Shown here: one piece after another, positions 1-8,143 of the stretch | How positions within the stretch are numbered: position 1 is the first letter of the stretch | Layout: each line of letters begins with the position of its first letter | NCBI GenBank assembly: GCA_028820945.1 | Contig: JAPPHW010000430.1 | Location: forward strand, 1 to 8,143 | DNA: 8,143 bases | Direction of reading: 5' to 3' | DNA from: Defluviicoccus sp. | Lineage (GTDB): Bacteria; Pseudomonadota; Alphaproteobacteria; MPNO01 | Program-made: the position numbers and the translations under genes | The notes under the pieces: model-generated | The model's input: only the letters and a program-made list of their open reading frames with translations | The model's database searches: none | What the model was told of the DNA's origin: nothing

Positions 1-990
1 CTGACGGATTATCGGCGGTTTCTCGCCAACGCCCGCCTCAACTGCAGCGAAAAGCAGATGGGACCGGGCTCGATCATGTTGTCCGCCGCGCCCTTTACCC
101 ATCTGTTCGGGCTCTACTCCTTCCACCTCACGCTTTACGGCGGCGGCGCGACGGCATTGCTGCCCGCGTTCAGCCCGCCGGGGCTGGTCCAGGCCGTCCG
201 GGAATTCCGGCCGAGCCACATTTTCGCGGCGCCCGCCCATATCGCTTCATGCACGGAGGCTGGGCTGCTCGACAGCGAGGCCCTCGCCCCGGTCCACTAC
301 TGCGTCGTTTCCGGAGCGAAGGCCGCGCCCGCGTTCTATCGAAAAGCACAGGAGGCGTTCGGGAACGGCCGCGTCGCGCAGCTCTGGGGCATGACGGAAT
401 GCCAATGCGGCATGTTCACACGGCCCTATGAGGACATCGAACGGGCCGCGTGGGGCTGCGGGCGGCCGAGCCCGGGGAACGAGGCGAGGGTGTGCGACGC
501 CAACGGCAAGCCGCTGCCCGCCGGCGAGGAAGGAGAGCTCCAGATCCGCGGCGCCTCCGTGTTCGGCGGCTACGACAGGAACGACGAGGCCAACGCGGCT
601 TCGTTTACCGGCGACGGCTGGTTCCGCACCGGCGACCGGGCGGTGATCGACGAAACCGGCGCGGTCTCCATCACCGGCCGCGAGAAGGACCTGATCAACC
701 GCGGCGGCGTCAAGATCAACCCGGCCGATGTGGAGGAGGCGATCGACCGGCACCCCGACATCGTCCAGTCGGCGATCGTGCCCATGCCGGATCCGGTGTT
801 GGGCGAACGATCCTGCTGCTTCGCGATTCCACGCGACGGCGCTGCGCCCCAACTCGCCGACCTCGTCGTGTGGCTCGACAGCGAAGGGATCGCCAAGCTC
901 AAATGGCCTGAACGCCTTATCCTGGTCGACGAGATGCCGCTCACCCCGACCCGGAAGGTCATCAAGGGGCGTCTCCGGATCCCCGATTGA
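1..990 (+). CDS. Acyl-CoA ligase (AMP-dependent synthetase), 5'-truncated
   Basis: This is the C-terminal 329 residues of an adenylate-forming enzyme that activates a carboxylic acid to an acyl-AMP and then a CoA thioester. The frame is open from base 1, so the gene starts upstream and the P-loop-like TSGTTG motif is not in view. Visible motifs are APFTHLFG (fragment residues 30-37), LWGMTE (128-133), GWFRTGD (206-212, with the ribose-binding Asp), GREKDLINRGGVKI (226-239, hinge and A8) and PLTPTRKVIKG near the C terminus, where K319 is the expected catalytic lysine of the A10 motif. The TRKV form of A10 and the overall style recall cyclohexanecarboxylate- and aryl-acid-CoA ligases more than long-chain FadD, but the substrate is inferred. 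It leads a four-gene + strand run and lies 15 bp before the crotonase. Confidence 0.9.
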   Translation: MTDYRRFLANARLNCSEKQMGPGSIMLSAAPFTHLFGLYSFHLTLYGGGATALLPAFSPPGLVQAVREFRPSHIFAAPAHIASCTEAGLLDSEALAPVHYCVVSGAKAAPAFYRKAQEAFGNGRVAQLWGMTECQCGMFTRPYEDIERAAWGCGRPSPGNEARVCDANGKPLPAGEEGELQIRGASVFGGYDRNDEANAASFTGDGWFRTGDRAVIDETGAVSITGREKDLINRGGVKINPADVEEAIDRHPDIVQSAIVPMPDPVLGERSCCFAIPRDGAAPQLADLVVWLDSEGIAKLKWPERLILVDEMPLTPTRKVIKGRLRIPD

Positions 991-1005
991 GCGTGGGAGC
1001 GCGCC

Positions 1006-1803
1006 GTGCAGGCATACAGGACCATCGAAGCGAATATCGATCCGCGCGGGATCGCAACCGTCGCGCTGAACCGCCCGGACCGGCGCAACGCCATTAACCC
1101 GGAAATGATGGACGAGCTGCTCGCCGCCCTGGAGCGCCTGGGCGGCGACGAAACCGTTCGGGCCATCGTGCTCAGCGGCAACGGCAAGGTGTTCTGCTCC
1201 GGCGGCGACCTCAACTGGATGCGCGATACCAGGGGCGCGACGGAAGACGAGGTGACCCGCGATTCGGCGCGCCTGCAACGGGTCTACACGGCCGCGGCGA
1301 ACTGTCCCAAGACGATCGTCGGCCGGCTGCACGGCGCCGCGATGGCGGGCGCCCTGGGTCTTGTCGCCTGTTGCGATGTCGCCATCGCGGAGAAGGAGAC
1401 CAGATTCTGCCTGTCGGAAGTGAGGATCGGCCTCGCCCCCGGGATCATCGCGGGCTTTCTGCTTCCCAAGATCGGCGCTGGCTGGTTTCGCTATCTCGCG
1501 ACCGGCGCGGTCGTTTTCGGGACCGATGTCGCGGCACGCGCGGGCTTGATACACGAGGTGGCCGAGGACACCGCCGATCTCGATGCCCGCGTGGAGGCGC
1601 ATTGCCGACTGGCGCTAGCCGCTTCGCCGGAAGCGATCGCGGGCACCAAGTCCCTGATCGCCGATCTCGGCTACGGGCCGAACCCGGCGCTGTTCCAGAC
1701 CGGGCTCGGCTGGAACGTGAAGACCCGGATGTCGGATGCCGCGCAGGAAGGCATCGGCGCATTTCTGGAACGACGCAAGGCCCGCTGGACAGTCGACGGA
1801 TAG
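1006..1803 (+). CDS. Enoyl-CoA hydratase/isomerase family protein (crotonase), methylglutaconyl-CoA hydratase-like
   Basis: A 265-residue crotonase-fold enzyme acting on an acyl-CoA, probably as a cytoplasmic hydratase or lyase. The GTG start is supported by GGGAG at 995-999, six bases upstream. The N-terminal NRPDRRNAI segment (22-30) is typical of the family. The oxyanion-hole loops are FCSGGDLNWM (63-72) and HGAAMAGALGL (109-119). The second catalytic glutamate is present as E138 in SEVRIGLAP. The position of the first glutamate (E144 of rat mitochondrial hydratase) is G118 here, a pattern I associate with methylglutaconyl-CoA hydratase-like (LiuC) members. The FCSGGDLNWM string also resembles that group. 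Its place between a CoA ligase and a Rieske oxygenase suggests that the substrate is the thioester made by the ligase, not a leucine intermediate. Exact reaction unresolved. Confidence 0.87.
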   Translation: MQAYRTIEANIDPRGIATVALNRPDRRNAINPEMMDELLAALERLGGDETVRAIVLSGNGKVFCSGGDLNWMRDTRGATEDEVTRDSARLQRVYTAAANCPKTIVGRLHGAAMAGALGLVACCDVAIAEKETRFCLSEVRIGLAPGIIAGFLLPKIGAGWFRYLATGAVVFGTDVAARAGLIHEVAEDTADLDARVEAHCRLALAASPEAIAGTKSLIADLGYGPNPALFQTGLGWNVKTRMSDAAQEGIGAFLERRKARWTVDG

Positions 1804-1830
1804 CCCTCCCGATGCCACCATGGGCGCGTT

Positions 1831-1840
1831 GGAGAGGGAG
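1831..1840 (+). promoter_or_regulatory. Ribosome binding site deciding the Rieske oxygenase start
   Basis: The purine run GGAGAGGGAG ends six bases before the ATG at 1847. In-frame ATGs at 1736 (inside the crotonase gene) and 1820 have no comparable site, and the protein from 1847 begins with the family-typical MFxKxAWYVA string. Confidence 0.75.
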
Positions 1841-1846
1841 CGCCGC

Positions 1847-2863
1847 ATGTTCGTCAAGGAAGCTTGGTACGTCGCCGCCACGGCGTCGGAGGTCGGTCGT
1901 GTGCCGCTCGCCCGCAGGGTGTGCAACGAGCCCATCGTCTTCTTCCGCAGCGAGGACGGCACCCCGCGCGCGCTGGTCGACCGATGCATCCACCGGCGCC
2001 TGCCCTTGTCGAAAGGGCAGCTCGTGGGGGACCGGCTGGTCTGCGGCTATCACGGCTTCACCTACGACGCGGAGGGCAGGTGCGTCGCCGTTCCGGGCCA
2101 GGACCGGGTGCCGCGCCGGGCCGCGGTCCGCGCCTATCCGGTCGTCGAGAAGTTCGGCTGGATCTGGGTCTGGATGGGGAAACCGGAGAAAGCGGACGCC
2201 GCGCTTCTCCCGGCAATGCCCGGGCTGGACGAGGACGGGTGGGTGCCGTTCCGGGACCGCCTCCACGTCAAGGCGCATTACCAGCTTCTGGTCGACAACC
2301 TGATCGACCTGTCGCACGAGACCTATGTGCATTCGTCCAGCATCGGGAACGATGCCGTCGCGGAAACGCCGATCGAGTCCCGCAGGGAAGGAAACGAGGT
2401 GTTCGTCGACCGCGTCATGCGGGACGTCCCGCCGCCGCCCTTCTTCGCCTCGGCGGCCGGAAGCGACGCCAACATCGACCGCTACCAGCTGGTCCACTTC
2501 CAGCCGCCCTGCTACGTCCATGTCGAGGTCCGCGCGGTGCCGCCGGGCGAGAACGACCCGAACGCCGGTGTGCGGTTCTTCGTGCTCGACTGCCTGACGC
2601 CGGAGACCGAATCCACGACCAACTATTTCTGGGCGGTGTCCCGGAATTTCCGGCTCACCGACGGCGAATTCGGCGAATGGTGGCACCGGATCGTCTGCGG
2701 CATCTTCGAGGAGGACCGCGCGATCCTCGAGGCGCAGCAGGCCTCGATAGAGGCGGACACCAGCGGGGTCCGCACGGTGGACGTAGGCATCGACGGCGGC
2801 ACGATCCTCGCCCGCCAGGTGGTCGACGGTCTGATCGCGGCGGAGAACGGCGCCGCGCCCTGA
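1847..2863 (+). CDS. Rieske non-heme iron oxygenase, vanillate O-demethylase (VanA)-type oxygenase component
   Basis: A 338-residue oxygenase alpha subunit that uses O2 and reductant to hydroxylate or oxidatively demethylate an aromatic or related ring. The N terminus MFVKEAWYVAA is characteristic of the VanA-type group. The [2Fe-2S] Rieske ligands are C47-I-H49 and C66-G-Y-H69, with 16 residues between H49 and C66. The mononuclear iron motif NLIDLSHETYVH (151-162) gives bridging D154 and ligands H157 and H162. D290 in GIFEEDRAILEAQQ is the expected third ligand. Length matches VanA-type monomers (about 330-360). No small beta subunit follows, as expected for this group. The ferredoxin-reductase partner (VanB-type) is not in this window, so electrons must come from elsewhere. 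The gene starts 43 bp after the crotonase and ends 23 bp before the bicupin. Family call is firm; the substrate is unknown. Confidence 0.93.
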   Translation: MFVKEAWYVAATASEVGRVPLARRVCNEPIVFFRSEDGTPRALVDRCIHRRLPLSKGQLVGDRLVCGYHGFTYDAEGRCVAVPGQDRVPRRAAVRAYPVVEKFGWIWVWMGKPEKADAALLPAMPGLDEDGWVPFRDRLHVKAHYQLLVDNLIDLSHETYVHSSSIGNDAVAETPIESRREGNEVFVDRVMRDVPPPPFFASAAGSDANIDRYQLVHFQPPCYVHVEVRAVPPGENDPNAGVRFFVLDCLTPETESTTNYFWAVSRNFRLTDGEFGEWWHRIVCGIFEEDRAILEAQQASIEADTSGVRTVDVGIDGGTILARQVVDGLIAAENGAAP

Positions 2864-2874
2864 TCCAGGCGAAC

Positions 2875-2880
2875 GGGGAG
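2875..2880 (+). promoter_or_regulatory. Ribosome binding site deciding the bicupin start
   Basis: GGGGAG lies six bases before the ATG at 2887. The same reading frame is open for about 1 kb upstream through the Rieske gene, so this site is what fixes the start of the bicupin at 2887. Confidence 0.75.
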
Positions 2881-2886
2881 AAGACG

Positions 2887-3906
2887 ATGGACGGAGACCC
2901 CGGACGGAAATCCGCCCCGCATCTCTACAACTACACGCGCGAGGGGTTTGCAGGCGCGCGCACGAATGTGCCGCGGGCCGGGTATTCGCCCGCCTACACG
3001 CGGATCGCAGGCGAATACGCGCCGCGCCGATTCGACATCGGGGGACTGTTCCCGATGGAGGGCCGGCCGCTCCCGGTTGCGATCCTCCAGGGCGAGGGGA
3101 TCGTTCTGGAGGCGGCGCGATACGCGGCCGCGATGGACTTCGCGATGCGCAACGTCGTCGCGGACGAAGTGCACTACATCGTCGCCGGCGGCGCGCGCCT
3201 CGAAACCGATTTCGGCGCGCTCGACGTCGCGCATGGCGATTTCGTCCTGGTTCCCCGCGCGGTGGCCTGGCGCTACGCGGGGATCGGGGAGCCGGTCCAG
3301 GCGCTGATCGCGGCTTGCGAGGCCGCGCTTGCGATCGACCCCGATCCGCCCGGGGTGCTCAATACAACGCTCGACGTGGACGAACCGGTTCCGTTCGGCG
3401 ATGCGGTGCCAGGCGCTTACGAAGTCGTGGTGCGCCACAGGGGTGGAACGACATCCTATTTCTACGAATTCGATCCGCTGGGCGGGGAGGCCGCGCGCGG
3501 GGCGCCGCAGGTTCGCCGGTTCAACATCGAAAGCGCGAAGGGGCTCGGCGTCGCCTCAGGGGGAATCCCGCCGGGACGGCTGATCGACGATGCGACGGGG
3601 CGTTCGCTCTTCTACCATTTGGGCTCGCGGCGCAGCGATCGTCCACCGATACACTGCAACGCGGATTACGACGAGATCATCGTCTATGCCAGCGGGCCGG
3701 GTGCCTATGGCGGGATGACCGTACCCGGCACGGTGGCCTGGACTCCGAAGGGTATCGCCCATCACGGCGCGGAGGAGGACGTGGCCGAGCCCTACCAGGC
3801 CTGGCTGCTGGAAACCCGCGCGAACCTCTCGATGACCGAGGCGGGCCGTTCCGTCGCCCGTCTGATGGAAACCGGGGAATACGGCATCCATCCGGCCGAC
3901 GGATAG
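2887..3906 (+). CDS. Homogentisate 1,2-dioxygenase-family bicupin (putative Fe(II) ring-cleavage dioxygenase)
   Basis: A 339-residue two-cupin protein. The N-terminal cupin covers about residues 60-135 (MRNVVADEVHYIVAG at 87-101, then a GDFVLVPR strand at 117-124). The C-terminal cupin covers about 240-310. Homogentisate dioxygenase (human HGD) binds iron through H335, E341 and H371. The matching residues here appear to be H256 (in IHCNADYDE), E263 and H293 (in AHHGAEED), with one extra residue between the first two, so iron binding and ring cleavage are plausible. Classical HGD is about 430-450 residues; this is a short divergent relative, so homogentisate itself is not a safe substrate assignment. 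No maleylacetoacetate isomerase or fumarylacetoacetase is near. It follows the Rieske gene by 23 bp, suggesting it may act on the Rieske product. Its stop lies four bases from the convergent deaminase stop. Confidence 0.8.
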   Translation: MDGDPGRKSAPHLYNYTREGFAGARTNVPRAGYSPAYTRIAGEYAPRRFDIGGLFPMEGRPLPVAILQGEGIVLEAARYAAAMDFAMRNVVADEVHYIVAGGARLETDFGALDVAHGDFVLVPRAVAWRYAGIGEPVQALIAACEAALAIDPDPPGVLNTTLDVDEPVPFGDAVPGAYEVVVRHRGGTTSYFYEFDPLGGEAARGAPQVRRFNIESAKGLGVASGGIPPGRLIDDATGRSLFYHLGSRRSDRPPIHCNADYDEIIVYASGPGAYGGMTVPGTVAWTPKGIAHHGAEEDVAEPYQAWLLETRANLSMTEAGRSVARLMETGEYGIHPADG

Positions 3907-3910
3907 CGCC

Positions 3911-4360
3911 TCAACCGAACAGCGCCGCCGCCTCGTCCTCCAGCATCGGGCCGGTGACCGCCATGCTGCGAACGCCGCGCTCGGCGACCTCGTGGCAGCG
4001 GAGGTTTATCATCGGCGGCCCGCCTTCACCCCTGATCTCGACCAGCCGCGGGTGCGAGAGCCCGAACACGATCCGGTCTAGCCCCGACCAGTAGGCCGCG
4101 ACCGCGCACATCGCGCAGGGCTCGCAGCTCGTATAGAGCGTGTAGCCACCGAGCGCGGGACCGAATTCCAGGCTCGCCGCCCGGATCAGGTTGATCTCGG
4201 CGTGGCCGGTCACGTCGCCGGTCGTCAGCATGTCGTTCTCGGCTTCGAGAACGATCTCGCCCGCGCCGTCGACCAGCACCGAGCCGAATGGCGGATTGCC
4301 GTTCACCGCCGCCCGCCGTGCCGCCGCGAAGGCCTGCCTCAACAGTTCGTCTTCACTCAT
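3911..4360 (-). CDS. Nucleoside/guanine deaminase-family zinc protein (CMP/dCMP deaminase fold)
   Basis: A 149-residue protein with the zinc deaminase signature: GHAEINLI (52-59), with H53 as zinc ligand and E55 as proton shuttle, and TSCEPCAMC (77-85), with C82 and C85 as the other ligands. NPPFGSVLVD (22-31) and AYWSGLDRIVFGLS (89-102) are typical of the GuaD/TadA branch of this fold. Members hydrolytically deaminate guanine, cytosine, adenosine in tRNA or other amino-heterocycles. It is unlikely to be the housekeeping TadA, given its accessory context, but this was not tested. The ATG at 4360 has AAGGGG about eight bases upstream. It converges on the bicupin with a four-base gap and diverges from the flavin monooxygenase across 99 bp, so it is in neither flanking + strand unit. 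Its role in the locus is unknown. Confidence 0.85.
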   Translation of the reverse strand: MSEDELLRQAFAAARRAAVNGNPPFGSVLVDGAGEIVLEAENDMLTTGDVTGHAEINLIRAASLEFGPALGGYTLYTSCEPCAMCAVAAYWSGLDRIVFGLSHPRLVEIRGEGGPPMINLRCHEVAERGVRSMAVTGPMLEDEAAALFG

Positions 4361-4372
4361 CGCCTTTTCCCC

Positions 4373-4436
4373 TTGTGGCGGCCGGGGTCGCTTGCGCCCC
4401 GCGACCCCGCCGCATCAAACTGTCCGGCCGCCGCAA
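4373..4436. promoter_or_regulatory. Nested inverted repeats in the deaminase/monooxygenase divergent region
   Basis: Outer arms TTGTGGCGGCCGG (4373-4385) and CCGGCCGCCGCAA (4424-4436) are complementary at 12 of 13 positions. Inner arms CGGGGTCGC (4383-4391) and GCGACCCCG (4401-4409) are perfectly complementary over 9 bp around a 9-base loop. The two pairs overlap by three bases on the left. They occupy most of the 99-bp gap between two divergent start codons, where an operator or a leader structure would sit. No U-run follows, so it does not look like an intrinsic terminator. Function is inference. Confidence 0.5.
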
Positions 4437-4446
4437 TCCTCACCCC

Positions 4447-4453
4447 GGGGGAG
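4447..4453 (+). promoter_or_regulatory. Ribosome binding site deciding the flavin monooxygenase start
   Basis: GGGGGAG lies six bases before the ATG at 4460. The frame is open further upstream to about 4202 over the antisense deaminase gene, so this site and the family-typical MKFGLFYLP start place the N terminus at 4460. Confidence 0.75.
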
Positions 4454-4459
4454 CCGTCG

Positions 4460-5518
4460 ATGAAATTCGGCCTGTTCTACCTGCCGACCTACCTGCCCGA
4501 GATCCGCGACGCCCATATCCATTACCACAACATGGTCGAGCAGGTCGTCTACGCCGACCGGATCGGCATCGACTACGCGTGGATGGTGGAACACCACTTC
4601 GTTCGCCATGGCGGCCTGTTGCCGGCGAATTATGCGTTCCTCTCCTACCTCGCGGGACGGACCGAGCGGATCCGGCTCGGCACCGGAGCGACCATCCTGC
4701 CGTTGAACGACCCCGTGCGGGTGGCGGAACAGGCGGCGGCGCTCGATCAGCTTTCCAAGGGGCGGTTCGATTTCGGCGTCGGGCGCGGCTTCATCCGCGA
4801 CGAGTTCGACGCCTTCGGGGTGCCGATGAAGGAAAGCCGGGAAAGGGTCGAGGAGGGCGTCGGACTAATCCGCAAAGCGTGGTCGGAGCCGACGCTCGAA
4901 TTCGACGGCGGTTTCCGGCCGGCGATGAGCGGGCTGCCGATCCTGCCACCGGTGTACCAGAAGCCGCACCCGCCGATCTGGGTCGCCTGCCTGCTGTCGC
5001 CGGAGAGCTTCGAATGGACCGCGAGGGAAGGCCACAACCTCCTCTACGTCGCCTACCACGTCGACCACGACGTCGCGGTCGAGCGCATCGGCTGGTACCG
5101 CGACGCCCTGGGGCAAGCGGGACGCCGGATCGAGGACCACGAGATCTGCTGCGTCTACCACGCCCATTTCCTCGCCGAAGGCAACGACGCCAGGTTGGAA
5201 GCGGCGGTTCACGGACCGATGAGCGAATATGCCGCCGCCGGGCTGGAAGCCACCCGCAGACCCGCCGATCCCGTCGCCTACAAGGGTTACGAGCAGCGCG
5301 ACGCCGGGCAGCGCAGGTTTACTTTCGAGTCCTACTTTCCGGGACGCGTCCTCATGGGCGGGCCCGAGCAGGCGATCGAGCGGATCCAGGTGCTGTCGGA
5401 CATCGGCATCACCCAGATCGGGATGCTGGTCGATTTCGGCTCGCTGTCCCAGGCGGAGATCATGCGCTCGCTGGAAATCTTCGGGAAGGAGGTCCTGCCC
5501 CACGTGAGGGATCTGTAG
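4460..5518 (+). CDS. LLM-class flavin-dependent oxidoreductase (bacterial luciferase-like monooxygenase)
   Basis: A 352-residue TIM-barrel flavoprotein of the luciferase-like family. These use FMNH2 (or F420H2 in some lineages) and O2 to insert an oxygen atom, for example in Baeyer-Villiger, hydroxylation or C-S/C-N cleavage reactions. The first strand is MKFGLFYLPTY. The segment YAWMVEHHF (39-47) matches the luciferase alpha-subunit WxxEHHF region. RIRLGTGATILPLNDPVRVAEQ (70-91) and the ALDQLSKGRFDFGVGRG stretch (94-110) are the conserved barrel core with the flavin-phosphate region. Length is normal for the family (about 330-380). No flavin reductase gene is visible. It stands alone on the + strand with its own 99-bp upstream region, and it ends 21 bp from the convergent VOC gene. 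The substrate cannot be inferred beyond the catabolic setting. Confidence 0.92.
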   Translation: MKFGLFYLPTYLPEIRDAHIHYHNMVEQVVYADRIGIDYAWMVEHHFVRHGGLLPANYAFLSYLAGRTERIRLGTGATILPLNDPVRVAEQAAALDQLSKGRFDFGVGRGFIRDEFDAFGVPMKESRERVEEGVGLIRKAWSEPTLEFDGGFRPAMSGLPILPPVYQKPHPPIWVACLLSPESFEWTAREGHNLLYVAYHVDHDVAVERIGWYRDALGQAGRRIEDHEICCVYHAHFLAEGNDARLEAAVHGPMSEYAAAGLEATRRPADPVAYKGYEQRDAGQRRFTFESYFPGRVLMGGPEQAIERIQVLSDIGITQIGMLVDFGSLSQAEIMRSLEIFGKEVLPHVRDL

Positions 5519-5539
5519 GACGGCCGCGGCGGGCGTTTC

Positions 5540-5986
5540 CTACGCCAGCCCTTTCTTCGCCAATTCTTCCTTTGCCGAGGATGTCTTCTCGAGCCCGTCG
5601 AGGCCCATCCCGCGCAGGATCGGATCGGCCTTGGTGAACTGGATGTTGTCGTAAGGCACGACCTCGACGCGGTTGCCCCAGGGGTCGCGAAAATTGAGGC
5701 GGGCGCCGATCGTCTCGGCGCCTAGCTCTTCCAGCGCCTCGCGAACGGTACTGCGGTCGTCGACCACGAGCCCGAAATGGCGCTTCACGTCGGGCGAGCC
5801 GCCGCTGTTCTCGGTCAGCTGCAGAAACTGGTCGCCCATATCTATGAAGGCGTTGGTCTCACCGCGCCCGCGCAGCTCGAAGTCGAAAATGGCGCCGTAG
5901 AATGCCAGCGCCTCGTCGAGATCGCCGACTTCAAGAACGACATGGTTGATGCCCATCGCGCGGGCTTTTTTCCGGGTCTGCGACAT
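5540..5986 (-). CDS. Small VOC (glyoxalase/bleomycin resistance/dioxygenase fold) protein
   Basis: A 148-residue single-module pair of beta-alpha-beta-beta-beta units. Candidate metal ligands by position are H15 (INHVVLEV), Q56 (QFLQLTE), H70 (KRHFGLVVDD) and E108 (NRVEVVPY), so a metal site appears intact. DPWGNRVEVVPY (101-112) is the usual second-half signature. It is about half the length of two-domain extradiol dioxygenases, so a direct ring-cleavage role is less likely than an isomerase, lyase or binding role. A charged tail of about 37 residues follows the fold. The start at 5986 has AAGGGAG six bases upstream, inside the 14-bp gap after the dehydrogenase stop, so the two are probably cotranscribed. 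M11 is an alternative start but lacks such a site. Substrate unknown. Confidence 0.85.
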   Translation of the reverse strand: MSQTRKKARAMGINHVVLEVGDLDEALAFYGAIFDFELRGRGETNAFIDMGDQFLQLTENSGGSPDVKRHFGLVVDDRSTVREALEELGAETIGARLNFRDPWGNRVEVVPYDNIQFTKADPILRGMGLDGLEKTSSAKEELAKKGLA

Positions 5987-6000
5987 TTCGGGCTCCCTTC

Positions 6001-6762
6001 TTATCTGGGCGGCAGGCGGACCGCGCCGTCGAGGCGTATGACCTCGCCGTTCAGCAGGGGATTCTCCACGATCTGCTGGACGAGCTGGGCGTATTCCTCC
6101 GGCGCGCCCAGCCGGGGCGGAAACTGGGTGATCGAGAGCAACCCCTCCCGCGCGGCGTCAGGCACGTTGTCGAACATCGGCGTCAACAGGATGCCAGGCG
6201 CGATCGTCATCACACGCACGCCCATGCGGGCGAATTCGCGCGCCGCGGGCAGCGTCATCGAGGCGATGGCGCCCTTCGAGGCGGAATAGGCCGCCTGGCC
6301 GATCTGCCCGTCATAGGCGGCAACCGAAGCGGTATTGACGACGACGCCGCGCTCCCCGGTTTCGACCGGATCGAGATCCGACATCGCGGCGACGGCGAGG
6401 CGCATTACGTTAAAGGTGCCGAACAGGTTTATGTCGACCACACGGGTGAATTCCTCAAGCGCCATCGGGCCGCTACGGCCGACGATGCGCCCGGCGACAC
6501 CGATCCCGGCGCAGTTCACCACCACCCGGGGCACGCCCACCGCATCGGAAATCTCGGCGAGCGCGGCCTCCACCGCGTCGGGGCTGGTGACGTCGCAGCC
6601 GACCCCCTTGCCGCCGATCTCGGCGCCAACCGCCTGTGCCCCGGCAGCGTTGAGGTCGACGATCCCGACATTCGCCCCCAGATCGGCAAGGCGACGCGCG
6701 CTCGCCGCACCGAGACCCGAGGCGCCGCCGGTGACCAACGCCGAAGTTCCCGCGATATCCAT
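6001..6762 (-). CDS. HSD10-like short-chain dehydrogenase (type II 3-hydroxyacyl-CoA dehydrogenase)
   Basis: A 253-residue classical SDR that probably oxidises a 3-hydroxyacyl-CoA or similar secondary alcohol with NAD+. Visible elements are the cofactor motif TGGASGLG (11-18), D36 at the end of strand 2 (NAD preference), NCAG (83-86), N112, and catalytic S146, Y159 and K163 in ASVAAYDGQIGQAAYSASKG. The strings GERGVVVNTASVAAYDGQIG and PLLNGEVIRLDGAVR closely follow human HSD17B10 and bacterial type-2 3-hydroxyacyl-CoA or 2-methyl-3-hydroxybutyryl-CoA dehydrogenases. Length is right for the family. AGGGAG six bases upstream supports the ATG at 6762. It is first in a - strand pair with the VOC gene and diverges from the second crotonase over 90 bp. 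Together with that crotonase it could supply two successive beta-oxidation steps; the real substrate is not known. Confidence 0.93.
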   Translation of the reverse strand: MDIAGTSALVTGGASGLGAASARRLADLGANVGIVDLNAAGAQAVGAEIGGKGVGCDVTSPDAVEAALAEISDAVGVPRVVVNCAGIGVAGRIVGRSGPMALEEFTRVVDINLFGTFNVMRLAVAAMSDLDPVETGERGVVVNTASVAAYDGQIGQAAYSASKGAIASMTLPAAREFARMGVRVMTIAPGILLTPMFDNVPDAAREGLLSITQFPPRLGAPEEYAQLVQQIVENPLLNGEVIRLDGAVRLPPR

Positions 6763-6791
6763 TTCCCACTCCCTGTCCCGTGGCGCCCCAG

Positions 6792-6820
6792 TTTACACCG
6801 CCCGTTGCGGCCCCTATAGC
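6792..6820 (+). promoter_or_regulatory. Candidate sigma70-type promoter for the second crotonase
   Basis: TTTACA (6792-6797, five of six to TTGACA) and TATAGC (6815-6820, four of six to TATAAT) are separated by the ideal 17 bp. The predicted start of transcription near 6827 leaves a leader of about 26 bases before the GTG at 6853. The position in a divergent gap supports it; the -10 lacks the conserved final T. Confidence 0.45.
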
Positions 6821-6845
6821 TGGCCCGAAACGGTAGCGGGGTCAA
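6813..6845 (-). promoter_or_regulatory. Possible opposing promoter elements for the dehydrogenase/VOC pair
   Basis: Read on the - strand, TTGACC (complement of 6840-6845) is followed after 21 bases by TATAGG (complement of 6813-6818). The spacing is longer than optimal, so this is weaker than the + strand candidate. The -10 overlaps the one used in the + direction because CTATAG is its own reverse complement. Confidence 0.25.
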
Positions 6846-6852
6846 ATCCAGG

Positions 6853-7635
6853 GTGACGAAGTTCGAAAGCGATGTCTTGCGGTTCGAATTGCGGGGACCA
6901 ATCGCGGTCCTCACCCTCGATCGGCCGGAGAAGGGCAACGCGGTCAACACGCGGCTGATCGAGGACATAAACCGCTTCTTCCAATCTCCGCCGAGCGAGG
7001 CCCGGGCCGTGGTGCTTTGCGGCGAGGGCAGGCATTTCTGCGCCGGGCTCGACCTTTCGGAGCACAAGGAGCGCGATCCCGTCGAGTCATTCGAAACCTC
7101 GCGCTACTGGCACCGGACGCTCGACATGGTGGAGCTCGGCGGACTGCCGGTGGTCGCCGCCATGAAGGGCGCGGTGATGGGCGGCGGTCTAGAAATCGCC
7201 TCGGCCACCCATGTTCGCGTCGCCGAGCCGAGCACGATCTACCAGCTGCCGGAAGGGCGGCGGGGCATCTTCGTGGGCGGCGGGGCGACGGTGCGCGTGA
7301 CGCGTATCATCGGCGCCGGCCGCACCACGGAGATGATGCTCACCGGACGCCGAGTCTCGGCCGAAGAAGGCCAGGCGCTCGGCCTCTCACATTACCTCGT
7401 CGGCGACGGCGAAGCATTCGACAAGGCGGTCGAGCTCGCCGAAACGGTCGCGGACAACGCGCCGATGGTCAACGCGATGGTTCTCGGCGCGATCGGCCGG
7501 ATCGCCGATATGCCGAGACAGGAAGGGCTGTTCACCGAGTCGGTGGCCTCCGCTCTCACCCAGACCAGCACCGATGCCCGCGCCGGCATGGAGGCCTTTC
7601 TGGACAGGCGCGAAGCGAAGTTCGAGCGCAACTAG
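6853..7635 (+). CDS. Second crotonase/enoyl-CoA hydratase family protein with both catalytic glutamates
   Basis: A 260-residue crotonase-fold protein. LDRPEKGNAVN (22-32) and HFCAGLDLSEH (61-71) are the N-terminal and first oxyanion-hole motifs, and KGAVMGGGLEIAS (105-117) is the second. Both hydratase glutamates have counterparts, E114 (GGGLEIA) and E134 (LPEGRRGIFVGGG), so a conventional syn-hydration of an enoyl-CoA is possible, unlike in the first crotonase. The run GRRGIFVGGGATVRV has an unusual glycine cluster where hydratases carry PGxGGTQ. Start is GTG at 6853. The Shine-Dalgarno is poor (GCGGGG about 11 bases away) and an in-frame stop at 6817 leaves no ATG or GTG upstream. It diverges from the HSD10-like gene and overlaps the stop codon of the convergent transporter gene. 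Subfamily and substrate are not assigned. Confidence 0.88.
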   Translation: MTKFESDVLRFELRGPIAVLTLDRPEKGNAVNTRLIEDINRFFQSPPSEARAVVLCGEGRHFCAGLDLSEHKERDPVESFETSRYWHRTLDMVELGGLPVVAAMKGAVMGGGLEIASATHVRVAEPSTIYQLPEGRRGIFVGGGATVRVTRIIGAGRTTEMMLTGRRVSAEEGQALGLSHYLVGDGEAFDKAVELAETVADNAPMVNAMVLGAIGRIADMPRQEGLFTESVASALTQTSTDARAGMEAFLDRREAKFERN

Positions 7636-8143
7636 GACGGGCGCGCCTTTTCGATCCTGACCGCCAGCACGGCGCCGATCACCAGCGCGGCACCGGCGAG
7701 CTGGAGCGGCGTGAGCACCTGTCCGAGGATCAGGAACCCGGCGGCGATGGTGAACACGGGCTCCAGGTTCATCAGCAGCGCGGCTCGGATAGAGCCGATC
7801 ATCGCGATGGCGCCGAAGAAACCGAGCGTGGACACCGCGTAGAACAACGGCAGCGAGATCAGCCCGGCCCAACCCTTGACAGTCTGAGGCAGGGCGATGT
7901 CGCCCACGATCAGGCAGATCGCAAGATAGATCAGCCCCGCCGAAAGCTGCAGGTAGAAGGTGAACAGGCGGGGATCCTGCGTGCGCATCACCCCGCCGCT
8001 GCCGACCGTGATGATAGCCCAGGAGATCGCAGCCCCTATGGCGAGCAGCGATCCCCAAAGATTGGATTCTTCGCCCGACACATCGAACACCAGCATCAGC
8101 CCGGCGAAGGCGACGACCAGCCCGACGACGATCGCCGGCGTGA
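7632..8143 (-). CDS. EamA/DMT-superfamily transporter, 5'-truncated (C-terminal half)
   Basis: The last 169 or so residues of an inner-membrane drug/metabolite transporter. The frame stays open to the window edge, so the gene begins outside. About five or six hydrophobic helices are visible: TPAIVVGLVVAFAGLMLVF at the very edge, then LLAIGAAISWAIITVGS, LFTFYLQLSAGLIYLAICLI, GLISLPLFYAVSTLGFFGAIAM, and the final pair around LEPVFTIAAGFLILG and LQLAGAALVIGAVLAV. The EPVF plus GxxLTPLQxxGAxLVIxGxxL arrangement is the hallmark of the second EamA repeat. The tail is short and basic (RIEKARPS). EamA proteins usually have ten helices and export or import small metabolites, so it could export a product or import the acid degraded here, but that is inference. 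The stop codon (complement of 7632-7634) overlaps that of the second crotonase. Confidence 0.88.
   Translation of the reverse strand, partial: TPAIVVGLVVAFAGLMLVFDVSGEESNLWGSLLAIGAAISWAIITVGSGGVMRTQDPRLFTFYLQLSAGLIYLAICLIVGDIALPQTVKGWAGLISLPLFYAVSTLGFFGAIAMIGSIRAALLMNLEPVFTIAAGFLILGQVLTPLQLAGAALVIGAVLAVRIEKARPS

Follow-up and report, generated by a model that had tools for sequence, protein, structure and literature searches.

A probable four-gene operon of Defluviicoccus-type Alphaproteobacteria, likely for aromatic-acid degradation, that encodes a bicupin with a predicted homogentisate dioxygenase fold

Four head-to-tail genes for a CoA ligase, a crotonase, a Rieske oxygenase and a bicupin on a Defluviicoccus sp. 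contig (JAPPHW010000430.1; the window is the whole stretch of 8,143 nucleotides analyzed) probably constitute a small operon of Defluviicoccus-type Alphaproteobacteria for degrading an aromatic acid. In the reading we favor, to which we give a probability of just under 0.4, the Rieske monooxygenase would convert an aryl acid into a dihydroxy-aromatic by hydroxylation or O-demethylation, the bicupin, as an Fe(II) dioxygenase with the homogentisate dioxygenase (HGD) fold, would open the ring of this compound, the CoA ligase would activate the carboxylate-bearing fission product, and a glutaconyl-type crotonase would hydrate the CoA-activated product. The ligase and crotonase would then replace the isomerase and fumarylacetoacetase that follow ring cleavage in homogentisate degradation; we infer the shared substrate, this order of steps and the placement of CoA chemistry after ring cleavage. 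No description of the four-gene set or of the bicupin family was found in the portions of the literature searched, in agreement with the first-pass annotation of this DNA, which did not recognize the set as a described pathway.

All four genes lie on the + strand, beginning with the 3' 329 codons of the ligase gene (1–990), whose 5' end falls beyond the window edge (full-length kin have 523 aa), and continuing with the crotonase (1006–1803, GTG start), a Rieske non-heme iron oxygenase of the VanA_C type (1847–2863) and the 339-aa bicupin (2887–3906). The coordinates confirm the 15, 43 and 23 bp gaps reported in the first-pass annotation, and a purine-rich stretch precedes each of the three starts lying in the window (crotonase, Rieske, bicupin); an in-frame ATG at 1820 is an alternative Rieske start that would reduce the 43 bp gap to 16 bp. 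The proposal that these genes form one operon is probably correct, with cotranscription suggested by tight packing that recurs in three related genomes. Kin loci have a DUF2062 gene and recJ upstream of the set, and in the window a convergent deaminase gene follows downstream, so the operon consists of the ligase, crotonase, Rieske and bicupin genes alone. A promoter and terminator scan of kin locus L001 gave nothing above chance. The deaminase, LLM, VOC, SDR and second crotonase genes were rejected as operon members, as they lie on mixed strands and are retained in two genomes (G005 and G006) without the bicupin.

The arrangement recurs in three MAGs, G001, G002 and G003, with gaps of 15/43/23, 15/43/29 and 15/43/24 bp, respectively, and dN/dS values of 0.09–0.22 across the four genes in the comparison with kin indicate purifying selection; together, synteny and selection rule out chance or mis-called ORFs. 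Crotonase, Rieske and bicupin genes also occur together on contigs of 1,966,106 and 124,426 bp, and their linkage persists over 66–79% identity (lowest, 66%, for the bicupin), with shared contigs deduced from equal size in both cases. In addition, quick trees of the three proteins, which contain some weak forks and were compared by eye, are broadly congruent. The near-constant gaps, the dN/dS values and the broad tree agreement speak for the proposed route. The complete four-gene set was detected in few related bacteria. A 385-genome class sample queried with P0015 yielded one genome, the already-known G001 (1/385; at most five candidates scored per genome among the matches listed), and a plasmid search gave nine records, every one below 60% identity.

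These patterns also bear on a second, tentative but possible reading, that of a mosaic operon in which at least two modules share one promoter, the ligase and crotonase (perhaps with the Rieske enzyme) acting on one acid and the bicupin on another aromatic, and in which genes are swapped or lost independently. The bicupin gene is cleanly absent at the same site in G005 and G006, and the ligase, crotonase and Rieske genes can therefore persist without it, although the kin genomes are MAGs whose completeness is not established, so that absences in them are weak. Two long contigs, of 2.6 and 3.9 Mb, carry crotonase and bicupin (again matched by size) with no Rieske relative among the best 120 of 4057 matches; the searches with bicupin, Rieske and crotonase scored ~8000 candidates each. 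One bicupin ORF (P0011) begins with a Rieske-like N-terminus, as though a Rieske gene had been deleted, and the partners of the bicupin differ in other phyla. The loss of the bicupin alone and the two long contigs count against the route we favor, whereas the tree agreement, the linkage across 66–79% identity and the almost constant spacing in three MAGs argue against a mosaic. Non-conservation of gene order in related genomes, which the first-pass annotation had named as refuting its proposal, gave a mixed outcome: the order holds for the three MAGs, and crotonase, Rieske and bicupin genes lie together on the two further contigs, but the set is broken in G005 and G006, on the two long contigs (within the Rieske matches listed) and outside the lineage.

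The properties of the CoA enzymes are relevant to where in the route they might act. The ligase matches PF00501 and PF13193 (AMP-binding, acyl/aryl) above cut-off, and a full-length kin ligase (L001:6533–8104) has 2,3-dihydroxybenzoate-AMP and salicylate-AMP ligases as its closest PDB entries; this kin protein is under the cut-off of all 25 NCBIfam models listed of 82, and scores 240.1 bits against the 723.55 required by the 2,3-dihydroxybenzoate-AMP ligase model TIGR02275. The crotonase belongs to the enoyl-CoA hydratase family (PF00378 above cut-off) and is below cut-off for its best NCBIfam model, NF005675 (231.3 bits; cut-off 350), and for the second best, the γ-carboxygeranoyl-CoA hydratase model NF004227 (198.2 bits; cut-off 426). 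Its nearest PDB entries are 4kpk and 3i47, with isohexenylglutaconyl-CoA hydratase (4zu2) fifth of nine, and homologues of ~40–60% identity among the best 120 of 1966 bear the source name methylglutaconyl-CoA hydratase. Methylglutaconyl- and carboxygeranoyl-type hydratases act on γ-carboxylated enoyl-CoA. The window crotonase resembles this glutaconyl type, and a ring-fission acid may therefore suit it better than cinnamoyl-CoA, given the source names and the second-best NCBIfam model.

The first-pass annotation had placed the CoA steps first, with an aryl-alkenoic acid activated and shortened by the crotonase before the aryl acid is demethylated or hydroxylated and cleaved. The gene families present are capable of this in principle, and the aryl-acid adenylating enzymes nearest the ligase in the PDB fit it, but the crotonase scores 105.5 bits, far short of the 276 that the p-hydroxycinnamoyl-CoA (feruloyl-type) hydratase/lyase model NF006588 demands, its named homologues among the matches listed are methylglutaconyl-CoA hydratases, and the operon contains no aldehyde dehydrogenase gene. 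Feruloyl-type shortening by this crotonase was accordingly rejected, and shortening ahead of ring attack is unlikely.

The assignment of the oxygenase to the VanA type is upheld by its Rieske and VanA_C domains (PF00355 and PF19112, above cut-offs) and by the motifs expected of such enzymes (CxH 47–49, CxxH 66–69 and DxxHxxxxH 154–162). Its closest PDB entries, at ~160 bits each, are dicamba O-demethylase (3gb4) and 7qwt, which a review names GdmA, a guaiacol demethylase (PMC12445004). No VanB reductase gene was detected among the 10 genes scanned in the window or the 10 scanned around L001, and the lack of a Rieske reductase in the window weighs against the proposed route.

Outside the Defluviicoccus-type lineage, including other phyla, the bicupin keeps different company. 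Across 78 neighborhoods, with counts taken over 75 since the bicupin gene was not called in three (L034, L040, L076), a relative of BKACE (β-keto-acid cleavage enzyme) lies near the bicupin in 26/75 loci, and a crotonase-family gene lies within eight genes in 17/75, the three MAGs counted in; these counts are approximate, as they rest on gene calls from our own script and mostly on labels from cluster models, few members of which were compared with Pfam, NCBIfam or the PDB. A crotonase gene is directly upstream of the bicupin in 13 of 15 Nocardia loci. The BKACE relative tested, that of L004, is far under NCBIfam cut-offs, which counts against the route we favor. CoA-dependent neighbors and adjacent aromatic-acid oxidation genes in other taxa are observations in favor of the proposed route.

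Some of these neighbors raise the question of whether the bicupin cleaves protocatechuate-class catechols, which would make it the cupin equivalent of LigAB or PcaGH. Such compounds arise from VanA-type demethylation as well as through phthalate operons, bicupins of 46–57% identity stand beside phthalate 3,4-dioxygenase or PhtC genes (PhtC above cut-off in 5/8 loci tested), and a Burkholderiales bicupin (L027) is near a relative of 4,5-dihydroxyphthalate decarboxylase (453.6 bits to 9jp7). However, HGD-type enzymes require a para-dihydroxy pattern, and relatives of pcaH, pcaG and pcaB adjoin the phthalate operon in Gordonia L069 itself. Cleavage of the phthalate product in that locus thus does not require the bicupin, which also counts against the route we favor. 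During growth on phthalate esters, a Gordonia strain is reported to use ortho cleavage with its pca locus upregulated (PMC10333787). Protocatechuate cleavage by the bicupin seems improbable.

The label of HGD-like bicupin is correct as a statement on the predicted fold, which matches HGD far above other cupins in structure comparison and is also placed with HGD by profile comparison (hhalign). By sequence, the bicupin has no match to Pfam or NCBIfam at E≤0.001 or to the PDB at E≤1; HgmA_N is not listed for it even at E≤10, and the HgmA_N cut-off of 20.2 is reached by three of 10 family members scanned, the window protein included (P0070, 20.7; P0028, 24.4; P0076, 25.8). The candidate Fe ligands His256, Asp262/Glu263 and His292 are invariant in 42/42 diverse rows and would form the 2-His-1-carboxylate set of HGD, as judged from sequence rather than site geometry. 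The WHG-motif histidine of HGD is catalytic, and the corresponding hhalign column (residue 204) contains His in 1/42 rows, an absence that counts against the proposed route. Fold and ligands nevertheless point to a ring-cleaving Fe dioxygenase, and the motif evidence suggests a substrate other than homogentisate. A separate canonical HGD gene is found in four of six kin genomes (G002, G003, G004, G006) and was not found in G001 or G005. FAA_hydrolase matches number 16–19 per genome, with one on the contig of the operon 11–15 kb from the bicupin in G001–G003, so a fumarylacetoacetase-type step may yet take place, contrary to the route we favor. That the bicupin instead uses its HGD fold for isomerization, decarboxylation or mere ligand binding is very improbable, since the missing WHG histidine and the empty PDB sequence search are set against invariant His256, Asp262, Glu263 and His292 and the strength of the HGD fold match.

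More speculatively, and somewhat doubtfully, short HGD-fold bicupins of actinobacteria, Burkholderiales, Alphaproteobacteria and others may represent a previously unrecognized class of ring-cleaving dioxygenases. These enzymes would pass their fission product to CoA chemistry (BKACE, or a ligase plus glutaconyl-type crotonase) and not to maleylacetoacetate isomerase and fumarylacetoacetase, and various oxygenases (phthalate dioxygenase, VanA-type Rieske enzymes, molybdenum transhydroxylase relatives) would supply their substrate interchangeably. The family is widespread and has the sequence features expected of an iron dioxygenase; its source-named members are often called homogentisate 1,2-dioxygenase. 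If the bicupin cleaves another ring, an unrecognized aromatic pathway exists in several genera and these automatic annotations are wrong there. G005 and G006, in which the bicupin alone is missing from an otherwise retained operon, offer a natural clean comparison for its contribution.

HGD (HmgA; PDB 4aq2, 1ey2) shares 16–19% identity with the bicupin in the fold alignment, and the bicupin was rejected as HGD itself because the WHG histidine and the N-terminal ~90 residues are absent. Methylglutaconyl- and isohexenylglutaconyl-CoA hydratases (LiuC; AtuE, 4zu2) are the nearest homologues of the crotonase with a functional name among the matches listed (40–60%), although no leucine or terpene utilization genes were recognized around it or at L001. 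The actinobacterial phthalate (pht) operon is adjoined by bicupins of 46–57% identity in L003, L004, L005, L050 and L069, each with a strong α-subunit match (compared with the PDB for L004 only: phthalate 3,4-dioxygenase, 842 bits, next 405), and with PhtC in L002; in contrast, the window has no pht genes, its oxygenase is VanA-type without a β subunit, and its operon has no BKACE. Finally, while the window Rieske protein is under the cut-off of all six NCBIfam models matched and has no adjoining reductase or ferredoxin gene, DdmC (3gb4) and GdmA (7qwt) are likewise VanA_C-type Rieske monooxygenases and share its Rieske and His/His motifs.

The four co-directional genes reported by the first-pass annotation are present at positions 1-3906 of the forward strand, spaced by 15, 43 and 23 bp, and encode an AMP-binding CoA ligase cut by the left edge of the window, a crotonase, a Rieske/VanA_C oxygenase and a 339-aa bicupin of predicted homogentisate-dioxygenase fold (2887-3906). 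In a kin locus, L001, the ligase is complete (523 aa), and the genes upstream of it are a DUF2062 gene, recJ and those for a glpX-type bisphosphatase and a homoserine dehydrogenase, so the operon is limited to four genes. A convergent deaminase gene (3911-4360, reverse strand) directly follows the bicupin; its product is of the small cytidine/deoxycytidylate type, is retained in kin and bears a weak likeness to TadA (52.4 bits, cut-off 150). Beyond it lies a luciferase-like monooxygenase gene (LLM; 4460-5518, forward strand) whose nearest family is MupA/Atu3671, at 168 bits against a cut-off of 244; it is 93% identical in kin genomes G001-G003, G005 and G006 and 72% in G004, and VOC, SDR and second crotonase genes come after it on mixed strands.

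A scan of the bicupin alignment against 84,980 species genomes returned 78 loci, and the complete gene order occurs in only three of them (L001, L067 and L070), all from MAGs named Defluviicoccus. The same three MAGs are the only ones among 27 genomes of the order with a bicupin match at E<=1e-20. Across the four genes, their proteins are 82-94% identical to those of the window, with intergenic gaps of 15/43/23, 15/43/29 and 15/43/24 bp and dN/dS values against the window of 0.09-0.11 for the ligase (the part of the gene inside the window), 0.15-0.17 for the crotonase, 0.12-0.13 for the Rieske gene and 0.18-0.22 for the bicupin.

Genes within eight positions of the bicupin were counted at 75 loci, the three MAGs included (a bicupin gene was called in these 75 of the 78), using cluster models that are broad for the SDR and crotonase families. 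Neighbors include relatives of the beta-keto-acid cleavage enzyme (BKACE; 26 loci), Gfo/Idh/MocA proteins (20), crotonase-family proteins (17; immediately upstream of the bicupin in 13 of 15 Nocardia loci), 4,5-dihydroxyphthalate-decarboxylase-like proteins (13), LLM (12) and transhydroxylase-like molybdenum enzymes (12). At the Streptomyces locus L004, the alpha subunit adjoining the bicupin matches phthalate 3,4-dioxygenase (9jp5) at 842 bits, the next match scoring 405, and the BKACE relative is above the Pfam cut-off and far under the NCBIfam cut-offs. PhtC scored 350-395 bits in L002, L004, L005, L050 and L069, and fell under the cut-off of 200 in L057 (191), L062 (101) and L063 (101). 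L069 also carries pcaHGB relatives, which count against a simple protocatechuate reading of the bicupin. Burkholderiales loci such as L027, L032, L035, L038 and L041 combine the bicupin with a dehydrogenase of the Gfo/Idh/MocA type, a molybdenum enzyme resembling pyrogallol hydroxytransferase and a relative of dihydroxyphthalate decarboxylase (453.6 bits to 9jp7 in L027), several with an ABC transporter that has a Peripla_BP_4 binding protein; this looks like an undescribed catabolic cluster, with Pfam scans covering L027. In Streptomyces sp. MP131-18 (L010), the gene immediately upstream of the bicupin encodes 3291 aa and has an adenylation-type match, so the family possibly has a biosynthetic use there.

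In the PDB, the Rieske protein is closest to dicamba O-demethylase and 7qwt, at 160.9 and 160.0 bits respectively; 7qwt is described as GdmA from Rhizorhabdus wittichii (PMC12445004). The crotonase is below the cut-offs of the hydroxycinnamoyl hydratase/lyase model and of both its best-scoring models; homologs at 40-60% identity carry the source name methylglutaconyl-CoA hydratase, and isohexenylglutaconyl-CoA hydratase (4zu2) ranks fifth of its nine PDB matches. The closest PDB relatives of the ligase are dihydroxybenzoate- and salicylate-adenylating enzymes, and it is below cut-off in all 25 NCBIfam models listed, of 82. In the favored route, the Rieske enzyme would hydroxylate or O-demethylate the substrate, the bicupin would cleave the ring, and the fission product would be activated with CoA and then hydrated; the late placement of CoA is suggested by the crotonase type and by the CoA-dependent partners of the bicupin (BKACE, crotonase) in other taxa.

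The losses observed in kin argue most strongly for a rival reading, in which the four genes do not make up a single obligate chain. The gene order is kept in L001, L067 and L070, but the bicupin is absent from G005 and G006, both among the 27 genomes, where recJ, the DUF2062 gene, ligase, crotonase, Rieske, deaminase, LLM, VOC, SDR and second crotonase genes stand in the same order and the Rieske stop lies 10 bp (G006, L097) or about 4 bp (G005, L098) from the deaminase gene. The G005 crotonase gene is frame-shifted close to its 3' end, possibly through assembly error. Protein searches also placed bicupin, Rieske and crotonase genes on a 1,966,106-bp contig (81, 81 and 83% identity) and a 124,426-bp contig (66, 79 and 69%), linkage being inferred from identically sized contigs. 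Contigs of 2,606,847, 3,868,867 and 11,748 bp have crotonase and bicupin with no Rieske among the matches listed, which means little for the last since each match stands for a cluster and gives just the longest contig in it. Because the 124,426-bp contig, outside the window's group in quick trees of all three proteins, has all three genes, loss of the bicupin in G005 and G006 appears the cheaper reading. The bicupin ORF P0011 from the protein search starts MFVGNAWYVAAT, which nearly matches the start of the Rieske protein and looks like a remnant.

The first-pass annotation did not recognize the four-gene set as a described pathway, and a literature search, mostly of papers open without subscription and covering abstract openings and passages of PMC12445004, PMC6946804, PMC10333787, PMC4250580 and PMC13040137, likewise found none. 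About 11-17 kb upstream of the G001 operon, locus L083 has genes at 2207-3660 and 7812-8807; it includes a gene resembling arylmalonate decarboxylase (58.4 bits against a cut-off of 225), a relative of 4,5-dihydroxyphthalate decarboxylase that scores 233.8 bits to 9jp7, and an unassigned gene that may encode an isochorismatase-type amidohydrolase. The kin genomes are rich in oxygenase paralogs, and the operon is one among many oxygenase loci: VanA_C matches, fragments counted, number 37, 35 and 34 in G001-G003, 20, 36 and 33 in G004-G006, and 0-25 in the remaining 21 genomes of the order, and luciferase-like monooxygenase matches number 49, 52 and 45 in the three genomes searched (G001, G003 and G006). 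Comparable paralog expansions are described for SAR202 bacteria (PMC6946804).
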